Assembly: GCF_900167205.1 (NCBI RefSeq)
Contig: NZ_FUWW01000009.1
Location: 1 to 64,000, forward strand
Reading direction: 5' to 3'
Length of the DNA: 64,000 nt
From: Eubacterium coprostanoligenes
GTDB lineage: Bacteria > Bacillota > Clostridia > Oscillospirales > Acutalibacteraceae
Shown here: one piece after another, positions 1 through 64,000 of the stretch
Numbering within the stretch: the stretch's first letter is position 1
How the letters are laid out: each line of letters opens with the position of its first letter
The notes under the pieces: generated by a model
What the model was told of the DNA's origin: nothing
The model's database searches: none
The model's input: only the letters and a program-made list of their open reading frames with translations
Position numbers and translations under genes: made by a program

Positions 1-259
1 ACCGTACATTAGTGTAGCACAATTCATGGGATATCTCAAGGGAAAAAGCACATTGATGATTTTCGACCGACACGCAAATTTAAAGTATAAGTACGGCAAC
101 AGACATTTTTGGTGTAGGGGATACTATGTTGATACAGTCGGTCGAAACAAGAAAGTGATAGAAAAGTACATACAAAATCAACTTGAGGAAGATTTTGCAA
201 ATGACCAAATTTCACTTAAAGAGTATGTAGACCCGTTCACGGGTAACAAGAATAAGTAA
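1..259 (+). CDS. tnpA: IS200/IS605-family transposase TnpA, 3' part
   Basis: C-terminal end of an IS200-type TnpA, a Y1 HUH single-strand transposase. The reading frame is already open at base 2, reading PYISVAQFMGYLKGK, so the gene starts before the window and the ATG at 26 is internal. The stretch YLKGKS, LMIFDRHANLKYKYGNRHFWCRGYYVDTVG and the acidic tail are typical of the family. The HUH motif lies upstream and cannot be seen, so intactness is unknown. No tnpB or fanzor-like gene follows; hairpins of the element end lie just downstream. Confidence 0.88.
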   Translation, partial: PYISVAQFMGYLKGKSTLMIFDRHANLKYKYGNRHFWCRGYYVDTVGRNKKVIEKYIQNQLEEDFANDQISLKEYVDPFTGNKNK

Positions 260-405
260 GCAAAAGAAAAACAGCCCCACGAGAGGGGCTGCTTGAAACA
301 GTAATGCGATGGCAAACTTCAGTGCCGACTTTCAGAAAACAAGCCAGTAGGCGGCCCTTATAGGGCCTGTGCAAACCACCAGTTTAACTGGTGGTTATGA
401 TTTTA
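260..405 (+). mobile_element. Right end of IS200-like element with three hairpins
   Basis: The 3' flank of tnpA holds three inverted repeats: CAGCCCC/GGGGCTG at 272-291, GGCCCT/AGGGCC at 353-367, and AACCACCAGTT/AACTGGTGGTT at 374-396. The last is a near-perfect subterminal hairpin followed by TATGATT, as expected for the right end that TnpA recognises in single-stranded form. The exact cleavage site cannot be placed without an empty-site copy. The first hairpin may also terminate the transposase transcript. Confidence 0.6.
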
Positions 406-503
406 TATTGATATTATAAGCAAATAATGTTAAAATCAATAATAGGTCATTTTGGTGATTTTATAATCAAAATGGATTATTAAGTTCTCAAGGAGGATAA
501 AAA

Positions 504-1826
504 ATGGGTAATTCAAACAAAGAGAGTGTTGCACTTCAGCGACTTGCTACTCTTTTTGATGACGGCATTTTTACTGAAATTGAGCCATTCACAAAAGGTG
601 AAAATGGTGAGGTTGAAGTCGTTGCCGGTTACGGATATGTAAACGGTACCGAATGTTATGCTTTTGCGCAGGACAGTGATATAAACGGCGGTGCTGTTAC
701 TGTTGAGCAATGCTCAAAATTATTAAAAGTTTTTTCTTTGGCAAAAAAGACAGGATGCGGTATTGTCGGCATTTATGATTCAAATGGCGTTCAACTTACG
801 CAAGGCTTTGAAGTTCTCAATGCTTTTGGCGAAGTCGTAAAGTCGGCAACTATGCTTTCGGGTGTTGTTCCGCAGATTAGCGTTATCGCAGGTGCTTGCC
901 TGGGAACATCAGCTCTTATTGCAAATATGGCAGATGTTGTTGTTGCAAGCAAGGACAGTGATTTTTATATCACAGCACCAAGCGAAACAACAATCGAAGA
1001 AAGTGCACAAGCAGGAACAGTAGACATTATGTGTGATGATGTTGATTCTGCTATTTTGGAAGCAAAGAAGGTTGTTTGTATGCTTCCAAAGAACAATCTT
1101 TACAGTGCTCCGATGGTGGATTTTGAATATTCTGCACCATCTGTTTCGGCTGTTGAGGGCTGTTCTGTTGAAAATATTGTTGATTCTATCCTTGATTCAA
1201 CTCTTTCTGTTGAATTCAAAGCTGAATATGGCAAGAATGTAATCACAAAACTTGGCACTGTTGAGGGTTCAACAGTCGGCGTTGTCGCTTTTAACAATGA
1301 CGAAATTTGCCCTTGTTGTTCATATAAAGCAGAAGCAATGATTAAACTTTGTGATGCTTTCAACATTCCTGTTATTACTGTTGCAAATTCAACCGGTCTT
1401 ACTAAAGGTAAGGACGCACAAATGCTTGTTGCGGCAACAAAACTTACTACTGCTTATGCAAGCGCAACTTGTCCAAAAATCAGCTTGATTACAGGACAGG
1501 CAATCGGTGCTTCATATATCATTCTTGCAGGAAAAGGCGCAAATGCTGATGCAACTTTAGCTTGGGAAAATGCTGTTGCTTCTCCTCTTGATGTTGAAGC
1601 AGGCGTTGCATTCTTGTATAACGACAGACTTGCAAACGGTGAGGATAGAGCCAAACTTGAAGATGAATACAAGCAAACTGTCGGTTCTGTATACACAGCA
1701 GCTGCTTGCGGTGCGGTTGATGATGTATTTGCACCTGAAGAAACAAGAAATAAGGTTTCTCAGTATCTTGACATGCTCATGAACAAGAGAGAAACTACTG
1801 TTCCAAGAAAACATTCTGTTAAATAA
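504..1826 (+). CDS. Carboxyl transferase (AccA/AccD-like, transcarboxylase 12S-like) subunit
   Basis: 440 residues with two crotonase-like halves. An oxyanion-type segment VIAGACLGTSALIANMADVVV lies near residue 130 and a second one, GQAIGASYIILAGKGANAD, near residue 330. Family members (MmdA, PccB, transcarboxylase 12S) move carboxyl groups between acyl-CoA and biotin and are usually about 510 residues, so this one is short and divergent. It heads an operon with a biotin carrier (15 bases downstream) and a 5S/OadA-like subunit. A strong AGGAGG precedes the ATG. The acyl-CoA substrate (methylmalonyl-, acetyl- or another) cannot be read from sequence. Confidence 0.8.
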   Translation: MGNSNKESVALQRLATLFDDGIFTEIEPFTKGENGEVEVVAGYGYVNGTECYAFAQDSDINGGAVTVEQCSKLLKVFSLAKKTGCGIVGIYDSNGVQLTQGFEVLNAFGEVVKSATMLSGVVPQISVIAGACLGTSALIANMADVVVASKDSDFYITAPSETTIEESAQAGTVDIMCDDVDSAILEAKKVVCMLPKNNLYSAPMVDFEYSAPSVSAVEGCSVENIVDSILDSTLSVEFKAEYGKNVITKLGTVEGSTVGVVAFNNDEICPCCSYKAEAMIKLCDAFNIPVITVANSTGLTKGKDAQMLVAATKLTTAYASATCPKISLITGQAIGASYIILAGKGANADATLAWENAVASPLDVEAGVAFLYNDRLANGEDRAKLEDEYKQTVGSVYTAAACGAVDDVFAPEETRNKVSQYLDMLMNKRETTVPRKHSVK

Positions 1827-1841
1827 TCGGAGGACATAAAA

Positions 1842-2219
1842 ATGAAAAATTATACAATTACAGTTAACGGTACACCATACAATGTAACAGTTGAAGAGGG
1901 TAGTGCTTCTGCATCTGCTCCTGTTGTTTCAGCTCCGGCTCCTGCCGCAGCACCAGCTGCTCCTGCTCCTCAAGCTGCTCCAAAAGCAGCTCCTGCAGCT
2001 GCCGGCAGTGTTAAAGTTGATGCTCCAATGCCCGGTAACATTCTTGATGTTAAGGTTTCAAACGGCGCTTCTGTAAAGGCAGGTCAGGTACTTGTTATTC
2101 TTGAAGCAATGAAGATGGAAAATGAAATTGTTGCTCCTCAAGACGGCACTGTTGCTTCAGTTAATGTAAACAAGGGCGACACTGTGGAAGCAGGTCAAAC
2201 AATTATCACTTTGGCATAA
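1842..2219 (+). CDS. Biotin carboxyl carrier protein (biotin/lipoyl attachment)
   Basis: 125 residues in three parts: a short beta-strand N terminus, an Ala/Pro-rich flexible linker (about residues 27-50), and a C-terminal biotinyl domain. The biotin lysine is K91 in EAMKMENE. Such swinging-arm carriers (GcdC, MmdC, transcarboxylase 1.3S) shuttle CO2 between the two carboxyltransferase subunits encoded on either side. The ribosome binding site CGGAGG lies 9 bases before ATG. No biotin carboxylase (AccC) is encoded in this window, so the operon alone would move carboxyl groups rather than fix bicarbonate. Confidence 0.92.
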   Translation: MKNYTITVNGTPYNVTVEEGSASASAPVVSAPAPAAAPAAPAPQAAPKAAPAAAGSVKVDAPMPGNILDVKVSNGASVKAGQVLVILEAMKMENEIVAPQDGTVASVNVNKGDTVEAGQTIITLA

Positions 2220-2229
2220 GAGGTGCACT

Positions 2230-3627
2230 ATGGCTAAAATAGGAATTACAGAAACTGTTTTGCGTGATGCACATCAGTCTTTGATTGCAACTCGTATGAG
2301 AACAGAAGAATTTGTAGATATTCTTCCTCAAATGGACAAAATCGGTTATCATTCTTTGGAATGTTGGGGCGGTGCAACATTTGATGCTTGCCTTCGTTTC
2401 CTTGATGAAGACCCGTGGGAAAGACTTCGTACTATCAGAAAGAAATGCCCTGATACAAAACTTCAAATGCTTTTCAGAGGTCAAAATATGCTCGGCTACC
2501 GTCACTACAGTGATGAAGTTGTAGATTATTTTGTTAAGAAAAGTATTGATAACGGTATTGATATTCTTCGTATTTTTGATGCGCTTAATGATGTTCGTAA
2601 CCTTGAAACAGCTATTAACGCAGCTAATAAATACGGCGGACATGTTCAAGCGGCTATTTCATACACAACAGGTCCTGTTTTTGATGTTGACTACTATTGT
2701 CACTATGCAAAACAGCTTGAAAATGCAGGTGCTTCATCAATCTGTATTAAGGATATGGCAGGTCTTTTGACTCCTTACGGAACTTACGATTTGGTTAAGG
2801 CTCTTAAAGAAACCGTTAACATTCCGATTCAACTTCACACTCACTACACTTCAGGTCTTGCTTCAATGGTTCTTCTCAAAGGTATTGAAGCAGGTGTTGA
2901 TGTAATCGACACAGCAATGTCGCCGCTCGCAATGGGAACTTCTCATCCTGCAACAGAATCGATGGTTGCTGCTCTTAAGGGCACAGAATACGACACAGAG
3001 CTTGACCTCAAGGCATTGAGTGAAGTTAGAGATTTCTTTGCACCGCTTCGTCAAAAGTATCTTGACAATGGACTTCTTGATCCAAAGATGCTCGGCGTTG
3101 ATGCAAATACTCTTCTTTATCAAGTACCGGGCGGTATGCTTTCAAACCTTAACAGCCAGCTTAAGCAAGCAGGCAAAGAGGATCAACTTGAAGAAGTTCT
3201 CGCTGAAGTTCCTCGTGTTCGTAAGGATGCAGGATACCCGCCACTTGTAACTCCGTCATCACAAATCGTTGGTACACAGGCTGTATTCAATGTCATTATG
3301 GGCGAAAGATATAAGATGGTAACAAAAGAATTTAAGGATTTGGTTGCCGGCAAATACGGCGCAACGCCTTGTAAGATTGATCCTGAATTCCAAAAGAAGA
3401 TTGTCGGCGATGATGAGATTATCACTTGTCGTCCGGCAGATTTGCTTAATGATACTATCGAGCAGTTCAAGAGCGAAATCTCTGAATACTATGAGCAGGA
3501 AGAAGATGTATTGTCTTATGCTCAATTCGGTCAGGTTGCCGTTAAATTCTTTGAAAAGAGAAGAGATAAAAAATACGGACTTGACGGAAAGCACGATAAT
3601 ATCGAAACAAAGGTTCATCCGGTATAA
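2230..3627 (+). CDS. Oxaloacetate decarboxylase alpha / transcarboxylase 5S-like subunit
   Basis: 465 residues, a TIM-barrel carboxyltransferase of the pyruvate carboxylase/OadA/5S family. Visible signature residues are R12-D13 and Q16 (LRDAHQS), the metal-site lysine K174 in ICIKDMAG, and the HTH metal ligands at 203-205. It uses biotin-bound CO2 to interconvert pyruvate and oxaloacetate. It ends without the Ala/Pro-rich biotinyl domain of classic OadA, which is supplied in trans by the preceding gene. No membrane beta subunit (OadB/GcdB) follows, which favours transcarboxylase over a sodium-pumping decarboxylase. A terminator follows the stop. Confidence 0.88.
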   Translation: MAKIGITETVLRDAHQSLIATRMRTEEFVDILPQMDKIGYHSLECWGGATFDACLRFLDEDPWERLRTIRKKCPDTKLQMLFRGQNMLGYRHYSDEVVDYFVKKSIDNGIDILRIFDALNDVRNLETAINAANKYGGHVQAAISYTTGPVFDVDYYCHYAKQLENAGASSICIKDMAGLLTPYGTYDLVKALKETVNIPIQLHTHYTSGLASMVLLKGIEAGVDVIDTAMSPLAMGTSHPATESMVAALKGTEYDTELDLKALSEVRDFFAPLRQKYLDNGLLDPKMLGVDANTLLYQVPGGMLSNLNSQLKQAGKEDQLEEVLAEVPRVRKDAGYPPLVTPSSQIVGTQAVFNVIMGERYKMVTKEFKDLVAGKYGATPCKIDPEFQKKIVGDDEIITCRPADLLNDTIEQFKSEISEYYEQEEDVLSYAQFGQVAVKFFEKRRDKKYGLDGKHDNIETKVHPV

Positions 3628-3639
3628 TAACAAAACATT

Positions 3640-3669
3640 AACAGCACTCTTGACGGAGTGCTGTTTTTT
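3640..3669 (+). terminator. Intrinsic terminator of the carboxyltransferase operon
   Basis: CAGCACTC/GAGTGCTG stem with a 6-base loop followed by six T, 14 bases after the stop of the 5S-like gene. Confidence 0.9.
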
Positions 3670-3715
3670 ATGTATTATGTAAATAACAGATATTTAATGA
3701 TTGGAGATGATTGTA

Positions 3716-5158
3716 TTGAAAAAATTATGGTGTTTAGTTTTATCATTGATTATGATTGTAGGTATCACTTCACCTATTGTTGTTTATGCTCGCACAAAAT
3801 CATACCAAACACACGCTAATTTAATCCAGGAAGGGGATTATTCTTGCGCAGATATCAGTGCCCAATCTATTTCTGTTGATACAAATACATTGAGTGAAGC
3901 AGAAAATACAATTTATCAAAGTCTTATGGAATGTGAAACTTTTTTTAATGTTGCTAAATATCAAATTCCGTTGAGCGAATTTAATATTATATATTCAAAT
4001 GTTATAAATAATCATCCTGAATTATTTTATGTATCAAGCAATATCAGCTACACGTATCTTGAAAATCCGTTTCCGCATGCTTCTTCTGTTTATCCGGTAT
4101 ATACAATGTCACAAAACGAAATTGCATCAGCAAAGATTGATTTTGATAATGAATTAAATCGTATTATTTCTAAGACAGATAACACAATGACGGATTTGCA
4201 AAAAGCATTAACAGTTCATGATTATATATGCAGTTTGGCAATATATCCAAATATAGATAATAATAATGATAAGGATGTTTATCATTCGGCATATGGCTTT
4301 GTCAAAGACAGAAAAATTGTTTGTGCAGGATATGCACTCATTTATTCAGCTGTTATGAATAAGTTGAACATTCCTTGCCGTTATGTTATTTCAGACAAAA
4401 TGAGCCACGCTTGGAATGCAATTTTTATCGACAACAAATGGTACAATGTTGATTTGACTTGGGATGACACTTCTTATTGCAGTACAAATGAAAATGATAT
4501 GAGCAAATTTTCTCATACTAATTTTTTGAAAAGCCAAAGTGATTTTGAAACAAACAGAGGACACTATGATATAAAATATCCTGCCGGAATCGAGTGCACC
4601 GACGCCACCTATGATAACGCTTTCTGGAATAATTATATTTCAAATATATATACATATAAAGGTGATTATTATTATATCGACCTCGACAAAGATAATTTTT
4701 TAATCAATATTGTCAAAAGAGATTTGAACGGAAACACAACAATTATTAATAAAAATAATTATCTATGTGTATATGCAAAATATAGCAACGGTACATTTTC
4801 TCCATACGGCTATATGGTAAAAATAGACGATATTTTTTATTTTACAGCATCGGATAATACTTCCTCACACCTCTATTGCTATGATTTGTTGACAAATAAG
4901 GAGTATAAGTTTAAAGATTTTTCAGTTCAAAATGCAGTTCTCGGCGAAATAGACGGAACCCTCTATTATACACTGACTAATGACAATCGTAACTATAAAT
5001 GTCTTGATAGGCTTGAAATGTTTGACAATTTATACCATGCTACTCCAACAAATCAAGAGTATAGTCCTTATATTGACACAAACAGAGATGGAATTATAAA
5101 CGCAAAAGACTATGCTTCTATATATTTTTCACAAAAAAATAAACAAATTATTAACTAA
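3716..5158 (+). CDS. Secreted transglutaminase-like protein with dockerin-like EF-hand tail
   Basis: TTG start at 3716 chosen because GGAG lies 9 bases upstream; it yields MKKLWCLVLSLIMIVG followed by an Ala-type signal-peptide cleavage region. A transglutaminase/protease-like core carries a Cys-His-Asp set at about C203 (IVCAGYALIYS), H232 (SHAWNAI) and D246 (WYNVDLTWDD). A beta-rich region of unknown function follows. The tail contains DTNRDGIINAKDYASI, one calcium-binding loop of a type I dockerin; a full dockerin has two, so docking to a cohesin is unproven. The protein probably acts outside the cell on peptides or the wall, possibly with a scaffoldin. Confidence 0.82.
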   Translation: MKKLWCLVLSLIMIVGITSPIVVYARTKSYQTHANLIQEGDYSCADISAQSISVDTNTLSEAENTIYQSLMECETFFNVAKYQIPLSEFNIIYSNVINNHPELFYVSSNISYTYLENPFPHASSVYPVYTMSQNEIASAKIDFDNELNRIISKTDNTMTDLQKALTVHDYICSLAIYPNIDNNNDKDVYHSAYGFVKDRKIVCAGYALIYSAVMNKLNIPCRYVISDKMSHAWNAIFIDNKWYNVDLTWDDTSYCSTNENDMSKFSHTNFLKSQSDFETNRGHYDIKYPAGIECTDATYDNAFWNNYISNIYTYKGDYYYIDLDKDNFLINIVKRDLNGNTTIINKNNYLCVYAKYSNGTFSPYGYMVKIDDIFYFTASDNTSSHLYCYDLLTNKEYKFKDFSVQNAVLGEIDGTLYYTLTNDNRNYKCLDRLEMFDNLYHATPTNQEYSPYIDTNRDGIINAKDYASIYFSQKNKQIIN

Positions 5159-5227
5159 TCTTATTGACGAATGGTAAATTTTGTAGTAGAATAGTAGCGT
5201 TAAAATAATTTAGATACGGAGGGTATT

Positions 5228-6247
5228 ATGAACGTATTGATTTTCGGCGGTACCGGACTTCTTGGCTCGGCAGCTGCACAAATTTTTATTGACAGAGGAC
5301 ATAAGGTAAAGACTATTGCTCTTCCTCCTCTTCCGGAAGGTGCTCCAATTCCAGAGGAAATGGAAATTGAATTTGGTAACTTCCTTGAACTCACAGACGA
5401 AGAACTTGAAAAGGCTATGACAGGCGTTGATGCTTTTGTTTACGCTGCAGGTGTAGACGAAAGAGTAGAATTCCCGGCTCCTGTTTATGATGCTTATAAG
5501 AAGTTCAACATTGACCCTGTTGACAGATGTCTTGCTATGGCAAAGAAGTGTGGCGTTAAGCGTTGCGTTGTCCTTGGTTCATATTTTGCATGGCTTGCAA
5601 AGGATCGTCCTGATATGAAGCTCTGCGAAAAGCACCCTTATATCCGTTCAAGAATCGACCAGGAAAATGTTGCATTCAAGTATGCTGACGACGATATGGG
5701 CGTAGCAGTTCTTGAGCTTCCATACATCTTTGGTACACAGCCGGGCAGAAGACCTGTTTGGGTTATCCTTATTGAGCAGCTTCAAAGATTTGAAAAGATG
5801 CCTTTCACAATGTATCCAAAGGGAGGCACAGCAATGCTTACAGTTCGCCAGGTTGGTGAAGCTATCGTTGGTGCTGCTGAGCAAGTTAAGGGCGCAAGAG
5901 CTTATGGTATTTCTTGCTACAACCTTACTTGGAGAGAATTCCTTAAGATCGTTTACAGAGCTATGGATGGCATTCCTGACAGAAAGATTGTTGATGTTCC
6001 AAAGTGGACATTCCAGGCTTTCGGTCTTGTTATGAGAAAAGACTATGCAAAGAGAAATGTTGATTCAGGTATCGATCCTGTAGGACTTGCAGACATTATG
6101 GGCATGAATCTCTTCATCCCAACAGATGACACAAAGGAACTCGGATGTACTCCTGACGACATCGAAGCAGCTATCTTTGATTCTATCACACTTTCAAAGG
6201 CTTCATTTGAAGGTAAGGCAAAGCTCCTCGATATGAAGGGTGAGTAA
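5228..6247 (+). CDS. NAD(P)-dependent epimerase/dehydratase family (extended SDR)
   Basis: 339 residues. The N-terminal Rossmann motif GGTGLLGSAAA (residues 7-17) marks NAD(P) binding, and the body resembles NAD-dependent epimerase/NmrA-type proteins. The usual catalytic YxxxK is not obvious; a SYFAWLA segment occupies that area. The substrate is therefore unassigned. GGAGG precedes the ATG. It appears monocistronic, with its own terminator at 6271-6299. Codon use is richer in GCT/CTT/AAG than its neighbours, suggesting high expression. Confidence 0.78.
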   Translation: MNVLIFGGTGLLGSAAAQIFIDRGHKVKTIALPPLPEGAPIPEEMEIEFGNFLELTDEELEKAMTGVDAFVYAAGVDERVEFPAPVYDAYKKFNIDPVDRCLAMAKKCGVKRCVVLGSYFAWLAKDRPDMKLCEKHPYIRSRIDQENVAFKYADDDMGVAVLELPYIFGTQPGRRPVWVILIEQLQRFEKMPFTMYPKGGTAMLTVRQVGEAIVGAAEQVKGARAYGISCYNLTWREFLKIVYRAMDGIPDRKIVDVPKWTFQAFGLVMRKDYAKRNVDSGIDPVGLADIMGMNLFIPTDDTKELGCTPDDIEAAIFDSITLSKASFEGKAKLLDMKGE

Positions 6248-6270
6248 TCCTGAATTAAAATACATATTTT

Positions 6271-6299
6271 AGCGGATAGGGAAACCTATCCGTTTTTTA
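6271..6299 (+). terminator. Intrinsic terminator of the epimerase-like gene
   Basis: CGGATAGG/CCTATCCG stem with GAAA tetraloop, followed by TTTTTTATTT. Confidence 0.9.
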
Positions 6300-6308
6300 T
6301 TTGTGGAT

Positions 6309-6342
6309 AAAAAATAAACCCAAGTATAAAACTTGAGTTTAT
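6309..6342 (-). terminator. Intrinsic terminator of the 6S RNA candidate
   Basis: Read on minus: ATAAACTCAAGT/ACTTGGGTTTAT stem then TTTTTT. The stem contains a G-U pair only on the minus strand (C-A on plus), supporting minus-strand transcription. Confidence 0.7.
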
Positions 6343-6349
6343 AAAATAT

Positions 6350-6532
6350 CCACACATCCGCCTATGCCGAATATAACCTGCTGTTAAACGCAGGTGGGCA
6401 CCACCCAATAAATTTTGTGCTCCCAGCGTCCTGCAAAAGCAGGGAGGTCTGCATTCCCATAAATCGGAGTCTGGTTCCCTAAATATAAAAATTGTTCGGG
6501 TTATTTAGGCGATAGGTTGCCGAGATGCGCAG
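6350..6532 (-). ncRNA. ssrS: Probable 6S RNA (ssrS)
   Basis: An unexplained 183-base segment between the DUF1292 stop and the terminator. Read on minus, the ends pair: CTGCGCATC (6532-6524) with GATGTGTGG (6358-6350), then CCTATCGCC with GGCATAGG, giving a long closing stem. The G-U pairs in it become C-A on plus, so the RNA lies on minus. The 3' part contains GGTGCCCACCTGC, a hairpin to GCAGGTT and CGGCATAGGCGG, a pattern I associate with 6S RNAs, which bind housekeeping RNA polymerase. A TAATAT -10-like box is at 6541-6536. Length suits 6S. The family call rests on memory, not a covariance search. Confidence 0.6.
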
Positions 6533-6565
6533 ACAATATTAATTTATGTAATAACTATTCAATTA

Positions 6566-6883
6566 TTACTGTTCAGGTTCAAAATATTCAACATCGAATT
6601 TTTCTTCAACCTTTGCCATAAGAATATCGGAAATTTGCTCATATTCCATTTCGTCTTGAATTTCCTCAAGGAATTCGTCGCCGTTTTCATCTTCAACAAC
6701 CTTAAGAATAATTACTTCATAATCAGCGTCAACGATTTCTTCAGCGGTGTCGTGATATTCTGTAATAGCAACATAAACATCATCGTCTGTTTCGTATCTT
6801 TCAAGAAGTTCAAAGACAATTTCGTTTCCGTCTTCATCTGTAACAGAGAGAAGATCAGGTTCGTAGATTTCTTCGTTTTCCAT
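6566..6883 (-). CDS. DUF1292 family protein (YrzB-like)
   Basis: 105 very acidic residues, soluble, starting MENEEIYEPDLLSVTDEDGNE and matching the small DUF1292 family common in Firmicutes. Its function is unknown. In many relatives it follows the alaS-ireB-yqgF cluster; here it stands alone and precedes the 6S RNA candidate. GAGGTG lies 6 bases before ATG. Confidence 0.85.
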   Translation of the reverse strand: MENEEIYEPDLLSVTDEDGNEIVFELLERYETDDDVYVAITEYHDTAEEIVDADYEVIILKVVEDENGDEFLEEIQDEMEYEQISDILMAKVEEKFDVEYFEPEQ

Positions 6884-6993
6884 AATTACACCTCATTTCT
6901 GCTCTTATTATAATATTAATATATAAATTAGTCAATAGGGAACATTCATTTGTAACTTTTTACATATTTTTTATATTTTTTTGAAAAAAACTA

Positions 6994-7022
6994 TTGACAA
7001 TCACCAAAAGGTGTGCTATTAT
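6994..7022 (+). promoter_or_regulatory. Consensus sigma-A promoter of the orphan RNA
   Basis: TTGACA (6994-6999), 17-base spacer, TATTAT (7017-7022). The predicted start is near 7029. This is one of the strongest promoter matches in the window, yet no conventional gene follows on this strand. Confidence 0.85.
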
Positions 7023-7069
7023 TTAGTTGAACTTAAGGATAGTTCGATAATCGAAAGGAGGCTGGAGAT

Positions 7070-7117
7070 ATGAAACTTCAGATTGATACACCAGCCACCT
7101 ATATAGTATCCCAATAG
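7070..7117 (+). CDS. Possible 15-residue peptide MKLQIDTPATYIVSQ
   Basis: ATG at 7070 preceded by AAAGGAGG with 8 bases between GGAGG and ATG, ideal for translation. The stop is TAG at 7115. The ribosome site and start are bracketed by a hairpin (GGCTGG with CCAGCC) that could hide them. No signal peptide or membrane segment. It could be a regulatory leader peptide, a microprotein, or simply sequence that must fold. Confidence 0.35.
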   Translation: MKLQIDTPATYIVSQ

Positions 7118-7316
7118 ATAACGGAACTTTTTCAATCGAGATTATTAAAACGGAATTAATAACCGATTGAGCATCTTATGAGATATTAATTAGTTATTGC
7201 AGGGTTGGGTATAATACTTGTAGGTGTCGAAAAAAGTGAATAGTAAGGATATATAAGATTATCATCCTGCAGATAGTCAGAGTAGATGGCTCTTAAAATT
7301 CAAACAAATTTATTGT

Positions 7317-7440
7317 GAGGTAAACTCCAATGTACTAAGTATTATCTTTTTGGATTTTAATTCTAAGATAAAGAGGTAAATTCCAATGGGCTAAGAAATT
7401 TCAAATTAGTTTGATTTGAGGTACGGTCCGATGTACAATT
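7317..7440 (+). repeat. Three spaced copies of a 23-base motif with tiny start-stop ORFs
   Basis: Copies at 7317-7339, 7373-7395 and 7418-7440. The first two agree at 20 of 23 positions, the third at 16 of 23 with the first. Each begins GAGGTA, has TCC, then ATG 9 bases after GAGG. The ATGs open ORFs of one or two further codons: ATG TAC TAA, ATG GGC TAA, and ATG TAC AAT TAA. Hairpins TATCTT/AAGATA and TCAAA/TTTGA separate the copies. They may be tandem protein- or ribosome-binding modules. Confidence 0.65.
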
Positions 7441-7463
7441 AAAATTAAATAATAAGGAAATAG

Positions 7464-7492
7464 CTCCCGGCTTTATTAGTCGGGAGTTTTGT
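7464..7492 (+). terminator. Intrinsic terminator of the orphan RNA
   Basis: CTCCCGGCT/AGTCGGGAG stem followed by TTTTGTTG. Its single G-U pair would be C-A on the other strand, which supports plus-strand transcription. Confidence 0.85.
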
Positions 7493-7548
7493 TGTGTGTA
7501 AACATAAAAAGAAAAGGGAAGTGAAAATCACTTCCCAAATTTACAATA

Positions 7549-8430
7549 TTATAATTGCGATGCTTCGTATGCAACACCCAAAAGTGCCGAGTCACCACCG
7601 AGTTTCGTTCTTTCAATCTTGACATTACGGAAGTTTTCCATAAGTCTGTTGTAGATTTTTCTGTCAATCAGCTCAATGATATAATCTTCATTCATAATTC
7701 CTCCACCAATTACAATCAACGGTGGATTGAAAATATAAATAATGTTCATCAATCCGAGGATGATTTCATCAATCCATTTGTCAATTTCCGATCTGATTTC
7801 AGGCTTTGACATATTTTCCTTTTCAAAAATCTGGAAAGCATCAAGTGGTTCGTCAGAGATCTTATTAACTGCATTAATCAAAGCATTTGCAGAAGCATAG
7901 CATTCAAAGCAACCCTCGCCACCACAAGTGCATTGCTTACCGCCTGCGTGAGTTATCATATGTCCGAGTTCACCGGCAGCCGATGTTGAACCTTTATACA
8001 GTTTATTATCAAGATAAATAGCTCCGCCGATACCTGTGCCGAGTGCAAGACTGATGAAATCAGAATATCCCTTTGCTGCACCAAATCGAGCTTCGCCCAA
8101 CGCAACAGCGTTTACATCATTTTCAACATAGGTCAAGATGCCTGTTTTGTTTTCAATAATGCTTTTTACCATCATTCCTGTGTAGTAAGGAATATTATCG
8201 GTTGAATAAACTACAATACCATTCTTGCTGTCTACCTGACCTGCGGTTGAAATAGCAACCCTGTCAATATTATCGTAGCTTTCAATAACAGCAATAATTC
8301 TCTGAATTATTGCTTGACCGCCTTCCTTTGCATTGGTAGGCATTTTTTGTTTTTCAGAAAGCTGAAATTTTTCATTACACAAAGCGTATTTTATAAATGT
8401 ACCGCCAATATCGAAGCATAATATTCTCAT
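7549..8430 (-). CDS. nanK: ROK-family kinase, probable N-acetylmannosamine kinase
   Basis: 293 residues. An N-terminal ATPase phosphate motif DIGGTFIKYALC, ALGTGIGGAIY near residue 130, and the ROK zinc motif CTCGGEGCFECYAS near residue 170 with GHM upstream identify a ROK sugar kinase. Glucokinases and NanK share this fold. It starts 1 base after the nanE stop and faces divergently to nanA, so phosphorylation of N-acetylmannosamine in sialic-acid breakdown is the likely role. Substrate choice is inferred from context. Confidence 0.88.
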   Translation of the reverse strand: MRILCFDIGGTFIKYALCNEKFQLSEKQKMPTNAKEGGQAIIQRIIAVIESYDNIDRVAISTAGQVDSKNGIVVYSTDNIPYYTGMMVKSIIENKTGILTYVENDVNAVALGEARFGAAKGYSDFISLALGTGIGGAIYLDNKLYKGSTSAAGELGHMITHAGGKQCTCGGEGCFECYASANALINAVNKISDEPLDAFQIFEKENMSKPEIRSEIDKWIDEIILGLMNIIYIFNPPLIVIGGGIMNEDYIIELIDRKIYNRLMENFRNVKIERTKLGGDSALLGVAYEASQL

Positions 8431-8431
8431 A

Positions 8432-9124
8432 TTAATCCTCCAAAGCCTTTACAAATCGTTTTGTAATATCCATCGGTCGTGTGATTGCAGTTCCGCAAAC
8501 AGCACTGAATGCGCCTGCTTTGTATACTGCCTTAAGGTCGTCAGGACACCAAATTCCGCCTTCGGCAATAATCGGCTTGTCAAGTTCACTTGAGTATCTC
8601 TCAATAAGTTCACAATCCGGAAGTTTTCTGCCTTTTGTATACGGTGTGTATCCTGCCATTGTTGTGCCAATCAGGTCAAATCCAAGTTCAGCAGCCAGTT
8701 TGCCTTCTTCAAAGCAAGATGTGTCAGCCATAAAGAGTTGATCAGGGTACTTTGCACGAACTTCCTTGAAGAATTCCTCAAACGATTTACCGTCAGGACG
8801 AGTTCTGTTTGTTGCATCAGTCGCAATAATATCGCATCCGATTTCAACAAGTGCGTCTACTTCTTTCATTGTAGGAGTAATGTAAACATCGCTGTCCGGA
8901 TACTCCTCTTTGATAATGCCGATAATAGGCAAGTCGACTCTTTCTCTGATTGCCAAAATATCAACTATTGTATTTGCTCTGATGCCAACTGCACCACCGA
9001 GCATAGCTGCATATGCCATTTTGGACATAATGTAAGAGTCGTAAAGTGGCTCTGTCTTTAACGCTTGACAAGAAACGATAAGACCGCCTTTGATTTTGTT
9101 TAGTATTTCATTTTTAATATCCAT
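8432..9124 (-). CDS. nanE: N-acetylmannosamine-6-phosphate 2-epimerase
   Basis: 230 residues, a TIM-barrel NanE protein (GGLIVSCQAL, ADTSCFEEGKLAAELGFD, IAEGGIWCPDD). It converts ManNAc-6-P to GlcNAc-6-P, linking sialic acid to amino-sugar catabolism. It is the first gene of the nanE-nanK pair. The ATG has no Shine-Dalgarno and lies only 6 bases after the TATAAT box on minus (9136-9131), so the transcript probably begins at the start codon itself. Confidence 0.93.
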   Translation of the reverse strand: MDIKNEILNKIKGGLIVSCQALKTEPLYDSYIMSKMAYAAMLGGAVGIRANTIVDILAIRERVDLPIIGIIKEEYPDSDVYITPTMKEVDALVEIGCDIIATDATNRTRPDGKSFEEFFKEVRAKYPDQLFMADTSCFEEGKLAAELGFDLIGTTMAGYTPYTKGRKLPDCELIERYSSELDKPIIAEGGIWCPDDLKAVYKAGAFSAVCGTAITRPMDITKRFVKALED

Positions 9125-9130
9125 ATTTTG

Positions 9131-9196
9131 ATTATAACAATTAAAGTATCAAAATTCAATAATAATATTGAAATGTATTCTGTTTTATGCTATTAT
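9131..9196. promoter_or_regulatory. Divergent nanE / nanA promoters with shared palindrome
   Basis: Minus promoter: TTGAAT (9159-9154), 17 bases, TATAAT (9136-9131). Plus promoter: TTGAAA (9168-9173), 17 bases, TATTAT (9191-9196) with an extended TGC. Both -35 boxes are embedded in the palindrome TTCAATA-N4-TATTGAA (9155-9172), a candidate operator that would control both directions at once. Confidence 0.7.
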
Positions 9197-9213
9197 CTTT
9201 GTGGTGAAGAAAT

Positions 9214-10122
9214 ATGAAGAATTTAGAAAAATTCAAGGGAATTTTCGTAGCGCTCAATACAATTTACGATGAAAATGACGAAATAAATGTTAGCGAAATC
9301 CAAAAACTTGTTAAGGTTTATGAGTCAAAAGGTGTAAAAGGTGTTTATGTATGTGGCTCGACAGGTGAGGGCTTCTTGCTTTCAACAGAAGAAAGAATGC
9401 AAGTTGTTGAAGCTGTTAAGGAAGTTGCATCAGACGACTTTACAATTATTGTACATGTTGGATGTGCCGGAACAAAAGAAAGCATCAAACTTGCAAAGCA
9501 CGCTGAAAAGGTTGGTGTAGACGCAGTTTCTGCTGTTCCGTCTGTTTATTATCATCTTTCTCCTGCAAGTGTTGAAAAGCACTGGAATGGAATTATTGAT
9601 TCAACAGACCTTCCGTTTATTATTTACAATATTCCACAGCTCACATCTTTCAATCTTCCTCTTGATTTGTTTGAGAGAATGGCTAAAAATCCAAAGGTTA
9701 TCGGTATTAAAAACTCTGAAGAACCTGTTTTCAATATGGAAAGATACAGAACTGTTGCAGGTGATGACTTCATCATATTTAACGGTTCCGATGAACAAAT
9801 GCTCGGTGGCAGACTTATGGGTGCAAACGCAGGTATCGGCGGTACTTACGGTACTATGCCGGAGCTTTTTGTTGCACTGGATAATATGATTAACGAAAAC
9901 AGAATTGAAGAAGCAAAGGTTTTGCAGTACAAAATAAATGATATAATTTTTGATTTGCTCAAATTACCATCACTTTACGGTGCCGCAAAGAATGTTATTT
10001 CTCAAAGATTCGGTGTGAATGCAGGCGTTCCGAGAAGCCCGTTCTTGCCGGTTGACAACGATGAAAAGATTACTGCTATCGTTAACAAAATTGAGAAATA
10101 TGTATCTGAATTAGGAGAATAA
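9214..10122 (+). CDS. nanA: N-acetylneuraminate lyase
   Basis: 302 residues of the DapA/NAL aldolase family. Visible are GSTGEGFLLS (near 49), the catalytic tyrosine in YNIPQLTS (near 137) and the Schiff-base lysine in VIGIKNSEE (near 165). It cleaves sialic acid to pyruvate and ManNAc. The divergent nanE and nanK support NanA rather than dihydrodipicolinate synthase; a separate dapA is at 51132. GGTGAAG precedes the ATG. Confidence 0.92.
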   Translation: MKNLEKFKGIFVALNTIYDENDEINVSEIQKLVKVYESKGVKGVYVCGSTGEGFLLSTEERMQVVEAVKEVASDDFTIIVHVGCAGTKESIKLAKHAEKVGVDAVSAVPSVYYHLSPASVEKHWNGIIDSTDLPFIIYNIPQLTSFNLPLDLFERMAKNPKVIGIKNSEEPVFNMERYRTVAGDDFIIFNGSDEQMLGGRLMGANAGIGGTYGTMPELFVALDNMINENRIEEAKVLQYKINDIIFDLLKLPSLYGAAKNVISQRFGVNAGVPRSPFLPVDNDEKITAIVNKIEKYVSELGE

Positions 10123-10124
10123 TT

Positions 10125-10790
10125 ATGAGTGACGATTTCAAGGATGAGGTAACAGATGTTCAACTCGACCCACCTCTTGTTGTTCATAAAAAAACAGACG
10201 CCTCATATTATGACGGCGGAATCAATGTCGATATGAACGAAACTCATATCGAAGAAGAAAAAAAGCCAACTATTGAAAGACATAGATTCAAAAAAGACCC
10301 TGACAAGAAATCAAGCAAATTTCCTGTAATTCTTTTGATTATTGTTATTTTGGTTGGTGTATTTTGTGCGCTTTATTTTACTGGTAATATTACATTCGGC
10401 AACAAAAACGCTGAAAAAACTACAAAAGAAACTACAACCGAAACGACAACTTCGCTTGAACAAGCCTATGCAGGAACTATTGTTGTAAAGGGAACATATA
10501 TCTTTGTTGATGCACAAGAAGTTGACGGAATTCAGGGACTTCAAGATGCTTTGAGATATGTTGACAAATCAACAACAGCATATACAATTATTGATGAAAA
10601 TGCTGATCCTAATTTTCTCAACAACAATGTTTTGCCGATGTTGCTTGATATGGGATTTTATGACAAAAACACAAACATTGTTCATCAGGGATACACAGGC
10701 TTGATGGCTAAAGACGAAACAACAACAACTACTACAACTACAACTATTCAACCGTCAACTGCTCCAAGCACACAGCCTGCACAACAATAA
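10125..10790 (+). CDS. Single-pass membrane protein with Thr-rich linkers, unknown function
   Basis: 221 residues: an acidic cytoplasmic N-terminal region (about 65 residues), one membrane helix VILLIIVILVGVFCALYFTG, a Thr-rich linker, a compact alpha/beta segment (TIVVKGTYIFVDAQEV to MLLDMGF) faintly reminiscent of ExbD-type periplasmic domains, and a poly-Thr then Pro/Ser tail. The ATG is 2 bases after the nanA stop, so it is co-transcribed, but no link with sialic acid can be shown. Not recognised. Confidence 0.75.
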   Translation: MSDDFKDEVTDVQLDPPLVVHKKTDASYYDGGINVDMNETHIEEEKKPTIERHRFKKDPDKKSSKFPVILLIIVILVGVFCALYFTGNITFGNKNAEKTTKETTTETTTSLEQAYAGTIVVKGTYIFVDAQEVDGIQGLQDALRYVDKSTTAYTIIDENADPNFLNNNVLPMLLDMGFYDKNTNIVHQGYTGLMAKDETTTTTTTTTIQPSTAPSTQPAQQ

Positions 10791-10810
10791 TTTAATTCAA
10801 TACGATTTAG

Positions 10811-10839
10811 AAACGGTACAATTTGATTGTGCCGTTTTT
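10811..10839 (+). terminator. Intrinsic terminator of the nanA operon
   Basis: AACGGTACAAT/ATTGTGCCGTT stem with a 3-base loop and a T tract; the G-U pair favours the plus strand. Confidence 0.85.
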
Positions 10840-10886
10840 CAGTGTAAACAAACTGTTAAAATTGTAAATAAATTGTTAACAAATCA

Positions 10887-10915
10887 TTGACTGTTAGAAA
10901 TAGTAAACATATAAT
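10887..10915 (+). promoter_or_regulatory. Promoter of the yicC-remA-gmk-rpoZ-priA operon
   Basis: TTGACT (10887-10892), 17-base spacer, TATAAT (10910-10915), 28 bases before the yicC ATG. Confidence 0.75.
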
Positions 10916-10943
10916 ATTTTTAATATAAATAAAGGGGAATATT

Positions 10944-11822
10944 ATGTTAAAATCTATGACAGGGTTCGGCAGAGCCCAAAAGGAAATTGACGGTTATGTA
11001 ATCACCGTTGAACTTAAGTCCGTAAACCACAGATATTTCGAGTTTTCGTCAAGAGTTCCTCGTCAATATGGCTTTCTTGATGAAAAATTAAAATCATATA
11101 TTAACGGCAAAGTTTCTCGTGGTAAGATTGAATGTTATGTTACTATCGAAGCGTTGAACACCGACACGGCAGATGTTGTTGTTAATCACACATTGGCAAC
11201 CGCTTATGTGAATGCACTCAAAGAGATTGCCGAAACATATGAACTTAAAGACGACTTTGGCGCATCAACTATTTCTCGTTTTCCTGAAGTTCTTGTTGTC
11301 AGAAAATCTGATGAAGATGAAGAAAAACTTTGGGGATATGTTCAAGAAGTTTGCTCTGAAGCAATTGACAAATTCGTTGCTATGAGAGAAGTTGAGGGTT
11401 CAAAAATGAAAGACGACATCTATTCAAGAGGTCAATTCATTTTGGACTGCGTTTCATATATTGAGGAGCGTTCTCCTCAAACTGTCAAGGAATATAACGA
11501 CAAACTTGTTGAGAGAGTTCACGAGCTTTTGGGCGATGTTTCCCTTGATGAAAGCAGAATTTTGCAGGAGGTTGCTATTTATGCCGACAAGGTTGCCGTT
11601 GCAGAAGAAACAGTCAGACTTCGTTCCCACATCGAACAACTGAATACATTCATTTCATCCGATGAACCTGTTGGCAGAAAAATGGATTTCTTAGTTCAAG
11701 AAATTAACCGTGAAACCAACACAATCGGTTCAAAGGCAAACGATGTTGACATTGCACGCAAAGTTGTAGACATCAAAGCAGAGGTTGAAAAAATCAGAGA
11801 GCAAATTCAAAACATCGAGTAA
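10944..11822 (+). CDS. yicC: YicC/YloC family endoribonuclease
   Basis: 292 residues. Begins MLKSMTGFGRAQ and ends with the conserved segment MDFLVQEINRETNTIGSKANDVDIA, both hallmarks of YicC (N-terminal YicC domain, C-terminal DUF1732). Characterised members are endoribonucleases. It heads the run yicC-remA-gmk-rpoZ-priA, the usual Firmicutes order. GGGG precedes the ATG. Confidence 0.93.
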   Translation: MLKSMTGFGRAQKEIDGYVITVELKSVNHRYFEFSSRVPRQYGFLDEKLKSYINGKVSRGKIECYVTIEALNTDTADVVVNHTLATAYVNALKEIAETYELKDDFGASTISRFPEVLVVRKSDEDEEKLWGYVQEVCSEAIDKFVAMREVEGSKMKDDIYSRGQFILDCVSYIEERSPQTVKEYNDKLVERVHELLGDVSLDESRILQEVAIYADKVAVAEETVRLRSHIEQLNTFISSDEPVGRKMDFLVQEINRETNTIGSKANDVDIARKVVDIKAEVEKIREQIQNIE

Positions 11823-11841
11823 TCGACTATCGGAGATACAA

Positions 11842-12093
11842 ATGAATTTAGTTAACATAGGATTTGGAAATTTAATCAATGCCGATAGAGTTATTTCCGT
11901 TATTTCACCCGAAAGCGCACCTGCAAAAAGACTTGTGCAAAAGGGCAAAGAGGACGGGACTTTGATTGATGCAACTCACGGCAGAAAAACCATGAGTATA
12001 ATAATTACCGACAGCGACAATGTTGTTTTGAGCTATATGGACTTAAAGCAAATTGCCGTACGCTTTGGTGTGGAGGTGCAAAATGACGAATAA
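11842..12093 (+). CDS. remA: RemA family extracellular-matrix regulator (DUF370)
   Basis: 83 residues. Starts MNLVNIGFGNLINADRVISV and contains SAPAKRLVQ and DATHGRKT, typical of RemA, a DNA-binding regulator of matrix genes in Bacillus. The ATG at 11842 is preferred over upstream in-frame codons because CGGAG lies 6 bases before it and the protein then has family length. It sits between yicC and gmk as in B. subtilis, and overlaps gmk by 11 bases. Confidence 0.92.
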   Translation: MNLVNIGFGNLINADRVISVISPESAPAKRLVQKGKEDGTLIDATHGRKTMSIIITDSDNVVLSYMDLKQIAVRFGVEVQNDE

Positions 12094-12673
12094 TAAAGGC
12101 TTACTGATAATCTTATCTGCACCAAGCGGATGCGGAAAAGACACAGTATTTCAAGCAATAAAAAAGCTACGAAACGATGTTGTGGAATCTGTTTCCGCAA
12201 CCACACGCAAGCCAAGAGAGGGCGAAGTTGAAGGGGTAAATTATTACTTCAAGTCAGAATCCGATTTTCAGCTTATGGTAGTTAATGATGAATTGCTTGA
12301 ATACGCAAGATATAATAATTGCTACTACGGCACACCGATTTCAGGTGTTGAAAAAGCAATCAATGATGGCAAAATTTGCTTTTTGATTATTGATGTTCAG
12401 GGTGCTCAAAGTATTTTGAAAGTTCGCCCTGACGCAGTTTCAATTTTCTTGTTGCCACCAAGCCTTGAGGTCCTTGAAAAGCGACTTGTGAATCGCTCAA
12501 CAAATGACATCGATGATGTAAAAAATCGTATGAAAATTGCACAACGGGAAATTGATATGGCGCCACTTTACAAATATACAGTGGTCAATGATGATTTGGA
12601 CGAATGTGTAAATACAATAAACAATATAATTAATAAAGAGTTGTTAACTCTTAACAGTAAGGAGATTAAGTAA
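12083..12673 (+). CDS. gmk: Guanylate kinase
   Basis: 196 residues. The P-loop SAPSGCGKDTV near residue 12 is a variant of the usual SGPSGAGKGTV. SATTRKPREGEVEGVNYYF (GMP-binding) and IDVQGAQSI follow. It phosphorylates GMP to GDP. The start at 12083 is set by GGAGGTG just upstream, and it overlaps the end of remA. The stop abuts rpoZ. Confidence 0.95.
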   Translation: MTNNKGLLIILSAPSGCGKDTVFQAIKKLRNDVVESVSATTRKPREGEVEGVNYYFKSESDFQLMVVNDELLEYARYNNCYYGTPISGVEKAINDGKICFLIIDVQGAQSILKVRPDAVSIFLLPPSLEVLEKRLVNRSTNDIDDVKNRMKIAQREIDMAPLYKYTVVNDDLDECVNTINNIINKELLTLNSKEIK

Positions 12674-12883
12674 ATGTTCAATCCGGATTTAAAGAAAATG
12701 TTAAATAATGTAAACAGCAGATACAGCCTTGTTGTTGGCACTGCAAAAAGAGCAAGAGAAATCAGAGATGAGGCAATCGAAAATAACGCCATTCTTGACG
12801 AAAAGACCGTTTCTACCGCTATTGAAGAAATTTGGGACGGCAAGTATGTTATCGAAGAGCCTGATTCAATCAAGTCTAAATAA
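12674..12883 (+). CDS. rpoZ: RNA polymerase omega subunit
   Basis: 69 residues. NSRYSLVVGTAKRAREI and a tail AIEEIWDGKYVIEEP are typical of Firmicutes omega. It follows the gmk stop directly, with AAGGAG upstream, and its stop overlaps the priA start (TAATG). Omega helps assemble and stabilise RNA polymerase. Confidence 0.95.
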   Translation: MFNPDLKKMLNNVNSRYSLVVGTAKRAREIRDEAIENNAILDEKTVSTAIEEIWDGKYVIEEPDSIKSK

Positions 12884-15108
12884 TGAAAGCAGTTGTTGCA
12901 ACTGTTGCTGTTGACAATACCTTTTTTAGTTTTGACACAGATTATAGCTATATCGTGCCAAACTCTATTCTTGAAAATGCACAAATCGGTTCAAAGGTTT
13001 CTGTGCCGTTTGGCAGAGGCGATAAAACAAGAGACGGTATTATTATTGAGCTTGTTGAAACCGATTTGGAAAAATCAAACAATCTTAAAAAAATAAAAAG
13101 CATTGATGAAAAGCTGTTGGATGACGAGCTTGTAAAACTTGCAGTCTGGCTTAAAGAAAGATGCTTTTGCACAACTTATGATTGTTTAAAGCAGATGCTT
13201 CCAAGAAAATACGGCGTTTTAAAAGGGAAGTCAGAGCGAATGGTTAGGCTTCTTGTCGATGATGAAAGCGAGCTTTCGCAAGTTACAAAAAAGCAAAAAA
13301 TAGTTTGTGATTTACTTTTTGATATCGGCACGGCAGGGGCAAATGAAATCTGCGAATTTTGCAGTGTAGGAATTTCTGTTCTCAAGAATTTAGAGAATAA
13401 CGGAATAATCGAATTCTATTCAAAAGAGATTTATCGCAATCCGTATGAAAACAAAGAGGTTCTTGACAACAGCGAGATTTTACTTTCTGAAGAACAACAA
13501 AAAGCATACTTAACAAACAAAAATATGCTCGGCTCCGGCAAATCGGGGCTTCTTTTCGGTGTTACAGGAAGCGGAAAAACACAGATTTATCTCAAACTGA
13601 TTGATGATGTTATCGAAAACGGCAAGGATGTAATCGTTCTTGTTCCCGAAATCGCTTTAACACCTCAAACGCTTTCTATCTTTCATAGAAGATACGGAGA
13701 TAAGGTAGCCGTTATTCACAGCGGTTTGTCACTTGGCGAAAGAAACGACGAATATAAGCGAATCGACAGAGGCTTGGCAAAGATTGTTGTCGGCACAAGG
13801 TCTGCTATATTTGCACCTGTTCACAACCTTGGACTCATTGTTATGGATGAGGAACAAGAGCAGACTTATAAATCTGAGCGCACACCTCGATATAACGCAA
13901 AGGATATTGCAAAATTCCGAGCAAGGTATAACAAGGCTTATTTTCTTATGAGCTCCGCCACTCCGTCTATCGAAACATACAGCAACGCATTGAACGGAAA
14001 ATATGTTCTTTCAACTGTAACTCAAAGATACGGCAATGCTGTTTTGCCGAATGTTATCACCGTTGATATGAAAAACGAAATGAAAAACGGCAACAAAAGT
14101 CCGATTTCATCAATACTTCTTCAGCATTTAACAGAAACAATTGATAACGGCAAGCAAGCCATTTTGCTAATTAATCGCAGAGGTTACAATACCTTTATTG
14201 CTTGTAACGAATGCGGACATGTTATTACTTGTCCTAACTGCTCAATTTCTTTGACATATCATAGCTATAACAATAGGCTTGTGTGTCATTATTGCGGTTA
14301 TACCAAAAAGCTTGACAATATCTGTCCCGAGTGTGGCAGTGATGCTGTCAGATACAGCGGCTTTGGCACGCAAAGAATTGAGGAAGAACTTCAAGCATTG
14401 CTTCCCGATGCAAAAATTTTGAGAATGGACGCTGACACAACAACAGCTAAATTCTCGCACGAAAAACTGCTTGAACAGTTTGGTAATAAAGAATACAACA
14501 TATTAATCGGTACTCAAATGGTGGCAAAAGGTCTTGATTTTGAGGATGTAACCCTTGTCGGAGTTGTCAATGCCGATAACTCTCTTTATGACCAAAACTA
14601 CACGGCAAGTGAGCGTTCCTTTGACCTAATCACGCAGGTTGTCGGAAGAGCCGGCAGGCGTGACAATTCTGGAACAGCGATTATTCAAACTGTTAATCCG
14701 CAAAACGAAACTATTGATTTTGCATCACATCAGGATTATATCGGCTTTTATAATAACGAAATTATGATTCGTAAGTTGATGATTTATCCACCGTTTTGCG
14801 ACATTTATTCAGCAACTTTCACAGGTGAAAATGAAAATACCGTTGCACTCTGTTCAAAGGCATTTTTTGACCGTCTTGTTGAGTATAACAGTGATGAATA
14901 CAAGGATATAAAACTTGTTGTTTTAGGTCCTACTCAAGCAAAAATCTCAAAAATTAATAATACATACAGGTATCGTTTGGCAATCAAGTGTAAAAATTCA
15001 CAAAGAATTCGCCAAATGATAACAAAAATCTTAAAAGATGTTAACAAAGATAAGGTATATTCCAAAGTAAGCATTAGTATTAGCTTAAACCCACCGGATA
15101 TATCATAA
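12883..15108 (+). CDS. priA: Primosomal protein N' (replication restart helicase)
   Basis: 741 residues. Walker A GVTGSGKTQIY near residue 229, DEEQ box in VMDEEQEQTYKSER, and the paired zinc knuckle CNECGHVITCPNC / CHYCGY / CPECG near 450-490. C-terminal helicase motifs are present (QMVAKGLDFEDVTLVGV, QVVGRAGRRD). PriA reloads the replisome at stalled forks. It overlaps rpoZ by one base. The coaBC gene often found between rpoZ and priA is absent here. Confidence 0.96.
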   Translation: MKAVVATVAVDNTFFSFDTDYSYIVPNSILENAQIGSKVSVPFGRGDKTRDGIIIELVETDLEKSNNLKKIKSIDEKLLDDELVKLAVWLKERCFCTTYDCLKQMLPRKYGVLKGKSERMVRLLVDDESELSQVTKKQKIVCDLLFDIGTAGANEICEFCSVGISVLKNLENNGIIEFYSKEIYRNPYENKEVLDNSEILLSEEQQKAYLTNKNMLGSGKSGLLFGVTGSGKTQIYLKLIDDVIENGKDVIVLVPEIALTPQTLSIFHRRYGDKVAVIHSGLSLGERNDEYKRIDRGLAKIVVGTRSAIFAPVHNLGLIVMDEEQEQTYKSERTPRYNAKDIAKFRARYNKAYFLMSSATPSIETYSNALNGKYVLSTVTQRYGNAVLPNVITVDMKNEMKNGNKSPISSILLQHLTETIDNGKQAILLINRRGYNTFIACNECGHVITCPNCSISLTYHSYNNRLVCHYCGYTKKLDNICPECGSDAVRYSGFGTQRIEEELQALLPDAKILRMDADTTTAKFSHEKLLEQFGNKEYNILIGTQMVAKGLDFEDVTLVGVVNADNSLYDQNYTASERSFDLITQVVGRAGRRDNSGTAIIQTVNPQNETIDFASHQDYIGFYNNEIMIRKLMIYPPFCDIYSATFTGENENTVALCSKAFFDRLVEYNSDEYKDIKLVVLGPTQAKISKINNTYRYRLAIKCKNSQRIRQMITKILKDVNKDKVYSKVSISISLNPPDIS

Positions 15109-15123
15109 AAAAGAGGAAATATT

Positions 15124-15576
15124 ATGGCTTTAAGAAAAATTGTTGAAATGGGCGATCCTGTTTTAAACAAAAAATGCAGAAAAATAGAAAATTTTGATGA
15201 AAAACTGTCAACACTTATTGATGATATGTTTGATACAATGTATGAAGCTAACGGTGTAGGACTTGCTGCACCGCAGGTCGGAATGCTCAAAAGAGTTGTT
15301 GTTATCGACTGTGGCGACGGACCGATCGAACTTGTAAACCCTGAAATCACAATGTCAGAAGGCGAACAAATGGAAACAGAAGGTTGTTTGTCAGTTCCGG
15401 GCAAATACGGTGTTTGCAAGCGTCCTGCAAAAGTTCAGGTTAAAGCACAGGACAGAACAGGCAAGTGGCATATCTACACAGGCGAAGAGCTTAAAGCAAG
15501 ATGCTTCTGCCACGAACTTGACCACCTTGAGGGAATATTATTTGTATCAAAAGTTATCGGAAAGTTGGAAGGCTGA
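15124..15576 (+). CDS. def: Peptide deformylase
   Basis: 150 residues with all three motifs: GVGLAAPQVG (near 40), EGCLSVPG (near 88, metal Cys) and HELDHLEG (near 132, two metal His and the catalytic Glu). It removes the N-formyl group from nascent proteins. It overlaps fmt by one base (TGATG), pairing formylation and deformylation genes. Confidence 0.96.
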   Translation: MALRKIVEMGDPVLNKKCRKIENFDEKLSTLIDDMFDTMYEANGVGLAAPQVGMLKRVVVIDCGDGPIELVNPEITMSEGEQMETEGCLSVPGKYGVCKRPAKVQVKAQDRTGKWHIYTGEELKARCFCHELDHLEGILFVSKVIGKLEG

Positions 15577-16505
15577 TGAAAATTGTATTTATGGGTACTC
15601 CTGATTTTGCTGTACCTTGTCTTGAAAGCTTAATTGAAGCAAAGCACGATGTTCTTGCTGTTTTTACACAACCGGACAAACCTGTTGGCAGAAAGCAGAT
15701 TTTGACCCCACCTGAAGTAAAGGTTTGTGCTCAAAAACACAACATTCCTGTTTATCAACCCGAAAAAATCAAAGGTTCAAATGCAGTTGAAATTTTAACA
15801 GAACTTGCTCCTGATATAATTATTGTAGTTGCTTACGGCAAGATTTTGCCAAAAGAGATACTTGAAATTGCACCATACGGTTGCATAAATGTTCACGCAT
15901 CAATCTTGCCGCTTTACAGAGGCGCTGCTCCGATTCAATGGGCTGTTCTCAACGGTGACAGGGAAACAGGCGTTTCTATTATGCAAATGGATGAGGGACT
16001 TGATACAGGAGATGTATTCTATGTAGAAAAGACCGAAATCGGTGAAAACGAAACAAGTGCTGAACTTTTTGACAGATTGTCCGCAATCGGTGCGAGTGCT
16101 CTTGTTAAAACTCTTAATATGATAAAAGACGGCACTGCCGTTGCAACAAAGCAAGCTAATAAAAAATGTCAATACGCATCTATGATAAACAAATCAATGT
16201 GCAATATTGACTGGAATAATTCGGCAGACAAAATCCACAATCAAGTCAGAGGATTGCAAACCTGGCCTGTTGCCACAACAACAGTTAATACTAAAGGCTT
16301 AAAAATTCACAAAACCATTCATACAGACATCACTGCAAATAAAGCGGGTCAAATTGTAGATAATAAAAACAAGCTCGTTGTTTGCTGTGGTGACGGACAT
16401 TGCCTTGAAATTCTTGAGCTTCAGCTTGACGGAAAAAAGAGAATGGATGCAAAATCATTCCTCCAAGGCAACAATATTGAAATCGGTACAATTTTAGGAG
16501 AGTAG
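15576..16505 (+). CDS. fmt: Methionyl-tRNA formyltransferase
   Basis: 309 residues. MKIVFMGTPDFAVPCLE start, HASILPLYRGAAPIQWA (formyl-folate active-site loop) near 107, and a C-terminal OB-like domain with QVRGLQTWPVA. It formylates Met-tRNAfMet. Translationally coupled to def. Confidence 0.95.
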   Translation: MKIVFMGTPDFAVPCLESLIEAKHDVLAVFTQPDKPVGRKQILTPPEVKVCAQKHNIPVYQPEKIKGSNAVEILTELAPDIIIVVAYGKILPKEILEIAPYGCINVHASILPLYRGAAPIQWAVLNGDRETGVSIMQMDEGLDTGDVFYVEKTEIGENETSAELFDRLSAIGASALVKTLNMIKDGTAVATKQANKKCQYASMINKSMCNIDWNNSADKIHNQVRGLQTWPVATTTVNTKGLKIHKTIHTDITANKAGQIVDNKNKLVVCCGDGHCLEILELQLDGKKRMDAKSFLQGNNIEIGTILGE

Positions 16506-16511
16506 TATTTT

Positions 16512-17207
16512 ATGGGATATTATATGATGTATTATATGACAGGCTTTATTATGGTTCCTGTTTTTATCTTTGCATTAATTTGTCAATCATCTGTTAAAAA
16601 GAACTTTCGCAGATATTCGCAAGTTATCAGCCGTTCCGGAATGACCGGTGCTGATGCCGCATGGCGACTTTTACAGCTCAACGGAATTAATGATGTAAAA
16701 ATCAAAAAGGTCGCCGGCACTCTTACAGATTATTATGACCCAAGAACCAAGGAAATTTGCCTTAGCGAAGATGTATTCGACTCTCGTTCAATTGCTGCAA
16801 TCGGTGTAGCTTGCCACGAAGCAGGTCACGCTTGTCAGCATGCACAGGGTTATTTTCCGCTTAAAATAAGAAATTTTGTAATTCCTGTAACAAATATCGG
16901 TTCATCACTTGGTATTCCGCTTTGCTTAATCGGTATGTTCATCCGTTCTGAAACAATTGCATATATCGGCATTATACTTTATTGCTTTGTTGCATTGTTC
17001 CAGCTTATCACATTACCGGTTGAATTCAATGCAAGTAAAAGAGCACTTGAAACTATTGAATCAAATCATTTCATGACAGATTCTGAATATTTTGGTGCAA
17101 AGAAAGTGCTTACTGCCGCAGCTTTAACTTATGTTGCTGCTTTGGCATCTGCTCTTGCAACTATTTTCAGGCTTTTGCTTGTAGTTAACGGTGGAAACAG
17201 ACGATGA
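16512..17207 (+). CDS. Zinc-dependent membrane peptidase (YugP family)
   Basis: 231 residues. An N-terminal membrane helix, the zinc motif CHEAGHACQHAQGY near residue 98 (HEXXH), and further membrane segments after it place it in the neutral zinc metallopeptidase family PF04298 (YugP). Substrates are unknown. It lies between fmt and rsmB, a common Clostridia position. The ATG at 16512 lies 12 bases after GGAG. Confidence 0.88.
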   Translation: MGYYMMYYMTGFIMVPVFIFALICQSSVKKNFRRYSQVISRSGMTGADAAWRLLQLNGINDVKIKKVAGTLTDYYDPRTKEICLSEDVFDSRSIAAIGVACHEAGHACQHAQGYFPLKIRNFVIPVTNIGSSLGIPLCLIGMFIRSETIAYIGIILYCFVALFQLITLPVEFNASKRALETIESNHFMTDSEYFGAKKVLTAAALTYVAALASALATIFRLLLVVNGGNRR

Positions 17208-18442
17208 AGAACAGCAGACTTGCATCATTTGACATACTGTATGATATTTTAAAAAACGGAGCATATTCAAACATTGCGGTTGACAAAGGTCTTGCAGAGG
17301 TTAATAGCAAGGACAAAGGATTTACTTCAAGACTTGTTTACGGTGTTATAGAACGCAAACTCACACTTGATTATTTCATCGACAAACACTTGACTTCAAA
17401 AACAAAACCAAAGGTCAAAATAATCCTTTATATCGGTGCATACCAGATTTTATTTATGGACAAAGTTCCTGATGCTGTTGCAGTTTTTGAAACCGTTGAA
17501 ATAGCAGATTTAATCGGTCTTTCGTATTATAAAAAACTGATTAACGCTGTATTACATAAAATTATTGAATGTAAATCGGAACTTGATGAAACGGATGATT
17601 TGAGCATCAAATATTCCTGTCCGTCTCACCTTATCAATATGTGGAAGAAAATGTACGGAGAGGAAAAAACTCTTGCTACACTTCAAGCAATCAACAACCG
17701 ACCTCCTGTTTTTGCAATTCCAAACAGAAAGTTTGTTGACGAAGGCGAACTTCAGTATGAACTTTTAGATAACGGTGTTGAATGTGAAATATACGGTGAT
17801 GTTGTAAAAATTAACTCATCATTTGATTTAAGTAACATTAAGGCATTTAAGGACGGTTTGTTTTATATTGAAGATTACAGTTCATATACCTGTGCAAACG
17901 CTCTTGAATGTAAAAAAAATGATGTTGTACTTGATATTTGTGCTGCTCCGGGCGGTAAAACATTTACTATGGCTCAAAGCGGAGCAAAGGTGTATGCTTT
18001 TGACTTGTACGAACACAGAGTTGAACTGATAAAAAAATCTGCTCAAAGGCTTGAATTAGATAATATATCAACGAGCATTAATGACGCTCTTGTTTATAAC
18101 AGCGAAATGCCGATTGCAGACAAAATTCTTTGTGATGTTCCGTGCAGCGGTTTTGGAATAATAAGAAGAAAGCCGGAAATCAGATACAAAAATCTTGATG
18201 ATATTAAGGAATTACCACAAATTCAATACGATATTTTAAGTACTTCATCAAGATATTTAAAGAATAACGGCAGAATTATTTATTCTACCTGTACTCTTAA
18301 TAAAAAAGAAAATGAAAAAGTTGTTGAAAATTTTTTAAACGACAACATTAATTTTAAGCTTATAGACAAAGTCACTGTTTTCCCAAGTGAAAATGGTGGT
18401 GACGGATTTTTCTATGCAATAATGGAAAAGATAAATGACTGA
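17204..18442 (+). CDS. rsmB: 16S rRNA m5C967 methyltransferase
   Basis: 412 residues: an N-terminal NusB-like domain (RLASFDILYDILKNGAYSN), a SAM-binding DICAAPGGKT near 246, the first catalytic-region motif DVPCSGFGIIRRKPEIRY, and STCTLNKKENEKVVENFL. It overlaps the preceding gene by 4 bases and rlmN by 8. Confidence 0.94.
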   Translation: MKNSRLASFDILYDILKNGAYSNIAVDKGLAEVNSKDKGFTSRLVYGVIERKLTLDYFIDKHLTSKTKPKVKIILYIGAYQILFMDKVPDAVAVFETVEIADLIGLSYYKKLINAVLHKIIECKSELDETDDLSIKYSCPSHLINMWKKMYGEEKTLATLQAINNRPPVFAIPNRKFVDEGELQYELLDNGVECEIYGDVVKINSSFDLSNIKAFKDGLFYIEDYSSYTCANALECKKNDVVLDICAAPGGKTFTMAQSGAKVYAFDLYEHRVELIKKSAQRLELDNISTSINDALVYNSEMPIADKILCDVPCSGFGIIRRKPEIRYKNLDDIKELPQIQYDILSTSSRYLKNNGRIIYSTCTLNKKENEKVVENFLNDNINFKLIDKVTVFPSENGGDGFFYAIMEKIND

Positions 18443-19472
18443 TATAAAATCACTTACATTTGATGAATTAAATAACGAGATTCTTTCAATAGGTCTGCCT
18501 AAATTCAGAACAGGGCAAATCTATTCGTGGTTACACGAAAAGGGCGTCGATTCATTTGATGAAATGACAAATCTTTCAAAAGATTTAAGAGAAAAATTAA
18601 ACCAAAACTATTTTATACCGTCCGTTGAAATAGAAGATAAATATGTTTCAAAAATTGACAGCACAGTAAAATATCTTTTCAGATTATACGATGGGGAATA
18701 TGTTGAAGCCGTTATTATGAAATATAAATACGGCTACACTATTTGCATTTCCTCACAGGTCGGCTGTAAAATGGGTTGCAAATTCTGTGCTTCTACTCTT
18801 GCAGGATTCAAGCGTAACTTGCTACCGGCCGAAATGGAATCACAACTTCACACCGCACAAAAGGATTTAAACATTAGAATTTCGCATATAGTTCTTATGG
18901 GTATTGGTGAACCGCTTGACAACTACGATAATGTAATTAAATTCATCAGAACAGTAAACAACGACAAAGGCTTGAATATTTCAATGCGTGATATAACGCT
19001 TTCAACCTGCGGAGTTGTGCCAAAAATGTACGATTTGGCAAATGAGAACATTCCTATTACATTAACCCTTTCGCTACACGCACCAAATGATAAACTCCGC
19101 TCATCAATGATGCCTGTAAACGATAAATGGGGTGTAGATGAAGCAATTAATGCTTGCAAGAATTATGCAGAGGTTACCGGCAGACGAGTATCGTTTGAAT
19201 ACACACTTATAAACGGCGTAAATGATACTACCGAATGTGCACATGAACTTGCAGATAAGCTAAAAGGAATGCTTTGTCATGTTAATTTGATACCTGTAAA
19301 CGATGTTGAAGAACGAGGCAATGTTCGTTCAACGGATAAATCAATTAAAAATTTCTGCGAAACCTTGTATTCGCTTGGAATAAATGCTACAATAAGAAGA
19401 ACGCTCGGTTCGGACATTAACGCCTCTTGCGGACAATTAAGACGCAAGAAGAACGAAGGTGGTAACATATGA
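18435..19472 (+). CDS. rlmN: Dual-specificity 23S rRNA/tRNA adenine-C2 methyltransferase
   Basis: 345 residues of the radical-SAM RlmN/Cfr family. The cluster motif CKMGCKFCAS lies near residue 113, with GEPLDNYDNV, TLSLHAPND, and the C-terminal NASCGQLRRK that carries the methyl-accepting Cys. It methylates A2503 of 23S rRNA. It overlaps prpC by 4 bases. Confidence 0.95.
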   Translation: MTDIKSLTFDELNNEILSIGLPKFRTGQIYSWLHEKGVDSFDEMTNLSKDLREKLNQNYFIPSVEIEDKYVSKIDSTVKYLFRLYDGEYVEAVIMKYKYGYTICISSQVGCKMGCKFCASTLAGFKRNLLPAEMESQLHTAQKDLNIRISHIVLMGIGEPLDNYDNVIKFIRTVNNDKGLNISMRDITLSTCGVVPKMYDLANENIPITLTLSLHAPNDKLRSSMMPVNDKWGVDEAINACKNYAEVTGRRVSFEYTLINGVNDTTECAHELADKLKGMLCHVNLIPVNDVEERGNVRSTDKSIKNFCETLYSLGINATIRRTLGSDINASCGQLRRKKNEGGNI

Positions 19473-20197
19473 AAATAGTTGCTAAAACAGATAAGGGTTT
19501 AGTCAGAGAAAACAATCAAGACGCATATGCAGTCGGTGAACTTCCGGGAGAAGTTGCATGGGCTGTCGTTTGTGATGGAATGGGCGGTGCCGCAGGAGGT
19601 AATATCGCTTCTGCTCTTGCCGTTAAGGTTATCAGCGATAAAATAACATCATCATACAACGAAAAAATGCGAGATTCATCAATCAAAAATCTTCTTGATT
19701 CTGCTATTACTGCTGCCAATATCGAAGTTTATGATATGGCATATTCAAGACCTGACTTAAAGGGAATGGGCACAACCGTTGTTGCTGTTGTTGTGCGTGA
19801 TAATGTTGCGCACATTGCACATGCAGGTGACAGCAGAGCATATCTGGTTAACAAAGACGGGGTTGAACAAATTACCGTTGACCACAGCCTTGTTCAAAAT
19901 CTTGTTGACAGAGGCGAAATCACAAAAGAAGAAGCAGAGCACCACCCTAATAAAAATGTCATTACCAGAGCTCTTGGCGTTGATAAAAGAATTGATGTTG
20001 ATTTTTCAGAAATTGATATGCAAGAAAACGAAACACTTGTTTTGTGTACTGACGGACTCAGTAATTGCGTAAACAATTCCGAAATGGCAGAAGATATCAA
20101 AGACGGTCAATACTATGCTTTTGCCGACAGATTGGTTAAAAGAGCGAATAAAAACGGCGGAAACGATAATATTACAGTTGTTGCGATTGCAATTTAA
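19469..20197 (+). CDS. prpC: PP2C-type Ser/Thr protein phosphatase
   Basis: 242 residues. Metal-binding acidic motifs RENNQDAY, VCDGMGGAAGG, HAGDSRAYL and the C-terminal GGNDNITVV are all present. It opposes the PASTA kinase encoded 20 bases downstream; the pair controls wall growth, germination and stationary-phase behaviour in Firmicutes. Confidence 0.95.
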   Translation: MKIVAKTDKGLVRENNQDAYAVGELPGEVAWAVVCDGMGGAAGGNIASALAVKVISDKITSSYNEKMRDSSIKNLLDSAITAANIEVYDMAYSRPDLKGMGTTVVAVVVRDNVAHIAHAGDSRAYLVNKDGVEQITVDHSLVQNLVDRGEITKEEAEHHPNKNVITRALGVDKRIDVDFSEIDMQENETLVLCTDGLSNCVNNSEMAEDIKDGQYYAFADRLVKRANKNGGNDNITVVAIAI

Positions 20198-20217
20198 CAT
20201 ATGTTTGGGAGATAATA

Positions 20218-22227
20218 ATGGATAATTATGTTGGAAAAAGATTAGACGGCAGATATGAAATTCAAGAAATTATCGGTGTTGGCGGAATGTCTGTTGTTTA
20301 CAAGGCTTATGACAATGTTGACGATAGAATTGTTGCAGTTAAAATTTTAAAAGAAGAATTTTTAAATAATGACGACTTTAAGCGTAGATTTAAAAACGAA
20401 TCAAAAGCAATTGCACTTTTGTCACATGAAAATATTGTTAAAGTTTATGATGTTAACTTTGGCGAAAAACTTCAATATATCGTAATGGAATATATTGACG
20501 GCATAACACTTAAAGAATTTATTAACAAACAAGGTTCAATCACTTGGAACGATGCTTTGTTCTTTATGACGCAGATTTTGAGAGCCGTTCAACACGCACA
20601 CGATAAAGGTATCGTTCATCGTGACATTAAACCTCAAAATATTATTTTGCTTCCAAACGGGAACCTCAAGGTTACCGATTTTGGTATTGCAAGATTTTCC
20701 CGTTCTGATACAAAAACTTTGACAGAGCAGGCAATTGGTTCTGTTCATTATATTTCACCTGAACAAGCAAAAGGCGAATACACAGATGAAAAAGCAGATA
20801 TTTATTCAATCGGTGTAGTCCTTTACGAAATGCTTTCAGGCAAAGTTCCTTTTGAAGCTGACAGCGCAGTGTCTGTTGCACTTATGCAAGTCAACTCAAA
20901 TGCAGAAGAATTAAGAAAAATCAATCCGGACATTCCACTTGGACTTGAACAAATTTGCTTCCACGCAATGCAAAAAAATCCTGCAGACAGATATCAGTCT
21001 GCAACCGAAATGCTTCTTGATATCGAAGAAATTGTTAAAGACCCAAATAAGACTTTTAATTATGTAAATAACGAAGTTGTAGAAGAACCTTCACAAGAAA
21101 TCGAACCTATTATTGACGATGAAGAATATGAGGAAACAGAGGATTACGACGATTCTTCACGCAAAAAGAAAACAATTGCGGCAATCGTTGTTGGTGTCAT
21201 TGTTTTGATAGCGGCTATTATCGGTATTGTAATGATGTTTACATCAGGTATGAATACTAAAACACAAAAACTTGAAAACTTTGTGGGATTCTCATATGAC
21301 CAGCTTCAAGATAACGAAAGCTATAATTATGAATTTGTTGCCGAATACGAAAAATCAGATCAATATGATCCGGGAACAGTTATAAAGCAAAATCCGGAAG
21401 CAGGCTCAAAGGTTATGGAAGGCTCAAAAGTTACACTTTATGTTGCGTCATCAGACAAGAATATTCCTATGCCGAATGTATATGGATTGTCACTTGAACT
21501 TGCCGAACAAACTCTTCAACTTGATGGTTTAACTCAATTTAAAACTATGAACATTCCAAGCGACAATGTTGAAGAAGGCAAAGTTATTTATACCGATCCG
21601 AAAGCTACAACTATTGTTTCTGCTGAGCAGGAAATCACTATCTATATTTCATCAGGTCCAACCACAACTGTAATCGAAACATTGACAGTTCCTGATGTAT
21701 CGGGTCTTACACAAAGCGGAGCAAGAGCGTTTCTTGAAAAATTTGGATTCAAAAACATTTCTTTTGTAACTCAAGATGACGAACTTCAAAAAGGAATTGT
21801 TTTGTCGCAAAGTCCAATTGCGGGAACCCAAGCAAAAGCCACTGATTCCATTAAAGTAATTATCAGTTCTGGTGTAACTACAACAACGGCACAAGCTGTT
21901 AAATATTCGGTAAATATTACATTGCCTGTTGTTCAAAATGATGACGGCTCATATGGAAAAGACACACTTGTTGTAAAGGTCGGCAGTGATACTTATTCAA
22001 GCAGAAAAATTACACTTGACGGTTCAAATGTTCCGATTAATATTACTGCAGAAAGCGGTAAATCTCAAAACATCAAAGTTTCACTTAAACAAACCGGCGT
22101 AACAGAAACAAAGCATATTGACGGCAAAAAAGACAAGGATATTTCAGTTAACTTCTCTTCTGCCTCTAAATATCTTGTAACCGTTACTACTCCGGTTCAT
22201 ACCGAAAACACACAAACTACACAATAA
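20218..22227 (+). CDS. prkC: PASTA-domain Ser/Thr protein kinase
   Basis: 669 residues. A cytoplasmic kinase domain (about 10-275) with GVGGMSVVYKA, AVKILK, HRDIKPQNI and DFGIARF; an acidic juxtamembrane stretch; one membrane helix near 320-340; then three PASTA repeats (VGFSYDQLQ, PNVYGLSLELAEQ, PDVSGLTQSGARA). A Thr-rich linker leads to an extra C-terminal beta-type region not seen in B. subtilis PrkC. PASTA repeats sense muropeptides or lipid II. GGGAG precedes the ATG. Confidence 0.95.
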   Translation: MDNYVGKRLDGRYEIQEIIGVGGMSVVYKAYDNVDDRIVAVKILKEEFLNNDDFKRRFKNESKAIALLSHENIVKVYDVNFGEKLQYIVMEYIDGITLKEFINKQGSITWNDALFFMTQILRAVQHAHDKGIVHRDIKPQNIILLPNGNLKVTDFGIARFSRSDTKTLTEQAIGSVHYISPEQAKGEYTDEKADIYSIGVVLYEMLSGKVPFEADSAVSVALMQVNSNAEELRKINPDIPLGLEQICFHAMQKNPADRYQSATEMLLDIEEIVKDPNKTFNYVNNEVVEEPSQEIEPIIDDEEYEETEDYDDSSRKKKTIAAIVVGVIVLIAAIIGIVMMFTSGMNTKTQKLENFVGFSYDQLQDNESYNYEFVAEYEKSDQYDPGTVIKQNPEAGSKVMEGSKVTLYVASSDKNIPMPNVYGLSLELAEQTLQLDGLTQFKTMNIPSDNVEEGKVIYTDPKATTIVSAEQEITIYISSGPTTTVIETLTVPDVSGLTQSGARAFLEKFGFKNISFVTQDDELQKGIVLSQSPIAGTQAKATDSIKVIISSGVTTTTAQAVKYSVNITLPVVQNDDGSYGKDTLVVKVGSDTYSSRKITLDGSNVPINITAESGKSQNIKVSLKQTGVTETKHIDGKKDKDISVNFSSASKYLVTVTTPVHTENTQTTQ

Positions 22228-22274
22228 TTCTGTTCAACGGCGACAACATCGCCGTTGATGTTTTTAAAAGATAT

Positions 22275-23156
22275 ATGACAAAAGGAAAAATTATAAAAGG
22301 TATCGGCGGTTTTTACTATGTCGATACCGACAACGGAATATTCGAATGCAAAGCAAGGGGCAATTTCAGAAAGCAAAAGATTACTCCTCTTGTTGGTGAT
22401 GATGTTGAAATCAGCATTAATGAAAATGCTGAAAACACTATAGACACAATTTATCCAAGAAAAAACGAACTTATTCGTCCGCCGCTTGCAAATCTTGACC
22501 AATTATTTATTATTGCGTCACTTGTTGACCCAAAGATTAATACAACGATAATTGACAATCTCACAGCTATTGCCGAATACAAAAAAATCGAGCCTATCAT
22601 TGTTTTAACAAAAACCGACCTTGATGACAGTGCTCAAATATATAAAAACATTTATGAAAAAGCAGGATTTAAGGTTGTTGTTTGCGATAATACAACAGGT
22701 GACGGAGCAGATGAAATTAACAAACTGTTAAACGGTAAATGCTCGGCTTTTACAGGCAATACAGGTGTCGGTAAATCAACTCTGCTTAACAATATTTTCC
22801 CTGATTTAGATTTAAAAACAGGCGAAACAAGCAAAAAATTAGGCAGAGGAAAGCACACAACTCGCCATTGTGAATTGTTCAAGACAGATAACGGTTATAT
22901 TGCTGACACACCCGGATTTTCGTCACTTGAATTTAAGCAGTGTGAAAAAATCCTAAAGGATGATTTACCTTATTGCTTTAGGGAATTTGACGATTATCTC
23001 GGATATTGCAAATTCTCTACTTGTTCACACACAAACGATAAGGGATGTGCTGTTATTGAAGCTGTAAATGACGGCAAAATCAGTAAATCAAGACACGAAA
23101 GCTACATTTCAATGTACAACGAGGTTAAAGATATTAAAGAATGGGAACTCAAATAA
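22275..23156 (+). CDS. rsgA: Ribosome small-subunit-dependent GTPase A
   Basis: 293 residues. Circularly permuted GTPase order: G4 VLTKTDLDD near 117, G1 GNTGVGKSTLL near 160, G3 DTPGFSS near 210, then the zinc Cys/His cluster (GYCKFSTCSHTNDKGCAV). It assists late 30S maturation. It overlaps thiN by 16 bases. The rpe gene found between rsgA and thiN in B. subtilis is absent. Confidence 0.95.
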   Translation: MTKGKIIKGIGGFYYVDTDNGIFECKARGNFRKQKITPLVGDDVEISINENAENTIDTIYPRKNELIRPPLANLDQLFIIASLVDPKINTTIIDNLTAIAEYKKIEPIIVLTKTDLDDSAQIYKNIYEKAGFKVVVCDNTTGDGADEINKLLNGKCSAFTGNTGVGKSTLLNNIFPDLDLKTGETSKKLGRGKHTTRHCELFKTDNGYIADTPGFSSLEFKQCEKILKDDLPYCFREFDDYLGYCKFSTCSHTNDKGCAVIEAVNDGKISKSRHESYISMYNEVKDIKEWELK

Positions 23157-23785
23157 AAAAATGCACCATTATATCGGGTGCGCCCGATAATGATATAGAC
23201 TTTTTGAAAGAAAATATTGATGTGCAATCATTTATTATTTGTGCTGATTCGGGATACAAAAATTGTTTAAAAGCAGGATTTACTCCTAATTTAATTATAG
23301 GTGACTTCGATTCATCAGAAAAGCCTGATATAAATTGCGAGATTATATCTCTTGAAGTTGAAAAAGCATATACAGACACATTTCATTGTGTTATGGAAGC
23401 TGTTGACAGAGGGTATAATGAAATTCAAATCTTTTGTGCTATCGGCTCAAGGCTTGACCATACATATTCAAATATTTTATCACTTGATTACTGCCAAAAG
23501 CACAGTGTAAAATGCTCTATTCAAAATCGAAACAATCGACTTTCTTTAATTAACGACAAAGGTATTGTTAATAAGGAATACGACAATTTTTCTCTTTTTG
23601 CTTATCTTTCAAACTGTAAAGGAGTCAGAATTAAAGGCGCTTATTATACGGCGGGCTTTTATGATAAAGAAACAATTGACATTAATCCAAACGACCAATT
23701 TGCACAAAGCAATTTTGTTAGCGAAGATTATGCCGAGATTTCTCTTGACGAAGGCACACTTCTTTTAATTGAAAGTAACGATTAG
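23141..23785 (+). CDS. thiN: Thiamine pyrophosphokinase
   Basis: 214 residues. CADSGYKNCLKAGFTPNLIIGDFDS is the ATP/thiamine-binding core and GSRLDHTYSN the second motif. It converts thiamine to thiamine diphosphate. Position directly after rsgA and before spoVM matches the Bacillus order. The start lies inside rsgA, so the two are translationally coupled. Confidence 0.92.
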   Translation: MGTQIKKCTIISGAPDNDIDFLKENIDVQSFIICADSGYKNCLKAGFTPNLIIGDFDSSEKPDINCEIISLEVEKAYTDTFHCVMEAVDRGYNEIQIFCAIGSRLDHTYSNILSLDYCQKHSVKCSIQNRNNRLSLINDKGIVNKEYDNFSLFAYLSNCKGVRIKGAYYTAGFYDKETIDINPNDQFAQSNFVSEDYAEISLDEGTLLLIESND

Positions 23786-23794
23786 GTATAAATT

Positions 23795-23823
23795 GCATAT
23801 ATTATAGTAAGCACAGATACAGC
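23795..23823 (+). promoter_or_regulatory. Candidate sigma-E promoter upstream of spoVM unit
   Basis: GCATATA (23795-23801), 14-base spacer, GATACAGC (23816-23823), approximating the sigma-E consensus KMATAWW / CATACA-T. In Bacillus spoVM is driven by sigma-E in the mother cell. The match is partial. Confidence 0.4.
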
Positions 23824-23836
23824 GGAGGTGTTTGCT

Positions 23837-23983
23837 ATGAAGAAAATGTGCAAGAGAGATTTGTTATGGATTGCCTTTGGACTCGGTTGCGTTATGGCGT
23901 GTTGCTTGCCAACTGTTTGGGTAACCCGTATTCTTGCAATAGCAGTCATCATCCTCGGAATCATAATCTGTTGCAGAAAGTAG
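23837..23983 (+). CDS. 48-residue Cys-rich membrane microprotein
   Basis: MKKMCKRDLLWIAFG followed by one or two closely spaced hydrophobic segments, a CC pair in each, and the tail CCRK. GGAGGTG lies 7 bases before ATG, so it is very likely translated. It sits between thiN and spoVM, 9 bases before the spoVM start, suggesting co-expression during sporulation. No family recognised; five cysteines in 48 residues is unusual. Confidence 0.65.
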   Translation: MKKMCKRDLLWIAFGLGCVMACCLPTVWVTRILAIAVIILGIIICCRK

Positions 23984-23992
23984 GGGAGATAT

Positions 23993-24082
23993 ATGAAAGT
24001 TATACTTATAAAAAGTCCAAAATTGCTTGCGCCTATCCTGCGTTCAATTTTTAAAGTGAAAAAAATAAATTACGAAGAATAG
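23993..24082 (+). CDS. spoVM: Stage V sporulation protein M
   Basis: 29 residues, MKVILIKSPKLLAPILRS then a basic tail. It follows the SpoVM pattern of B. subtilis (MKFYTIKLPKFLGGIVRAML): an MKxxxIKxPKxL start and an amphipathic helix. SpoVM marks the forespore by sensing convex membrane curvature and anchors SpoIVA. GGGGAG precedes the ATG by 5 bases. Location after thiN is the conserved one. Too short for most gene finders. Confidence 0.85.
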   Translation: MKVILIKSPKLLAPILRSIFKVKKINYEE

Positions 24083-24094
24083 TAAAAGAAAATT

Positions 24095-24127
24095 TAAAAG
24101 GTGCCAAGGAGCACCTTTTAAATTTTT
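24095..24127 (+). terminator. Intrinsic terminator after spoVM
   Basis: TAAAAGGTGC/GCACCTTTTA stem with a 6-base loop, followed by AATTTTT. Confidence 0.88.
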
Positions 24128-24189
24128 GGTATTGAAATATATCTCTGTTTATTATATAATATTGTAAATATTTTTAAGGATTACATATA

Positions 24190-26592
24190 ATGGATAACTA
24201 TATTGATTTAAATAATTTTGAGGATATTCCTGTTGTTCCGCTTCGTGGACTTGTGGTTTATCCAAATATGACGCTCCATTTTGATGTCGGCAGAAAAAAG
24301 AGTGTTGCCGCTCTTAACACTGCTATGGACACTCATCAAATGATTTTTCTTGTTTCTCAAATTGATTCGAGTATTGAAGATCCGAGCGAAAGAGATGTTT
24401 ATGAAGTAGGTGTTATTTGCAAGGTTAAGCAAATGATAAAAATACCTAATTCATCAAATCTTCGTGTTATTGTTGAGGGTATAGCAAGAGCAAGCATTGT
24501 TACAATGTATACTGACGGCGACCATTTCAACGCAGTTGTTGACAGAGCGCCGATTTACGATGTCGAAGTTTCAGCGGAAAATACCGCTTATATAAGAACA
24601 GTAAAAAAAGAATACGAAGTTTATGCTTCAATTTTCAAAAAGATTTCTAATGAAGTCGTTGCAAAGATAATTTGCTGTGAGGACATTGCAGAACTTACCG
24701 ACTATATCTGTGAAAACAGCTTTTTCTCATTTTCGGACAAGCAGGCAATGCTTGAAGAATTTGATCCGCAAGAGAGAATAAAAAAACTGACTGTGCTTCT
24801 TAAAAAAGAAACCACTTCACTTGAAATTGAAGCCGAAATTCAGGACAAACTCCAAAAGGAAATCGATAAAGGACAGCGTGAATATTATTTGCGTGAAGAA
24901 ATGAAAGTCATTTCCGATGAACTTGGAGAAGGCGAAACGCCTCTTGAAGAAGCAGACGAATATAAAACAAAAATTAATAACCTAAAATGTAGCGAAGAAA
25001 TCAAATCAAAGCTACTTAAGGAATGTGAAAAACTGATAAAAATGCCTTCAGGTTCACATGAGGGAACAGTTGTCAGAACATATCTTGACAAATGCCTCGA
25101 AATTCCGTTTGGCAAATATTCAAAAGATAGAATTAATCTTGAGCGTTCAAGAAAAATTCTTGATGCCGATCACTACGGTCTTGATAAAGTTAAAACAAGA
25201 ATTATCGAATCATTGGCTGTATTGAAGCGTAATCCGGAGTACAACGGTCAAATCATTTGTTTGTACGGTCCTCCGGGTGTCGGCAAAACAAGTATTGTCA
25301 AATCTCTTGCAAAGTCAATGAACCGAAAATATGTTCGTATTGCACTTGGCGGTGTTCATGACGAAGCCGAAATCAGAGGCCACAGAAAAACATACATAGG
25401 CTCAATGCCGGGCAGAATTATGCAAGCAATCATTGATGCAGGAACAATGAATCCGATTGTATTGCTTGACGAGATTGACAAGGTTGGAAATGATTACAAA
25501 GGTGACCCGTCATCTGCTCTTTTGGAAGCACTTGACCCGGAACAAAACAATTCATTCAACGACCACTACATTGATTTCCCAATTGATTTAAGCAAGGTAC
25601 TGTTCATCACAACAGCAAATGATACTTCAACCATTTCTGCTCCGCTTCACGACAGAATGGAAATAATTGAGCTTAACTCATATTCAATTGAGGAAAAATT
25701 CAATATTGCTAAACAGCATTTAGTAAAGAAAGAACTCAAAAAGCACAATTTATCTGCAAGAGAGTTCAAAATTTCTGATGATGCAATTTACAAAATTATT
25801 GAATGTTACACAAGGGAAGCAGGCGTTAGAAGCCTTGAAAAGAACATTGCAACTCTATGCAGAAAAGCAACGGTTGACCTTGAAAACGGCAAAAAATCAT
25901 TCAAGGTAACCGATAAAAATCTATCTGATTATTTGGGTGTTGAAAAATATTCAAAGGACGAAATACCAAAAGAAAACCAAATTGGTGTTGTAAACGGACT
26001 TGCTTGGACACAGGTCGGCGGAACAATGCTTCCGATAGAAATTTCAGCACTTGACGGCACAGGCAAAATCGAGCTTACCGGTAATCTTGGTGACGTTATG
26101 AAAGAAAGTGCAAAAACCGCCGTCAGCTATGTAAGGAGCAAAACCAAAGAATACGGTATTGAATCCGATTTCTACAAAACAAAGGATATTCATATCCATG
26201 CCCCTGAAGCAGCAATTCCAAAAGATGGTCCGTCCGCAGGTCTTGCAATCACAACTGCTTTAGTAAGTGAGCTTACAGGTGTTCCGATAAAACGCAATGT
26301 TGCTATGACGGGTGAAATCTCACTCAAAGGCAAGGCACTCCCAATCGGAGGACTTAAAGAAAAGTCTATGGCAGCATATAAGGCAGGATGTGACACGGTT
26401 ATTATTCCAAAGGATAATTTCAAGGATTTGAGCGAAATCTGCGATGAAGTAAAAACTGCGGTAAGATTTATCCCTGTTTCTTCGTTTGATGAGGTTATGA
26501 TTCAAGCGCTTGAATATATTCCTAAAAAAGACAAAAAACAAAACATAATTATAAAGTCCGATGATACCGTATCGTCGGCAGTAACACAGTGA
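24190..26592 (+). CDS. lon: ATP-dependent endopeptidase La
   Basis: 800 residues: N-terminal LON substrate domain (VPLRGLVVYPNMTLHFDVGR), AAA+ module with Walker A GPPGVGKTS near 358 and Walker B VLLDEIDK, and the C-terminal protease with the serine in PKDGPSAGLAI near 680 and the catalytic-dyad lysine region in GEISLKGKALPIGGLKEK. It degrades misfolded and regulatory proteins. AAGGA lies about 10 bases before ATG. Confidence 0.96.
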   Translation: MDNYIDLNNFEDIPVVPLRGLVVYPNMTLHFDVGRKKSVAALNTAMDTHQMIFLVSQIDSSIEDPSERDVYEVGVICKVKQMIKIPNSSNLRVIVEGIARASIVTMYTDGDHFNAVVDRAPIYDVEVSAENTAYIRTVKKEYEVYASIFKKISNEVVAKIICCEDIAELTDYICENSFFSFSDKQAMLEEFDPQERIKKLTVLLKKETTSLEIEAEIQDKLQKEIDKGQREYYLREEMKVISDELGEGETPLEEADEYKTKINNLKCSEEIKSKLLKECEKLIKMPSGSHEGTVVRTYLDKCLEIPFGKYSKDRINLERSRKILDADHYGLDKVKTRIIESLAVLKRNPEYNGQIICLYGPPGVGKTSIVKSLAKSMNRKYVRIALGGVHDEAEIRGHRKTYIGSMPGRIMQAIIDAGTMNPIVLLDEIDKVGNDYKGDPSSALLEALDPEQNNSFNDHYIDFPIDLSKVLFITTANDTSTISAPLHDRMEIIELNSYSIEEKFNIAKQHLVKKELKKHNLSAREFKISDDAIYKIIECYTREAGVRSLEKNIATLCRKATVDLENGKKSFKVTDKNLSDYLGVEKYSKDEIPKENQIGVVNGLAWTQVGGTMLPIEISALDGTGKIELTGNLGDVMKESAKTAVSYVRSKTKEYGIESDFYKTKDIHIHAPEAAIPKDGPSAGLAITTALVSELTGVPIKRNVAMTGEISLKGKALPIGGLKEKSMAAYKAGCDTVIIPKDNFKDLSEICDEVKTAVRFIPVSSFDEVMIQALEYIPKKDKKQNIIIKSDDTVSSAVTQ

Positions 26593-26593
26593 T

Positions 26594-27178
26594 ATGAATT
26601 ATAATAAAGCAGAATTTGAAAGAGCGTTTGGTATTTCGGGTCAATTGCCACCGAGCAAAGTCCCTGAAATCGCTTTTGCAGGTAGGTCAAATGTCGGAAA
26701 GAGTTCGTTGCTCAATAAATTATTTAACAGAAAATCCTTGGCAAGAGTCAGCTCTGTTCCGGGTAAAACAATAACAATTAATTTTTATGATGTTGACGGA
26801 TATAAATTCGTTGATTTACCCGGCTACGGATATGCAAAGCTCAGCAAATCAGAGCGTGACCGCTTTGGTGAACTTATGGAAGGCTATTTCCAAAGCGGAA
26901 GAAATATAAAACTTGTTGTTCAACTTGTTGATATGCGTCATAAACCGTCACAAGATGACTATGGTATGATTGACTTTATGCAACAAATGGACATCCCGTT
27001 TATCGTTGTTTGCACAAAAGCCGACAAGCTCAAAGTTAAAGAATTTAAGAGAAGAGAAAAGGAAATTAAAGAAGAACTTTCTATGGTAGATGAAAACTTA
27101 ATTATTCCGTTTTCTTCACAATCGGGACTCGGTCTTGATACAGTAAAAATGTTAATTGAAAAATCACTTGGTGCATAA
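26594..27178 (+). CDS. engB: Ribosome biogenesis GTP-binding protein
   Basis: 194 residues. G1 GRSNVGKSSLLN near 30, G3 DLPGYGYAKLSK and G4 CTKADKL identify YsxC/EngB, required for 50S assembly. It starts 1 base after the lon stop, the usual lon-ysxC pairing in Firmicutes. Confidence 0.95.
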   Translation: MNYNKAEFERAFGISGQLPPSKVPEIAFAGRSNVGKSSLLNKLFNRKSLARVSSVPGKTITINFYDVDGYKFVDLPGYGYAKLSKSERDRFGELMEGYFQSGRNIKLVVQLVDMRHKPSQDDYGMIDFMQQMDIPFIVVCTKADKLKVKEFKRREKEIKEELSMVDENLIIPFSSQSGLGLDTVKMLIEKSLGA

Positions 27179-27198
27179 GTGATTTGAGGAGGATAAAA

Positions 27199-28473
27199 AT
27201 GAATAAAACACCATTTCTTTCATTAGAAAAAGCACAGGAAATCATCAAGGATTATCCAACACCTTTTCATATCTATGACGAAAAGGGAATCAGAGAAAAT
27301 GTAAAGGCACTCAAGGAAGCGTTTTCTTGGAACGAGGGATACAAAGAGTATTTTGCTGTAAAGGCTACTCCAAATCCGTTTCTTATTAAAATTTTGCAGG
27401 AATACGGTTGCGGATGCGACTGTTCATCAAAAACAGAACTTATGATGGCAAGAACTCTTGGTGCAACAGGTGATGACATTATGTTTTCATCAAACGACAC
27501 ACCGATTCAAGAGTTCAAGTATTGCAATGATTTAGGTGGCATCATCAATCTTGACGATATTACTCATATCGAAGCTGTTGAAAAGGCTTGTGGCAAACTT
27601 CCAAAGAAAATGAGCTGTCGTTATAATCCGGGCGGACTTTTCAAAATCAGTAATGATATTATGGACAATCCGGGTGACGCAAAGTACGGTATGACCACCG
27701 AGCAAATCTTTGAGGCTTTCAAAATTATGAAAGAAAAGGGTGTTGAAGAATTCGGAATTCATGCATTCCTTGCTTCAAACACTGTTACAAACGACTACTA
27801 TCCAATGCTTGCAAAGGTTCTTTTTGAACTTGCTGTTGAGCTTAAGGAAAAAGTAGGCGTACATATCGGATTCATTAACCTTTCAGGCGGTGTTGGTATT
27901 CCTTACAGACCTGACCAAGAGCCAAACGACATTAGAGTTATCGGCGAGGGTGTTCACAAGGTATTTGACGAAGTTCTTGTTCCTGCCGGAATGGGTGATG
28001 TAAAACTTTGCACAGAGCTTGGCAGATTTATGATGGGTCCTTACGGTGCGCTTGTAACTACTGCAATTAACGAAAAGCACACACACAAGGAATATATCGG
28101 TGTTGACGCTTGTGCCGTTAACCTTATGCGTCCTGCAATTTACGGAGCTTATCATCATATTTCGGTTTTAGGCAAAGAAAATGACGAATGCAACAACAAA
28201 TATGATGTTACAGGCTCACTTTGCGAAAACTGCGATAAGTTTGCAATCGACAGAATGTTGCCAAAGATTGATATGGGTGATATTCTTTACATCCACGACA
28301 CAGGTGCTCACGGCTTCTCAATGGGTTATAACTATAACGGCAAGCTCAAGAGTGCAGAAATTCTTCTCTGTGAAGACGGCTCATACAAGCTCATCAGAAG
28401 AGCAGAAACACCAAAAGATTATTTTGCAACATTTGATTGCTTTGACTTTTATGATGAATTAATCAAAGAATAA
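27199..28473 (+). CDS. lysA: Diaminopimelate decarboxylase-like PLP enzyme
   Basis: 424 residues, alanine-racemase-fold group IV decarboxylase. The PLP lysine is in EYFAVKATPNPF (near residue 54), the glycine loop is INLSGGVGIPYRPDQ, and the C-terminal domain has GSLCENCDK and DTGAHGFSMGYNYNG. LysA makes lysine from meso-DAP. The ATG at 27199 is preferred to the upstream TTG because GAGGA lies 6 bases before it. asd-dapA-dapB are elsewhere in the window. Closely related decarboxylases exist, so the substrate is inferred. Confidence 0.8.
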   Translation: MNKTPFLSLEKAQEIIKDYPTPFHIYDEKGIRENVKALKEAFSWNEGYKEYFAVKATPNPFLIKILQEYGCGCDCSSKTELMMARTLGATGDDIMFSSNDTPIQEFKYCNDLGGIINLDDITHIEAVEKACGKLPKKMSCRYNPGGLFKISNDIMDNPGDAKYGMTTEQIFEAFKIMKEKGVEEFGIHAFLASNTVTNDYYPMLAKVLFELAVELKEKVGVHIGFINLSGGVGIPYRPDQEPNDIRVIGEGVHKVFDEVLVPAGMGDVKLCTELGRFMMGPYGALVTTAINEKHTHKEYIGVDACAVNLMRPAIYGAYHHISVLGKENDECNNKYDVTGSLCENCDKFAIDRMLPKIDMGDILYIHDTGAHGFSMGYNYNGKLKSAEILLCEDGSYKLIRRAETPKDYFATFDCFDFYDELIKE

Positions 28474-28484
28474 TCTATTTTTTA

Positions 28485-28516
28485 GGCGGTAGGAAAATTT
28501 CTTACCGCTTTTTTTA
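28485..28516 (+). terminator. Intrinsic terminator of lysA-like gene
   Basis: GCGGTAGGAAA/TTTCTTACCGC hairpin followed by TTTTTTT. Confidence 0.88.
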
Positions 28517-28582
28517 AATTATGCTTTACTATCACGATTTAATGTGCTAAAATATTATCATAATTTAAACGGAGGCTTAGTT

Positions 28583-28885
28583 ATGAATAATAAGCTACAA
28601 AACAAAAATGTTGATTTTTTATTCAAGGCAATTTTGGCACTTGAAAACACAGAAGAATGTTATGACTTCTTTGAGGATTTGTGCACCGTTCAGGAGCTTA
28701 AAACCCTCAGTCAGCGTATTGTTGTTGCAAAAATGCTTTCTGAAAAATGTGTTTACACCGACATTGTTGAGCAAACAGGTGCTTCAACGGCAACCATCAG
28801 CCGTGTAAACCGTTCACTTCAGTACGGATGCGACGGTTACGACAAGATTTTTGACAGAATCAGCGAAGAAGAAAGTGATGAGTAG
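28583..28885 (+). CDS. YerC/YecD family TrpR-like DNA-binding protein
   Basis: 100 residues. ELKTLSQRIVVAKML followed by the helix-turn-helix QTGASTATISRVNRSL matches the TrpR-related YerC/YecD family. The regulated genes are unknown. The ATG at 28583 has CGGAGG 8 bases upstream; an earlier in-frame start would lack a ribosome site. It overlaps the following methyltransferase by 8 bases. Confidence 0.88.
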   Translation: MNNKLQNKNVDFLFKAILALENTEECYDFFEDLCTVQELKTLSQRIVVAKMLSEKCVYTDIVEQTGASTATISRVNRSLQYGCDGYDKIFDRISEEESDE

Positions 28886-29618
28886 TTATCAAACTTTTGC
28901 TTATCTCTATGATGAGTTAACTCAAAATGTAGAATACGAAAAAAGATGCGATTATATTTTGTCATTTTTTGAAAAAAACGGTATAAAATCATGTACTGTT
29001 TTGGATTTGGCATGCGGAACAGGCTCAATGAGTATCCCTTTTATGAAAAAAGGGTATAACATAATCGGACTTGATTATTCCGAAGAAATGCTTGAAATCG
29101 CTTCTAATCGACTTTTTGAAGCAGGGAACAACTTTTCTTTGCTAAAGGCTAAAATGCAGGAATTTGAGCTTTCTGAAAAGGTTGACGCTTGTATTTGTTG
29201 TCTTGACAGTATTAATCATCTCAATAATATTGATGATGTTCAAGCAACATTCAAAAATGTTTATGATTCGTTGAATAATAACGGGGTATTCGTTTTTGAT
29301 GTCAATACTGTTTATAAGCACAACGAAGTTCTTGCAGATAATACCTTTGTTTTTGATGAAGATGATTATTATCTTGTTTGGGATAATGAGGCTGTTGATG
29401 ACAGAACCGTTCGTATTCTACTTGATATGTTTCTTTTTAACGGAGAAAACTACGACCGATTCAGCGAAGAATTTGAAGAAACAGCATATTCTGTTGAGGA
29501 ATTATCAACTTGGCTTAAAAATTCCGGTTTTGTCAATATTAAAGTTTATGACGAGCTATCATATGACGAACCTAAAAACGATAGCGAAAGATTATATTTT
29601 GTATGTAAAAAGGTGTAA
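28878..29618 (+). CDS. SAM-dependent methyltransferase (class I)
   Basis: 246 residues. Motif I VLDLACGTGSMS near 45, then GLDYSEEML and a CLDSINHL region, as in type 11/25 methyltransferases often annotated YrrT- or UbiE-like. The substrate is unknown. The ATG at 28878 inside the yerC stop region gives MSSYQTFAYLYDELT, matching the usual family N terminus; the only Shine-Dalgarno-like signal is a weak GAAG. Confidence 0.85.
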   Translation: MSSYQTFAYLYDELTQNVEYEKRCDYILSFFEKNGIKSCTVLDLACGTGSMSIPFMKKGYNIIGLDYSEEMLEIASNRLFEAGNNFSLLKAKMQEFELSEKVDACICCLDSINHLNNIDDVQATFKNVYDSLNNNGVFVFDVNTVYKHNEVLADNTFVFDEDDYYLVWDNEAVDDRTVRILLDMFLFNGENYDRFSEEFEETAYSVEELSTWLKNSGFVNIKVYDELSYDEPKNDSERLYFVCKKV

Positions 29619-29620
29619 TA

Positions 29621-30505
29621 ATGGGAAAAATTGTTAGATATATTGCAGTAGACGGCTCTGCATTTGTAATTGCAACCGACTCTACCGACATTGTATATGA
29701 AGCAGAGCAAATTCATAAAACTTCTGCAACTGTTACCGCTGCACTTGGCAGACTTATAACAGCAACATCCATGATGGGTGATATGCTAAAGGACAAAGAG
29801 GACAGCATTACTGTCAGAATGAACGGAGCAGGTCCTTGTGGTGATTTAATTGCAGTTTCAGACTATGAGGGCAACACAAGAGGTTATGTTCAGAACCCTG
29901 TTGTTGAAATTCCGCTTAAAGAAAACGGCAAACTTGATGTATCGGGTGCAGTAGGCACAGACGGTCAACTTTATGTCATCAAAGATATTGGTATGAAAGA
30001 ACCATATGTTGGTCAAGTGCCTATTGTAAGCGGTGAAATTGCAGAAGATATAACAAATTATTTTGCAACAAGCGAACAAACTCCGTCTGTTTGTGCTCTT
30101 GGTGTATTGGTTAATCCAGATTTAACCGTAAAAAAAGCCGGAGGTTATATCATTCAACTTCTTCCGGGATGTCCTGATGATATTATTGATATTATCGAAA
30201 AGAATGTTTCGGAAATACCGTCAGTTACAACAATGCTTGATGAGGGAATGATCCCTGATGAAATTGCAATCAAGGCAATGCAAGGGATTGAACTTGACAA
30301 ACTTGATGAAAGCACAGCGGAATACAGATGTAACTGTTCAAGAAAAAAAGTTGAAAATGCACTTATATCAACAGGTATTGAAGCACTTACTGAAATGGCA
30401 AACGATGACAAAGACACAAAAGTAGAATGCCATTTTTGCAACAAAGAATATGTATTCACTCCTCAAGACATAAAACAAATTATCAACGCTTCAACCAAAA
30501 AATAA
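29621..30505 (+). CDS. hslO: Redox-regulated chaperone Hsp33
   Basis: 294 residues. An N-terminal substrate-binding fold (MGKIVRYIAVDGSAFV) and the C-terminal redox zinc switch with CNCS and CHFC, i.e. CxC plus CxxC. Oxidation releases zinc and activates holdase activity under oxidative stress. The start is 2 bases after the methyltransferase stop. Confidence 0.95.
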   Translation: MGKIVRYIAVDGSAFVIATDSTDIVYEAEQIHKTSATVTAALGRLITATSMMGDMLKDKEDSITVRMNGAGPCGDLIAVSDYEGNTRGYVQNPVVEIPLKENGKLDVSGAVGTDGQLYVIKDIGMKEPYVGQVPIVSGEIAEDITNYFATSEQTPSVCALGVLVNPDLTVKKAGGYIIQLLPGCPDDIIDIIEKNVSEIPSVTTMLDEGMIPDEIAIKAMQGIELDKLDESTAEYRCNCSRKKVENALISTGIEALTEMANDDKDTKVECHFCNKEYVFTPQDIKQIINASTKK

Positions 30506-30533
30506 AAAGTTTAAAAAAAGTTGAAAAAAAGTG

Positions 30534-30562
30534 TTGACATTTGAGCCAAAATACTGTATAGT
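30534..30562 (+). promoter_or_regulatory. Promoter of the tRNA operon
   Basis: TTGACA (30534-30539), 17-base spacer, TATAGT (30557-30562), 24 bases before tRNA-Val. Confidence 0.85.
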
Positions 30563-30586
30563 ATAACACGTTGCAAGTAGCAATTC

Positions 30587-30662
30587 GGAAGCATAGCTCA
30601 GCTGGGAGAGCATCTGCCTTACAAGCAGAGGGTCACAGGTTCGAGCCCTGTTGTTTCCACCA
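30587..30662 (+). tRNA. tRNA-Val (TAC)
   Basis: 76 bases including encoded CCA. Acceptor GGAAGCA/TGTTTCC, anticodon loop CTTACAA, T loop GGTTCGAGCC. Confidence 0.97.
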
Positions 30663-30663
30663 C

Positions 30664-30685
30664 TTCCAAGGCGAAAGCCTTGGAA
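30664..30685 (+). repeat. Perfect hairpin between tRNA-Val and tRNA-Asp
   Basis: TTCCAAGGC/GCCTTGGAA, 9 base pairs closed by a GAAA tetraloop, directly after the tRNA-Val CCA. No T tract, so more likely a processing or spacer element than a terminator. Confidence 0.7.
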
Positions 30686-30692
30686 TATAAAT

Positions 30693-30769
30693 GGCCCGGT
30701 AGTTCAGTTGGTTAGAACGCCAGCCTGTCACGCTGGAGGTCGACGGTTCGAGCCCGTTCCGGGTCGCCA
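30693..30769 (+). tRNA. tRNA-Asp (GTC)
   Basis: 77 bases including CCA. Acceptor GGCCCGG/CCGGGTC, discriminator G, anticodon loop CTGTCAC. Confidence 0.97.
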
Positions 30770-30776
30770 TTTATAT

Positions 30777-30852
<76 letters not shown>

Positions 30853-30856
30853 ATTT

Positions 30857-30932
30857 GCGGATTTAGCTCATCCGGTAGAGCGTCACCTTGCCAAGGTGAA
30901 GGTAGCGAGTTCGAGTCTCGTAATCCGCTCCA
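30857..30932 (+). tRNA. tRNA-Gly (GCC)
   Basis: 76 bases including CCA. Acceptor GCGGATT/AATCCGC, anticodon loop TTGCCAA. Confidence 0.97.
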
Positions 30933-30934
30933 CA

Positions 30935-30965
30935 TAATAGAAAACACACAATGTGTTTTCTATTA
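30935..30965 (+). repeat. Perfect 14-bp hairpin between tRNA-Gly and tRNA-Cys
   Basis: TAATAGAAAACACA/TGTGTTTTCTATTA with a 3-base loop, followed by CTTTT. It could act as a partial terminator or an RNase processing guide inside the tRNA operon. Confidence 0.7.
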
Positions 30966-30972
30966 CTTTTAT

Positions 30973-31046
30973 GGCACCATAGCCAAGAGGTAAGGCAGAG
31001 GTCTGCAACACCTTTATCCCCAGTTCAAGTCTGGGTGGTGCCTCCA
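30973..31046 (+). tRNA. tRNA-Cys (GCA)
   Basis: 74 bases including CCA. Acceptor GGCACCA/TGGTGCC, anticodon loop CTGCAAC. Its charging state would be read by the Cys-type T-box upstream of cysE. Confidence 0.97.
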
Positions 31047-31047
31047 T

Positions 31048-31080
31048 AAAACCCGAGTCTTACGATTCGGGTTTTTATTT
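31048..31080 (+). terminator. Intrinsic terminator of the tRNA operon
   Basis: AAACCCGA/TCGGGTTT stem followed by TTATTTTT. Confidence 0.88.
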
Positions 31081-31099
31081 TTGCAAAGGAATGATTATT

Positions 31100-31636
31100 A
31101 TGGATTTTAACGAAGTCATCAAATCAAGAAGAAGTATCAGAAAATACAGCGCTGAAAAATCTGTGACTGCCGAACAAATCGAAGAACTTATTAAATCGGC
31201 AATATATGCACCATCTTGGAAGAATTCACAAACTGCAAGATATTATTGCGCAGTTGAGCAAGAAGCAATTGAAAAGGTTAGAAATTGCTTGCCGGAATTC
31301 AATCAGAAAAATTGCGAAAACTCCGCTTTAATTGTTACAACTTTTGTACATAATCGTTCCGGTTTCAAACCTGACGGCGAAGCACAAAACGAATGTGGCA
31401 ACGGATGGGGATATTACGATTTAGGTCTTGCAAACGAAAATCTTTTGCTTAAGGCAACTGAAATGGGTTTAGGAACGCTTGTAATGGGTATTAGAGACGG
31501 CGAGATGCTCAAGTCAACTCTCAACATCCCAAACGAAGAAACTGTCGTTGCAGTGATTGCTGTCGGCTACCCTAATATCGAACCGGAGATGCCAAAACGC
31601 AATGAGCCAAACGACATTATTAACTGGATAAAATAA
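31100..31636 (+). CDS. Nitroreductase family protein
   Basis: 178 residues. The flavin-binding N terminus NEVIKSRRSIRKYSAEK, the segment YAPSWKNSQT and the C-terminal GYPNIEPEMPKR match FMN-dependent nitroreductases. The physiological substrate is unknown. The ATG at 31100 is chosen over 31091 because AAAGGA ends just before 31091, giving a 9-base spacing to 31100. An orphan gene between two terminators. Confidence 0.87.
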   Translation: MDFNEVIKSRRSIRKYSAEKSVTAEQIEELIKSAIYAPSWKNSQTARYYCAVEQEAIEKVRNCLPEFNQKNCENSALIVTTFVHNRSGFKPDGEAQNECGNGWGYYDLGLANENLLLKATEMGLGTLVMGIRDGEMLKSTLNIPNEETVVAVIAVGYPNIEPEMPKRNEPNDIINWIK

Positions 31637-31660
31637 AAAAGGGGATAAGCCCCTTTTTTA
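31637..31660. terminator. Bidirectional terminator between nitroreductase and mscS
   Basis: AAAAAGGGG/CCCCTTTTT with a 5-base loop and A/T tracts on both sides; serves both converging genes. Confidence 0.85.
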
Positions 31661-32716
31661 TTTTTGTACATATACAGTTTGAGTCGGAAAAGCAAAATCC
31701 GTATCATTGTTTTCAATAATCTTTTTAATGGCGAGATTAAGCTCATTTTCGATTTTTAGGTACTCATCCATATCGGATGTTTCAGTGTAGCAAACAACCT
31801 CAAAATTGAGGGCGCTGTCGCCAAATTCTCTGAAGTGTATTCGACAAGGTTCAGGCAATATATCTTTGTTTTGAACGATGTAAGTTTTTATCTCATTTCG
31901 CACCTTTTCAATGGTTTCGTTAGATGTTGAATAAACCAGACCAAAGGTCAAATTAATTCGTCTTTTGTCCATCATTGAAATGTTTGTAACAGCTTCTTTT
32001 GTTAAAGTTGAATTAGGAACAGTTATAACGCTGTCGTCAAGAGTACGAATCTTTGTGCTTCTCATTGTAACCTCTTCAACAAAGCCTTTAACGGTCGCAG
32101 ATTCAATTAAATCGCCAACCTTGAACGGTTTGTCAAAAATTATAATAAAACCGCTTATAAGGTTTCCCACAGCGTCCTGTGCCGCCAAAGAAACAGCCAA
32201 GCCTCCAACGCCCAAACCTGTGAGTAATCCGTTTACATTATAGCCAAATTCACTTATAATCATTACAACACCAAATGCAATAACAACTATTTTTAAGATA
32301 TTTGCCAAAAATCTTAAAGCTGTAGTGTTCATTGTGTCATTTGAACTATCACCAAAATGCAGATGAAGGAACAAATTGTTGGACAAATAATTAATTACAC
32401 CCCAACATATAATTAGTATAATCAGAATTTTAAATACTTTTGTAACACCCGGCTTATTGTAATTAATTGCAAATGCAATATACAAACCGACAGTGCCTAT
32501 AAGATAGGCAAGAGGTTTTTGCAAAGAATTAGCAAGTGAATTTGTCTTTTCCTTATTATTTTTCAAAAACAATTTTCCAAAAACATTAATAAGCACATTT
32601 GAAATTTTGTATCTAAACAAAAACAATATCAAAAAGACCGCAACACCAATTACCAAATCTATCACTTTTTCGGTGTCAGTAGCAAAAGCAGTTATGCTAT
32701 CAAGAAATTTATTCAT
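31658..32716 (-). CDS. Mechanosensitive ion channel, MscS family
   Basis: 352 residues. Four to five hydrophobic segments in the first half, then the pore and beta-domain signature (LLTGLGVGGLAVSLAAQDAV, then FKVGDLIESATVKGFVEEV). It releases solutes at low osmolarity. Monocistronic on minus, with GGAAAATG upstream of the ATG. Longer than E. coli MscS (286) because of extra N-terminal helices. Confidence 0.92.
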   Translation of the reverse strand: MNKFLDSITAFATDTEKVIDLVIGVAVFLILFLFRYKISNVLINVFGKLFLKNNKEKTNSLANSLQKPLAYLIGTVGLYIAFAINYNKPGVTKVFKILIILIICWGVINYLSNNLFLHLHFGDSSNDTMNTTALRFLANILKIVVIAFGVVMIISEFGYNVNGLLTGLGVGGLAVSLAAQDAVGNLISGFIIIFDKPFKVGDLIESATVKGFVEEVTMRSTKIRTLDDSVITVPNSTLTKEAVTNISMMDKRRINLTFGLVYSTSNETIEKVRNEIKTYIVQNKDILPEPCRIHFREFGDSALNFEVVCYTETSDMDEYLKIENELNLAIKKIIENNDTDFAFPTQTVYVQK

Positions 32717-32882
32717 ATCATTTTCCTTTCAAACAAATTATATGTTTATTTTAAATCATTTTTTTACATATTTCAATCATATTCTATTAACAAATCTACA
32801 ATATAGAGTGTATAATTGTTAAATTTATTACTAATGTTTACAATTTATTCACAAAATTTGGCTATAAAAATAAAAATAGTTA

Positions 32883-32911
32883 TTGAATTTTAATATAAAT
32901 AATGTTATACT
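32883..32911 (+). promoter_or_regulatory. Promoter of the Lys/Ala-rich membrane protein gene
   Basis: TTGAAT (32883-32888), 17-base spacer, TATACT (32906-32911). It overlaps a possible upstream ATG at 32902, showing that the real start is the TTG at 32941. Confidence 0.65.
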
Positions 32912-32940
32912 ACATTCATACTTATAAGGAGGGGACTGCT

Positions 32941-33606
32941 TTGAGTAAAGAATCCAAAATCGCAAAAAAAGAGCAGAAGGCAGCAAAAAAAGCCGCCAAA
33001 GCCGAAAAAAAGCAGGCTAGCCAATACGCAAAACTTGTTAAAAGTATCGACAAGAAAAATGCTAAGGCTGAAAAGAAAGCTAACAAAAAGGGTAAACCAT
33101 TTACACCCGCACCAATTCCTACGCAAGAAGAGGCTTTTGCCGGTGTACAAGGAAGCAATGGCAAGAAAGTATTTACACTTATCATTTTAATTCTTTTAAT
33201 TTGGTTGGTTATTTATTTCTTGGTAATGTGGTTTAGCTATGTTGCACCAATCAAGAGCAATGAGGCAGCGGAGGAGGAAAACGGTACTTCTTCATCTCAG
33301 GAATATGATAGATATGTGAATGAGCATGAGATTACCACAACAAAGAGCTACAGTGTATCTGAAGCCAAGGCTCTTTTGAAGCAAGTTATCCACGACAACT
33401 GGAGAACTCTTTCATACTCAAGTGATCCTTCATCTGCAGCAATTAACTACACATCCAATATCGTAACAGTTAATAACGCAGATTGCTATGAATTTAAGGC
33501 AAGCGGAAAAACATACGCAGTTGCAATCAATCTTTCAGCTGTATATGTTGTTGAGAACGGTGAATATACACCAATCACATTCCATGGCACAGGCCTTATT
33601 TCATAA
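32941..33606 (+). CDS. Single-pass membrane protein with Lys/Ala-rich cytoplasmic region
   Basis: 221 residues from a TTG start with AAGGAGG 8 bases upstream. Residues 1-60 are a Lys/Ala/Glu-rich, probably coiled-coil or RNA/membrane-binding stretch. One membrane helix TLIILILLIWLVIYFLVMWF lies near 80-100, followed by an extracellular domain of about 115 residues ending in a beta-rich unit. No family recognised; unknown function. Confidence 0.75.
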   Translation: MSKESKIAKKEQKAAKKAAKAEKKQASQYAKLVKSIDKKNAKAEKKANKKGKPFTPAPIPTQEEAFAGVQGSNGKKVFTLIILILLIWLVIYFLVMWFSYVAPIKSNEAAEEENGTSSSQEYDRYVNEHEITTTKSYSVSEAKALLKQVIHDNWRTLSYSSDPSSAAINYTSNIVTVNNADCYEFKASGKTYAVAINLSAVYVVENGEYTPITFHGTGLIS

Positions 33607-33623
33607 TTGTAATTGAATACATA

Positions 33624-33657
33624 AAAAATACCGTCGATTTTCGGCGGTATTTTTATT
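33624..33657 (+). terminator. Intrinsic terminator
   Basis: AAAAATACCG/CGGTATTTTT arms with a small inner stem and further T residues. Confidence 0.85.
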
Positions 33658-33712
33658 TTTAACAGCAACACAAAAAGGAGCCGAACATTCGACTCCTTAA
33701 TTTTTTTAGTAT

Positions 33713-35068
33713 TTAGTTTTTAAGTGAATGAAGCGGAGCAGGGATTTTACCGCCACGAGAAATGAATTTTGCAGGGGAGTTGGTGTTAACCTTCATAACA
33801 GGTCCTGAACCAAGCAATCCGCCAAATTCAAGGACATCTCCGTCTTTCTTGCCAACGGCAGGAATAACTCTTACAGCAGTTGTTTTTCCGTTAACCATAC
33901 CTATTGCAGCTTCATCTGCGATAATACCGCTGATGACTTCAGGGGTGGTGTCACCCGGGATAACAATCATATCAAGACCTACAGAACAAACTGCTGTCAT
34001 AGCCTCAAGTTTTTCAATACAGAGAGCACCTGATTTAGCAGCAGCAATCATTCCGGCATCTTCTGAAACAGGAATAAATGCACCTGAAAGACCGCCAACG
34101 CTTGACGAAGCCATAACACCGCCTTTTTTAACAGCATCATTAAGCATTGCAAGGCACGCTGTTGTACCGGCAGCACCGCACTGCTCAAGGCCTATTTCCT
34201 CCAAAATGTGAGCAACCGAGTCACCAACAGCAGGGGTAGGAGCAAGAGAAAGGTCGACAATTCCGAAAGGAACGCCCAATCTTTTACTTGCAACAGTACC
34301 GACAAGCTGTCCCATTCTTGTAACCTTAAATGCTGTTTTCTTAATAAGTTCAGCGATTTCGTTAATTGAATAATCAGGATGTTTAGCAACTGCCGCTCTT
34401 ACAACACCCGGACCTGATACGCCGACATTAATAACGCAGTCAGGCTCTGAAACGCCATGAAAAGCACCTGCCATAAACGGATTATCTTCAGGAGCATTAC
34501 AGAAAACAACGAGTTTTCCTGCGCCGATGCAATCGTTATCTTTTGTAAGTTCAGCTGCTTCCTTAACCTTTTGACCCATAAGACGAACAGCGTCCATATT
34601 AATACCTGCCTTCGTTGAGCCGATATTAACAGATGAACAAATATGCTCTGTTTGTGCAAGTGCCTGCGGAATAGACTCTATAAGTTCTCTATCGCCTGCA
34701 GCAAAACCTTTTTGGACCAAAGCAGAGTAACCGCCTATAAAGTTAACTCCGATTGTTCTTGCAGCTTTTTCAAGAGTAAGTGCATACTTAACAGGGTCGC
34801 CACCGCTGATACCTGCAAGAATAGAAATAGGAGTAACACTGACTCTCTTATTAATAATAGGAATACCATATTCCTTTTCGATGTCTTCGCCTGTTTTAAC
34901 AAGATTTTCTGCCTTTTTACAGATTTTGTCGTATACCTTTTGGCAAGACTTGTCAATGTCACTGTCACCGCAATCCAAAAGGGAAATGCCCATTGTTGTG
35001 GTTCTGATATCAAGACATTCGTCTTGAATCATTCTTATTGTTTCAAGTATGTCGTATGTATTAATCAA
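33713..35068 (-). CDS. UPF0210 / DUF711 family protein (PFL-like)
   Basis: 451 residues. Matches the DUF711 family, often labelled PFL family protein, by the start [20 protein letters not shown] and Gly-rich segments such as [14 protein letters not shown] and [12 protein letters not shown]. It has a glycyl-radical-enzyme-like fold but no visible glycyl radical site. Function is unknown. The TTG start has GGAGG 8 bases upstream. It always pairs with the preceding small ACT protein (15-base gap), implying a joint role in amino-acid sensing. Confidence 0.88.
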
Positions 35069-35083
35069 AACGATGTCCTCCGA

Positions 35084-35353
35084 TTATATTCTATGCATTG
35101 AATTAAAGATGTCCTCGTGCATTGCATGAATAGACAATCCGTTATTCTCACCGTACTTGGCAAGTTTTTCGGCAAAAACAGGGAAGTCAACATTAGACTT
35201 TGAAGCATCTGCCATCATCATCATACAAAACATATCTTGCAAAATTGACTGTGAAACCTCTGTTACATTAACATTACATTCCTTACAAATCCCTGATACC
35301 GATGCAAGAATACCAACCATATCTTTACCAACAACTGTAATTACACATCTCAT
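35084..35353 (-). CDS. ACT-domain protein (UPF0237)
   Basis: 89 residues forming one ACT domain: MRCVITVVGKDMVGILASVS then VTEVSQSILQDMFCMMMM. ACT domains bind amino acids. It is the first gene of the two-gene operon with the UPF0210 protein; GGAGG precedes the ATG. Confidence 0.9.
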   Translation of the reverse strand: MRCVITVVGKDMVGILASVSGICKECNVNVTEVSQSILQDMFCMMMMADASKSNVDFPVFAEKLAKYGENNGLSIHAMHEDIFNSMHRI

Positions 35354-35377
35354 AATATGTCCTCCGAATTAATTAAT

Positions 35378-36187
35378 TTATATTTTTTTACCACGATAGG
35401 AAGAAAGATTTGAACGAGCCTTTACACCGTTTCCAACCTTAACAGCCGATACTTTGTAGTAATATTTTTTACCTTTTTTGAGTTTGCCGTTTTTAAAACT
35501 TGTTTTCTTTGTTGATCCTACATAACTATATGCACCATTTTTACTTGTTGCTCTATAAATATAATAAACTGAAGCACCGCCGACTTTTTTCCAAGAAAGA
35601 GTAACTGTTCTTCCGCTTTTCTTAATAGGTTTAACTGCAGGAACAGCTAAGTTGGCAAATTTATAATCCTTTTTTTCGCCCTTACTGTATCCATATCTTG
35701 CAGAGCAATTCTTGTAATTGTTTAAATAAACATTACCGATTGCATCTTTTTCAAAATAAATAGCATATTTACCGCTGTCATTTAAAATGTTTGAAGTTAT
35801 TGCACTAACATTTGCTTTTGAATTAACATGAATTCCATCTGCGCCTGATGAAACGATATTGTTTCTCTGAATATTTGTGCCACTACATTTTCCAATTAAT
35901 ATTCCGTTCTTTTCTGAATTTGAAATAATATTAGAACTAATTAAATTATTATTGCATCCTGTGTTAACAACAATTCCGCTGCTTCCGGCACTGCTAACAG
36001 TATTATTTGTAATCTTATTTTTGGCACTTGACGAAACAATCAAAACGCTGTTTGAAAACTGTGAAATGGTGTTTGAATAAATGTCGTTTGAATTTGAGCT
36101 ATTAGCTAAATAAACGCCGTATCCACCGTTTGTCCTTGTGCTCGAAACAGTGTTATTATGTATTTTTGAATTTACTGTATCATACAT
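35378..36187 (-). CDS. Secreted beta-helix protein, C-terminal part (after frameshift)
   Basis: 269 residues from the first ATG in this frame; open reading extends upstream to about 36400 without an ATG. Asn-rich coils (SNSNDIYSNTIS, KNKITNNTVSSAG, NLISSNIISNSEKNG) are right-handed parallel beta-helix rungs. The C terminus is a fibronectin-III-like domain (TVTLSWKKVGGASVYYIYRA). It continues the gene at 36372-37364 in a different frame; adding or losing one base in an A6 run (36374-36379, plus strand) joins them into one protein of about 660 residues. Confidence 0.7.
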   Translation of the reverse strand: MYDTVNSKIHNNTVSSTRTNGGYGVYLANSSNSNDIYSNTISQFSNSVLIVSSSAKNKITNNTVSSAGSSGIVVNTGCNNNLISSNIISNSEKNGILIGKCSGTNIQRNNIVSSGADGIHVNSKANVSAITSNILNDSGKYAIYFEKDAIGNVYLNNYKNCSARYGYSKGEKKDYKFANLAVPAVKPIKKSGRTVTLSWKKVGGASVYYIYRATSKNGAYSYVGSTKKTSFKNGKLKKGKKYYYKVSAVKVGNGVKARSNLSSYRGKKI

Positions 36188-36371
36188 TCTGATGCCGTGA
36201 CCTGTTGTAGTAATTGTGTTACTATAAACGGAAATCTTATTAACGGCATAATTTGCAACCTTGGCATAAGAATCATATTTTTTCTTTTTAGCAGATGTAA
36301 CATTATTGCCAAAAATGTAAATAGCAGATGCAGTTGAAACATCAATTGTTGAATTTACGCTGATATTATTA

Positions 36372-37364
36372 TTAAAAAATTCGAGTTTTACAATCTTTAT
36401 TAACCGAACCTAACGCATCAAAATCACAAACTGAACGAAGTCTTGAATCAGGACGCATCATAAAATAATTGATACCCTCACCACAATTTGTAATTCTATT
36501 ACCGTAAATATCTGTATTTACATATGCCGTACAGAAAATTGCACATCCTGTTAAATTTGAAAATGTATTATTTCTTATAGTGATATTGTTTTGATAATAC
36601 CCATGGAACATAGATTTTGTTCCTACGCCACTTACAAGATTATTAAATACACAATTTTCAACAGTAACCCCATTGTTCATTGTTCCGTCATAAAAAGGAA
36701 AGCCTGAAAAATGTTCATCTTCTTCAAGAATATCAATTTGAATAGCCTCACAGCTTGATGTGCTTAAATCACCTGTAAAGCCATCAAAAACGCATCTGTC
36801 AAAAACAACATTAGTTGAACCTGCAACCTCTACAAAATGAGAAATAAACCCATCGGTAAACTTTACATTTTCAAATCTTACACCATTAGCATGAGCAATT
36901 CTTGAAAGGGTAGATTCGTTTACATTATTATCCGTATAAGAAAGTTCTCCACCTCTTAATGTAAAATTGTAAAGTCCGTCATAACCATAATAGCCACTTG
37001 GTGAATTAATAATATTTCCTCTGCCCGGACAATCATTGCGAATAACAGTACCATTTGTAAGATCAAGAACAGTATTACTTGTTGCAGTATTAGTTTTAGT
37101 GATTACATATTCACCCGCAGGCATTTTGATTGTTAAAACATTTTGCGGACTTGCGTTCAAGGCACAAAACTGAAGAGATTGCTTTAAAGGCTCCGTAACA
37201 TTAACTGTGTCGACAGGAACTTCCAAAACAACATTTGATGAAGAATCAAGAATTTGAATCGAATCAAATGCAAAAACAGTCAGAGCTGTAAACGGCAAAA
37301 CCGAAACAATCAAAATCATAAAACTCATAATAAGTGATAAAAGTTTCTTTTTAAATTCCATCAT
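36372..37364 (-). CDS. Secreted beta-helix protein, N-terminal part (frameshifted)
   Basis: 330 residues. A signal peptide (KKKLLSLIMSFMILIVSVLPF, cut after about residue 32) is followed by pectate-lyase-type parallel beta-helix rungs (VTVENCVFNNLVSG, ITIRNNTFSNLTG, TDIYGNRITNCGEG). The frame ends in KDCKTRIF-stop at 36372. Removing one T from the T6 run (minus strand) reads on as RIFNNNISVNS into the downstream ORF. Probably a surface polysaccharide-binding or lyase-type protein; no catalytic residues could be assigned. Confidence 0.75.
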   Translation of the reverse strand: MMEFKKKLLSLIMSFMILIVSVLPFTALTVFAFDSIQILDSSSNVVLEVPVDTVNVTEPLKQSLQFCALNASPQNVLTIKMPAGEYVITKTNTATSNTVLDLTNGTVIRNDCPGRGNIINSPSGYYGYDGLYNFTLRGGELSYTDNNVNESTLSRIAHANGVRFENVKFTDGFISHFVEVAGSTNVVFDRCVFDGFTGDLSTSSCEAIQIDILEEDEHFSGFPFYDGTMNNGVTVENCVFNNLVSGVGTKSMFHGYYQNNITIRNNTFSNLTGCAIFCTAYVNTDIYGNRITNCGEGINYFMMRPDSRLRSVCDFDALGSVNKDCKTRIF

Positions 37365-37477
37365 AATAACCTCTATTTATAAATAATAATTAACCTATAT
37401 TATAGTTTTAAATTATATAATTGTCAAATAAATATTTTTATTTATAAGTATTTTATTTTAGTATATATTGTGATATA

Positions 37478-38302
37478 ATGAGCCGGGTGATGATTATGAA
37501 ATACAAAAACATATTTGACACACATACTCATTCAATAAATTCATTTGACGGACATCATTCTTGCGAGCAATTATGCGAGGGAATTATTAAAAACGGCGGT
37601 ATCGGAATAGCGATTACCGACCACTGCGATATTGACGGAACAAAAGACGGTTGTTGGGATTTTGAGGACAAACAATTTGCAGAAGTACTTGAAGCAAAAA
37701 AAGCGTTTCCTCAAATCAAAGTATACAACGGCGTTGAGCTTGGTCAGGCACTTTTTGAAAAAGAACTTTCAGAAGCATTCTTATCAAAATACGATTTTGA
37801 TTTTGTGCTCGGTTCTGTGCATAATCTAAAAAATATGGAAGATTTCTACTTTTTAGATTACAAGCAGTATGACATTTACAGCCTGTTGCAACAATATTTT
37901 AATTCTTTACTTGATTTGGCAAAATGGAATAAAACTGACAGCCTTGCACATTTAACCTATCCGTTGAGATACATTGTTGCAAGAGAAAAAATAGATGTTG
38001 ATATGTCAAAATTCGATGACATCATTGAAGAAATTTTCAGCGTTATAATAGCAAATAACAAGGCTATTGAGCTTAATGCTTCCGGGCTTTCAATGGATAT
38101 GAACGACACATTGCCAAATAAAGCATATATCAAAAAGTTTCACGATATGGGTGGAAAATATGTAACAGTCGGTTCTGATTCACATTATTTTGATAAAGTG
38201 TGCAACAATATTGACAAAGGCTATGACATATTAAAAGAATGTGGCTTTGAACATTTCACCGTATTTGAAAAAAGAGAGCCAAAACTCATTACAATAGAAT
38301 AA
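37478..38302 (+). CDS. PHP-domain phosphoesterase (histidinol-phosphatase-like)
   Basis: 274 residues (fewer if started at 37490 or 37496). Metal-binding motifs of the PHP fold: DTHTHS near 15, ITDHCDIDG, GVELGQ, GSVHNL, and GSDSHY near 234. HisK-type histidinol phosphatases have this layout, but no other his gene is near, so another phosphoester may be the substrate. A TATAAT with extended TG overlaps the first ATG (37474-37479), so the true start is probably a few codons later. Confidence 0.83.
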   Translation: MSRVMIMKYKNIFDTHTHSINSFDGHHSCEQLCEGIIKNGGIGIAITDHCDIDGTKDGCWDFEDKQFAEVLEAKKAFPQIKVYNGVELGQALFEKELSEAFLSKYDFDFVLGSVHNLKNMEDFYFLDYKQYDIYSLLQQYFNSLLDLAKWNKTDSLAHLTYPLRYIVAREKIDVDMSKFDDIIEEIFSVIIANNKAIELNASGLSMDMNDTLPNKAYIKKFHDMGGKYVTVGSDSHYFDKVCNNIDKGYDILKECGFEHFTVFEKREPKLITIE

Positions 38303-38311
38303 GGAGACAAA

Positions 38312-38791
38312 ATGGACAGATTATTATATTTACTTGAAACAAATCCAAGACTTACAAACGAGGAACTTGCGGTTATGCTCGGAGTTAGCGAGGATGAAGT
38401 CAGAGAACAAATCAGAATTTACGAAGAAAGCGGTGTAATCAAAGGTTATCGCGCTATAATTGACAAAGACAAGGTAAACGCAAAATCCTGTACGGCACTT
38501 ATTGAAATTAAAGTACAGCCAAAATTCGGTCACGGCTTTGATGAGGTTGCACAGCGAATTGCAAACCTTGAAGAAGTTGAAAGCATATATCTTATGAGCG
38601 GTGGCTACGACCTCTGCTGTATCGTTCAAAACAAATCATTTGAAGAAGTTGCAATGTTTGTTGTAAAGCGACTTTCTCCGCTTGAGGATGTTGTTTCAAC
38701 AACTACAAACTTTATCCTCAAAAAGTATAAAGAGCAGGGCATCAGCTTTGCAGAACCAACAAAAGATGACAGGGGGACAATCTCGCTGTGA
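38312..38791 (+). CDS. Lrp/AsnC family transcriptional regulator
   Basis: 159 residues. N-terminal winged HTH (NPRLTNEELAVMLGVSEDEV) and a C-terminal RAM/ACT-like effector domain (CTALIEIKVQP, IYLMSGGYDLCCIV). Its stop overlaps the GTG of the aminotransferase, so it likely senses an amino acid handled by that enzyme. AAGGAGA precedes the ATG. Confidence 0.92.
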   Translation: MDRLLYLLETNPRLTNEELAVMLGVSEDEVREQIRIYEESGVIKGYRAIIDKDKVNAKSCTALIEIKVQPKFGHGFDEVAQRIANLEEVESIYLMSGGYDLCCIVQNKSFEEVAMFVVKRLSPLEDVVSTTTNFILKKYKEQGISFAEPTKDDRGTISL

Positions 38792-39969
38792 TTGACTATA
38801 ACGAATTTTTAAACCCTAATCTGAGCAATGTTAAGCCATCGGGCATCAGAAAATTCTTTTCTATTGCCGAGGAAATGGACAATGTAATTTCTCTCGGTGT
38901 CGGTGAGCCTGATTTTTTAACTCCGTGGCATATCAGACAACAGGGAATAGACTATCTTGAACGAGGAAAAACAAGATATACTGCAAACGCAGGCCTTATT
39001 GAACTCAGAAACGAAATTTCAAGATACTATACACGAAAATATCTTGTTCAATACGACCCAAAGACAGAAGTGCTTGTAACCGTTGGTGGCAGTGAGGGCA
39101 TTGATATGGCTATCCGTACGCTTATCAGCAGTGGCGATGAAGTGCTTGTTGTTGAGCCGTCATTTGTTTGCTATAAACCTATTATTGATGTTTCGGGCGG
39201 TAAAGCAATTCCTATTGCAACAAAACTTGAAAACGAGTTTAAACTAACACCTGAAGATATTGAAAAAACTGTTACGCCGAAAACAAAGGCTATTGTGCTT
39301 CCGTTCCCAAACAATCCGACAGGAGCAATAATGAATGAGGCAGAGCTAAAATCAATCAGTGAAGTAATCAAAAAGCATAATCTTTTTGTTATTTCTGATG
39401 AAATATACAGCGAGCTGACATATACACCCGAGGGACACATCACAATTGCTTCAATTGACGGAATGAAAGAACGAACAATTGTTATCAATGGCTTTTCGAA
39501 GTCTTACTCTATGACAGGTTGGCGACTTGGATATGCACTTGGACCTGCACCTGTTATCAAGCAAATGACAAAACTTCATCAATTTGCAATTATGTCTGCA
39601 CCGACAAATTCACAATATGCAGCAATAGACGCATTAAAAAACGGTGACAACGACATCAAAAAAATGGTTATGGACTACGATATGCGTCGCAGATTTACGG
39701 TTGACGCATTCAGAAAAATCGGCCTTGAATGTTTTGAGCCAAAGGGCGCATTTTATGTTTTCCCTTGCATAAAATCAACGGGTCTTTCAAGTGATGAATT
39801 TTGCGAAAGACTTATCAAAGAAAAGCATGTTGCGGTTATCCCGGGCAACGCTTTTGGCGACAGCGGTGAAGGATATATCAGAGCTTCTTATTGCTATTCT
39901 ATCGACAATATAAAAGAAGCCATTACAAGAATAGGCAAATTGGTTAAGGAATTAAAAAATGAAAATTAA
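38788..39969 (+). CDS. Class I/II pyridoxal-phosphate aminotransferase
   Basis: 393 residues from a GTG. Substrate motifs GVGEPDFLTPWHIR and PFPNNPTGA, and the PLP lysine in NGFSKSYSMTGWRLGY near 238. It belongs to the aspartate/aromatic aminotransferase group. The translational overlap with an Lrp regulator is a recurring Clostridia pair. The amino donor is undetermined. It overlaps ispE by 11 bases. Confidence 0.92.
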   Translation: MIDYNEFLNPNLSNVKPSGIRKFFSIAEEMDNVISLGVGEPDFLTPWHIRQQGIDYLERGKTRYTANAGLIELRNEISRYYTRKYLVQYDPKTEVLVTVGGSEGIDMAIRTLISSGDEVLVVEPSFVCYKPIIDVSGGKAIPIATKLENEFKLTPEDIEKTVTPKTKAIVLPFPNNPTGAIMNEAELKSISEVIKKHNLFVISDEIYSELTYTPEGHITIASIDGMKERTIVINGFSKSYSMTGWRLGYALGPAPVIKQMTKLHQFAIMSAPTNSQYAAIDALKNGDNDIKKMVMDYDMRRRFTVDAFRKIGLECFEPKGAFYVFPCIKSTGLSSDEFCERLIKEKHVAVIPGNAFGDSGEGYIRASYCYSIDNIKEAITRIGKLVKELKNEN

Positions 39970-40834
39970 AGTAAAAGCATACGCAAAAATAAACCTAATG
40001 CTTGATATCGTTGCACAAAGAAAAGACGGCTATCACGATTTGTTTATGATTATGCAGTCGGTTGGTCTTTACGACACAGTTACTGTTGAAAAAATAAAAG
40101 GCAAAAAGATTACTCTCTCTTGCGACGAAGAAGGTATTCCGCTTAATGAAAAAAACATTGCGTACAAAGCTGCCGATGCGTTTTTCAAAGCGAACAATAT
40201 CAAAGATACAGGCATCCATATTGATATAAAGAAACGAATTCCGCACGCTGCCGGACTTGCCGGCGGAAGCGCTGACGGAGCAGGTGTTATCGTTGCACTA
40301 AACCAAATGTATAATACCAATCTCAGCAACAAAGAATTGTGTCAAATCGGTGTCAAAATCGGTGCTGATATTCCGTTTTGTATTTGTGGCGGAACACTTC
40401 TTGCACAAGGCATCGGCGAAGTGCTCAATCCGGTAAAACCGCTTCGCAAGTGCTTCATCTTGCTTGCAAAGCCAAAAACAGGCGTCAACACCGGCAATGC
40501 TTTCAAGGCTTTTGATGAAAACGGCAAAGTACATACTCCCGACAAACTCGGTATGCTCTATGCCATGCAGTCAAGGGATTTAGAGCAAATTTGCTCAAAA
40601 ATGGAAAATGTTTTTGAACAATTTATTGAAGTTCCCGAAAGAGTTTATATCAAAGAAATTATGCATTCAAACGGAGCACTTGGAACATGTATGAGCGGTT
40701 CAGGACCAACAGTTTTTGGTATATTTTTAAACAAAGAAGATGCCGAAAAATCATCCGAAGAATTAAAAAACTATGCTAAAGATATTCACATTTGCACGCC
40801 TGTAAGCAAGGGTTGCAAAATCGAAAACGAATAA
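39959..40834 (+). CDS. ispE: 4-diphosphocytidyl-2-C-methyl-D-erythritol kinase
   Basis: 291 residues, GHMP kinase. Start KVKAYAKINLMLDI, ATP loop PHAAGLAGGSADGAGV near 90-105, and CMSGSGPTVFG near 242. Third-stage enzyme of the MEP isoprenoid route. It begins within the aminotransferase end. Confidence 0.95.
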   Translation: MKIKVKAYAKINLMLDIVAQRKDGYHDLFMIMQSVGLYDTVTVEKIKGKKITLSCDEEGIPLNEKNIAYKAADAFFKANNIKDTGIHIDIKKRIPHAAGLAGGSADGAGVIVALNQMYNTNLSNKELCQIGVKIGADIPFCICGGTLLAQGIGEVLNPVKPLRKCFILLAKPKTGVNTGNAFKAFDENGKVHTPDKLGMLYAMQSRDLEQICSKMENVFEQFIEVPERVYIKEIMHSNGALGTCMSGSGPTVFGIFLNKEDAEKSSEELKNYAKDIHICTPVSKGCKIENE

Positions 40835-40841
40835 AAATAAT

Positions 40842-40878
40842 AAAACCTGCCAATCATTTGTTTGAAAGGCAGGTTTTT
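40842..40878 (+). terminator. Intrinsic terminator between ispE and spoIIR
   Basis: AAAACCTGCC/GGCAGGTTTT arms around a 16-base loop, then T5. The T tract ends 2 bases before the spoIIR ATG, so the 3' arm also supplies the only Shine-Dalgarno-like AAAGG/CAGG. Confidence 0.85.
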
Positions 40879-40880
40879 AT

Positions 40881-41477
40881 ATGTTCAAAAAGATTTATTT
40901 TTTTGTTCCGATTTTCCTAATTTCATTAATTGTTTTCGGAATAATCTCACCAATCAACACACTTTCGAATGATATCAGCCACAAAGTTTTAAGACTTCAC
41001 ATTTTAGCAAACAGCGATTCAAAAGCCGACCAAGAAATAAAATTAAAAGTTAAGGACAACTTGTTAAAAGACACTGCATATATTTTTGAAAACTGCAACA
41101 GCCTTGACGAATCAATAACAACAGCTAAAAGCAACATTGATTTATTTCAAAAATCTGCTGAACGCACCTTAAAAAATTGCAACAGTAATTACAGCATAAA
41201 GATTTATGTTGACAACGAATTTTTTGACATCAGAGAATATGAGGATTTCACTCTGCCATCAGGAAATTATAACACAATTAAGATTGTAATAGGGGAGGGT
41301 AAAGGTCACAACTGGTGGTGTGTAATGTATCCGAGTGTTTGTATATCGGCTTGCACAGACGATTTTGACAAAGTGCTAACAAAAGAAGAAAAGAAAATGA
41401 TAACATCAAAAAAATATATCCCAAAATTTAAAATGCTTGAAATAGTTAATAAGCTAAAAAATAAAATTAAATCTTGA
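40881..41477 (+). CDS. spoIIR: Stage II sporulation protein R
   Basis: 198 residues: a signal anchor, then the SpoIIR signatures LRLHILANSDSKADQEIKLK and VIGEGKGHNWWCVMYPSV. Made in the forespore and secreted, SpoIIR triggers SpoIIGA processing of pro-sigma-E in the mother cell. The start codon directly follows a terminator, so its transcript must begin inside that hairpin or read through it. Confidence 0.94.
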   Translation: MFKKIYFFVPIFLISLIVFGIISPINTLSNDISHKVLRLHILANSDSKADQEIKLKVKDNLLKDTAYIFENCNSLDESITTAKSNIDLFQKSAERTLKNCNSNYSIKIYVDNEFFDIREYEDFTLPSGNYNTIKIVIGEGKGHNWWCVMYPSVCISACTDDFDKVLTKEEKKMITSKKYIPKFKMLEIVNKLKNKIKS

Positions 41478-41502
41478 CATTATATTAAAAATCAATTAAT
41501 AT
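41474..41502 (+). promoter_or_regulatory. Promoter of tRNA-Leu
   Basis: TTGACA (41474-41479), 17-base spacer, TAATAT (41497-41502), 11 bases before the tRNA; it overlaps the spoIIR stop. Confidence 0.85.
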
Positions 41503-41513
41503 ATATGTGTTGT

Positions 41514-41600
41514 GCTGGTGTGGCGAAATCGGCAGACGCAAGGGACTTAAAATCCCTCGGTAGCAATACCGTACCGGTTCAAGTCCGGTCACCAGCACCA
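41514..41600 (+). tRNA. tRNA-Leu (TAA)
   Basis: 87 bases including CCA. Acceptor GCTGGTG/CACCAGC, long variable arm (CGGTAGCAATACCG), anticodon loop CTTAAAA. Confidence 0.97.
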
Positions 41601-41602
41601 TA

Positions 41603-41637
41603 AACACCCTTGATAATCACATATCGAGGGTGTTTTA
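41603..41637 (+). terminator. Intrinsic terminator of tRNA-Leu
   Basis: AACACCCT/AGGGTGTT arms with a 16-base loop and T-rich tail. Confidence 0.88.
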
Positions 41638-41659
41638 TTTTTTGTTCAAAAACACCAAT

Positions 41660-41890
41660 TTTAAGATGTTGTTAATGTAGAAGCAGAAGAAATCAATACT
41701 ATTTACACGAAATTTCAGTAAAAAGCAAAAAAAGACACATTGCCGTTCAAGACTGGGACCGTCAATGACGGCACTCCCAGCGACAATGTATCTTATATCT
41801 ACACTTTACTTGAAAAACTCCAAAATGTCAATAAGCAATTTTCTAAAAATACTTCTGTTGACAGCGAAGGTAACGAGCTTACAAACGAAC
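41660..41890 (+). pseudogene. Decayed coding remnant of unknown origin
   Basis: One plus-strand frame reads DVVNVEAEEINTIYTKFQ, then TAA, then KAKKDTLPFKTGTVNDGTP and about 45 more protein-like residues up to NELTNEQL, running into the end of the converging dehydrogenase gene. No ribosome site and no ATG; the frame is interrupted by in-frame stops. It lies just after a tRNA-Leu gene, a common landing site for integrative elements. Family not recognised. Confidence 0.35.
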
Positions 41891-41893
41891 AAC

Positions 41894-42850
41894 TTACATA
41901 TTTACCACATTTTGCGGATTGCCGTCAATAAACGCTTTGAGGTTATCCTCAAGTATGCCCAAAAGGCGTTTTCTTGTTTCATATGCTGCCCAAGCAATAT
42001 GCGGAGTGATTATACAATTCTTTGCCGTAAGGAGTGGGTTATCGGCTGTTGGCGGTTCAACTCTCAAAACATCAACTCCTGCCGCCTGAATATCACCGTT
42101 ATTAAGTGCATCGGCAAGATCTCGGTCATTTACAACAGGACCTCTTGATGTATTAATTACAATAGCACTTTTTTTCATTTTTGAAATAGCGTTCTTATCA
42201 ATCAAATTTTCTGTTTGCGGTGTGAGAGGACAATGGCAGGTAATTATATCACTTTCCTTACAAAGCTTGTCAAAATCAACAAATGCAACATTTTTAAATT
42301 CATCAGGCTTTGGATGAGGAGTAAATACCAAAACATTCATACCGAACGCTCTTGAAATCTCTGCAACTCTTTGTCCGATTGAACCGAATCCAACTATACC
42401 GATTGTCTTTCCGTCAAGTTCTGTTAACGGTGCTTTCCAGAAGCAAAAGTCAGGGCAAGATGTCCATTCACCGTTATGAACAGCATCACTGTGAAGTGAA
42501 ACCTTGTTTGTAATTTGCAAAATAAGTGCAAAAACAAGCTGTGCAACCGCTGCTGTTGAATACGCAGGAATATTTGAAACAACAATGCCTTTTTTCTTTG
42601 CCGCATCACAATCCACAACATTATATCCTGTTGACTGCAAACCTATATATTTTAAGTTTGGCATTTGTTCAAGCATTTCTGCTGTGATTATAGTTTTGTT
42701 TATGATAAGAGCGTCTGCATCTTTTGCACGCTCAAACACTTCTTCCGGTGCAGTTCTTTCATATACGGTAAAATCGCCGTATTGATTAAAGCTATCCCAA
42801 GACTGGTCACCCGGATTTGTTGTATATCCGTCTAAATTTACTATTTTCAA
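41894..42850 (-). CDS. D-2-hydroxyacid dehydrogenase (glycerate/hydroxypyruvate type)
   Basis: 318 residues from a TTG with GGAG 10 bases upstream. NAD loop VGFGSIGQRVAEI near 145, INTSRGPVVNDRDL, and the catalytic ITPHIAWAAYETR with its His near 281. It reduces 2-oxoacids; best guess is glycerate dehydrogenase. Monocistronic, convergent with the tRNA-Leu region. Confidence 0.9.
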   Translation of the reverse strand: MKIVNLDGYTTNPGDQSWDSFNQYGDFTVYERTAPEEVFERAKDADALIINKTIITAEMLEQMPNLKYIGLQSTGYNVVDCDAAKKKGIVVSNIPAYSTAAVAQLVFALILQITNKVSLHSDAVHNGEWTSCPDFCFWKAPLTELDGKTIGIVGFGSIGQRVAEISRAFGMNVLVFTPHPKPDEFKNVAFVDFDKLCKESDIITCHCPLTPQTENLIDKNAISKMKKSAIVINTSRGPVVNDRDLADALNNGDIQAAGVDVLRVEPPTADNPLLTAKNCIITPHIAWAAYETRKRLLGILEDNLKAFIDGNPQNVVNM

Positions 42851-42911
42851 AAAATCATCTCCTTTACAGTACAAATTATATCCCTTCTAAATAAATAAAT
42901 CAACCGATTTA

Positions 42912-42940
42912 TTGAAAGATTGATAAATATGTTGTATAAT
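42912..42940 (+). promoter_or_regulatory. Promoter of cwlD-radA
   Basis: TTGAAA (42912-42917), 17-base spacer, TATAAT (42935-42940), 47 bases before the cwlD ATG. A vegetative-type promoter, so cwlD may be read outside sporulation as well. Confidence 0.7.
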
Positions 42941-42987
42941 TTAATCATATTATTAATGTCTATACTTTTAACCAAAACGGTGATATA

Positions 42988-43677
42988 ATGAAAAAAGCAT
43001 TAATGATATTATTTTCCGGATTTTTACTTATAGCTGTTTGCATAAATATAAGTTATAAAATTGATAATGTTATGGTAAAAACAGTAGGAATCAACAATAT
43101 TCAAACAAAAAAGACTGTAATCATTGACCCGGGTCACGGCGGAATTGATGTCGGTACCGTTGGAATTGACGGTTCACTCGAAAAAAATATTAATCTTTCA
43201 ATTTCGCTTGATTTGTACGATTTTCTCATGGTATCGGGAATAAATACTGTTTTAACCCGTGATGGCGATTATGAGATGTACAGGGCAGGGGAGCAACGCA
43301 CAAAATCTGACTTGTATAATCGTATGGATTATATAAATTCCGTACCTAACAGCATTTTGATTTCAATCCATCAAAATCATTTTGAAAATGAAGCTGAATG
43401 GGGAACACAGGTTTGGTATTCTCCGAATGATGAAATCAGTCCGACACTTGCAGACAAAATTTTACAAAGCGTAAAGAAAAATATTCAGCCGGAAAACAAA
43501 AGAGAAAATAAAGTATCAGATAACAGTTATTACATATTATACAAAGCTCAAAAACCATCTGTAATGGTAGAATGTGGATTTGTAAGCAACGAAAACGAAA
43601 ATAAAAGACTGCAAGACAAAGAATATCAGCGAGATATGGCTTATTCAATTCTTGTAGGAATTTGTGAGGAAGTATAA
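42988..43677 (+). CDS. cwlD: Germination-type N-acetylmuramoyl-L-alanine amidase (CwlD)
   Basis: 229 residues. N-terminal signal anchor, then an Amidase_3 domain: IIDPGHGGIDVGTVG (zinc His near 52), KNINLSISL (zinc Glu region), SIHQNHFE, and VECGFVSN with the catalytic Glu. CwlD trims peptide side chains to make muramic lactam in the spore cortex. Position just before radA is typical in Clostridia. GGTGAT precedes the ATG. Confidence 0.9.
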   Translation: MKKALMILFSGFLLIAVCINISYKIDNVMVKTVGINNIQTKKTVIIDPGHGGIDVGTVGIDGSLEKNINLSISLDLYDFLMVSGINTVLTRDGDYEMYRAGEQRTKSDLYNRMDYINSVPNSILISIHQNHFENEAEWGTQVWYSPNDEISPTLADKILQSVKKNIQPENKRENKVSDNSYYILYKAQKPSVMVECGFVSNENENKRLQDKEYQRDMAYSILVGICEEV

Positions 43678-45048
43678 ATGGCAGGAAAAGTAAAATCCGT
43701 ATATGTGTGCAGTGAATGTGGATACGAAAGCGTAAAATGGTTTGGAAAATGTCCGGGTTGTGGCGAATGGAACACTATGGAGGAGCAAACCCCGATAGTA
43801 TCCGCAAAAGGCATTACAAGGTCAAAAGCAAGTATTAAGCCTGTTCAAAGACTTAACGAAATAGACAGTGATATAGAAAAAAGGCTTTCAACCGGAATAA
43901 AAGAATTTGACCGAGTACTCGGTGGCGGAATTGTAGAAGGAAGTTTAGTTTTACTTTCAGGTGATCCGGGTATTGGCAAGTCAACTATTTTGCTTCAAAT
44001 CTGTCAAAGTTTAGGACAAAAACACACGATTTTATATATTAGCGGTGAGGAATCGGCACGACAAATCAAACTCCGTGCAAACAGACTTAATGTTGATACC
44101 GAAAATTTATTTATTCTTGCAGAAACCGATGTTTCGCTTATTGTTGAAACTATCAAAGCCGAAAAGCCAAATATGGTTATAATCGACTCGATTCAAACTA
44201 TGATGATTGATGACATTTCTTCATCCGCAGGAAGTATCACACAAGTTAGAGAATGCACAAATATCTTTATGCACCTTGCAAAATCGCTCGGAATTCCGAT
44301 TTTTGTTGTTGGTCATGTTAACAAAGACGGTGCAATTGCAGGTCCAAAGGTGCTTGAACATATTGTTGATACTGTGTTATATTTTGAGGGCGAACGAAAT
44401 TATTCATACAGAATTTTGCGAAGTGCCAAAAACCGATTTGGTTCAACAAACGAAATCGGAGTCTTTGAGATGACTCAAAGCGGTATGAACGAGGTTGAAA
44501 ACCCATCATTGATGATGCTTTCAGGCAGACCGAAAAATACAAGCGGAACATGCGTTGCGTGTACAATGGAAGGCTCACGACCGATTCTTGCCGAAGTTCA
44601 AGGTTTGGTTACTTCATCAGGTTTTGGAACGCCAAGACGAATGAGCACGGGCTTTGATTACAACCGAATGAGTATGATTATTGCAGTGCTTGAAAAGCGT
44701 GCGGGATTTTTGTTCAATGGAATGGATACATATTTGAACATAATCGGTGGATTAAAATTATACGAACCTGCAGCTGATTTAAGCGTTGCTATGGCGTTGA
44801 TTTCATCATTAAAAGATAAGCCTGTAAATGAAAACACGCTTGCATTTGGCGAAATCGGACTTGCCGGAGAAATCAGAGCCGTGAATAATTGTGAGCAACG
44901 AATTACCGAAGCACAGCGACTCGGATTCACAAAATGTATAATTCCATTTCATAATTATAAAGCCTTGTCCAAAGAAATAAAAATCAATATGGACATTGTA
45001 CCTGTACGAAACATCCGTTCAGCATTCGATGCAATTACTGAAGAATAA
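43678..45048 (+). CDS. radA: DNA repair protein RadA
   Basis: 456 residues. N-terminal zinc finger CSECGYESVKWFGKCPGCGEW, RecA-like core with Walker A SGDPGIGKST near 98, the RadA-specific KNRFGSTNEIG near 257, and a C-terminal Lon-protease-like domain. It helps process recombination intermediates. Its ATG follows the cwlD stop directly. Confidence 0.95.
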   Translation: MAGKVKSVYVCSECGYESVKWFGKCPGCGEWNTMEEQTPIVSAKGITRSKASIKPVQRLNEIDSDIEKRLSTGIKEFDRVLGGGIVEGSLVLLSGDPGIGKSTILLQICQSLGQKHTILYISGEESARQIKLRANRLNVDTENLFILAETDVSLIVETIKAEKPNMVIIDSIQTMMIDDISSSAGSITQVRECTNIFMHLAKSLGIPIFVVGHVNKDGAIAGPKVLEHIVDTVLYFEGERNYSYRILRSAKNRFGSTNEIGVFEMTQSGMNEVENPSLMMLSGRPKNTSGTCVACTMEGSRPILAEVQGLVTSSGFGTPRRMSTGFDYNRMSMIIAVLEKRAGFLFNGMDTYLNIIGGLKLYEPAADLSVAMALISSLKDKPVNENTLAFGEIGLAGEIRAVNNCEQRITEAQRLGFTKCIIPFHNYKALSKEIKINMDIVPVRNIRSAFDAITEE

Positions 45049-45113
45049 CAAAAAACTAATTATGCTTAAATTTAAATAAAATAATGAAAGGAAAAAATAC
45101 TCAAAGCTCCCCT

Positions 45114-45145
45114 TTATTTCGCAAAATATTAATTTTGCGAAATAA
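45114..45145. repeat. dif-like palindrome upstream of xer (or radA terminator)
   Basis: Core 28 bases: ATTTCGCAAAA (45116-45126), TATTAA (45127-45132), TTTTGCGAAAT (45133-45143). The two 11-base arms are perfect inverted repeats around a 6-base centre, the geometry of a Xer core site. By eye it matches B. subtilis dif at 18 of 28 positions, and 8 of 11 in the E. coli XerD arm. The palindrome continues 2 bases further on each side. A T7 run 5 bases later means it could instead terminate radA. Confidence 0.5.
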
Positions 45146-45176
45146 TTAGTTTTTTTAAGTATTATAATAAATTCTT

Positions 45177-46157
45177 ATGAAACGAGAAAATTTTGTAAAA
45201 CTGCCCCCTTTAGTGCAAGACTATTTGACATATGTTGAAGCAATTAAGGGACACAGCACTTTATCCGTAACTGAATATGCAAGCGATTTGAGAACATTCT
45301 TTCGTTTTATGGCAAAGCACAAAGGACTTTATCCTGAAGCAACGCCTGACAACGAAATTGATTTATCTCAAATTGACATTAACTTTATCCAAGGTATTAC
45401 ATTGAATGATGCATATACCTTTTTAGTCTACTGCAAAAATGTTCGTGGCAATAACGAAACGACCCGTGCCCGCCGTGTTGTGTGCATCAGGCGATTTTTT
45501 AGCTATCTATCGGACAACCTTGGTTTACTTTCCGTCAATCCAATGAAAAACCTTGATGCACCTAAAACAAAAAAATCTCTTCCAAAATATTTAACTTTAG
45601 AAGAAGCACAAAAATTACTCTCTGTAATAGACGGAAAGTACAAAGAACGAGATTTTGCAATCATTACCCTGTTCCTGAATTGCGGAATGCGTCTTGCCGA
45701 GCTTGTTTCTATCGATTATTCCGACATTAAATCTGACGGTACTCTTGTAATAACCGGTAAAGGCAACAAGGAGCGAACAGTCTACCTCAACCAAGCGTGC
45801 ATTGACGCTGTAACAGAGTATATGAAAGTTCGCCCAAATGACAAGGTCAAGGACAAAGCTTTGTTCATAAGCAGTCGTTACCAACGAATCAGTCCTCGTA
45901 TGGTTGAAATTATGGTTGCAAACAATCTTGAAAAAGCAGGTCTTGGCGGTCGAGGATTGTCTGTGCATAAACTTCGACATACTGCCGCCACCTTGATGTA
46001 TCAGCACGGAAATGTTGATGTGCTTGTTCTCAAGGAAATCCTCGGTCATGAAAATCTTGGAACAACAGAAATTTATACACACATCCAAAGTGACGCTTCA
46101 AAGCAAGCAATTGATTCAAATCCCCTTGCTAACAATAAGCCCAATTTTACATCTTGA
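45177..46157 (+). CDS. Tyrosine recombinase, XerC/XerD-like
   Basis: 326 residues. N-terminal SAM-like core-binding domain (VQDYLTYVEAIKGHSTLSVTEYASDL) and catalytic domain with R in NCGMRLAELVSIDY, HKLRHTAATLMYQ, LGHENLGTTEIYTH (Arg, His-x-x-Arg, His, Tyr all present). Probably the chromosome-dimer resolvase. No Shine-Dalgarno; TATAAT at 45163-45168 leaves a leader of 1 to 2 bases. Its 3' end overlaps spoIIM by 11 bases on the opposite strand. Confidence 0.9.
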   Translation: MKRENFVKLPPLVQDYLTYVEAIKGHSTLSVTEYASDLRTFFRFMAKHKGLYPEATPDNEIDLSQIDINFIQGITLNDAYTFLVYCKNVRGNNETTRARRVVCIRRFFSYLSDNLGLLSVNPMKNLDAPKTKKSLPKYLTLEEAQKLLSVIDGKYKERDFAIITLFLNCGMRLAELVSIDYSDIKSDGTLVITGKGNKERTVYLNQACIDAVTEYMKVRPNDKVKDKALFISSRYQRISPRMVEIMVANNLEKAGLGGRGLSVHKLRHTAATLMYQHGNVDVLVLKEILGHENLGTTEIYTHIQSDASKQAIDSNPLANNKPNFTS

Positions 46158-46758
46158 TTATTGAATTCAAAAGGAAAATAATCAAAGAATTTACAAGTGA
46201 TATTGCTGTAATCCCTGCTCCGTAGATTAAAAATGATTTTAAATAATCCTTTAAAACAAGTTGTTTTTCAGTGTTTTTTTGAAGTGAAATATCAAAAATG
46301 TTTTTGCTCAATTCTTTTGAAGAAGCGATTGTGAAAAACAAAATCACCATAAAAGCCGAGGCTTCGGGAACAATCATTAAAAGTGAGTACCCTATCCCCT
46401 TCAGCGAATGCATATTGTAATAAAACGCTATCTTTACAGCGATTTCAAAGCCACATAAAAAAGGTACAGCATTAATTATCGGAAAGCCAATGATGCACAA
46501 TCCAAGCAAAATTGTTACAGTATAAACCAACAAATAAACCGACAGTCTGTCAATCACAACGGAAAGCAGACTGTCGCTTTTTATTGTTATAAAGTCACTC
46601 AAAAAATTTGAAAATTTTGAAAGTTCAAGACTTCTAAAAAGCAATGACCCTGCTAATACTCCAGCAATATATATCAGCAAAAGATAAATAAATTGACGGT
46701 TGCTTTCAACAAAATCTTCAAAATCAAACTTTTGTTTTGAAACAACGATACTTTTCAT
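46147..46758 (-). CDS. spoIIM: Stage II sporulation protein M
   Basis: 203 residues with about five membrane helices, matching the SpoIIM/DUF95 family: YIAGVLAGSLLFRSLELS, GFPIINAVPFLCGFEIA, LLMIVPEASAFMVILFF. SpoIIM scaffolds the SpoIIDMP peptidoglycan machine during engulfment. The ATG at 46758 has AAAGG 6 bases upstream; earlier in-frame codons would add a Cys/Lys-rich stretch lying inside the upstream gene. Spaced 2 bases after the TIGR04086 gene. Confidence 0.88.
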   Translation of the reverse strand: MKSIVVSKQKFDFEDFVESNRQFIYLLLIYIAGVLAGSLLFRSLELSKFSNFLSDFITIKSDSLLSVVIDRLSVYLLVYTVTILLGLCIIGFPIINAVPFLCGFEIAVKIAFYYNMHSLKGIGYSLLMIVPEASAFMVILFFTIASSKELSKNIFDISLQKNTEKQLVLKDYLKSFLIYGAGITAISLVNSLIIFLLNSIIKM

Positions 46759-46760
46759 AT

Positions 46761-47141
46761 TTATACCTTTAACTTTCTGGTTCTTTTTGCATTTATAATT
46801 GCAGAAAGCAAACTTCCTACGATAACAATTACTGCACATATTGCAAGCTGAATAAATGATTTATTCACTATGGAATTTATTACAGATAGTATTATTACAG
46901 GAATGTTTGATAATACACACATCAAGGCAAGACTGTTTTTAAAATTCATCGTTGACAAAAGTGCAGTAATAAAACTTGTGATAAACAAAACAGCGTACCC
47001 TAAATACGAACAATACAAATTATCCAAATCAAAAGTTATTACTATTTTACTAAATACTGCTGTCAAAAAAACGACAAAAGCAATTGATAAAAATACCGAT
47101 TTCAGAACAAATCCTAAAAGAATATTATCTGTTTTCTTCAT
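46761..47141 (-). CDS. TIGR04086 family membrane protein
   Basis: 126 residues with four predicted membrane helices and a basic tail (NAKRTRKLKV). Length, topology and position after yajC match TIGR04086 (YrzE-like) proteins of sporulating Clostridia. The role is unknown; co-transcription with spoIIM hints at sporulation. The ATG at 47141 sits directly after the T tract of a terminator-like hairpin whose 3' arm provides the GGGGGA ribosome site. Confidence 0.8.
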   Translation of the reverse strand: MKKTDNILLGFVLKSVFLSIAFVVFLTAVFSKIVITFDLDNLYCSYLGYAVLFITSFITALLSTMNFKNSLALMCVLSNIPVIILSVINSIVNKSFIQLAICAVIVIVGSLLSAIINAKRTRKLKV

Positions 47142-47185
47142 AAAAAAATCCCCCATATATCCTTTATTACAGGATATTCGGGGGA
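47142..47185 (-). terminator. Terminator/attenuator abutting a start codon
   Basis: On minus: TCCCCCGAATATCC pairs with GGATATATGGGGGA, then T7, then ATG of the TIGR04086 gene at once. It ends the yajC transcript while its 3' arm contains the next gene's Shine-Dalgarno. Confidence 0.82.
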
Positions 47186-47205
47186 TGATTTATTTATTAC
47201 ACTAA

Positions 47206-47628
47206 TTATTTGTCTGACTTTTTGTCTGACTTTTTAGCTTCTTTCTTTTCCTTGGCAGCTTCCCTTGCCTTTTCAACTTCTTTCTTGTGTTGTTCTGTCT
47301 TTGTAACATTTGTGTTTACAGCCCAACGCTGAATCTTCATCTTGTTTCTGTCAGCACCTGTTTCGATAATTATATCTTCTTCTCTGATGGTAACTACCTT
47401 ACCAACAATACCGCCGATTGTAATAATTTCATCACCGATTTCAAGAGAAGCACGCATTTCCTGCTCTTCCTTTTGACGCTTCTTTTGCGGACGAATCATC
47501 ATAAAATACATTACGGCAACGAGTACAACCATAAGTACAATATAAGATGTAGAACCTGCCTTTGTTTGACCGGCAGCCTGCGTTGTTCCTTGCATTAAAG
47601 TTATTGCTTGCATTAAATCTAAAATCAT
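47206..47628 (-). CDS. yajC: Preprotein translocase subunit YajC
   Basis: 140 residues. One membrane helix (YIVLMVVLVAVMYFMMIRPQ), the RPQKKRQKE motif and the GDEIITIGGIVGKVV beta segment define YajC. The Lys-rich tail is long. The ATG at 47628 has AGGAGG 8 bases upstream. Downstream of tgt, as in most bacteria. Confidence 0.94.
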   Translation of the reverse strand: MILDLMQAITLMQGTTQAAGQTKAGSTSYIVLMVVLVAVMYFMMIRPQKKRQKEEQEMRASLEIGDEIITIGGIVGKVVTIREEDIIIETGADRNKMKIQRWAVNTNVTKTEQHKKEVEKAREAAKEKKEAKKSDKKSDK

Positions 47629-47697
47629 TTTTTGCCTCCTAAAATACATTAAGTACTACAATTATATAGTATCTGTCAAATAATTGCAAGAACTATT

Positions 47698-48840
<1,143 letters not shown>

Positions 48841-49878
48841 TTATTTTATATCGGTAAAGAAACATGCATCACCAAATGAGAAAAATCTGTACTTCTCATC
48901 CACTGCGATTTTGTAAGCGTTCATTACATTATCATAGCCTGCAAAAGCCGAAATGAGCATAATCAAAGTACTTTCAGGCAAGTGGAAGTTTGTTACCAAA
49001 CCGTCAATACATTTGAATTCATATCCAGGATAAATGAAGATTGATGTATCGTCCTCATCCTCACAAATACAGCCGTTTTTAGTTGCGACAGATTCAAGAG
49101 TTCTTGTGCTTGTTGTACCGACTGCAATAACTCTGCCTCCGTTTTTCTTTGTGTCATTAATCAAATCAGCGGTTTCTTTGCTGATATGATAATGTTCGCT
49201 GTGCATTTTGTGATTTTTTACATCATCAACCTTTACAGGTCTGAATGTTCCAAGACCGACATGAAGCGTTACATAGCCAATCTTTATACCCTTTTCCTCA
49301 ATTTTCTTGAGCATTTCCTCGGTAAAATGCAATCCGGCTGTCGGAGCCGCCGCAGAGCCTAATTCTTTTGAATAAACGGTTTGATACAATTCACCATTTT
49401 TAAGTTCTTCCGTAATATAAGGTGGGAGAGGCATTTTGCCGATCTTGTCCAAAATTGTATAAATTTCTTTGGAATCACATTTGAATTGAACCTTTCTGTT
49501 GCCGTCATCGGTAACATCAACAACCTCACATTCAACAATTCCATCGCCAAAAACAAATGATGTGCCGACCTTTGCTCTCTTGCCAGGTTTGCAAAGACAT
49601 TCCCACACATTATTTTCACTTTGCTTTAAAAGTAAGAATTCGACAACAGCGCCTGTTTCCTTTTTTACACCGTAAATTCTTGCAGGAATAACTCTTGTGT
49701 CATTAAGAATGAGACAATCGCCGGGTCTTAAATAATCTATCAAATCCTTAAAAATTTTATGTTCTATCTCGCCTGTATTCTTGTCAATAACCATAAGTCT
49801 TGACATATCTCTCGGCTCCATCGGAGTCTGCGCAATAAGTTCTTGAGGCAAATCATAATAAAAGTCAGAAGTTTTCAT
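48841..49878 (-). CDS. queA: S-adenosylmethionine:tRNA ribosyltransferase-isomerase
   Basis: 345 residues. Start [18 protein letters not shown], the segment [16 protein letters not shown] and [19 protein letters not shown] are QueA signatures. It converts preQ1 tRNA to epoxyqueuosine tRNA, the step after tgt. ATG at 49878 with GGAG upstream; a TTG precedes it in frame. Confidence 0.95.
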
Positions 49879-49909
49879 CAAATATTCTCCAAATTTATAT
49901 AATTATTAA

Positions 49910-49939
49910 TTGACATCCATATATAAATAGTGATATTAT
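49910..49939 (+). promoter_or_regulatory. Promoter of asd-dapA-dapB
   Basis: TTGACA (49910-49915), 18-base spacer, TATTAT (49934-49939) with extended TGA. The leader of about 80 bases is too short for a lysine riboswitch; no T-box motif is visible. Confidence 0.72.
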
Positions 49940-50024
49940 ATATACTAAATTATCTTGTGCAAATTGCACTTTGTTTATTATATTGCAAAATGATAAATAA
50001 TACAAGTTCTAAGGAGAATTATTT

Positions 50025-51107
50025 ATGAAAAAATTTAATGTCGGCATCGTAGGTGCCACAGGTATGGTTGGTCAAAGATTTATGACCTTGCTTGAAAATC
50101 ACCCATGGTTCAATGTTGTTGTTCTTGCAGCATCATCAAGATCAGCAGGCAAACCTTACGGCGAAGTTATCGGCAACAAATGGTGTATGGACACACCTCT
50201 CGCAGATAAATATAAAGAAATGGTAGTTATGGACGCTACCAACGATATTGAAAAAATCACATCAATGGTAGACTTCGTATTCTGTGCGGTAAATATGAAG
50301 AAGGACGAAATCAAGGCACTTGAAGAAGCATATGCAAAGCATGAATGCCCTGTTGTTTCAAACAACTCTGCAAACAGATTCACTCCTGATGTTCCTATGG
50401 TAGTTCCTGAACTTAACGCTGAACACATCCACATTATCCCTGAGCAAAGAAAGAGACTCGGTACAAAGCGTGGTTTTATCGCAGTTAAGTCAAACTGCTC
50501 ACTTCAGTCATATGTTCCTGCCCTCTTCCCTCTTCACGACAAGTTCGGTGTAAAGGATGTTTTGGTTTGCACATACCAAGCTATTTCAGGTGCGGGTAAA
50601 ACATTTGAAACATGGCCTGAAATGATCGACAATGTTATCCCATACATCGGTGGCGAAGAAGAGAAGAGTGAAAAAGAGCCTCTCAAACTTTGGGGTAAAA
50701 TCGAAGGCGACCACATCGAAAATGCTACAAAGCCTAACTTTACAGCACAATGTATCAGAGTTCCTGTTTCAAACGGTCACCTCGGCGCAGTTTTTGTAAA
50801 CTTTGAAAAGAAACCAACAAAGGAAGAAATGATTGAAATTTGGAACAACTTCAAGGGCAGAGCACAAGAACTTGAGCTTCCGTCTGCACCAAAGCAGTTC
50901 CTCAACTATTTCACAGAACCTGACAGACCTCAAATTCATTCAGAGCGTATGCTTGAAAACGGTATGGCAGTTTCTATCGGCAGACTCAGAGAAGATACAC
51001 AATATCAATACAAGTTTGTTTGTCTTTCACACAACACACTTCGTGGCGCAGCAGGCGGTGCAGTATTGCTTGCAGAATTGCTTGCCGCTGAAGGTTATTT
51101 AGACTAA
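50025..51107 (+). CDS. asd: Aspartate-semialdehyde dehydrogenase
   Basis: 360 residues. GIVGATGMVGQRFM NADP loop, catalytic Cys in VKSNCSLQSYVPA near 157, and TYQAISGAGK. It makes aspartate semialdehyde for lysine, threonine and methionine. Length and sequence fit the archaeal/clostridial-type ASADH. AAGGAGA precedes the ATG. First gene of asd-dapA-dapB. Codon use suggests high expression. Confidence 0.95.
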   Translation: MKKFNVGIVGATGMVGQRFMTLLENHPWFNVVVLAASSRSAGKPYGEVIGNKWCMDTPLADKYKEMVVMDATNDIEKITSMVDFVFCAVNMKKDEIKALEEAYAKHECPVVSNNSANRFTPDVPMVVPELNAEHIHIIPEQRKRLGTKRGFIAVKSNCSLQSYVPALFPLHDKFGVKDVLVCTYQAISGAGKTFETWPEMIDNVIPYIGGEEEKSEKEPLKLWGKIEGDHIENATKPNFTAQCIRVPVSNGHLGAVFVNFEKKPTKEEMIEIWNNFKGRAQELELPSAPKQFLNYFTEPDRPQIHSERMLENGMAVSIGRLREDTQYQYKFVCLSHNTLRGAAGGAVLLAELLAAEGYLD

Positions 51108-51131
51108 TCTATATAAGGAGAATATACTATT

Positions 51132-52022
51132 ATGAAGAATCCGGTATTTACAGGTTCGGCTGTAGCTATCATTACCCCAATGAATGACGACTTCAGCATT
51201 AATTACGATGAATTTAAGAAGTTTATTGATTGGCAGATTGACAACGGAACAGATGCTATTGTAATCTGCGGCACAACTGGTGAAAGTTCAACACTTAAAA
51301 CAGTACATCACCTTGAAGCAATTAAATTCTGTGTTGATTATGTTAACGGCAGAGTACCTGTTATTGCAGGTGCCGGCTCAAATAATACAGAATGTGGCCT
51401 TGAACTTGCTGAAAAGGCTTGTGAATATGGTGTTGACGCACTTTTGCTTGTAACTCCTTATTATAATAAGTGCACACAAAAAGGTCTTATCAAGCACTAC
51501 ACAATGTATCATGATGCAACAAATGTACCTATCATTCTTTACAATGTTCCGTCAAGAACAGGCGTAAACATTGCTCCTGAAACTCTTAAAGAACTTTCAA
51601 AACTTCCGAGAATCAACGGTGTTAAGGAAGCATCAGGCAACATCAGCCAGGTTATGAAGATTCACGCACTTTGCGGTGACGACCTCAATATTTGGAGCGG
51701 TAACGACGACCAAATCCCTGCAGTTATGGCTTGTGGCGGCAAGGGCGTTATCTCTGTCCTTTCAAACATTTGCCCACAGGAAACTCACGATATGGTTCAG
51801 GCTTATCTTGACGGTGACGCAAACAAGTGCACAGAAATGATGGCAAAATATCTTGAACTTGCAAACGCAATGTTTGTTGAGGTTAACCCAATCCCTGTAA
51901 AGGCTGCTTGCAATATGATGGGTTGGGCTGCAGGACCTTGCAAGATGCCTCTTTGCGAAATGACTGATGAACACACAGAATATGTAAAGAGCGTTATGCA
52001 AAAGTACGGACTTATTAAATAA
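51132..52022 (+). CDS. dapA: 4-hydroxy-tetrahydrodipicolinate synthase
   Basis: 296 residues. CGTTGESSTL near 46, catalytic Tyr in YNVPSRTGVN near 137 and Schiff-base Lys in GVKEASGN near 165. Condenses pyruvate with aspartate semialdehyde. Lies 24 bases after asd and 19 before dapB, so the role is secure; contrast the paralogous nanA at 9214. Confidence 0.96.
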   Translation: MKNPVFTGSAVAIITPMNDDFSINYDEFKKFIDWQIDNGTDAIVICGTTGESSTLKTVHHLEAIKFCVDYVNGRVPVIAGAGSNNTECGLELAEKACEYGVDALLLVTPYYNKCTQKGLIKHYTMYHDATNVPIILYNVPSRTGVNIAPETLKELSKLPRINGVKEASGNISQVMKIHALCGDDLNIWSGNDDQIPAVMACGGKGVISVLSNICPQETHDMVQAYLDGDANKCTEMMAKYLELANAMFVEVNPIPVKAACNMMGWAAGPCKMPLCEMTDEHTEYVKSVMQKYGLIK

Positions 52023-52041
52023 GATTTTAGAGGAAGTATAA

Positions 52042-52794
52042 ATGACAAGAATTATATTATCAGGATGCTGTGGCAAAATGGGTGGAGTTATCCAAAATAT
52101 TGTTGCAAACCGTGATGATGCAACTATCGTTGCCGGTGTAGACAAGTTCAACAACAATATGACCGACTTCCCTGTTTATGAAAGCATTTTGGATGTAAAA
52201 GAAGAAGCAGATGTTGTTATTGACTTTTCAAATCCGTCACTTCTTGACAGTCTTTTGGAATATGGCAAGAATACAAAAACAGCCCTTGTAATTGCTACAA
52301 CAGGCTATGATGACTGCCAAAAGAAAAAGATTGCCGAAGCATCAAAAGAATGCCCGGTATTCTTCACATACAACTACAGTTTGGGTATCAACCTTCTTGC
52401 TACTCTTGCAAAGAAAGCAGCTGCACTTTTGGGTGATGAGTTTGATATTGAAATTGTTGAACAGCATCATAACCAAAAGATTGATGCTCCATCAGGTACT
52501 GCGCTTATGCTTGCAGATGCTATCAATGAGGAACTCGACAACCGTATGAAGTATGAATACGACCGTCATTCGAAGCGTGAAAAGCGTACAAAGAACGAAA
52601 TCGGTATGCACTCAATCAGAGGCGGCACAATCGTTGGTGAGCACGAAATTATTTTTGCCGGAAGAGATGAGATTATCACACTCTCTCACTCTGCAAGGTC
52701 AAAAGAAGTTTTCGCTGTTGGCGCTGTAAACGCTGCTGTATTTATGACAGGCAAAGAAGCCGGTATGTACGATATGGCAGAACTTGTAAAATAA
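52042..52794 (+). CDS. dapB: 4-hydroxy-tetrahydrodipicolinate reductase
   Basis: 250 residues. ILSGCCGKMGGVIQ NAD(P) loop and the signature EIVEQHHNQKIDAPSGTALML near 136-156 containing the catalytic His and Lys. Completes the early DAP pathway genes in this operon. A terminator follows. Confidence 0.96.
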   Translation: MTRIILSGCCGKMGGVIQNIVANRDDATIVAGVDKFNNNMTDFPVYESILDVKEEADVVIDFSNPSLLDSLLEYGKNTKTALVIATTGYDDCQKKKIAEASKECPVFFTYNYSLGINLLATLAKKAAALLGDEFDIEIVEQHHNQKIDAPSGTALMLADAINEELDNRMKYEYDRHSKREKRTKNEIGMHSIRGGTIVGEHEIIFAGRDEIITLSHSARSKEVFAVGAVNAAVFMTGKEAGMYDMAELVK

Positions 52795-52806
52795 ACCAAT
52801 AACATT

Positions 52807-52839
52807 AAAGAGCAAACCAATTACGGTTTGCTCTTTTTT
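52807..52839 (+). terminator. Intrinsic terminator of the dap operon
   Basis: AAAGAGCAAACC/GGTTTGCTCTTT stem with a 6-base loop and T6. Confidence 0.92.
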
Positions 52840-52852
52840 AGTAAACATTAAA

Positions 52853-53983
52853 TTATGAAAATAAATCATTGATTTTTCCTGCTAATTCATTCGGAATGTC
52901 AATTCCTTGCGGGCAATGTTCTTTGCACTTGCCGCATTTTACACAAGCAGTATGATTTACATCAATGTTTTTATACTGATCCTTCGCTTCAAATTCGGTG
53001 TACTCCCCTGTTTTGAGCTTATTGTACACATCAAATATCGTGCTGATTTTTACACCTTTTGGGCAGTCGGCACAATAATCACAACCCGTACAAGGAATAA
53101 TATCGTTTTTATTAATGATTGATGCAACATTCTCACAAACTTTAAATTCATTTTCATTCATAGGAACAAAATCGGTCAAGGTATTGAGATTATCCTGCAT
53201 TTGCTCTAACGAATTCATACCACTGAGGATAGTAATTACGTTATCATAACTTGCAACAAATTTCATCGCCCAAGATGCAATGCTTTTATCAGGAGCGTTT
53301 TGCTTCAAAACAGCCTCTGCATCTTTCGGCAAATCAGCAAGTTTACCGCCCCTAACAGGTTCCATTACTATTATAGGAATACCCGCATCGGTCAAAATTT
53401 GATATTGAGTTTTTGCATCCTGATTTTTCCAATCAAGATAATTCATCTGAATTTGAGCAAAGTCCCAAGGGTGAGCCGAAACGATTTTCTTTAAATCCTC
53501 AACTGTTCCGTGGAAAGAAAAGCCGATATTTTTAACCAATCCCTCTGCCTTTTTTTTAAGAACAAAATCATAAGCACCGTATTTTTCGCACTTTTCAAAA
53601 TTACTCTTATCAAGCGAATGAAGAAGATAAAAATCAAAACAATCAATGCCTGTGCGTTGAAGCTGTTTGTTAAATATCTTTTCCATATCGGCAGGAGTTT
53701 TGCACATCCAAATCGGAAGTTTATCAGCTAAAAAGTAACTGTCTCTCGGATATTTTTTTAGTGTTTGACCGATAAATTTCTCACTTTTGCCGCAGTGATA
53801 CATATACGCAGTGTCAAAATAATTGACACCGTTTTCGTATGCCATATCAACTATTTGTTGCGCCTTGTCGTAATCAATTAAAGGGTTAGCCTCTCGCTTA
53901 ATCGGAGTTTTACACGGAAGCCGCATATTACCAAGCCCCAAACGGGAAACTTCAACATTTTTAAACTTAACTCTGTCAACCAT
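52853..53983 (-). CDS. Aldo/keto reductase with C-terminal 2[4Fe-4S] ferredoxin domain
   Basis: 376 residues. An AKR barrel with the catalytic set D-Y-K-H visible in YFDTAYMYHCG, ADKLP and LLHSLDK, then a C-terminal cluster domain: CTGCDYCADCPKGV and CVKCGKCKEHCPQGI, two 4Cys sets. Such ferredoxin-fused reductases are common in anaerobes; the substrate is unknown. It begins 3 bases after cysS, so it is part of the cysteine operon. Confidence 0.9.
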   Translation of the reverse strand: MVDRVKFKNVEVSRLGLGNMRLPCKTPIKREANPLIDYDKAQQIVDMAYENGVNYFDTAYMYHCGKSEKFIGQTLKKYPRDSYFLADKLPIWMCKTPADMEKIFNKQLQRTGIDCFDFYLLHSLDKSNFEKCEKYGAYDFVLKKKAEGLVKNIGFSFHGTVEDLKKIVSAHPWDFAQIQMNYLDWKNQDAKTQYQILTDAGIPIIVMEPVRGGKLADLPKDAEAVLKQNAPDKSIASWAMKFVASYDNVITILSGMNSLEQMQDNLNTLTDFVPMNENEFKVCENVASIINKNDIIPCTGCDYCADCPKGVKISTIFDVYNKLKTGEYTEFEAKDQYKNIDVNHTACVKCGKCKEHCPQGIDIPNELAGKINDLFS

Positions 53984-53986
53984 AGT

Positions 53987-55381
53987 TTATTCCTTAACCC
54001 AAGTTACACCTTGAGGTGTGTCTTTAAGAGTAATGCCTTGTGCTTTGAGTTCATCACGAATTCTATCGGCAGTTGCCCAATCTTTGTTTGCTCTTGCTTG
54101 TTGACGCTCCTCAATAAGCTTTTCTATATCGTCATTAATATCATTTGACTTTCTGTTATAAACAAGCCCCAAAACACCTGTAAGCTCATCAAACATATCT
54201 GCAGCCTTTTGACAAACGTTCTTTGAAACATCCTTATTGATGATTTTTGTATTGATATCACTTACCAAATCAAATACAGCAGCAATACCGTCAGCAGTAT
54301 TAAGGTCATCATCCATAGAATTGATAAACTGCTCTTTTCTGCTGTCAATCAACGCCAAGATTTCTTCATCATCAGCAATATCGGTTTTTGCGTTCTTAAT
54401 GGAAAAATCAAGACTTTCACGGCAGTTATAAAGTCTTTCAAGTGCAGACTTGCACTGTTCGATAATTTCAAGATTATAGTTAATCGGTGAACGATAATGT
54501 GAAGAAATAAGGAAATATCTGATTACCTCATAGCCGTAAACATCGGCAATTTCTCTAACAGTTTTAAAGTTGCCGAGTGACTTGCTCATCTTTACATTGT
54601 CTACATTGATATAACCGTTGTGCATCCAGTATTTTGAAAACATACAACCGTTTGCGGCTTCGGACTGAGCAATTTCATTTTCGTGGTGAGGGAAAATAAG
54701 ATCCTGACCGCCACAGTGAATATCAATTGTATTACCAAGATATCTTTTATTCATTGCAGAACATTCAATATGCCAACCCGGTCTGCCTTTTCCCCACGGA
54801 GAATCCCAGTAAGGTTCACCTTCTTTTGCGGCTTTCCACAAAGCAAAATCAAGAGGGTCTTCTTTTTTATCTCCGACAGCAATTCTTGCACCCGATTGTA
54901 AATCGTCAATAGGCTGATGAGAAAGTTTGCCGTAATCCTTAAACTTTAATGTTCTGTAATAAACATCTCCATCAATAGCATAAGCATAACCCTTTTCTTC
55001 AAGAGTTTTAATAATTTCTATAATTTCATCAATGTTTTCCGTTGCCTTTGGATGAACAGTAGCGTCTTTAAAATTAAGACCATGCGCATCAGTCCAAAAT
55101 TCTTTGATATACTTTTCTGAAATTTCTTCAAAAGTGCTGTTTTCTTCATTTGCTCTCTTGATAATTTTATCATCAACATCGGTAAAATTCTGAACAAATT
55201 TTACATTATATCCCCTGTATTCCAAATATCTGCGAAGCACATCAAAAACGCAGAGCGGTCTTGCGTTACCGATATGAATAAAGTTGTATACGGTAGGTCC
55301 GCAAGCATAAATCTTTACTTCATTTGGGTCAACGGAAATAAATTCTTCCTTTCTTCTTGACATTGTGTTAAATATTTTCAT
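53987..55381 (-). CDS. cysS: Cysteinyl-tRNA synthetase
   Basis: 464 residues. Class I motifs HIGNARPLCVFDVLRR (HIGH-type) near 31 and KMSKSLGN near 267; zinc Cys in YACGPTVY and the ECSAMN region. The ATG at 55381 has GGAG 9 bases upstream. It overlaps cysE by 14 bases; both are downstream of a T-box with a TGC specifier. Confidence 0.96.
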   Translation of the reverse strand: MKIFNTMSRRKEEFISVDPNEVKIYACGPTVYNFIHIGNARPLCVFDVLRRYLEYRGYNVKFVQNFTDVDDKIIKRANEENSTFEEISEKYIKEFWTDAHGLNFKDATVHPKATENIDEIIEIIKTLEEKGYAYAIDGDVYYRTLKFKDYGKLSHQPIDDLQSGARIAVGDKKEDPLDFALWKAAKEGEPYWDSPWGKGRPGWHIECSAMNKRYLGNTIDIHCGGQDLIFPHHENEIAQSEAANGCMFSKYWMHNGYINVDNVKMSKSLGNFKTVREIADVYGYEVIRYFLISSHYRSPINYNLEIIEQCKSALERLYNCRESLDFSIKNAKTDIADDEEILALIDSRKEQFINSMDDDLNTADGIAAVFDLVSDINTKIINKDVSKNVCQKAADMFDELTGVLGLVYNRKSNDINDDIEKLIEERQQARANKDWATADRIRDELKAQGITLKDTPQGVTWVKE

Positions 55382-56021
55382 TATTAACAATCTCCTTTAA
55401 TTCTTTTATATCTCCTTGGAGCTTTCTTATTTGCTCCTCATTTTTTCTTATTGCATTCATAATCGGATCAGGAATATTGATTTGGTCCAAATCATCCACT
55501 CTTTCACCGTCTATTCTGACAATTTCACCCGGAACACCCACAACCGTACAGTTAGGTTCAACATCCTTAACCACAACCGCACCAGCGGCGATTTTAGCGT
55601 TTTTTCCGATTGTGATAGGCCCGAGTACCTTTGCACCCGCACCTATCATCACTCCGCTTTCTACGGTAGGATGGCGTTTGCCTATATCTTTACCCGTACC
55701 GCCGAGAGTTACGCCCTGATATATCATAACATCGTCACCGACTTCTGCGGTTTCGCCGATAACAATACCGTGACCGTGGTCAATTACAACCCTTCTGCCG
55801 ATTTTTGCACCCGGATGAATTTCTATACCGGTTTTATGTGCAGAGCGTTGACTTATCGCCCTTGCTATAAACGGCATATTATGATTGTAAAACCAATGTG
55901 CTTTTTTATGAGAACGAAGTGCTTTAAAGCCAGGATAAAGCAAAATAATCTCTAACGGATTATCTGTTGCCGGGTCATGGTCAATAAAGCTCTGAATGTC
56001 TTCTTTATATTGTTTAAACAT
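55368..56021 (-). CDS. cysE: Serine O-acetyltransferase
   Basis: 217 residues. Left-handed hexapeptide-repeat enzyme: IHPGAKIGRRVVIDHGHGIVIG near 70-90 with the catalytic His, then GVTLGGTGKDIGKRHPT. It activates serine for cysteine synthesis. The C-terminal helix-rich tail is longer than in many EpsC-type enzymes. First gene after the T-box leader. Confidence 0.95.
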   Translation of the reverse strand: MFKQYKEDIQSFIDHDPATDNPLEIILLYPGFKALRSHKKAHWFYNHNMPFIARAISQRSAHKTGIEIHPGAKIGRRVVIDHGHGIVIGETAEVGDDVMIYQGVTLGGTGKDIGKRHPTVESGVMIGAGAKVLGPITIGKNAKIAAGAVVVKDVEPNCTVVGVPGEIVRIDGERVDDLDQINIPDPIMNAIRKNEEQIRKLQGDIKELKEIVNNENI

Positions 56022-56042
56022 TAATATATCTGCCTTTCAAAA

Positions 56043-56272
56043 ATAAAAAGCCCCTGTCAAACGACAGAGGCAGTAATACTGCGGTTCCACTCTGATTTAT
56101 ACTCAAGCTACCAATATAGCCTTTGCGGATAACGGTGCCCACCGTCTCAAAATACTAAATTTCCTTTGAGAAGCTCATGGGTGCATTTCACAATTTAACC
56201 TATACAAACTCTCACCAACCGTTTGCTCTCTGAATAGGCGAAAAACTGTTACTTCTCCCAATCATAGCCTTT
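56043..56272 (-). promoter_or_regulatory. T-box riboswitch, cysteine-specific, upstream of cysE-cysS
   Basis: On minus the leader contains the T-box sequence AGAGTGGAACCGCAG (56093-56079) followed by a terminator stem GACAGAGG/CCCCTGTC complement at 56070-56051 with a T tract. A TGC codon, flanked as GAAATGCACC (56185-56183), lies in the specifier position of Stem I. Uncharged tRNA-Cys would stabilise the antiterminator and allow expression of cysE, cysS and the reductase. Confidence 0.92.
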
Positions 56273-56278
56273 AAATAC

Positions 56279-56306
56279 ATTATATTCATTTTTTGAAAAA
56301 ATGCAA
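56279..56306 (-). promoter_or_regulatory. Promoter of the T-box/cysE operon
   Basis: On minus: TTGCAT (56306-56301), 16-base spacer, TATAAT (56284-56279); start near 56272. Confidence 0.75.
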
Positions 56307-56344
56307 GCATAAATTTTAATTTTTTAACGATTAAAACAACAAAA

Positions 56345-56929
56345 TTATTTTGTTTTAATATGCTTCCAGCCGTCTAATGTATATTTTATACCCGACAAAG
56401 CTGTAACTATACCTGCAATCCAAAAAGCGATTGTACAGTAAACAGTGAGCCATTGCGGAGGATTAAAGCCATTTGTGGCAATAATAATTTCTCCGTCTTT
56501 TTCCATAATTGCAAGGAGCAAGAAGGTCATACCTGTTGTTGCCATTTGAATAAAAGTCTTTGCCTTGCCGAAAACATTTGCCGCAATAACTTCACCCTCA
56601 ACTGTGGCTGCCATACGCATACCTGCAACAAGGAATTCTCTTGCCATCATAATCATAATGACAATATCTGTTCTGATTCCGAGATTTATCTGAATAAGAA
56701 ATGCCGCAAGCACAAGTGCCTTGTCTGAAAGAGGGTCCATCAGCTTTCCAAAATCAGTTACAAGTTTTCTCTTTCTTGCAATGTTGCCGTCAACGGTATC
56801 GCTGACACAAGCTATAAAATAAACCAAAAGTGCGGCAACCCAATGGTATCTGAACTGCCAAAGAGAAAACAGCCACAAAAACGGTATACAGCAAAATCTG
56901 AAAACTGTAATTTTATTAGGTAAATTCAT
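56345..56929 (-). CDS. pgsA: CDP-diacylglycerol-glycerol-3-phosphate 3-phosphatidyltransferase
   Basis: 194 residues, several membrane helices. The CDP-alcohol phosphotransferase motif D-x2-DG-x2-AR-x8-G-x3-D-x3-D is complete (DTVDGNIARKRK then FGKLMDPLSDK). It makes phosphatidylglycerol phosphate. It overlaps rimO by 14 bases, the standard rimO-pgsA pair. Confidence 0.94.
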   Translation of the reverse strand: MNLPNKITVFRFCCIPFLWLFSLWQFRYHWVAALLVYFIACVSDTVDGNIARKRKLVTDFGKLMDPLSDKALVLAAFLIQINLGIRTDIVIMIMMAREFLVAGMRMAATVEGEVIAANVFGKAKTFIQMATTGMTFLLLAIMEKDGEIIIATNGFNPPQWLTVYCTIAFWIAGIVTALSGIKYTLDGWKHIKTK

Positions 56930-58250
56930 AATGTTCTCCTATCAAATCATATCCGTCAAAATCTGTAATCTTAACATCGACAAAGTCGCCGATATTAAGT
57001 TTTTTATTTGAAGTAAAAATAATTCCGCTGTCAATTTCAGGCGAATCCATATATGACCGACCTGTGTACTTTCCGTCTGCAAAAGAATCAACAATTACCT
57101 TGTATACATTGCCGACTCTGCCTTTGTTTGAAGCCTCGGTAATGAAAAATTGAGCATTCATCAAAACTTCCTGTCTACGCTTCATGACATCTTCATCAAT
57201 TTGATTTTCCATATCAAAAGCAGGAGTGTCCTCTTCAGGTGAAAAAGTGAAGCAACCCATTTTGTCAAACTTCATATCTTTTACGAACTCGCAAAGATTT
57301 TCGAACTGCTCATCAGTTTCGCCAGGGAAGCCGACCATAAATGTTGTACGAAGTGCCAAACCCGGAATAGCCTCTCTCATTTTATTGAGGAGCACTCTGT
57401 AATCGTTTCCGTCCCCTACTCTGTTCATATTTTTTAGAACAGTAGCATCTGAATGTTGAAGCGGAATATCAATATACTTGCAAACTTTATCCTCATTTGC
57501 AATAACATCAATCAGACTGTCGGTAATTCTCTGTGGATAGCAATAGAAAAGTCTAATCCATTCAAGTCCGTCAATCTTAACAAGTTCTTTCAAAAGTTTG
57601 TCGAGTGAATATTCACCGTACAAATCCTGTCCATATTTAGTGGTATCCTGTGCAACTAAAATTATTTCTTTAACACCACGATTTACAAGACTTTTTGCTT
57701 CATCAACAACAGATTCAATTGTTCTTGAACGAAAATTACCTCTGATGCCGGGAATGGCACAATAAGCACATCTGTTGTCGCATCCCTCGGCAATCTTCAA
57801 ATACGCCCAATGAGGAGGCGTAGAAAGCATTCTTTCGCCATCAAGCGGAAGATAACACTTGTTAGGGAAATTTGAGGTTTTAATACCACACAGAGCCTTG
57901 TCGCACACCTTGACAATATCGGAATTAGCACCGATACCGATAACTGCGTCAACCTCCGGCATTTCCTTTAAGATTTCGTCCTGATACCTTTCGGCAAGAC
58001 AGCCTGTGACAACAATTGCAGAAATCAGCCCTGCTTCTTTGTACTGTGCAACCTCAAGAATCGCATCTATAGCTTCACGCTTGGCATCTTCAATAAATCC
58101 GCAAGTGTTGACAATCATCACATCCGAATTTTCAATTTCATTCACAATTTGATACCCTGCCTGCGCAAGTTTTGCAAGCAGTGCCTCGCCGTCCACCTGA
58201 TTTTTGGGACAGCCGAGAGATATCATACCGACTTTATAACCATTTGCCAT
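56916..58250 (-). CDS. rimO: Ribosomal protein S12 methylthiotransferase
   Basis: 444 residues. MTTase N-terminal domain (ISLGCPKNQVDGE with first cluster Cys), radical SAM motif CDNRCAYCAIPGIRG near 155, and a C-terminal TRAM domain. It adds a methylthio group to Asp of S12. Overlaps recX by one base. Confidence 0.95.
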   Translation of the reverse strand: MANGYKVGMISLGCPKNQVDGEALLAKLAQAGYQIVNEIENSDVMIVNTCGFIEDAKREAIDAILEVAQYKEAGLISAIVVTGCLAERYQDEILKEMPEVDAVIGIGANSDIVKVCDKALCGIKTSNFPNKCYLPLDGERMLSTPPHWAYLKIAEGCDNRCAYCAIPGIRGNFRSRTIESVVDEAKSLVNRGVKEIILVAQDTTKYGQDLYGEYSLDKLLKELVKIDGLEWIRLFYCYPQRITDSLIDVIANEDKVCKYIDIPLQHSDATVLKNMNRVGDGNDYRVLLNKMREAIPGLALRTTFMVGFPGETDEQFENLCEFVKDMKFDKMGCFTFSPEEDTPAFDMENQIDEDVMKRRQEVLMNAQFFITEASNKGRVGNVYKVIVDSFADGKYTGRSYMDSPEIDSGIIFTSNKKLNIGDFVDVKITDFDGYDLIGEHYEFT

Positions 58251-58861
58251 TAATTGTATTCTTCATTTTCAATTCTTTCAAAGGCTTCCCTTATGTCAGA
58301 ATATGAAAATCCCTTTCTCATCAAGGCGGCTATAACTTTTTTATTACCGTCTTGAGCATCTAATTTGTTTCTGTATTTTGTAAAAATCAAATCAACAACA
58401 GCCGACACATTGTCAATTTCTGTATCTTCAAGAGTATATGCGATGATGTCATTTGGCACACCTCGCTTATACATTTCCTGTTTGATATGATTTTTTGACA
58501 TACGCTTGGTTTCGGACAGATATTTAACAAGATTTTTTGCATATTTTTCATCATCCAAATATCCGTAATCAATCATTTTTTCTATTGCTCTGTCGGCATT
58601 TTCTTCATCAACCGTGCGAAGAAGTTTTGTTTTAAGTTCTTTGACGGAATGATCTCGCCTTGAAAGCAAATCGTAGCACTTATCAATGGCTTTTTTATAA
58701 TAAATCACGTTGCAAAGTTCCTGCCACTGCTCTTCGGTTATTTCCTGACCGTCTTTGAAAAAATGTTCTGCCCAGAAATCAATGTCTGTTGTTATTGTAT
58801 ATTCGTCATCGACAAAAATATGAATTTTTTTGCCTCTGCCCTTTGTATGAGATATTTTCAT
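58250..58861 (-). CDS. recX: Regulatory protein RecX
   Basis: 203 residues built from three-helix RecX repeats (CYDLLSRRDHSVKELKTKL, IEKMIDYGYLDDEKYAKNL, AALMRKGFSYSDIREAFE). RecX caps RecA filaments. It overlaps the recA stop by one base, the classic recA-recX arrangement. Confidence 0.92.
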   Translation of the reverse strand: MKISHTKGRGKKIHIFVDDEYTITTDIDFWAEHFFKDGQEITEEQWQELCNVIYYKKAIDKCYDLLSRRDHSVKELKTKLLRTVDEENADRAIEKMIDYGYLDDEKYAKNLVKYLSETKRMSKNHIKQEMYKRGVPNDIIAYTLEDTEIDNVSAVVDLIFTKYRNKLDAQDGNKKVIAALMRKGFSYSDIREAFERIENEEYN

Positions 58862-59979
58862 TAATCCTCATCATCGTCTATTGCGATGTCGAGCTTTGCT
58901 CTTGCAGCAGCTCTTGTTTGAGTAACAGGAGCTTTTGGTACTTCAGGCTCATCAACCGAAACAGCTTCTTCAGCCTCATTGTTTGCCAAAATATCCTTAA
59001 TCTGCTTTTCAAGTTCAGCCTGAACATCAGGATTTGACTTGATATAATCCTTGAACTTTTCTTTACCCTGGAAACGCTCCTCTCCGTATGTAAACCAAGC
59101 ACCGCCCTTTGAAACGATACCAAGAGTTACGGCAAGGTCTGCAATTTCACCGATTTTATCAATACCGGTTCCGTACATAATATCAAATTCAGCCTGTTTG
59201 AACGGCGGAGCAACTTTGTTCTTAACAATTTTTGCTCTTGTTCTTGAACCGATAAACTCATTGCCAGGTGCTTTGAGCTGTTCAATCTTTCTTACATCAA
59301 TACGCATTGAAGAATAGAATTTGAGTGCACGACCGCCTGTTGTAACTTCAGGGTTGCCATAAATTACGCCAACTTTTTCACGAAGCTGATTGATAAAGAT
59401 AATAATGCAGTTTGACTTATTGATTGCACCAGTAAGTTTACGAAGAGCCTGTGACATAAGTCTTGCGTGCAAGCCGACATGAGAGTCACCCATATCGCCC
59501 TCAATTTCTGAACGAGGAACAAGAGCCGCAACAGAGTCAACAACAATAATATCAACCGCACCGCTTCTTACAAGCTGTTCGGTAATTTCAAGTGCCTGCT
59601 CTCCGTTATCAGGCTGTGAAACCAAAAGAGAATCAACATCAACACCAAGATTCTTTGCATATCCCGGGTCAAGTGCGTGTTCTGCATCAATAAATGCAGC
59701 CTCACCGCCAAGCTTTTGACACTCTGCAACACAGTGAAGTGCAAGTGTTGTTTTACCTGATGATTCAGGACCGTAAATTTCTATAATTCTTCCCTTTGGA
59801 AGTCCTCCGATACCTGTTGCAAGATCAAGTGTAAGTGAACCTGTTGAAACAGCATCAACCTTTAAATGTGTGCTTTCGCCAAGACGCATAATAGCACCTT
59901 GTCCATACTGCTTTTCAATTTGCTTTAATGCGGATTCAAGGGCAGTTTTTTTATCATTTGCTTTTTTATCTACAGCCAT
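58861..59979 (-). CDS. recA: Recombinase RecA
   Basis: 372 residues. Walker [14 protein letters not shown] near 69, [36 protein letters not shown] and a tail rich in Glu/Asp. GGAGG precedes the ATG. No LexA-type GAAC-N4-GTTC box is seen in the promoter; an unrelated inverted repeat is present instead. Confidence 0.97.
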
Positions 59980-60019
59980 TGATTATTCCTCCGAAATATA
60001 TTTTGAATTTAACAGATAT

Positions 60020-60073
60020 ATTATACTATATATGGTATATAAAATCAAGAAAATATAGTACAAATATACCATA
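60020..60073 (-). promoter_or_regulatory. recA promoter with 10-bp inverted repeat
   Basis: On minus: TTGATT (60048-60043), 17-base spacer, TATAAT (60025-60020). TATGGTATAT (60031-60040) within the spacer and ATATACCATA (60064-60073) upstream of the -35 form an exact inverted repeat 33 bases centre to centre, about three helical turns. A candidate operator. Confidence 0.6.
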
Positions 60074-60107
60074 AATATCACTATTCAAAAAAATATTAAA
60101 AAAATGC

Positions 60108-60136
60108 TTGCATTTTCTGCAACTATCTGTTATTAT
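60108..60136 (+). promoter_or_regulatory. rpmB promoter
   Basis: TTGCAT (60108-60113), 17-base spacer, TATTAT (60131-60136), 35 bases before ATG. Confidence 0.75.
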
Positions 60137-60171
60137 ATTTCCGTTGTAAATTATTAAGGAGGTGTTCGCAA

Positions 60172-60357
60172 ATGGCTAAATGTGAATACTGTGGTAAGGA
60201 AATGTCCTTCGGTATTAAGGTATCCCACTCACACAGAAGATCAAACAGAACATGGAAACCAAACATTAAGAGAGTTAAGGCTATCGTAAACGGATCTCCA
60301 AAGAGAGTTTATGTTTGCACAAGATGCCTTCGTTCAGGTAAGGTTGAAAGAGCGTAA
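60172..60357 (+). CDS. rpmB: 50S ribosomal protein L28
   Basis: 61 residues. MAKCEYCGKEMSFGIKVSHS and VCTRCLRSGKVERA. It keeps two CxxC pairs, the zinc-binding (C+) form. AAGGAGGTG precedes the ATG by 7 bases. Monocistronic and divergent from recA. In B. subtilis it lies next to spoVM; here it has moved about 36 kb away. Confidence 0.97.
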   Translation: MAKCEYCGKEMSFGIKVSHSHRRSNRTWKPNIKRVKAIVNGSPKRVYVCTRCLRSGKVERA

Positions 60358-60373
60358 AAGATACGCAAAAGAT

Positions 60374-60406
60374 AAAGCTGTTCATTTCGAACAGCTTATT
60401 TTTTTA
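60374..60406 (+). terminator. Intrinsic terminator of rpmB
   Basis: AAGCTGTTC/GAACAGCTT stem, loop ATTTC, then ATTTTTTT. Confidence 0.92.
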
Positions 60407-60422
60407 TATCAATAGCACAAAC

Positions 60423-60447
60423 ATAAAAGAGTAGGACTCGCCTACTC
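60423..60447 (-). terminator. Intrinsic terminator of der-plsY
   Basis: On minus: AGAGTAGG/CCTACTCT with a 5-base loop then TTTATG. The plsY TAG stop lies within the 5' arm of the hairpin. Confidence 0.7.
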
Positions 60448-61098
60448 TTTCTTTTTCTTTTTTGAACCGATTTTGTTTTCGGTATGATTAATAAGTCTTT
60501 TTACATTTTCTCTGTGTGCCACAACAATTATAACCGTAAACACAAGAGCAATGAGCACAAGAATAATATCTTTGTAAAAAATCCCAATAAAAACAGGATA
60601 AAATATTGCCATCAAGATTGAACCGAGACTGACATATTTTGTTATCAAAATAGTCAAGGCGAAAATCGCAAGCAATATGAGTGCAATTCGCCAATCAATC
60701 GCAATAACCATTCCACCGCTTGTTGCAACGCCCTTGCCACCCTTAAATTTAAAATAGCAAGGAAAGATATGTCCGAGCACCGCAAACAAGCCTGCAAAGG
60801 ATTTCAGAACCACCTGCGGATAATCGGAGGCGCTGTCGAGAGTCATTTTAAGTTCTTCAACAGAAACAATCCTAAATGCGAGCCAAATAGCAATAATAAC
60901 CTTTAAAATGTCGCCTGCTATTGTGAGCAAGCCCAATGTTTTGCCATAGGTACGCATCATATTTGTTGTGCCTGCATTGCCTGAACCCGATTCTCTGACA
61001 TCCTCGTTTTTCATACCCCTTGAAAGGATGACGCCGAAATTAAGACTGCCGAGCAAATACGAAATTACAGCAATAATGATAAATTTGAAAGCTATCAC
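60442..61098 (-). CDS. plsY: Glycerol-3-phosphate acyltransferase PlsY
   Basis: 218 residues, about five membrane helices. The three conserved loops are visible: SGNAGTTNMMRTYGK near 37, KFKGGKGVATSGG near 118, and HRENVKRLINHTENKIG near 195. It acylates G3P using acyl-phosphate. Lys-rich tail. It overlaps der by 4 bases. Confidence 0.95.
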   Translation of the reverse strand: MIAFKFIIIAVISYLLGSLNFGVILSRGMKNEDVRESGSGNAGTTNMMRTYGKTLGLLTIAGDILKVIIAIWLAFRIVSVEELKMTLDSASDYPQVVLKSFAGLFAVLGHIFPCYFKFKGGKGVATSGGMVIAIDWRIALILLAIFALTILITKYVSLGSILMAIFYPVFIGIFYKDIILVLIALVFTVIIVVAHRENVKRLINHTENKIGSKKKKKE

Positions 61099-62426
61099 TT
61101 TTTACCCTCATTTCTTTCCCTGACGATAAATCTTACAGGAGTTCCGTCAAGACCGAAAATTTCTCTGATTTGATTTTCCAAATATCTTTGATATGAGAAA
61201 TGGAAAAGTTCGCTGTTGTTAACAAAGAAAACGAATGTAGGCGGTCTTGTAGACGCCTGTGTCATATAGTAAATCTTAAGACGCTTTCCCTTATCGGTAG
61301 GCGGTTGAACTCTTGCGGTAGCAATTCCGAGAACTTCGTTGAGTTTGCCTGTTGAAATACGCATTGAGTTTTGAGAATGAACATGAACAATCATTTCATA
61401 AAGTTTATCAATACGAATTCCGGTTTTTGCGGAAATGAAAATAAACGGTGCATAACTCATAAATGAAAAATCAACAGAAAGTTTTTCTCTAAACTCTTTC
61501 ATTGTGTTGCCGTCTTTTTCAACAGCATCCCATTTATTAACCGCAATAATACAAGCCTTGCCCTGTTCGATTGCAATGCCCGCAACCTTGCTGTCCTGCT
61601 CTGTAAAGCCTTCTGTTGCGTCAATCATAATAACACATACATTAGCTCTTTCAACAGCCATTCTGGCACGGATAATGCTATATTTTTCAATGCTGTCATT
61701 TACACGACTTTTTCTGCGAAGTCCGGCAGTGTCAATAAAATTAAACTTGCCGTATTTATTCTCGATATAGGTATCGGTTGTATCTCTTGTTGTGCCGGCA
61801 ATATTGCTGACAATCGCTCTGTCTGTACCGCTGATACGGTTAATGAGCGAGGATTTGCCGACATTCGGCTTGCCGATAACTGCAACATTGATAATCTCTT
61901 CGTCCTCAACTTCTTCCTCTTCCTGTTCAGGGAAAAACTTGACAACTTCGTCAAGCAAATCACCTGTTCCATGACCGTGAACGGAAGAAACAGCAATAGG
62001 GTCGCCCAAACCGAGATTGTAGAATTCATAAAATTCAGGGTCAGGTGCACCGATACTGTCACACTTATTTACGCAAAGAACAATAGGTTTATTGCTCTTT
62101 TGAAGCATTGAAGCAACCTCCATATCAGAGGCAACAACACCGCACTTTAAATCTGTAACAAGAATAATTACATCGGCTGTTTCAATAGCAATCTCTGCCT
62201 GTGTACGCATTTGAGAAAGGATTACATCAGTGCTGTATGGCTCAATACCGCCCGTATCAACAAGCAAAAAGTTATGATTAAGCCATTCGCAATCTCCATA
62301 AATTCTATCTCTCGTTACACCCGGAGTATCGTCAACAATAGAAAGTCTTGAGCCTATTAACTTATTAAACAATGTAGACTTGCCGACATTTGGCCTGCCG
62401 ACAATTGCCACAACGGGTTTCGCCAT
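61095..62426 (-). CDS. der: GTPase Der (EngA)
   Basis: 443 residues with two G domains in tandem: GRPNVGKSTLFNKL near 8 with DTGGIEP, and GKPNVGKSSLINRI near 184 with DTAGLRRK; C-terminal KH-like domain (TPVRFIVRERN). Required for 50S assembly. Followed by plsY as usual in Firmicutes. AAGGAGG precedes the ATG. Confidence 0.97.
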   Translation of the reverse strand: MAKPVVAIVGRPNVGKSTLFNKLIGSRLSIVDDTPGVTRDRIYGDCEWLNHNFLLVDTGGIEPYSTDVILSQMRTQAEIAIETADVIILVTDLKCGVVASDMEVASMLQKSNKPIVLCVNKCDSIGAPDPEFYEFYNLGLGDPIAVSSVHGHGTGDLLDEVVKFFPEQEEEEVEDEEIINVAVIGKPNVGKSSLINRISGTDRAIVSNIAGTTRDTTDTYIENKYGKFNFIDTAGLRRKSRVNDSIEKYSIIRARMAVERANVCVIMIDATEGFTEQDSKVAGIAIEQGKACIIAVNKWDAVEKDGNTMKEFREKLSVDFSFMSYAPFIFISAKTGIRIDKLYEMIVHVHSQNSMRISTGKLNEVLGIATARVQPPTDKGKRLKIYYMTQASTRPPTFVFFVNNSELFHFSYQRYLENQIREIFGLDGTPVRFIVRERNEGKK

Positions 62427-62450
62427 ATAAAAACCTCCTTATAACAAGAA

Positions 62451-62471
62451 AGGCGACTTAAATAAAGTCGC
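62451..62471 (-). terminator. Terminator-like hairpin between rpmF and der
   Basis: On minus: GGCGACTT/AAGTCGCC with a 5-base loop followed by TTTCTTGTT. The interrupted T tract suggests partial termination, lowering der-plsY relative to rpmF. Confidence 0.6.
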
Positions 62472-62485
62472 CAATGCTCAAATAA

Positions 62486-62665
62486 TTAGTCCTTGCTGAT
62501 AACTTCTTTGCCGTTGTAATAGCCACAGCTTGCACATACCTTGTGCGGAACTGTGTATTCAGAACACTTTGGGCACTTTACAAGTGTTGGAGCCTCTGCC
62601 TTCCAAACGCTTGAACGTCTCTTATTCTTTCTTGCTTTACCTGTTCTTCTTGCTGGTACTGCCAT
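62486..62665 (-). CDS. rpmF: 50S ribosomal protein L32
   Basis: 59 residues: MAVPARRTGKARKNKRRSS, then a zinc ribbon CPKC and CASC. It is short and absent from long-ORF lists, but unmistakable. AAGGAGG lies 8 bases before ATG. Follows yceD as in nearly all bacteria. Confidence 0.96.
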   Translation of the reverse strand: MAVPARRTGKARKNKRRSSVWKAEAPTLVKCPKCSEYTVPHKVCASCGYYNGKEVISKD

Positions 62666-62700
62666 TTTTAATTTCCTCCTTATTATAAAAACAAGTTAGT

Positions 62701-63204
62701 TTACTCATCAATCAGCAAATCTGCCAAAGCAGCTAACCTTGGGTCAACATCTTTTGCACATTCGCATTTTTCGTAATTTAAATTTTTGCCACATTTTTGG
62801 CACAAGCCTTTGCAATCATCCTTGCAAAGCATCTTCGCCGGCAAAAACAACTGACATTCCTCATTAACAAGTTCATCAAGGTCAAGCACATTGTTTTCAA
62901 CAACGATATAATCATCGTAATCGTCATTTTCATTTTCCATTGCGTTGACAATGATTTTATTAAGAGAAAAATCATACTTTCTTTCAATGTCGTCCGCACA
63001 TCTGTCGCACACACCGAAGAAATCAAAGTTTACATCAAGGTCAAGATACACAACCCCAACTTTTTGATACGCTCTTCCCTTTACATCAACACCGTTTTTG
63101 AGTGGCTTATAGGTGCTATACATAAAATCATCCGCATTCATATGATAATCAATATTGATTTCATCCGCCGATGAGTTAAGAAGATTTGTAAAATCAAGTT
63201 GCAT
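62701..63204 (-). CDS. yceD: YceD family protein (DUF177)
   Basis: 167 residues. A first CxxC in FFGVCDRCADD and a second set LCKDDCKGLCQKCGKNLN, with the end DPRLAALADLL, is the DUF177 pattern. YceD is linked to 23S rRNA accumulation and is encoded upstream of rpmF. The ATG at 63204 has GAGG 8 bases upstream; a GTG 9 bases earlier is also possible. Confidence 0.92.
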   Translation of the reverse strand: MQLDFTNLLNSSADEINIDYHMNADDFMYSTYKPLKNGVDVKGRAYQKVGVVYLDLDVNFDFFGVCDRCADDIERKYDFSLNKIIVNAMENENDDYDDYIVVENNVLDLDELVNEECQLFLPAKMLCKDDCKGLCQKCGKNLNYEKCECAKDVDPRLAALADLLIDE

Positions 63205-63233
63205 ACAGTTCACCTCATGTTTGCACTTTAAGT

Positions 63234-63262
63234 ATTATATATATAAAGAGCTTTTTTGTCAA
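63234..63262 (-). promoter_or_regulatory. Perfect-consensus promoter of yceD-rpmF
   Basis: On minus: TTGACA (63262-63257), 17-base spacer, TATAAT (63239-63234). Exact sigma-A consensus in both boxes, fitting the demand for L32. Confidence 0.88.
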
Positions 63263-63272
63263 TAGTAAAATT

Positions 63273-63306
63273 TAAAAAAATAGGCACACCTGTTGCCAAG
63301 TGTGCC
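63273..63306 (-). terminator. Intrinsic terminator of the P-loop gene
   Basis: On minus: GGCACAC/GTGTGCC arms around a 12-base loop, then TATTTTTTT. Confidence 0.85.
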
Positions 63307-63313
63307 ATAATTC

Positions 63314-63730
63314 TTACGCTTCTTCGCAATAATCAAAGATTTCAACCGGAAGATCTTCTTTATCACAGCTAATTGTGAAGTAGAAGTTTACATCCGAAGC
63401 CTCACTTAAGCCTGAAAGCATCTCAAAGAACTGAGGGAGCTTTTCATACTCTCTGCCAACAATTTTGAATGTGGCATCAATAAGAATATCTGTAACATCG
63501 TAATTACCTGCACAAATACCTGCAAGGAAACCATAGAAAGCCTTGTGACCATTGATTCCGTAGGTTTCTGTTTCGAGCAAACGAGCCTTTGATGAAATAT
63601 CGTATGTAAGCTTTGGTTCTTTTTCAATGCAAACAATATTTCCGTCAGAATTCTCTACACAGGAATTCACCAAATCAATGAGTTTCTTTGTCTTTCCTGC
63701 GCCTTTATTACCGATGATAAGTTTAATCAT
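63314..63730 (-). CDS. Small P-loop ATP-binding protein, unknown role
   Basis: 138 residues. A Walker A GNKGAGKTKKL at residues 7-17 and a possible Walker B in VTDILIDATF. No other recognisable domain. Homologues are seen in Clostridia as hypothetical ATPases; I cannot assign a function. It stands downstream of pgi, separated by 43 bases, with its own terminator; AGGAGG precedes the ATG. Confidence 0.75.
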   Translation of the reverse strand: MIKLIIGNKGAGKTKKLIDLVNSCVENSDGNIVCIEKEPKLTYDISSKARLLETETYGINGHKAFYGFLAGICAGNYDVTDILIDATFKIVGREYEKLPQFFEMLSGLSEASDVNFYFTISCDKEDLPVEIFDYCEEA

Positions 63731-63773
63731 TATTTATTCCTCCTGTAAGAAATATGATCTTTTCTATATATTA

Positions 63774-64000
63774 TCATAAATCTAATTGTTTTTCAAGTTT
63801 TTCTTTTTCACTTTCATAGCCGGGTTTGCCAAGCAAAGCAAACATATTCTTCTTGTAGCTTTCAACACCTGGTTGGTTGAAAGGATTAACGCCAAGAATA
63901 TAGCCTGAAATAGCGCAAGCCTTCTCGAAGAAATAAATAAGATAACCGATTTCTTCTGCTCCGAGCTTATCAGCTTCGATAATAAGGTTGCCAACACCGC
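63774..64000 (-). CDS. pgi: Glucose-6-phosphate isomerase, C-terminal part
   Basis: The last 74 residues before a TGA stop at 63774, cut by the window edge. [22 protein letters not shown] is the PGI C-terminal signature. It reads [20 protein letters not shown] at its visible start. Interconverts glucose-6-P and fructose-6-P. An overlapping ORF on the same strand in another frame is a shadow. Confidence 0.93.

Follow-up and report, generated by a model that had tools for sequence, protein, structure and literature searches.

The window, a 64,000-nt stretch of the genome of Eubacterium coprostanoligenes, carries at 7027-7492 on the plus strand what looks, from its sequence, like the gene of a discrete, autonomous, structured RNA. 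It contains an open reading frame (ORF) of 15 codons and three further ORFs, here called minigenes, that are just two or three codons long and have Shine-Dalgarno sequences. Our favoured, still tentative reading is that of an undescribed RNA family whose minimal ORFs serve to dock ribosomes and which probably acts as a brake on translation. That the RNA family as such is real is practically certain, and its architecture (family, structure, ORF frames, spacing, 16S rRNA complementarity and synteny) is well supported. The features of the locus are the following.

6343..6538, minus strand: 6S RNA gene, conserved neighbour (Rfam match, synteny).
6566..6883, minus strand: DUF1292 gene, conserved divergent neighbour (synteny).
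6994..7022, plus strand: promoter TTGACA, 17-nt spacer, TATTAT, with extended -10 (TG) (sequence; conserved in homologues).
7027..7492, plus strand: putative transcript of about 465 nt (start placed from the promoter, end from the terminator).
7054..7061, plus strand: Shine-Dalgarno sequence AAAGGAGG of sORF1 (sequence).
7070..7117, plus strand: sORF1, 15 codons (MKLQIDTPATYIVSQ), 3' end inside helix P4 (frame openness in homologues).
7093..7298, plus strand: structured core domain, hit of covariance model R1 with 148.9 bits (covariance model, covariation).
7096..7226, plus strand: helix P4, 7096-7101/7105-7109/7110-7114 with 7221-7226/7214-7218/7205-7209 (covariation).
7199..7270, plus strand: pseudoknot of GCAGG (7199-7203) with CCTGC (7266-7270) (covariation).
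7317..7338, plus strand: minigene 1, GAGGTAAACTCCA followed by ATG TAC TAA, ATG at 7330 (pattern search).
7373..7394, plus strand: minigene 2, GAGGTAAATTCCA followed by ATG GGC TAA, ATG at 7386 (pattern search).
7418..7442, plus strand: minigene 3, GAGGTACGGTCCG followed by ATG TAC AAT TAA, ATG at 7431 (pattern search).
7462..7492, plus strand: intrinsic terminator, 11-pair stem at 7462-7488.

The promoter matches the consensus at 11 of 12 positions, with TG preceding the -10 hexamer. Since promoter-like sites by themselves are no rarity in AT-rich DNA such as this (12 found, 9.8 expected), it is the conservation in homologues that makes this one credible. A 52-nt stretch around it is matched by 78 other loci at 73-92% identity (at least 82% in 58 of them), a count that is partly circular because most of these loci were found via a similarity including that stretch; the promoter is also present in genome G007, which the DNA search had overlooked. 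Transcripts of the homologues would be 441-599 nt long, with a median of 521 nt, as judged from 52 of 64 homologues (terminator located, no gaps, 11 set-aside copies excluded). The minimum free energy of 7029-7495 is -112.5 kcal/mol (z = -3.88), and none of 100 shuffled sequences folded as low. No ORF of at least 50 amino acids occurs on the plus strand between 6914 and 7554, and the next gene (7549-8430) lies on the opposite strand to the RNA. The initial annotation had listed the promoter, a G-C-rich terminator, several stems and the opposed orientation of the next gene, and had concluded that the element is not a leader; all of this stands, the stems with strong covariation in addition. Its description of about 465 bases without a normal gene holds for ORFs of at least 50 amino acids and has to be amended for the 15-codon ORF and the three minigenes.

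A covariance-model scan delivered no Rfam 15 family at the site at gathering scores, ROOL, GOLLD and OLE included. With relaxed settings (E up to 5) the segment 6800-7700 gave nine weak hits, all below the cut-offs and none to ROOL, GOLLD or OLE; among those discarded as below the cut-offs are His_leader and RsaE, both on the other strand, and BSR1350 and rli40 on the strand of the RNA. The only Rfam matches of 14 homologous loci (E up to 0.05) were T-box and 6S RNA. A T-box leader is also located in the window at 56063-56274 on the minus strand (135.6 bits). In the open-licence literature no comparable RNA is described among the matches listed, as far as titles and the starts of abstracts tell. 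The proposal that the element is undescribed agrees with the Rfam covariance search, which has no matching family for it, and with the homologue search and covariation analysis, which gave covarying stems. Its suggested resemblance in size and complexity to ROOL, GOLLD and OLE, none of them recognised, remains correct as to the missing Rfam match; the RNA carries tiny ORFs and is not simply an ornate non-coding RNA.

The element had also been called an orphan, which it is not: the covariance model R1 of its core matches 60 of the 80 genomes of the genus, and other genera and one other family have versions at the same site. By DNA search, 50 of 98 relatives gave a match, 48 of these belonging to the same genus, and within the genus 61 of 80 genomes matched. 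R1, which also recovered G007, finds the core in 44 of 51 good-quality genus genomes, with one copy per genome. Genus genomes with the RNA include metagenome-assembled genomes from goat rumen (two), sheep ileum and roe deer omasum. The homologue set comprises 79 copies from 80 loci, reduced to 64 by removal of identical ones; L068 is a truncated version of L051. The minigene counts leave out five loci (L049, L050, L077, L068 and L048) as belonging to another lineage, being cut short or having no recognisable core. Against 61 genus loci R1 gave 59 full matches, a partial one for L006 at a contig end and none for L048. Loci L049 and L077 were found by promoter similarity, are without the DUF1292 neighbour and show no minigene (L077 by eye); their membership in the family is doubtful. 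In three species (L026, L031 and L041) helix P1, in the 5' part of the RNA, has an insertion of roughly 230-340 nt, which is alike in all three, looks structured and gave no Rfam match.

The DUF1292 gene is found upstream on the opposite strand in 59 of 64 loci, followed beyond it by the 6S RNA gene in 56 of 64 loci (BLAST) and additionally, by cmscan, in L050. Three of the five loci without DUF1292 have less than 100 bases upstream; the others are L049 and L077. Downstream, nagK is located in only 4 of 64 loci and the RNA is kept regardless; a conserved same-strand gene downstream, as expected of a cis-acting leader or riboswitch, was not found, nagK being the gene counted. Because the next gene lies on the other strand and nagK follows in so few loci, the RNA is, judged by gene order, not a leader of a protein gene. 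Across the order, 6S RNA was found in 95 of 117 genomes, and a DUF1292 match lies close to it in 39 of the 50 loci that were fetched. A DUF1292 gene immediately upstream of 6S RNA and in the same orientation is a recurrent arrangement in the order.

The core is supported by compensatory changes. A structure drawn by eye on 52 aligned cores has 78.9% of its cells paired, and 48 of its 54 pairs change on both sides; its covariation score is 0.404, versus 0.202 for shuffled alignments and at most 0.113 with the partners slid. After refitting to the model, the alignment (64 rows, of which five are weak or partial hits) scores 0.494, a value to be read with the leaning of this alignment towards the model structure in mind. 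In P4 (helices 1 and 2 of the refitted alignment) all 18 pairs change on both sides. The CCTGC strand of the pseudoknot sits in the loop of helix P5 (7257-7262/7273-7278), which is helix 7 of the refitted alignment. Changes on both sides are seen in all five pseudoknot pairs, which were outside the covariance model (11 cells; 0 of 500 shuffles), GUCGG/CCGAC in L027, L042 and L061 being an example; further pair types are no more numerous than in shuffles (72 of 500). Helix P3 (AUAAC/GUUAU) received no covariation support.

The 7110-7114 strand of P4 is the end of sORF1. P4 joins this end to the segment that follows the pseudoknot strand, and translation of sORF1 would therefore require the ribosome to open P4. 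The frame of sORF1 is open for at least 10 codons in all 60 homologues used of the 64, versus 23 of 60 in each of the other two frames, and its length is 10-19 codons, mostly 15-16. In homologues it is preceded by GGAGG. Its residues are similar within clades and drift between them, with MKLQIDTPATYIVSQ here and MDLEPGQTSTRNVIQ and MVDLEPGQTNACSVFR elsewhere. Some species possess an extra ORF of roughly 10 codons (MLRNFIVSKK, MIRRFIVFKK, MRRNFNILIK); the first two of these show its similarity between species.

The typical minigene unit is GAGGU-N4-5-UCC-R-AUG, followed by the codon(s) and the stop, so that an AUG, one sense codon and an in-frame stop behind a Shine-Dalgarno sequence, as in a two-codon minigene, are all found. 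Among 136 ATGs following CC[AG] in the 3' regions of 59 homologues, an in-frame stop occurs after at most one codon in 97, at most two in 123 and at most four in 132; in the shifted frames the same limits give 0, 50 and 68 (+1) and 1, 16 and 40 (+2), and the other ATGs of the 3' regions (n=115) give 13, 29 and 40. Stops after one codon are TAA (70), TAG (19) and TGA (8). As second codons TAC (63), GGC (24), CAC (15), TTC (11), GAC (10), AGA (5) and others (8) are used; 126 of 136 end in C, and in 48 of 59 copies Tyr follows the AUG of the last minigene. By regular expression, the 3' region contains one short ORF in 3 copies, two in 28, three in 24 and four in 4 (59 copies).

The cleanest test of the frame, a pattern search across the 80 genomes of the genus allowing gaps of 3, 4, 5 and 6 nt between ATG and TAA, gave 54 matches. 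All 47 matches in minigenes of the RNA (46 assigned by contig and coordinates, plus G007, confirmed as RNA) have gaps of 3 or 6 and are in frame, whereas none of the 6 matches elsewhere is in frame, all having gaps of 4 or 5; one further match falls in a sORF1 with a gap of 5. With the pattern reversed as a control, the same genomes yielded 4 matches. Minigenes 1-3 are the sole matches of the minigene pattern in their own genome. Successive starts of short ORFs are a median of 52 nt apart (88 gaps, minimum 45), with 74 of the 88 gaps at 45-69 nt and 14 at 82-159 nt.

The 16S rRNA of this genome ends in GGCTGGATCACCTCCTTTCT, with which both the GAGGU and the UCC halves of the minigene site are able to pair. 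The predicted duplex with this tail has a mean of -11.1 kcal/mol for the minigenes (n=131) and -16.3 kcal/mol for the sORF1 sites (n=60). Ordinary non-overlapping genes reach a mean of -8.8 kcal/mol (n=59; 9 at -11 or below), a comparison that favours the genes, for which the best ATG was chosen (-8.7 without the overlap filter). Replacing CC by AA in silico lowers the strength of the minigene duplex to -8.0 kcal/mol, and CC[AG]ATG occurs in none of 40 predicted genes. Inside GG-x...y-CC (n=131) the two bases read U,U 72 times (74 expected under independence), U,A 27 times (25 expected), A,U 22 times (20 expected) and A,A 5 times (7 expected); U at both inner places fits pairing with A of the 16S rRNA. 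A local GG/CC hairpin within the ribosome site was rejected, because these inner bases do not covary. A greater accessibility of minigene sites was likewise unsupported, the predicted unpaired fraction being 0.41 versus 0.45 for the rest of the 3' region (52 RNAs).

Outside the genus, the same site next to 6S RNA holds a promoter and an RNA read as this type in 11 of 50 6S loci of the order, namely in six genomes of four other genera of the family and five of a second family (f26); in the remaining 39 no RNA of this type was recognised. In 8 of these 11 loci there is at least one minigene whose AUG is followed by one or two codons; L118 has a minigene with four codons, and L111 and L114 have only an ORF like sORF1. 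The minigenes of other lineages read ATG AAA TAA, ATG ATT TAA, ATG AGA TAA, ATG ACT TGA and ATG TAC ACG TAA. In L112, from another genus, the same site shows by eye a promoter, two minigenes, two sites without AUG, a 15-codon ORF and a terminator; in L116 and L088 some site units are likewise without AUG. R1 matches none of 24 other-lineage and viral loci. As these include all 11 same-site RNAs of other lineages, the ornate core seems to belong to the genus alone and the small ORFs to be spread more widely.

The pattern GGTGAGTCC[AG]ATG-N3-6-TAA was found in 19 of 295 genomes of the order, several of them near relatives, with 25 matches, 24 of which are in frame by hand count; the reversed control gave 0. 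In a class-wide sample the same pattern occurred in 11 of 391 genomes. Of these, 4 are from outside the order, with the match out of frame in two and in frame in L165 and L166. The latter pair have apparent short RNAs with further units and a terminator; both genomes belong to one genus (f55), and the apparent terminated RNA of about 290 nt has three ribosome-site units, the last being TCCACCTAAATAA without ATG. Omitting the stop from the pattern raised the number to 43 of 295 genomes of the order (reversed control 0). At 31 GGTGAGTCC[AG]ATG sites of other genera, stops within 5 codons number 11, 7 and 12 in the three frames and do not discriminate between them; many of these sites are starts of longer ORFs or are like sORF1, several beginning ORFs of 15-19 codons that resemble it. 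Single minigenes stand, by eye, directly behind a promoter-like site in L132, L133, L136, L137 and L140. Another RNA type, with a promoter-like site, ATG TAC TAA about 20 nt downstream and a similar body, occurs in L136, L137, L172, L174 and L175; in L136 and L137 it is located, by eye, behind an rlmH-like gene. Minigenes of the form GGTGAGTCC[AG]ATG also appear, by eye, in apparent leaders of secreted-protein genes (L134, L149 and L150).

Nine IMG/VR contigs (L151-L159) contain a different RNA with two short ORFs and a terminator, in the order promoter, ATG GGC TAA, ATG GAC NNN GTA GCT TAA, terminator (for example L153, about 1802-2010). The starts of the two ORFs are 54-59 nt apart in the nine contigs, which look closely related. 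By eye, the unit mostly lies upstream of a gene whose start resembles that of a PHP-domain DNA polymerase. This viral unit might serve as an attenuator or exert its effect on the host.

The frame of the minigenes is kept and their product is not, their sites fit the 16S rRNA, the steps between them are ribosome-sized, and there is no protein gene; taken most simply, this would make the engagement of ribosomes the job of the RNA. The minigenes are likely to be translated or at least loaded with ribosomes. Transcription, minigene translation, re-initiation and titration are what we infer from the sequence, as follows. The strong promoter would drive an RNA of about 465 nt, with the 15-codon ORF threaded through the pseudoknotted domain in its 5' part and the minigene array in its 3' part. 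The bipartite site (GAGGU...UCC) may pair with the 16S tail over the Shine-Dalgarno core and beyond, and ribosomes would load at every site. As the minimal ORFs end at once, no useful protein would be added, and on so strong a site the ribosome would probably initiate again without leaving. At intervals of about 52 nt, adjacent sites could be occupied at the same time. The RNA would thereby titrate ribosomal subunits or initiator complexes and damp translation under some condition, as a counterpart on the ribosome side to the action of 6S RNA on RNA polymerase. Titration of ribosomes as the main function is a possibility we put forward with reserve. Several observations fit it poorly. Predicted pairing is no lower at the minigene sites than around them (unpaired fraction 0.41 versus 0.45), and a plain trap needs no complex core as in this genus. 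Codon 2 ending in C (126 of 136) is needless for a pure minigene. The sites without AUG in L112, L116 and L088 mean that binding without translation may suffice or that the motif has another role, and the 31 sites without a fixed stop distance (11, 7 and 12) give no support by themselves.

The single minigene of other families, which stands in the leader of a protein gene or opens what appears to be a longer RNA at its 5' end, fits protection of the RNA equally well. Parked ribosomes would then shield the RNA from a 5' exonuclease or from endonucleases, and its working part would be the pseudoknotted core or the sORF1 peptide. In Bacilli a ribosome site near the 5' end can stabilise long downstream RNA, and the ribosome-binding site of a mini-ORF protects an mRNA, according to PMC3997798 and PMC8708949. 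Four groups (f14, f19, f20 and f21) have, by eye, one minigene about 20 nt after a promoter-like site and before an apparently longer RNA, and the strong covariation of the core speaks for this reading as well. Yet this core was found in one genus only, up to four regular sites in the 3' half exceed what a 5' guard needs, and L112 and the viral versions have little else needing protection. For this last reason we prefer the trapping of ribosomes as a brake; protection, somewhat doubtful as the whole explanation, comes close behind, and both may hold.

It is unlikely that the RNA is primarily a dual-function mRNA whose products are the peptides, sORF1 with about 15 amino acids and those of about 10 amino acids such as MLRNFIVSKK, with the minigenes tuning translation or folding. 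This would account for a sORF1 frame open in 60 of 60 homologues, mostly at 15-16 codons and with similar residues within clades, for a second ORF alike between species (MLRNFIVSKK, MIRRFIVFKK), and for the ORFs of 15-19 codons behind the same ribosome site in other families. However, the residues of sORF1 vary greatly between clades, its ends are bound in helices, so that the conservation may be partly structural, and L112 is without a sORF1 of this type.

Action of the minigene products themselves, through peptidyl-tRNA drop-off or formyl-dipeptides (fMet-Tyr, fMet-Gly, fMet-His) that deplete tRNAs or signal, appears quite improbable. Tyr as second codon of the last minigene (48 of 59) would speak for it, but the second codons vary (Tyr, Gly, His, Phe, Asp, Arg and others). 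Overexpressed two-codon minigenes can be toxic, the more so with a strong Shine-Dalgarno sequence and UAA, and the axe-txe minigene was neither trans-acting nor growth-slowing, both according to PMC8708949; early peptidyl-tRNA drop-off is frequent in E. coli, as stated in PMC10192219.

That the RNA is non-coding and purely structural, with GG-N-CC-RAUG-NNC-UAA serving to bind a protein or another RNA and the stops there by chance, is very improbable. Copies without AUG and the C at the end of codon 2 (126 of 136 in the genus) would be expected of such a motif; the interchange of three stop codons, the gaps of 3 or 6 in 47 of 47 matches and the retention of the stop behind AAA, ATT, ACT and AGA second codons in other lineages would not. 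A leader or attenuator of a neighbouring gene, for which the motif in apparent protein-gene leaders elsewhere (L134, L149 and L150, by eye) might argue, is hardly credible here, with the next gene facing the other way and nagK following in no more than 4 of 64 loci, the RNA persisting in the others.

Of the RNAs with which a ribosome brake may be compared, ROOL, GOLLD and OLE have a similar size range and an ornate fold; the RNA described here has no covariance-model match to them and contains ORFs. RNAIII-type dual-function small RNAs are large structured RNAs with an embedded short ORF, as is the present RNA, which differs from them in its several minimal ORFs and 16S-complementary sites. 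6S RNA is a decoy for RNA polymerase. It is encoded next door, and a decoy of the central enzyme of a process is proposed here by analogy; there is no known relation in sequence or structure, and the target would be the ribosome. The parallel to 6S RNA is suggestive and no more, and synteny alone proves no shared role. In phage lambda, bar is a two-codon minigene of AUG, codon and stop with a Shine-Dalgarno sequence. The known minigenes (lambda bar, LEE1 and axe-txe) are single, lie in leaders or within genes and act in cis or when overexpressed, whereas here rows of them stand within an autonomous, terminated, structured RNA. According to PMC8708949, the single minigenes described so far stabilise RNA or affect an adjacent ORF in cis, some being toxic when overexpressed, and the leader minigenes of EHEC LEE1 and axe-txe share with those described here the AUG-codon-stop ORF with Shine-Dalgarno sequence and effects on translation or RNA stability. 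STAB-SD and mini-ORF sites share the strong Shine-Dalgarno sequence, and binding of the ribosome matters there and not the product (PMC3997798); unlike them, there is no mRNA body to protect here, and several sites follow at intervals of about 52 nt.

More broadly, and with still greater caution than for the brake itself, we propose that Clostridia of this order and some viruses own a dedicated class of RNA that parks ribosomes on rows of strong sites complementary to the 16S tail, each with a minimal AUG-X-stop ORF behind it that would let a ribosome do no more than start and stop; it would be a counterpart of 6S RNA, linked to it by conserved gene order. What is conserved widely is a set of minimal ORFs, which would set the RNA apart in kind; should RNA protection alone be at work, it would stand closer to known elements. 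An RNA with minimal ORFs as its widely conserved content would be a new regulator, being neither an antisense RNA nor a riboswitch nor an ordinary mRNA. If this is true, start-stop ORFs, known in bacteria singly in leaders, can form the body of an RNA, annotation and RNA databases miss genes that stand between coding and non-coding, and a handle would be given on how gut bacteria limit translation.
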